From the NCBI GenBank assembly GCA_021163155.1, contig JAGGXI010000007.1, positions 1 through 11,863 on the forward strand: a stretch of 11,863 nucleotides of DNA. The letters run 5' to 3'. The notes beneath the pieces were generated by a model. The model was not told the DNA's origin. It did no database searches and was given only the letters and a program-made list of their open reading frames with translations. The stretch is from Candidatus Aerophobota bacterium (GTDB lineage: Bacteria > Aerophobota > Aerophobia > Aerophobales > JAGGXI01). The position numbers and the translations under genes are program-made. Below are positions 1 to 11,863 of this stretch, one piece after another (the first letter of the stretch is position 1; the number at the start of each line of letters is the position of its first letter).

Positions 1-11
1 CTTTTGCCTAC

Positions 12-88
12 CTCAGGGACCAATAGCCTCCTGAGTTTATACGATTCAACCTCAATATTTTGAGGTGTAGGGCTCAAATAGCCTACAC
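12..88. other. cluster of three short stem-loops
   Basis: Three inverted repeats lie downstream of the antitoxin-like gene that ends at 137: CTCAGG/CCTGAG at 12-35, CCTCAA/TTGAGG with a 4-base loop at 50-65, and GTGTAGG/CCTACAC with a short loop at 65-88. None is followed by a clear T-run on either strand, so I do not call them intrinsic terminators. They may shape the 3' end of the minus-strand transcript or be repeat debris. No gene is visible in 1-136. Confidence 0.3.
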
Positions 89-136
89 GGTAAGCTATAA
101 ATGATTATATTTGTCAATAGTTATGATAAAGTTTTA

Positions 137-367
137 TTATACTGAAGAAAGATCAAAAATAGGTATCTTGATTTTTTTCTGAGGGGTCTGTTTGCCCCAG
201 ATAATCTTTTGTAATCGTTCTACAGCTTCGGGATCAAATAATTTTTCCCCGCACTGCTGACAAACTTTTGCAGGAACATTTTCCACAATAATCCAGTGAC
301 CTTCATAAAAAAGCGTATAACTAATTAATTTCTTTTCAACTTTCCCCCCGCATAAATCACACCTCAT
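137..367 (-). CDS. YgiT-type zinc-finger (MqsA-like) antitoxin protein
   Basis: A 76-aa protein with two CxxC pairs, C3/C6 (CDLC) and C36/C39 (CQQC). The second pair sits in the motif NVPAKVCQQCGE, which is diagnostic of YgiT-type zinc-finger proteins. The family is related to the N-terminal zinc-binding half of MqsA. Escherichia coli MqsA is about 131 aa with a C-terminal helix-turn-helix; this protein stops after the zinc domain, so it has no visible DNA-binding domain and probably cannot act as a classical autorepressor by itself. The ATG is preceded by AGGAGG at a suitable distance. It begins two bases after the stop of the DUF4258 gene, the usual partner order. Role inferred: antitoxin or antitoxin-like partner of the DUF4258 protein, whose gene here contains a stop codon. 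The protein looks full-length. Confidence 0.85.
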   Translation of the reverse strand: MRCDLCGGKVEKKLISYTLFYEGHWIIVENVPAKVCQQCGEKLFDPEAVERLQKIIWGKQTPQKKIKIPIFDLSSV

Positions 368-369
368 AT

Positions 370-675
370 TTATCGCCTCCTCTTCTTAAAATCTACCCAT
401 TCTTCTGGATCGGGTTCATATACTGTAATAATTTTAACCTTTGGTCTGGTAGGATACGAACACTGAACATGCAAAGGCCTTTCTAAACTAGTTTTTCCAC
501 AAATAAGGCAACTTGGGCCAAATTTATCTTCAGGATAATCTTCAATTATTTGACCATTCTCAATCGCCTCTAAAATCTCCTTGCGAGTGATATACCTTAA
601 AATACCTTAATCAACAGCATGAAGACTATATTCATAACGATTTTGCCTAAATGCTTTCCTTATCTTCTTGATCAT
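370..675 (-). pseudogene. DUF4258 protein gene with in-frame TAA
   Basis: Translating the minus strand from ATG 675 gives MIKKIRKAFRQNRYEYSLHA, then VD, then TAA at 609-607 (codon 23), and then the same frame stays open for 78 codons to TAA at 372-370. The reading across the stop is a normal DUF4258 protein: an N-terminal helix followed by a His-Ala motif (SLHA), then EAIENGQIIEDYPEDKFGPS, a CLICGK strand, RPLHVQCSYP, and VKIITVYEPDPEEW before a basic tail. A single C-to-T change (CAA to TAA) would explain the defect. There is no ATG or GTG just after the stop to rescue the downstream part, and no good Shine-Dalgarno before ATG 675. DUF4258 proteins are commonly encoded next to YgiT zinc-finger proteins and are treated as the putative toxin. 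The nonsense codon should inactivate it unless it is a sequencing error or is read through. Confidence 0.85.
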
Positions 676-714
676 TTTTTAAATATATCTAATTTTCTTC
701 AGAGGTCAACTGTT

Positions 715-909
715 CGCGTTAAATCACCCACTTTTAGTAAATTAGAGAAGAGTTGCGAATTAGGTTTTCTAAAATGGGATAATTCTCCCCATCACCAACA
801 TATCAAGACTTTTCCCCATCATAAGCATACCCCAAAGATTGAAGAGTCCGAAGAGATAAGTTTGGAAGACATCCTTAAATTGATAGAAGAAAAATTGGAA
901 ATGAAATGA
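715..909 (+). pseudogene. 3' fragment of a TumE-like (DUF6516) toxin gene
   Basis: The plus-strand frame ending at TGA 909 contains KWDNSPHHQHIKTFPHHKHT followed by ESEEISLEDILKLIEE. This is the characteristic end of the TumE/DUF6516 family (WDN-PHH-x-TFPHHKH, then a P/ESEE-x-SLEDIL helix). Only about the last 50 residues are recognisable; the family is usually about 100-120 aa, so the N-terminal half is missing. The frame stays open back to 619, but that stretch is antisense to the DUF4258 gene and has no TumE character. I therefore treat the gene as truncated around 715-725, next to the start of the divergent DUF4258 gene. No TumA-like antitoxin with a helix-turn-helix is seen beside it. 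Probably non-functional debris from an earlier toxin-antitoxin locus. Confidence 0.7.
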
Positions 910-1061
910 AACCGTAAAGTCTTTGTAGATAAAACCACTCAAACCAAATGTCAAATGCCTGCCCTGTGAAGTGTGCAGCTACTTCATCGAGGTTGAGACC
1001 TGACCCCCCTCTTTCTATGAGCTATTTGATTTTATTTTGAATTTGCTATGAGCTAATTTGC
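910..1061. other. gene-free spacer with short repeats
   Basis: No coding signal is seen. It contains a short inverted repeat (TGAAGT/ACTTCA around 967-986), the 12-mer AGACCTGACCCC at 996-1007, which recurs reverse-complemented at 11829-11840, and a direct repeat CTATGAGCTA at 1015 and 1046. Confidence 0.4.
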
Positions 1062-1235
1062 TTATTCCTTTAACTCCGAAATCCCGATAGCCAGGACAAT
1101 TCCTCCTACTGTTCCAGCGGCTATACCCACTATACCTTCTAAAAAAGTTAAAACCCGAGGAGCAAATATCACAATTAGCCAAATACCCACTGCTAAAACT
1201 ACTCCTCCTCCAATAATCTTTAACCATTTCTTCAT
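1062..1235 (-). CDS. small two-helix membrane protein, 57 aa
   Basis: The minus strand from ATG 1235 encodes a 57-aa protein beginning MKKWLKIIGGGVVLAVGIWL and ending GISELKE, stop at 1064-1062. The start is supported by AGGAGG about eight bases upstream. Two hydrophobic glycine-rich segments, roughly residues 6-25 and 32-52, are joined by a short turn containing APR. The basic N-terminus (KK..K) predicts an N-in topology, and the segment pair looks like a small helical hairpin in the inner membrane. I do not recognise the family and no partner gene is adjacent. A longer frame covering the same DNA (1015-1353) has arginine- and serine-rich, non-protein-like composition and reads through repeats, so this frame is the better choice. 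Confidence 0.65.
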   Translation of the reverse strand: MKKWLKIIGGGVVLAVGIWLIVIFAPRVLTFLEGIVGIAAGTVGGIVLAIGISELKE

Positions 1236-1384
1236 TTATTTTTCCTCCTTTTTCTTTGTTTTTCCCTTTAATCCTGCCTTTACGCAGGCTAAAGCCTGCG
1301 GCTACCGGTATCTCTTTTTCTCTAATCCTGCTTTTTTGCCTTTCACGTCTCACTTTTTACGTCTTACGTCTCACTGCTTTTCCC

Positions 1385-1440
1385 TCTAATCCTCTAATCC
1401 TCTAATCCTTTAATCCTTTAATCCTTTAATCCTTTAATCC
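1385..1440. repeat. octamer array, 7 x TYTAATCC (copy 1)
   Basis: Seven perfect head-to-tail octamers: three TCTAATCC followed by four TTTAATCC, with no interruption. Single units of the same octamer also occur around the array (for example near 1453 and 1473). Confidence 0.9.
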
Positions 1441-1591
1441 TGTTTTTTGTTTTCTAATCCTGCTTTTTGTCCTCTAATCCTGCCTTTACGCAGGCTAAAG
1501 CCTGCGGCTACCGGTATCTCTTTGCCTCTCTTAATCTTTTTTTTGCCTTTCACGTCTCACTTTTTACGTCTTACGTCTCACTGCTTTTCCC

Positions 1592-1647
1592 TCTAATCCT
1601 CTAATCCTCTAATCCTTTAATCCTTTAATCCTTTAATCCTTTAATCC
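1592..1647. repeat. octamer array, 7 x TYTAATCC (copy 2)
   Basis: Again exactly three TCTAATCC followed by four TTTAATCC, exactly 207 bases from the first array. The identical unit order shows that the second array arose by block duplication rather than by independent slippage. Confidence 0.9.
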
Positions 1648-1744
1648 TCTTTTCTGCCTTTCACGTCTCACTTTTTACGTCTTACGTCTCACTGCTCTTC
1701 CCTTTAATCCTGCCTTTACGCAGGCTAAAGCCTGCGGCTACCAT

Positions 1745-2006
1745 TTTTTCGTGCAAAAGTTGGTTGACAGGAAGAAAAGAAGAACTGAGAAAACTCGGAA
1801 AAAAGAGCAATACCAAAGCTTATTACTATTGCCCAGATAATAGCTCTACCAATGTTAACCTTCTTTTTGCTAATATGAGAACGAGATATCAACTTTCAGT
1901 AAGTGGCCAAACTATTTCTACAATCACTCCTCATTTTCTAAAGGAACGATAAAATGAATTATATCTTTATTTATTATTAAAGTTTTAGAATTTTCTTACC
2001 CTCTTT
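1745..2006. other. no convincing gene
   Basis: The first 25 bases continue a segment shared with 6475-6502 (TTTTTTCGTGCAAAAGTTRG followed by TTGACA). Beyond that, plus- and minus-strand frames of 55-62 codons exist. None has a ribosome-binding site or recognisable motif. A minus-strand frame ending at 1725 contains one hydrophobic stretch (RAIIWAIVISFGIALF) that could be a relic of a small membrane protein. Confidence 0.4.
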
Positions 2007-2038
2007 CCCTGCGCTGCCCAATGAAGGACAACACAGGG
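2007..2038 (-). terminator. 13-bp stem-loop downstream of the PorV-like gene
   Basis: On the minus strand, CCCTGTGTTGTCC, a 6-base loop and GGGCAGCGCAGGG form a 13-bp stem containing G-U pairs. On the plus strand the same positions become C/A mismatches, so the structure favours RNA made from the minus strand, i.e. the transcript of the PorV-like gene ending at 2077. No T-run follows on the minus strand, so it may protect a 3' end or be a repeat rather than a true intrinsic terminator. Confidence 0.45.
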
Positions 2039-2076
2039 ATTATTTTTTAGCTATATCTACTTATAGGAGGAGTATG

Positions 2077-2976
2077 CTAAAACTTAACTGATAAGGAGAT
2101 TCTGTGTGTATCTCCTAAATCCTCATAGGGAACATAGGCGTAATCTATGCTTATATTTTTAAACTTAAAGCCTAAGCCTCCCGTTATTCCAGAGCCGATA
2201 TCCTCTGGTCCACTCTTATAGCCAGCCCTAAGGGCCAGGGTATCTGTAAGGTGACACTCAATACCTGTATGAAAATTTACTTCATTATCCAAAGGCTTAT
2301 TCACATCTAAGGCTAACTTAATCCGCTCATTAAGAAGATAAGCCATGCCTAACCTATAGTTTAAGGGAAGAGGGTCCTCTTCTTCGGTAAACTTCTCTTT
2401 ATTCCCTATATTTTGAACTCCTAAAGCAAAAGAGAACTTTTGTTTCTTGTAAAATCCTCCTAAATCAAGGCCGTAAGATGTTGCTGATTCTTTCTCAAAC
2501 TTCTCCCCAATATACTTTAAACCTGCTCCTAAGGAAAGACTCTCTCCCATCTTACGAGCATAGGCTAAAGTAACTACACTACTTTTAGCCTCAAAGGAAT
2601 TTCCTGTTCCTCCTGGATAAGATAATGTAGTCTCCTCAATCTTTCCTGTATTTAGCCAGTTAATAGATAAACCAAAGGCACTATCCCTATGAGAAGAGAC
2701 ATAGGCCAAATGCTCATAGTTTATCTCTTCCAACCATTGGGTATGAGTAGCTCCCAACTGTGTTCCCTCAATTTGAGTAAGTCCTGCAGGGTTCCAGTAG
2801 ATACTGGTTGCATCGTCAGCTATTGCACTAAAAGCATCTCCCATTGCTGATGCTCTTGCCCCAACTCCAAGCTTAAGACAAGATGCTCCTGTAGTTCCTA
2901 CTCCATCAGCATAGGAGAATGCTCCCAAACCTAATATTAAACTACCTACAAGAATAAATAAGATTATTTTTCGCAT
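2077..2976 (-). CDS. PorV/PorQ-family outer-membrane beta-barrel protein
   Basis: A 299-aa protein. A signal peptide is evident in residues 1-23 (basic MRK, hydrophobic core, SYA-D cleavage region). The mature N-terminus carries the family signature: GVGARASAMGDAFSAIADD followed by ATSIYWNPAGL (about residues 38-65). The rest alternates amphipathic strands with short turns and ends in ISLSVKF, a C-terminal phenylalanine as expected of an outer-membrane barrel. Length fits PorV/PorQ (UPF0164-like) proteins, which are FadL-like barrels of about 300-400 aa. In type IX secretion PorV associates with the SprA translocon and shuttles substrates carrying the C-terminal sorting domain. AAGGAG precedes the ATG, and the gene starts 10 bases after the upstream surface protein that carries such a domain, so they are co-transcribed. 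Whether it is a true PorV or a paralogue cannot be settled from the sequence. Confidence 0.85.
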   Translation of the reverse strand: MRKIILFILVGSLILGLGAFSYADGVGTTGASCLKLGVGARASAMGDAFSAIADDATSIYWNPAGLTQIEGTQLGATHTQWLEEINYEHLAYVSSHRDSAFGLSINWLNTGKIEETTLSYPGGTGNSFEAKSSVVTLAYARKMGESLSLGAGLKYIGEKFEKESATSYGLDLGGFYKKQKFSFALGVQNIGNKEKFTEEEDPLPLNYRLGMAYLLNERIKLALDVNKPLDNEVNFHTGIECHLTDTLALRAGYKSGPEDIGSGITGGLGFKFKNISIDYAYVPYEDLGDTHRISLSVKF

Positions 2977-2986
2977 TTTTTTCTCC

Positions 2987-4867
2987 TTACCTTACAATTA
3001 CAATCTTGCCTGTTTTCTTCTCGCCTGAGGAGTTAGTGACAAGATAAAGGTAAATTCCACTGGCTAATCTTTCCCCGCCCTTGTTGCAAACATTCCAATT
3101 CCAACTCATCCCAGGATTATTCATCTCTTTTACCAACTCACCATTTAAGGTGTAGATACTGATTTTGGCATCAGAGGTTAAATTACCAAAAGTGATTCCG
3201 CTACACCAACATCCTGTATCTACATTCCCATCATTTGGTTTAAATGGATTGGGATAGACTAAAAGGTTGTTAAGGTCGGATACTGAGGCTGCAGGAATCA
3301 AGGGAGAGCCTGTAGACTCATCTTTTAACATATTAGCCCAGATGATGTTCTCTGCTGCCTTTACTCCTGTGCTTGAGCATCTATGCCAGGCGTTATCTTT
3401 AAAGTAATATAAGCCTAAATTCTCTTCAACTACCCCACTTGCTTCAAGCTCCTCATCCGTATAACTCATTTCTACTCTCACTGGCCAGTTTACAGCATCA
3501 AGGTTGCTATAGGTTATATCAATATATTTGAGTAGGGTATTGGCAGGTAAATCTGCTTCTGGATGAGGATTATTATTATAGGTTACTATAGATATTGTAA
3601 CATCTTCATTAGCACTTACAGTAACTGTAGTATCTGAGCCTGAAGGTCCTACTACCTTATGGCTTGTTTCTCCTTTAGAGACACCCTCATTCTTTACTCC
3701 TCCTGCTTTTCCGCTATTATCTAAGGTAGCCATAAAAGTAGATTTACTGATGGATGCTCCATGCAGGGTTGCCTTAACAGGGATAACATAGGTATCATCA
3801 GCCTTTGTGTTGGTAGAAGATAATGTATAACTGACTCTATAAGTTGTCCCTCCAGTTAAGCTGCCTGTTTTTGCTGTAGGACCATTGGAGTCAATATTAG
3901 AAAAGTTAGCGGTTACACTATCAACCTTACCTGTCATAGTAACATCAACATTTATCGTTTCTCCATTCTTATAGATAGTATCTGCATCAGGAGTAGCTGT
4001 TGAGGTAAAGCCAACCATTCCTACTTTAGCTGTTCCCGACTTGGAATCAGATTTAGCTGTTACAGTTGCTGTACCAGAAGTTGCGCTTGAAGTTAAGGTT
4101 GCTTTTGCCTTGCCGCCCGATGTTGTAGCCGAAGATGTAATTGAGCCTAAAGTAGTTGTAAAGCTAACTTTAGTTCCATCTTTAACGAGATTCCCTTTAG
4201 CATCTTTTACAGTAGCTGTAACAGTTGACTTTGCCTTTCCATCAGCAATAAGAGATGAAGGTGAAGGAGAGAGGGTTATGCCTGTGGGGGAGCCGGCACC
4301 AAATACAACTGCAGTAGTTGCTGTAGCTGCAGCTCCATAAGGAGGTGCGGCAGCAGTTACTGTTGCCGTATCAGAAATAGTAGAAGATTTTAGTGTTGTT
4401 GTAGCTTTACCTGTAGCATCTGTATTAACTATAGTGTTTGTGAGAGTACCCTTATCGGCAGCAAAATGGATTTCCATAGAAGGAAGATTACCAATGTCAG
4501 ATGGAACTACCCCCGTAGAATCTGTTATCTGAGCAGTAATAGTAGAAGTTGATGTGCCATCAGCAGTAATGCTTGTTGGAGAAGCTGAAACAGTAAGCAT
4601 AAGATATGGAGTATAAGTTACATTACCGGGAACCTTATCTCCACTTCCAGGACTATGACTTGGCCCATTATTAGCACCCCACCAGTTGTTGGTGGCATCA
4701 ACATCTTCATATGGCAATACCACTTGTACACCAAACTGCGTGTTGTTATAGATGTTGGAGTAGTGTATGGTCACATTCGAAATCTGGCCTTCACACCAGT
4801 CAGATGCACGATATAACAGGACCCCGTCACGACCGTTACCCGTAATGGTCGATCCATGGATGGTCAC
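2987..4867 (-). CDS. 5'-truncated surface protein: beta-helix remnant, Ig-like domains, type IX-like sorting domain
   Basis: 626 aa if GTG 4867 is used. Residues 1-85 are the end of a right-handed parallel beta-helix (PbH1 repeats, ending in TNNWWGANNGPSHSPGSGD). Residues ~90-285 are two bacterial Ig-like (Big_1/invasin type) domains with the ADGTSTSTITA and DGKAKSTVTATVKD signatures. Residues ~286-530 form further beta-rich modules, including a YTDEELEASGV...LGLYYF segment. Residues ~535-626 are a C-terminal sorting domain: LLVYPNPFKP, ISIYTLNGELV, then LASGIYLYLV and KKTGKIVIV, matching type A type IX sorting domains and the related FlgD-like fold. There is no signal peptide. The frame is open upstream only to a TGA at 4915-4913 and already reads beta-helix sequence (VEEVSGKKIDNV), so the start codon is arbitrary and the original 5' part is missing. 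Without export it may be non-functional. It lies 10 bases upstream of the PorV-like gene. Confidence 0.8.
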   Translation of the reverse strand: MTIHGSTITGNGRDGVLLYRASDWCEGQISNVTIHYSNIYNNTQFGVQVVLPYEDVDATNNWWGANNGPSHSPGSGDKVPGNVTYTPYLMLTVSASPTSITADGTSTSTITAQITDSTGVVPSDIGNLPSMEIHFAADKGTLTNTIVNTDATGKATTTLKSSTISDTATVTAAAPPYGAAATATTAVVFGAGSPTGITLSPSPSSLIADGKAKSTVTATVKDAKGNLVKDGTKVSFTTTLGSITSSATTSGGKAKATLTSSATSGTATVTAKSDSKSGTAKVGMVGFTSTATPDADTIYKNGETINVDVTMTGKVDSVTANFSNIDSNGPTAKTGSLTGGTTYRVSYTLSSTNTKADDTYVIPVKATLHGASISKSTFMATLDNSGKAGGVKNEGVSKGETSHKVVGPSGSDTTVTVSANEDVTISIVTYNNNPHPEADLPANTLLKYIDITYSNLDAVNWPVRVEMSYTDEELEASGVVEENLGLYYFKDNAWHRCSSTGVKAAENIIWANMLKDESTGSPLIPAASVSDLNNLLVYPNPFKPNDGNVDTGCWCSGITFGNLTSDAKISIYTLNGELVKEMNNPGMSWNWNVCNKGGERLASGIYLYLVTNSSGEKKTGKIVIVR

Positions 4868-4904
4868 ATTATCGATCTTCTTGCCTGATACTTCTTCAAC
4901 CTGT

Positions 4905-4927
4905 CTACATCTTCATCACCCCCTCCT
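4905..4927 (-). promoter_or_regulatory. orphaned ribosome-binding site and start codon
   Basis: On the minus strand, AGAGGAGG followed by ATG at 4916-4914 is the best translation start upstream of the truncated surface gene. It encodes only Met-Lys-Met before TAG at 4907-4905, and it is one base out of frame with the long reading frame. This looks like the original start region joined to an internal part of the gene by a deletion. Confidence 0.5.
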
Positions 4928-4992
4928 CTTAAAATTAAGAATTGAGAATTAAATTAAGAATTAAGAAAAAGCACCTTGCACTTAGTCCTCGT

Positions 4993-5185
4993 GGGAGGCT
5001 AAAGCCTCCCCTGCCCCCTCGCAGCGTATAAGCACAGGCGGTTACTCCAAACTAAATTCAATAAAAAAAACCGACCTTCATTTCATCAGCATTCATTATA
5101 TGCTTCAGATATTTTGGTCGGTTGCGTTACTGGATCACTCTACCCTAAGACGCCCAGATAATGAGGCAGAGGTCATTTCCCCCGA
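4993..5185 (-). repeat. leader-like structured element, copy 1 (193 bp)
   Basis: About 92% identical to 5768-5961. Reading 5'-3' on the minus strand it has: a G-run (GGGGGAAATGACC); a stem CTCTGCC (5171-5165) with GGGTAGAG (5145-5138) enclosing a 19-base loop; a possible pseudoknot of GCGT in that loop with ACGC downstream; a long terminator hairpin; and a GGGAGGCT/AGCCTCCC hairpin. It ends about 75 bases before the start region at 4916 of the surface gene. The arrangement (structured head, terminator, gene) is that of an attenuated leader. It matches no riboswitch class I can recall. Confidence 0.6.
5063..5123 (-). terminator. intrinsic terminator in leader-like element copy 1
   Basis: On the minus strand AACCGACC (5123-5116) pairs with GGTCGGTT (5076-5069), and the T-run continues to 5063. 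The interior contains a smaller AGCAT/ATGCT-type hairpin. The 8-bp stem plus eight T's is a good rho-independent terminator lying upstream of the surface gene start. Confidence 0.75.
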
Positions 5186-5290
5186 ATTAAATCCGTAATG
5201 TCAAAATCTAAGAAAGTGCAAAGGCAGTAGTTTCTCGTCAATGGACGCGGTAAACTAAATTCCCCAAAAACCTTATACTGCAAAATCTTC
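5186..5290. other. spacer without visible genes
   Basis: Lies between the stop of the 128-aa gene (5291) and leader-like copy 1. A TTGACA on the minus strand (around 5204) has no good -10 box at normal spacing. No gene seen. Confidence 0.4.
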
Positions 5291-5677
5291 CTAACAAACA
5301 ATATCAGCTAAAGTGCGCTCGAATCTTACTATTACTTGAGCAAAGGGAAAGTTGTATTTTATTTGAGCTTCTTGTGAGGAAGTATATGCTGAAAGAGGTA
5401 TTTCTATATTAATTTCTTTATTATCAATTTTGGTTAGATATAAAATTGGATTGTGATTTAAGCAGGCAAGATAACCTTTCCAACCATCGAGAAATTTACC
5501 TTCTCTCGTAGCAAGTACTATTTTCTGACCTTGCTTCTGAAATCTAAAATCTTTAATAACTGTTCCATAAGGATAAAATATAAATATACTAATCCAATCA
5601 ATGATTCTTACTGCTTTAAGACAAGTATCTTCTAATGGAGTAATATTATTTTTATTGTTCATAAGAGTGTTTTCCAT
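5291..5677 (-). CDS. hypothetical protein, 128 aa
   Basis: Unrecognised protein. I prefer ATG 5677, preceded by AAGGGA at proper spacing, giving 128 aa starting MENTLMNNKN. The open frame begins at 5734, but the extra 19 residues are translated from AT-rich filler (AGTTAAGAGTTGAG) that recurs in non-coding form near 4930. The N-terminal region contains an aromatic-hydrophobic stretch, AVRIIDWISIFIFYPYGTVI (about residues 21-40), which could be membrane-associated or a buried strand. The rest alternates charged and hydrophobic residues like a beta-rich soluble domain (IVLATREGKFLDGWKGYL, LYLTKIDNKEINIEIPLSAY, FAQVIVRFERTLADIV). No catalytic motif, zinc site or signal peptide is apparent. The gene is bracketed by the two leader-like repeats, with copy 2 about 90 bases upstream, so it may be controlled by that element. 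A promoter upstream of copy 2 fits a monocistronic transcript. Confidence 0.6.
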   Translation of the reverse strand: MENTLMNNKNNITPLEDTCLKAVRIIDWISIFIFYPYGTVIKDFRFQKQGQKIVLATREGKFLDGWKGYLACLNHNPILYLTKIDNKEINIEIPLSAYTSSQEAQIKYNFPFAQVIVRFERTLADIVC

Positions 5678-5767
5678 ATTATCCCTTAATAATTTAAAGT
5701 TAAGAGTTGAGAAAAAAATACGAAGTTTAAACACTATTTACTATTCACTGGTTTTACGGCTACTATT

Positions 5768-5961
5768 GGGAGGCTGAAGCCTCCCCTGCCCTCTTGCAAC
5801 GTATAAGCACAGGCGGTTACCCCAAACTAAATTCAATAAAAAAAAACCGACCTTCCTTTCCTCAGCATTTATTATATGCTTCAGATATTTCGGTCGGTTG
5901 CGTTACTGGATCGCTCTGCCCTAATACGCCCAGATAATGAGACAGAGGTCATTTCCCCCGA
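5768..5961 (-). repeat. leader-like structured element, copy 2 (194 bp)
   Basis: Direct repeat of 4993-5185 in the same orientation. The conserved stem here is CTCTGTC (5947-5941) with GGGCAGAG (5921-5914). Relative to copy 1 two paired positions change (G-U to G-C and C-G to U-G), yet all seven pairs remain possible. The ACGC/GCGT complement and the terminator stem are unchanged. A TTGACA/TACTAT promoter lies about 45 bases upstream on the same strand, and the start of the 128-aa gene lies about 90 bases downstream. The copies diverge immediately outside the element, so the boundaries are sharp. Confidence 0.6.
5838..5899 (-). terminator. intrinsic terminator in leader-like element copy 2
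   Basis: Minus-strand AACCGACC (5899-5892) pairs with GGTCGGTT (5852-5845), followed by T's to 5838. The inner hairpin AGCAT-(7 bases)-ATGCT is preserved. It sits between the putative promoter near 6005-6034 and the 128-aa gene, so full read-through would be needed to express that gene. Confidence 0.75.
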
Positions 5962-6004
5962 TTAGTAATAAGATAAATAATAAACTTTTAATATCTATTT
6001 ATAA

Positions 6005-6034
6005 ATAGTATAAATCTTTTATAAAAAATGTCAA
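6005..6034 (-). promoter_or_regulatory. sigma70-type promoter candidate upstream of leader copy 2
   Basis: Minus strand: TTGACA (6034-6029), 18-base AT-rich spacer, TACTAT (6010-6005). Predicted start near 5998, about 37 bases before the leader-like element. The -35 box is a perfect consensus match; the -10 box matches four of six positions. Confidence 0.45.
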
Positions 6035-6041
6035 ATAAATT

Positions 6042-6090
6042 GTAAATGGGATAAAACTTTTACTCCTCATTTTCCTCATTTACTTATTCA
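6042..6090. repeat. downstream part of the duplicated sprA 3' region
   Basis: GTAAATGGGATAAAACTTTT and the following pyrimidine-rich run match 7182-7263 closely, except that about 33 bases present in the 7182 copy are absent here. The match continues without a break into the coding remnant at 6091. Confidence 0.8.
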
Positions 6091-6258
6091 CTAAAACCTC
6101 ACCTCGACGCATATTGATGCTCCATAAGAATAGCAGCTTTTGCTTATATCTACCTTATCTTTAAGATAGGAACCTTCAATTCCTAATTTCATTAAAAGAT
6201 TTTTTTCTATTTCATACTCCATACCTGTAAATAAGGTATATTTTAAGTTATCTTTGTC
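6091..6258 (-). pseudogene. 3' fragment of a second sprA-like gene
   Basis: The minus strand encodes 55 residues plus stop, from KDNLKYTLFTGMEYEIEKN to SICVEVRF. It aligns without gaps to the last 55 residues of the sprA-like protein at 7264-11808 with 6 differences (about 89%). At the DNA level there are 14 mismatches in roughly 170 bases, 7 of them silent, which hints that it was under protein-level selection before being cut off. Upstream of 6258-6260 the similarity stops abruptly. It is the C-terminal end of the outer-membrane barrel, without start or N-terminal domains, so it is non-functional. It could be the old 3' end displaced by an insertion, or the last trace of a tandem paralogue. 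Confidence 0.9.
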
Positions 6259-6260
6259 AA

Positions 6261-6416
6261 CCAACTCATCTTATTAGATTTTTAAAATATCTTAAAATCC
6301 GTAATATTTGCACTAATAACGATCTATATAAGAAGAGAAAGATTAATTTCAAAATCACAGATTCCACATTTAAGCTGTAGTTATCCTTACACTATTAAGG
6401 TTGATCGGTAAAGTAA
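6261..6416. other. AT-rich spacer, no gene seen
   Basis: Lies between the truncated sprA remnant and the palindromic repeat. All frames are short and none looks protein-like. It marks one edge of the segment inserted between the two sprA 3' ends. Confidence 0.4.
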
Positions 6417-6502
6417 GGTAGCCGCAACCTTCAGGTTGCGCTGTTTTACGCAGGCTCTGAGCCTCGCGGCTACCATTTTTTTCGTGCAAAAGTTAGTTGA
6501 CA
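6417..6502. repeat. compound palindromic (REP-like) element
   Basis: GGTAGCCGC (6417-6425) and GCGGCTACC (6466-6474) form an outer 9-bp inverted repeat. It encloses two smaller hairpins: GCAACCT-TC-AGGTTGC and AGGCT-CTG-AGCCT. The predicted shape is a three-way cloverleaf-like fold. The right half plus the following TTTTTTCGTGCAAAAGTTRG and TTGACA is shared with 1713-1770, showing a dispersed family whose inner stems vary. Confidence 0.75.
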
Positions 6503-6524
6503 AGACAAAGAGTTGTTATATGTT
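6497..6524 (+). promoter_or_regulatory. weak promoter candidate at the end of the palindromic element
   Basis: TTGACA (6497-6502), 16-base spacer, TATGTT (6519-6524). It would drive the plus-strand DUF4258/YgiT module starting at 6655. The TTGACA belongs to the repeat family itself (also at 1763-1768), so the repeat may carry a mobile -35 box. Confidence 0.3.
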
Positions 6525-6654
6525 AAAAGTAAAATTATAATTCCAGTGAATTCTTAATTCCTCAAAACCTTTATTGAACAGACATAAGGTACCTGCGTAA
6601 GAGAGTAAAACCCGTATATATTAGAAAGAACGAAATATAATTTAGGAAGTAGAA

Positions 6655-6820
6655 TTGGATGTAGAAAAGATAAAGAAGCTCATTACTAAAGAGAAATACG
6701 AGTTCTTAAAACATGCTGAAAGGGAACGCGAACTTGATATGATATCTACCAATGAGATAGAAAATGCCCTGAAAAACTGTGAAATCATAGTGGACTAAAA
6801 ATTACAAGAGGAGGAGATAA
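6655..6820 (+). pseudogene. DUF4258 protein gene with internal deletion
   Basis: TTG 6655, preceded by AGGAAG at five bases, starts a 47-aa frame ending at TAA 6796-6798: MDVEKIKKLITKEKYEFLKH, then AERERELDMISTNEIENALK and NCEIIVD. This is the N-terminal half of a DUF4258 protein (helix, His-Ala motif, EIENAL..CEIIxD). The usual second half (DYP-D..GPSCL, VV/CSYP, VYEPDPxxW) is absent. In another frame the end of the family survives: AAT TAC AAG AGG AGG AGA TAA at 6800-6820 reads NYKRRR-stop, like the FKKRRR-stop tail of the first copy at 370. About 40 codons seem to have been deleted, with a frameshift. The basic tail codons double as the Shine-Dalgarno of the next gene. Probably inactive. 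Confidence 0.75.
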
Positions 6821-6824
6821 CTTT

Positions 6825-7073
6825 ATGCCTCGAATCTATCATAAATGTCATTTTTGTGGTGGGAAAGTATTAGAAAGAAGAATCATAGTAGATTATCGCT
6901 GGGGAGATGAACTAATTGCTGTGATCAAGAATGTCCCCGCTGGAGTATGCCAGATTTGCGGGGAGCAATACTTCAAAGCAGAGATTGTAAAAGAGATGGA
7001 GAAGCTGGTACATTCAAAGGAAAAACCCAAGAAAACAATCCATGTTCCCTTAAGAGAACTGACAGTAGTTTAG
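6825..7073 (+). CDS. YgiT-type zinc-finger (MqsA-like) antitoxin protein
   Basis: An 82-aa protein with zinc-binding pairs C8/C11 (CHFC) and C42/C45 (CQIC) and the family motif NVPAGVCQICGEQYF. The C-terminal part is a basic helix ending PLRELTVV, the same layout as the protein at 137-367, to which it is only distantly similar (roughly 35-40% by eye). The two modules are therefore separate acquisitions or old paralogues rather than a recent duplication. Like the first copy it lacks the helix-turn-helix of full MqsA. The strong GGAGGAG before the ATG lies in the surviving tail of the damaged DUF4258 gene. Expected role: antitoxin or partner of DUF4258, now without an intact neighbour. Confidence 0.85.
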   Translation: MPRIYHKCHFCGGKVLERRIIVDYRWGDELIAVIKNVPAGVCQICGEQYFKAEIVKEMEKLVHSKEKPKKTIHVPLRELTVV

Positions 7074-7159
7074 TCTATATTAGACCAAAAAAGGTAGGCA
7101 AAACAACTCGTCGTTTCACTCCTCAAACATAAATTTTTCTTTTTCCTTAACTCGAAGAC

Positions 7160-7183
7160 ACCTGTCTGCGTGTTCGCACAGGT
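7160..7183. other. short stem-loop
   Basis: ACCTGT...ACAGGT with an inner GCG/CGC pair set and a TGTT loop. It lies at the exact point where the duplicated sprA downstream sequence begins (7182). It may be part of a dispersed repeat; there is no T-run for termination. Confidence 0.4.
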
Positions 7184-7437
7184 AAATGGGATAAAACTTT
7201 TACTCCTTATTTTCCTTATTTACTTATTTTCCCCATCCACTCATTTACTCATTTACTTATTTACTAAAACCTTACCTCAACGCATATTGATACTCTATAA
7301 GAATAGCAGCTTTTGCTTATATCTACCTTATCTTTAAGATAGGAGCCTTCAATCCCCAATTTCATTGAAAAATTCTTCTCTATTTCATACTCCATCTCTG
7401 TAAATAAGGTATATTTTAAGTTATCTTTGCCAATTAT
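7182..7437. repeat. duplicated sprA 3' region, resident copy
   Basis: Corresponds to 6042-6260. It covers the last 55 codons of the sprA-like gene and 82 downstream bases. The two copies are direct repeats flanking a 921-bp segment (6261-7181) that holds the palindromic element and the second toxin-antitoxin module. Confidence 0.85.
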
Positions 7438-10400
7438 CCCTGGGGAGTAATATTTCTTTTCTGTATCCACATTAACTCCTGATGAAAAGTGCACCCTATC
7501 TTTAAAATATACTTTCCAGTTAAAAATTGGTATTCTTATCTTCCAGGGGAAAAGCACATAATAATCCGCCTTAAGGGTGTAACCATCGGAAGAATCTCTT
7601 AAAATTCTCTCTCTTTCATAATACTCTTCTTTGCTCTGGGTGGAGGTATAATTAAGAGTAAGAGTAAAATTATGAGATTTTTTAAAAATACCTTTCCACG
7701 TTAAAGAAGGCTGATAAGCTATCTTGTGAGATATATTCTCTTTATTGGTTGTTTTTTGAGCGTACTCCAATGTTAAAAGAGAACTTTTAAACGATCTCAA
7801 GGAGAATTTATCTAAAAAAGGAGTTTTTAAGAGGTCGAAATCAAGAGTTATATCAGGCCAGCTTTCAACTTCCGTAATATAAGGGGTTGTTATTCTTATC
7901 TTCTCTTCTTTAAATATACTATAATTAGAGCCAACATCAAGAAAATCAAGGGGCGTCCATATCTCTCTTATACTGAAATTTCTCCTCTCTAAGGTTAATT
8001 TTGTCCTTCCATCCTTTAAATCCGTCTCCTTTAATCCAAGTTGTGAAATGAGGTCTAAGGTGGTAGTAGTGTCTTCATAAATATCCTCTCTCTCTATTTT
8101 ATAAACAGAATAAAATTTAAGGGTATTAAAGAGCTTTAATTTTGGGAAAAATACTTGCATATCTAGAGGAAGACCAAGGTGAGCTTGAGAATGAGTGTAG
8201 ATATCTCTTTTATTATAATTGGATGAGAAGAAACCATTCTCCTTATATCCGCCATCAAAGTTAATATCGGGAGTTAGGTTAAGAAAGCTAACTCGAGAGG
8301 TCAAACTTAATTTCTCCTCCTTTAACTTTGGCATTTTCCCTTCGTTATTTTTTTGATTTATTATATTCTGTGAGTAAGTAGGATTTACACTTAAATTTTT
8401 CAAAGGATTAAAGGGGAGATTGATTCTTAATCTTCTTGCCTCTTCTCTTTTTTGGCCTCCTTTGGAATCAATATCATCTTTATCTATTAACTGATAGCGA
8501 GTTTCAATGGATGAAGGTAAAAGCGAGAAATGATGGGGATTCTCATATTTAAATAGGCCCTCATAGGCCTCTTCTATCTTTCTCTTTTGAGAAGATTGGT
8601 AATCAGTAACGCTATTTTTTTTCTTTAAAATTACCTCAGGCCAGGCAGGGAAAAGAAAATTTACCTCATAATCTTTTACTTCTCTAATTACTTTGCCTAA
8701 CTCAAGACTGCTTAAATCTGTCCCTCGTGTGGATAAAGTATTTTTCTCTTCCTTGCTCCAATTTAAAAAAAGGGGAATGGATTTTGTTAAGGAAAGTTTT
8801 GCTCCTATCCGATTTAGCTGCAGCCCCTGGTTTTTAAGAGGCTCTCCTATAGTGTGGAATGCAGGGTTCATCTCCTTATATTCTGCATTTAAAAAAGAAT
8901 CTCCAGAATCTATTTTTAGTCCTACTCTTTTAGCTAAACCTTTACTTTTAATGACATCGGAGAGGAAAATATCGTCTACATATATTTTCCCTTTTAGTAT
9001 ATCATTTGATTCATTCTTAATTTCTATTCGCAGTTGATTTATATCCTCAAAGGAAGGATTGCCATAAGAGGTAAGATTCTGCAAAGGGACACTTATTAAC
9101 TGCCAGCCATCATAGTTAATTTTACTTTGGGTAGTATAATAATTGCCCCCTTCCTCTACATCAGAACCTATTCGAAGATAAATATTTTCTCCATTTTTAT
9201 CGCCATATATCCAAAAATTTAAGTTTCTATAACAAGAAAAATCTCTGGGATTAATATAGGTCTCTTGAACCCAACCTTTCTGTTGAGGCTCTAAATTGTA
9301 GATTAAGGAAAAAGCCCCTTCTTTTCTCCATTTACTCTCGCTTGTCTTTGACTTTCTATGCATCCTCTCATAGTAATTTCGAAAATTATCATCAGCAAAA
9401 GGATTATACTCGGGATTATCCTCATTATTTACCGCTTTTGTCTCTAAATTGTAACTTTGCCATCGGTTTCCGGTGATTCCAATAAAGGCAAATTTAAGAG
9501 TTCCCGAAAGATTATCGCCTTCAATCCATAGCCGAAGATGCTTAACTAAAGAGCTAACTTCATCCCAGGAAAAGGGTGATATTCCTTCATTTAAGGGTAT
9601 ATCAAGCTTTCTCCATCCTGTCCAATCTTGATAGATTACTTGACTATAAGAGGTATACTTAATATTTAAAGCAGAATTCAACCTTCCATCCCCATTAAGG
9701 TCCTCTGTGTCCAATCTCCCATTACCCTCTCCTATATGCCTTCCCCCTATTTCAATTCCTGTATCCTCACCCGGATTAAGCTTTCCATCGCTATTTCTAT
9801 CCTCCGTATCTAACTTCCCATCTCCATCAGCATCCTCATTAACCACTCCCAGGTCGATATGCATAGTTTCACCGCCTCCATCCCCCTTAACCCAGAGTTC
9901 CAGATAGTTTCTTTGAGAAAGGTCAACTCCTGTAGGAGATATGGCATAAACAACACTATCCCAGTATTGAGAGCCGGGAAAATCATAATTAAGAGCAAGA
10001 ACTCTCTTTTTATCTTTACTCCACTCAGGGTTAATCTCATCACCCGGAATTTCCTCATCTGAAATTTCTATCTCATCTCTTTTATCTTCGGAAACATTTT
10101 GTGGTTTACTGCCTAATTGCCAATTATCTTTACTCATAGATAACTCATCACTAACTTTTGTAGACTCAAAGTCCTCTACCATAGCTCTATCAAAAGTATT
10201 TGGATTATACCTTCCCTGAGCCATTTCTCCAGAAATGGTTAAATTGAGGGGGATTTTCCTTTTTTGGAAGAGGAGGTGAGGAGAAAAATCAAAGTAGGTA
10301 TTTAAATCTATTACTTCATCAGAAGAAGGAGTAGATTCTAATGAAGGAACCTCTCTTGCAGAAAATGAATTTTGAGAAAGAAATGTAGAGCCCAAATGGA

Positions 10401-11808
10401 ATCTCTCGCCGGGATTAAACCCAAGTCTTGCCCCAAGGATGGTAGCTTTTCCACCTCCAAAAGGCATTAACTCATAATTGACCTTAATCTTTGCATCTTC
10501 TGGTATTCTCTCCGGATAAATAAAAGTTAAAAAACCTGAAGGGTAATCAATTATATAATCTGCATCACGTTTTAAGAGCTCCCCATTTAAATACACTCTT
10601 TCACTTTCGGGGATAACATCTGGTTTAAGTATGTAGGTATCTATACTGGATTCATACTCGGTATAAATAGTATAACGATGTATTCGTTGGGGAGGATAAG
10701 CCTGGGGAAAAGGTCTATTCGGCTCAGAAGATAGGGGTTTAGTAATCTTTATAATACCAAAGTCGTAATCTACCTCTACTTCATATTCTGATATTTGGGG
10801 GTTACTTAAATCAAAGAGAATGTTATCATTCAAGTCAAGAATATGCAAAACAAAGTCTTCCCGCTGAATCTTCCTCAAACCTAAAGAGTAGTAATTCTTA
10901 AATTCATACTTATCATAATAGATATCCTGTCCTTTTTTAATCATTCGATAACCTGTACTCGGGTATCTTGTTCCATTTTTATCCTTATAGGCAACGGCAA
11001 TAATATAGTTATCCTTTATATCTTTTTCAAACTTTATTATCCCCTTATCATTGTCAAAAAGATAATCTTCGCCTGGATACTCCTCATCAAAGTATCCCTC
11101 ATAAACATCACCATTTTCACCGCTAACTCTCATCCAGGTTGCAGACCCATTATTAGTGCCATCTTCATCATCTATATACACTTGAGTATTACCTGAGGCA
11201 AGAGGAAGGTGCGAGGAATCGAAATATAATTTGTAATATTTCCCTTTAAGATATACTGTGTCCGATATCTCCTTCTTTTTAAATATTTTTTTTCCTGTAA
11301 ATGTCTTGCTCTCAGAAATTCCTTCTATAACGCTCCCTATTCCTGTTAAACTAAAATCGCCCTCTCTCATCTCTACTTTAGCTCCGAAAAGACTCTTATT
11401 ATAGGCAACAAATTCGGTTCGGGGAAGGTCCAATTCAATATCTCCAAGGAGAGCCTCTTTAACAATCTCTCTTTCCTCTCCTTTATAATTTAAAGAGATT
11501 TTTCTCTGCTCAACTAAAGGAGCAGTATCGTCATAATTTACATCAACAAAAACTTTATTACCCATTTGCCCTTTTGCCTCAAGTTGCAGTTCTTGATTTA
11601 TTTCTGTTTGGGAAGAGGGGTTTTCTTCTAAAATGGTTTCATCTGGATTTAAATAATAGGTTTGCTCATATTTTAGCTCTATTAACTTACGGCCAATGAT
11701 TTTTACCTTTGGTTCAGCAGCATTTATATTTTTAAAGGAAAGAGATAAAAGGAAAGAAACTGAGAAAATTATAGCAATTTTTCGGTATTTTTTAGTTTTA
11801 GAAAACAA
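7264..11808 (-). CDS. sprA: SprA/Sov-like outer-membrane translocon protein, 1514 aa
   Basis: A TTG start with AAGGA seven bases upstream gives a signal peptide (basic MFSKTKKYRK, hydrophobic core, cleavage near residue 30-31, INA-AEP). The family signature is MVEDFE at residues 543-548, followed by DNWQLGSKP, matching the ...DDFEGS...W.LASTP motif of SprA. Around residues 630-950 are two carbohydrate-binding-like beta-sandwich regions (LELWVKGDGGGETMHIDLG; LNFWIYGDKNGENIYLRIGSD; GKIYVDDIFLSDV). Residues 658-712 contain aspartate-rich loops (DADGDGKLDTED, NSDGKLNPGED, NGDGRLNS) resembling calcium-binding repeats. The C-terminal ~550 residues look like amphipathic barrel strands and end VEVRF, a typical outer-membrane beta-signal. 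SprA is the giant barrel of type IX secretion; Bacteroidota members are about 2,300-2,500 aa, so this one is a reduced or divergent version. A duplicate of its 3' end lies downstream at 6091-6258. Assignment to the family is firm; function as a secretion pore is inferred. Confidence 0.8.
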   Translation of the reverse strand: MFSKTKKYRKIAIIFSVSFLLSLSFKNINAAEPKVKIIGRKLIELKYEQTYYLNPDETILEENPSSQTEINQELQLEAKGQMGNKVFVDVNYDDTAPLVEQRKISLNYKGEEREIVKEALLGDIELDLPRTEFVAYNKSLFGAKVEMREGDFSLTGIGSVIEGISESKTFTGKKIFKKKEISDTVYLKGKYYKLYFDSSHLPLASGNTQVYIDDEDGTNNGSATWMRVSGENGDVYEGYFDEEYPGEDYLFDNDKGIIKFEKDIKDNYIIAVAYKDKNGTRYPSTGYRMIKKGQDIYYDKYEFKNYYSLGLRKIQREDFVLHILDLNDNILFDLSNPQISEYEVEVDYDFGIIKITKPLSSEPNRPFPQAYPPQRIHRYTIYTEYESSIDTYILKPDVIPESERVYLNGELLKRDADYIIDYPSGFLTFIYPERIPEDAKIKVNYELMPFGGGKATILGARLGFNPGERFHLGSTFLSQNSFSAREVPSLESTPSSDEVIDLNTYFDFSPHLLFQKRKIPLNLTISGEMAQGRYNPNTFDRAMVEDFESTKVSDELSMSKDNWQLGSKPQNVSEDKRDEIEISDEEIPGDEINPEWSKDKKRVLALNYDFPGSQYWDSVVYAISPTGVDLSQRNYLELWVKGDGGGETMHIDLGVVNEDADGDGKLDTEDRNSDGKLNPGEDTGIEIGGRHIGEGNGRLDTEDLNGDGRLNSALNIKYTSYSQVIYQDWTGWRKLDIPLNEGISPFSWDEVSSLVKHLRLWIEGDNLSGTLKFAFIGITGNRWQSYNLETKAVNNEDNPEYNPFADDNFRNYYERMHRKSKTSESKWRKEGAFSLIYNLEPQQKGWVQETYINPRDFSCYRNLNFWIYGDKNGENIYLRIGSDVEEGGNYYTTQSKINYDGWQLISVPLQNLTSYGNPSFEDINQLRIEIKNESNDILKGKIYVDDIFLSDVIKSKGLAKRVGLKIDSGDSFLNAEYKEMNPAFHTIGEPLKNQGLQLNRIGAKLSLTKSIPLFLNWSKEEKNTLSTRGTDLSSLELGKVIREVKDYEVNFLFPAWPEVILKKKNSVTDYQSSQKRKIEEAYEGLFKYENPHHFSLLPSSIETRYQLIDKDDIDSKGGQKREEARRLRINLPFNPLKNLSVNPTYSQNIINQKNNEGKMPKLKEEKLSLTSRVSFLNLTPDINFDGGYKENGFFSSNYNKRDIYTHSQAHLGLPLDMQVFFPKLKLFNTLKFYSVYKIEREDIYEDTTTTLDLISQLGLKETDLKDGRTKLTLERRNFSIREIWTPLDFLDVGSNYSIFKEEKIRITTPYITEVESWPDITLDFDLLKTPFLDKFSLRSFKSSLLTLEYAQKTTNKENISHKIAYQPSLTWKGIFKKSHNFTLTLNYTSTQSKEEYYERERILRDSSDGYTLKADYYVLFPWKIRIPIFNWKVYFKDRVHFSSGVNVDTEKKYYSPGIIGKDNLKYTLFTEMEYEIEKNFSMKLGIEGSYLKDKVDISKSCYSYRVSICVEVRF

Positions 11809-11863
11809 AGAAAATTCCTTTTTAATATGGGGTCAGGTCTTCATTCTTCACATAAGCTAACCC
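11809..11863. other. upstream region of the sprA-like gene
   Basis: Contains the Shine-Dalgarno AAGGA for the TTG start and the 12-mer GGGGTCAGGTCT (11829-11840), the reverse complement of the motif at 996-1007. The promoter is not visible inside the window. Confidence 0.4.

Follow-up and report, generated by a model that had tools for sequence, protein, structure and literature searches.

The window analysed here, a stretch of 11,863 nucleotides of Candidatus Aerophobetes DNA, carries two long direct repeats, and it raises the question of whether these are regulatory RNA leaders, and of which class, or copies of a mobile repeat that carries a terminator by chance. The repeats themselves are real: copy 1 (4992-5185) and copy 2 (5767-5961) are direct repeats of 193/194 bp with 93-94% identity, consisting of two ungapped blocks (4992-5070/5767-5845, 94% identity; 5063-5185/5839-5961, 93% identity) which are joined by a one-base length difference in a T-tract. 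With copy 1 as query in its own genome (1.83 Mb, 119 contigs), the best full-length matches are the query (E 3e-97) and copy 2 (E 1e-77), which excludes a chance repeat. Contig C85 contains a partial match of 77% identity, and all remaining matches are to the terminal 24-bp palindrome only. The features of the locus, in the order of the minus strand, are as follows.

6007..6034, minus strand: sigma70-like promoter of copy 2, TTGACA-16-TATACT (11/12 matches)
5883..5968, minus strand: c-di-GMP-II riboswitch aptamer, copy 2 (RF01786, 51.9 bits; 88 bits with clade model R1, for which copy 2 was one of the source sequences)
5914..5947, minus strand: main hairpin of copy 2, 8 bp, 5947-5940 with 5921-5914 (Rfam structure line; covariation)
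5900..5929, minus strand: pseudoknot of copy 2, GCGU (5929-5926) with ACGC (5903-5900) (sequence; covariation among relatives)
5838..5899, minus strand: intrinsic terminator of copy 2, AACCGACC (5899-5892) with GGTCGGTT (5852-5845), T-run to 5838 (fold energies)
5768..5791, minus strand: terminal dispersed palindrome of copy 2 (core pattern)
5294..5677, minus strand: gene of a 128-aa protein after copy 2, AAGGGA upstream of ATG 5677 (open reading frame)
5107..5192, minus strand: c-di-GMP-II riboswitch aptamer, copy 1 (RF01786, 57.1 bits)
5138..5171, minus strand: main hairpin of copy 1, 8 bp, 5171-5164 with 5145-5138 (Rfam structure line; covariation)
5124..5153, minus strand: pseudoknot of copy 1, GCGU (5153-5150) with ACGC (5127-5124) (sequence; covariation among relatives)
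5063..5123, minus strand: intrinsic terminator of copy 1, AACCGACC (5123-5116) with GGTCGGTT (5076-5069), T-run to 5063 (8-pair stem)
4993..5016, minus strand: terminal dispersed palindrome GGGCAGGGGAGGCTTTAGCCTCCC of copy 1, outside the riboswitch (~40 matches over the 24-bp stretch)
2987..4909, minus strand: gene downstream of copy 1 that lacks its 5' end; domains: beta-helix, invasin D3/Big_1, type-IX-like sorting (Pfam)
2077..2976, minus strand: downstream gene in the same direction, PorV/UPF0164-like outer-membrane protein (Pfam PorV, 6.5e-12)

Class assignment and covariation

Comparison with Rfam assigns the element to a known class. Both copies align with the entire RF01786 (c-di-GMP-II) model (positions 1-84 of 84; 5192-5107 and 5968-5883, minus strand), and copy 1 exceeds the gathering cut-off of 53.5 bits; copy 2 falls 1.6 bits short of it, yet is 93% identical to copy 1. 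When aligned to the Rfam consensus, the stretches AUGA, UGGGC, CCAGU and GCAACCG are all retained, CAACCG being the conserved core of the aptamer. The stem CTCTGYC/GGGYAGAG that the first-pass annotation had described is present in both copies and turns out to be the main hairpin of the aptamer, including the two changes between the copies (G-U to G-C, C-G to U-G) which preserve the pairing. Likewise, the complementarity of GCGU and ACGC is there and constitutes the pseudoknot of the c-di-GMP-II aptamer, of which the window copies form four of the five pairs. The closing helix P1 comprises ~4 bp in copy 2 and is interrupted in copy 1, with the outer consensus pairs mismatched. By sequence and structure, both repeats are class II cyclic-di-GMP riboswitch aptamers with c-di-GMP as the presumed ligand, and the riboswitch element underwent duplication in the window. 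The match to RF01786 rules out a new riboswitch class, and the earlier view that the class was an unrecognised one proved to be wrong.

A third aptamer, diverged, is located on contig C85 and brings the total in this genome to three, and about nine further aptamers occur in relatives of the same order; the named contigs with close matches are from Candidatus Aerophobetes. The search of candidate-phylum genomes that had been proposed at the outset was carried out with a clade covariance model made from ten members, and yielded 12 aptamers in eight of the 17 genomes of the order. The covariation that had been asked for was found as well: in the ten-row alignment 84.5% of the cells are paired, and 17 of the 22 pairs, those of the pseudoknot among them, show two-sided changes; these counts come from related sequences and support the structure rather than represent independent events. 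None of 500 shuffles reached any of the pair-count measures, and slid controls were all far lower. Covariation is seen in 6/8 pairs of the main hairpin, two-sided changes in 8/11 pairs of the main hairpin together with the inner helix (helices 2 and 3), and, among the relatives, in 5/5 pairs of the pseudoknot (helix 4), where 92% of the cells are paired. A DNA pattern search gave only one match outside Aerophobetes, in Halomonas (L045), which was rejected as due to chance, since it scores 14 bits and is contained in a surE-like reading frame.

Terminator, promoter and downstream genes

As the first-pass annotation had stated, each copy contains a strong intrinsic terminator on the minus strand, with the arms AACCGACC and GGTCGGTT, the latter followed by T8/T9. 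Its fold energy is -33.2 kcal/mol for copy 1 (-21.0 kcal/mol without the 3' arm) and -35.4 kcal/mol for copy 2 (-23.0 kcal/mol), a gain of ~12 kcal/mol over the best fold that lacks this arm; the ViennaRNA folds model neither pseudoknot nor ligand, and these energies compare solely the terminator with folds lacking the 3' arm. Because the terminator loop, which contains an inner hairpin, is 39 nt long, a terminator scan based on a loop-of-3-8 rule listed neither copy. The 5' arm corresponds to aptamer positions 70-77, which comprise the conserved core as well as the 3' strand of P1. The competition between terminator and aptamer that had been suggested is thus upheld, but the arm is not merely adjacent to the aptamer, being made of its core; in the window copies the two pairings need the same nucleotides and are mutually exclusive. 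With aptamer, pseudoknot and adjoining terminator arm, the layout of a riboswitch or attenuator is borne out, and it is highly probable that each repeat represents a complete c-di-GMP-II riboswitch, in which the conserved AACCGACC of an RF01786 aptamer also serves as the 5' arm of an intrinsic terminator.

An arm of the GGTCGGTT type, complementary to the conserved AACCGACC core, is found downstream at 10 of 13 loci and forms 7-9 consecutive pairs, compared with 4-5 in shuffles (shuffle fraction 0-0.025 each). This anti-aptamer arm is followed by a T-run at six loci and by a start codon at three (the genes with a BFN, or bifunctional nuclease, domain of G001, G002 and G008), and in G009 it is a longer perfect hairpin. 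The three loci without the arm are the decayed ones of G006 and G011, where the adjacent genes are missing or disrupted, and the distant one of G029. BFN-domain genes follow the aptamers on the same strand in C85, G001 and G008 according to Pfam, and in G002 as judged by sequence resemblance; other genes in this position encode a family 2 glycosyltransferase (G002), a beta-helix protein (G010) and a type IV pilin-like protein (G029).

Some further loci show features of their own. In G006 (L040, 1501-1588), an aptamer similar to the BFN-type leaders lacks a BFN gene downstream and is convergent to flagellar flgA/flgG-like genes, being either a relic or an antisense-acting switch. In G009 (L039), a strongly diverged c-di-GMP-II aptamer (1501-1586), with pseudoknot pairs that have changed together and a 3' half lying within a ~21-bp perfect hairpin, is located ~1 kb from a c-di-GMP-I-GGC aptamer (2557-2633; 62.1 bits, over the cut-off). 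In G002, two partly decayed aptamers (L051, 164-244; L052, 44-126) have retained the anti-aptamer arm; the gene downstream resembles a BFN gene in one case and that of a pyruvate phosphate dikinase in the other.

Within the window, copy 2 lies immediately upstream of a gene start as claimed, whereas copy 1 does not, since its downstream gene has lost its 5' end. The first in-frame start of the latter gene is GTG 4867, no signal peptide is found, and its match with the beta-helix protein of G010, whose gene likewise follows a riboswitch, covers residues 261-325 of that protein. Between 4867 and 4993, a good ribosome-binding sequence, AGGAGG...ATGAAGATG, remains near 4915 but meets a stop directly. 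The copy 1 locus may be partly decaying, or the 5' truncation may be an assembly error; with the gene truncated, copy 1 may have no functional protein left to control. The 128-aa protein encoded after copy 2, of which remnants exist in G011 and G015, has neither a Pfam match nor a PDB sequence match, and its single-sequence model (mostly beta, low confidence, pLDDT 65) gave no significant fold match; on these grounds, together with the lack of any PilZ match in the genome, we rejected its assignment as a PilZ-type c-di-GMP effector. Elsewhere in the window, 7264-11808 encodes a 1514-aa outer-membrane-like protein for which Pfam gives only a CBM_11-like domain, and which we presume may be a relative of SprA/Sov-type type IX translocon proteins; two small open reading frames resembling YgiT/MqsA-type zinc-finger antitoxins lie at 137-367 and 6825-7073 on opposite strands.

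The sigma70-type promoter noted earlier upstream of copy 2 is indeed near-consensus, although three promoter-like sites were found in the region against 6.6 expected by shuffling, so that the match at copy 2, taken alone, is weak evidence of a promoter. Several relatives, however, also have a TTGACA-type site directly upstream of their aptamer. In the region scan no promoter match was obtained upstream of copy 1, and since only copy 2 has such a match, copy 1 may depend on the promoter of copy 2.

Proposed switching and competing explanations

The sharing of nucleotides by aptamer and hairpin leads us to predict an ON switch: with the ligand bound, neither termination nor masking of the start site should occur. 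At low c-di-GMP, the nascent RNA would rearrange such that AACCGACC pairs with GGTCGGTT and the aptamer is lost, and RNA polymerase would halt at the T-run of the terminator thus formed. At high c-di-GMP, AACCGACC would remain part of an aptamer folded into P1, main hairpin and pseudoknot, the terminator would not form, and the downstream gene would be transcribed. In three relatives, where the anti-aptamer arm precedes the start codon of a BFN gene, it would probably hide the ribosome-binding region and thus act as a translational ON switch. On the basis of sequence, the riboswitches of the window probably let surface-protein genes be transcribed only at high c-di-GMP. Copy 1 probably lies within the transcription unit started at the copy 2 promoter. 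It is then tempting to speculate, albeit tentatively, that a single transcript has two c-di-GMP-II ON switches, each controlling the gene that follows it, and that c-di-GMP directly controls the BFN-domain genes of the phylum, by terminator or start-site masking from the same anti-aptamer arm. If so, the transcript would run from promoter to switch, 128-aa gene, second switch, surface protein and PorV-like protein, and the surface protein would require two independent c-di-GMP decisions.

A mobile or dispersed repeat carrying a terminator by chance, the alternative already considered in the first-pass annotation, might appear attractive in view of the final 24 bp of each repeat, which are GGGCAGGGGAGGCTTTAGCCTCCC, a separate dispersed palindrome with an 18-bp core, GGGAGGCTNNAGCCTCCC, present at 59 places in the genome (4993-5010 and 5768-5785 in the window, and 57 further). 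The palindrome is, however, found elsewhere without the aptamer, and instead of many near-identical copies regardless of genes the genome holds only three aptamers, two near-identical and one diverged. On these two observations a mobile element was rejected, and the aptamers of the relatives, being diverged, covarying and located upstream of different genes, leave this explanation a negligible probability. As for the palindrome itself, the flanks of GGGAGGCTNNAGCCTCCC are partly conserved and often continue as ...CAAAGGGCGACTGAAGTCGCCC, which makes it a candidate REP-like repeat family.

Two other readings accept the aptamers as genuine. The RF01786 scores are moderate and Rfam holds variant families of c-di-GMP-II (PMC12452182), so that the window aptamers could belong to a variant of the class recognizing another cyclic dinucleotide; their best clan match, however, is RF01786 itself and no variant family, all four consensus stretches are kept, and the genome encodes two GGDEF proteins, enzymes which likewise speak against an altered specificity. 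We thus regard such a change of ligand as very improbable. Loss of function through decay of the window locus deserves more weight, given the missing 5' end of the gene after copy 1 and the situation in G011, where the aptamer is degenerate and the homologous gene following it has an in-frame stop. It nonetheless appears unlikely: both window aptamers retain the conserved core, the pseudoknot and the terminator, the differences between them preserve pairing, and copy 2 has an intact open reading frame after it and a promoter upstream.

Relation to known c-di-GMP riboswitches

Returning to the assignment as c-di-GMP-II riboswitches, the window copies resemble RF01786 in their full-length covariance match, main hairpin, pseudoknot, core and location 5' of surface- or adhesion-type genes, but differ in that (i) P1 is short or interrupted, (ii) the aptamer core doubles as terminator arm, and (iii) the host belongs to Candidatus Aerophobetes. 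In Clostridioides difficile, class II riboswitches act as ON switches that control adhesins and pili (PMC11477304; PMC6200980). Those of pilA1, CD2831, CD3246 and cmrRST act at the level of transcription, and the ON direction predicted here agrees with them. In contrast to C. difficile, however, the phylum is another one, the targets include BFN-domain nucleases as well as beta-helix proteins that carry type-IX-like sorting domains, and no group I ribozyme was seen at the window copies. Tandem, or pseudo-cooperative, c-di-GMP-II riboswitches have likewise been described (59 doublets; PMC9481103). The window is similar in having two complete riboswitches on the same strand, at a spacing of 776 bp, but here a gene lies between them, such that successive genes would be gated rather than one stacked leader being formed.

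The literature searched contained no paper joining Aerophobetes with riboswitches, nor one joining the bifunctional nuclease with c-di-GMP riboswitches. While the class is already known, its use in Aerophobetes and some of its target genes appear to be undescribed. The finding points to RNA-based control by c-di-GMP in an uncultured phylum, and among the genes linked to such riboswitches are those of surface proteins carrying type-IX-like sorting domains and, less expectedly, those of BFN-domain nucleases. With no match for a PilZ domain in this genome, riboswitches may be an important readout of c-di-GMP there. Finally, the anti-aptamer arm shared by terminators and start-codon hairpins suggests one switching principle with two outputs.
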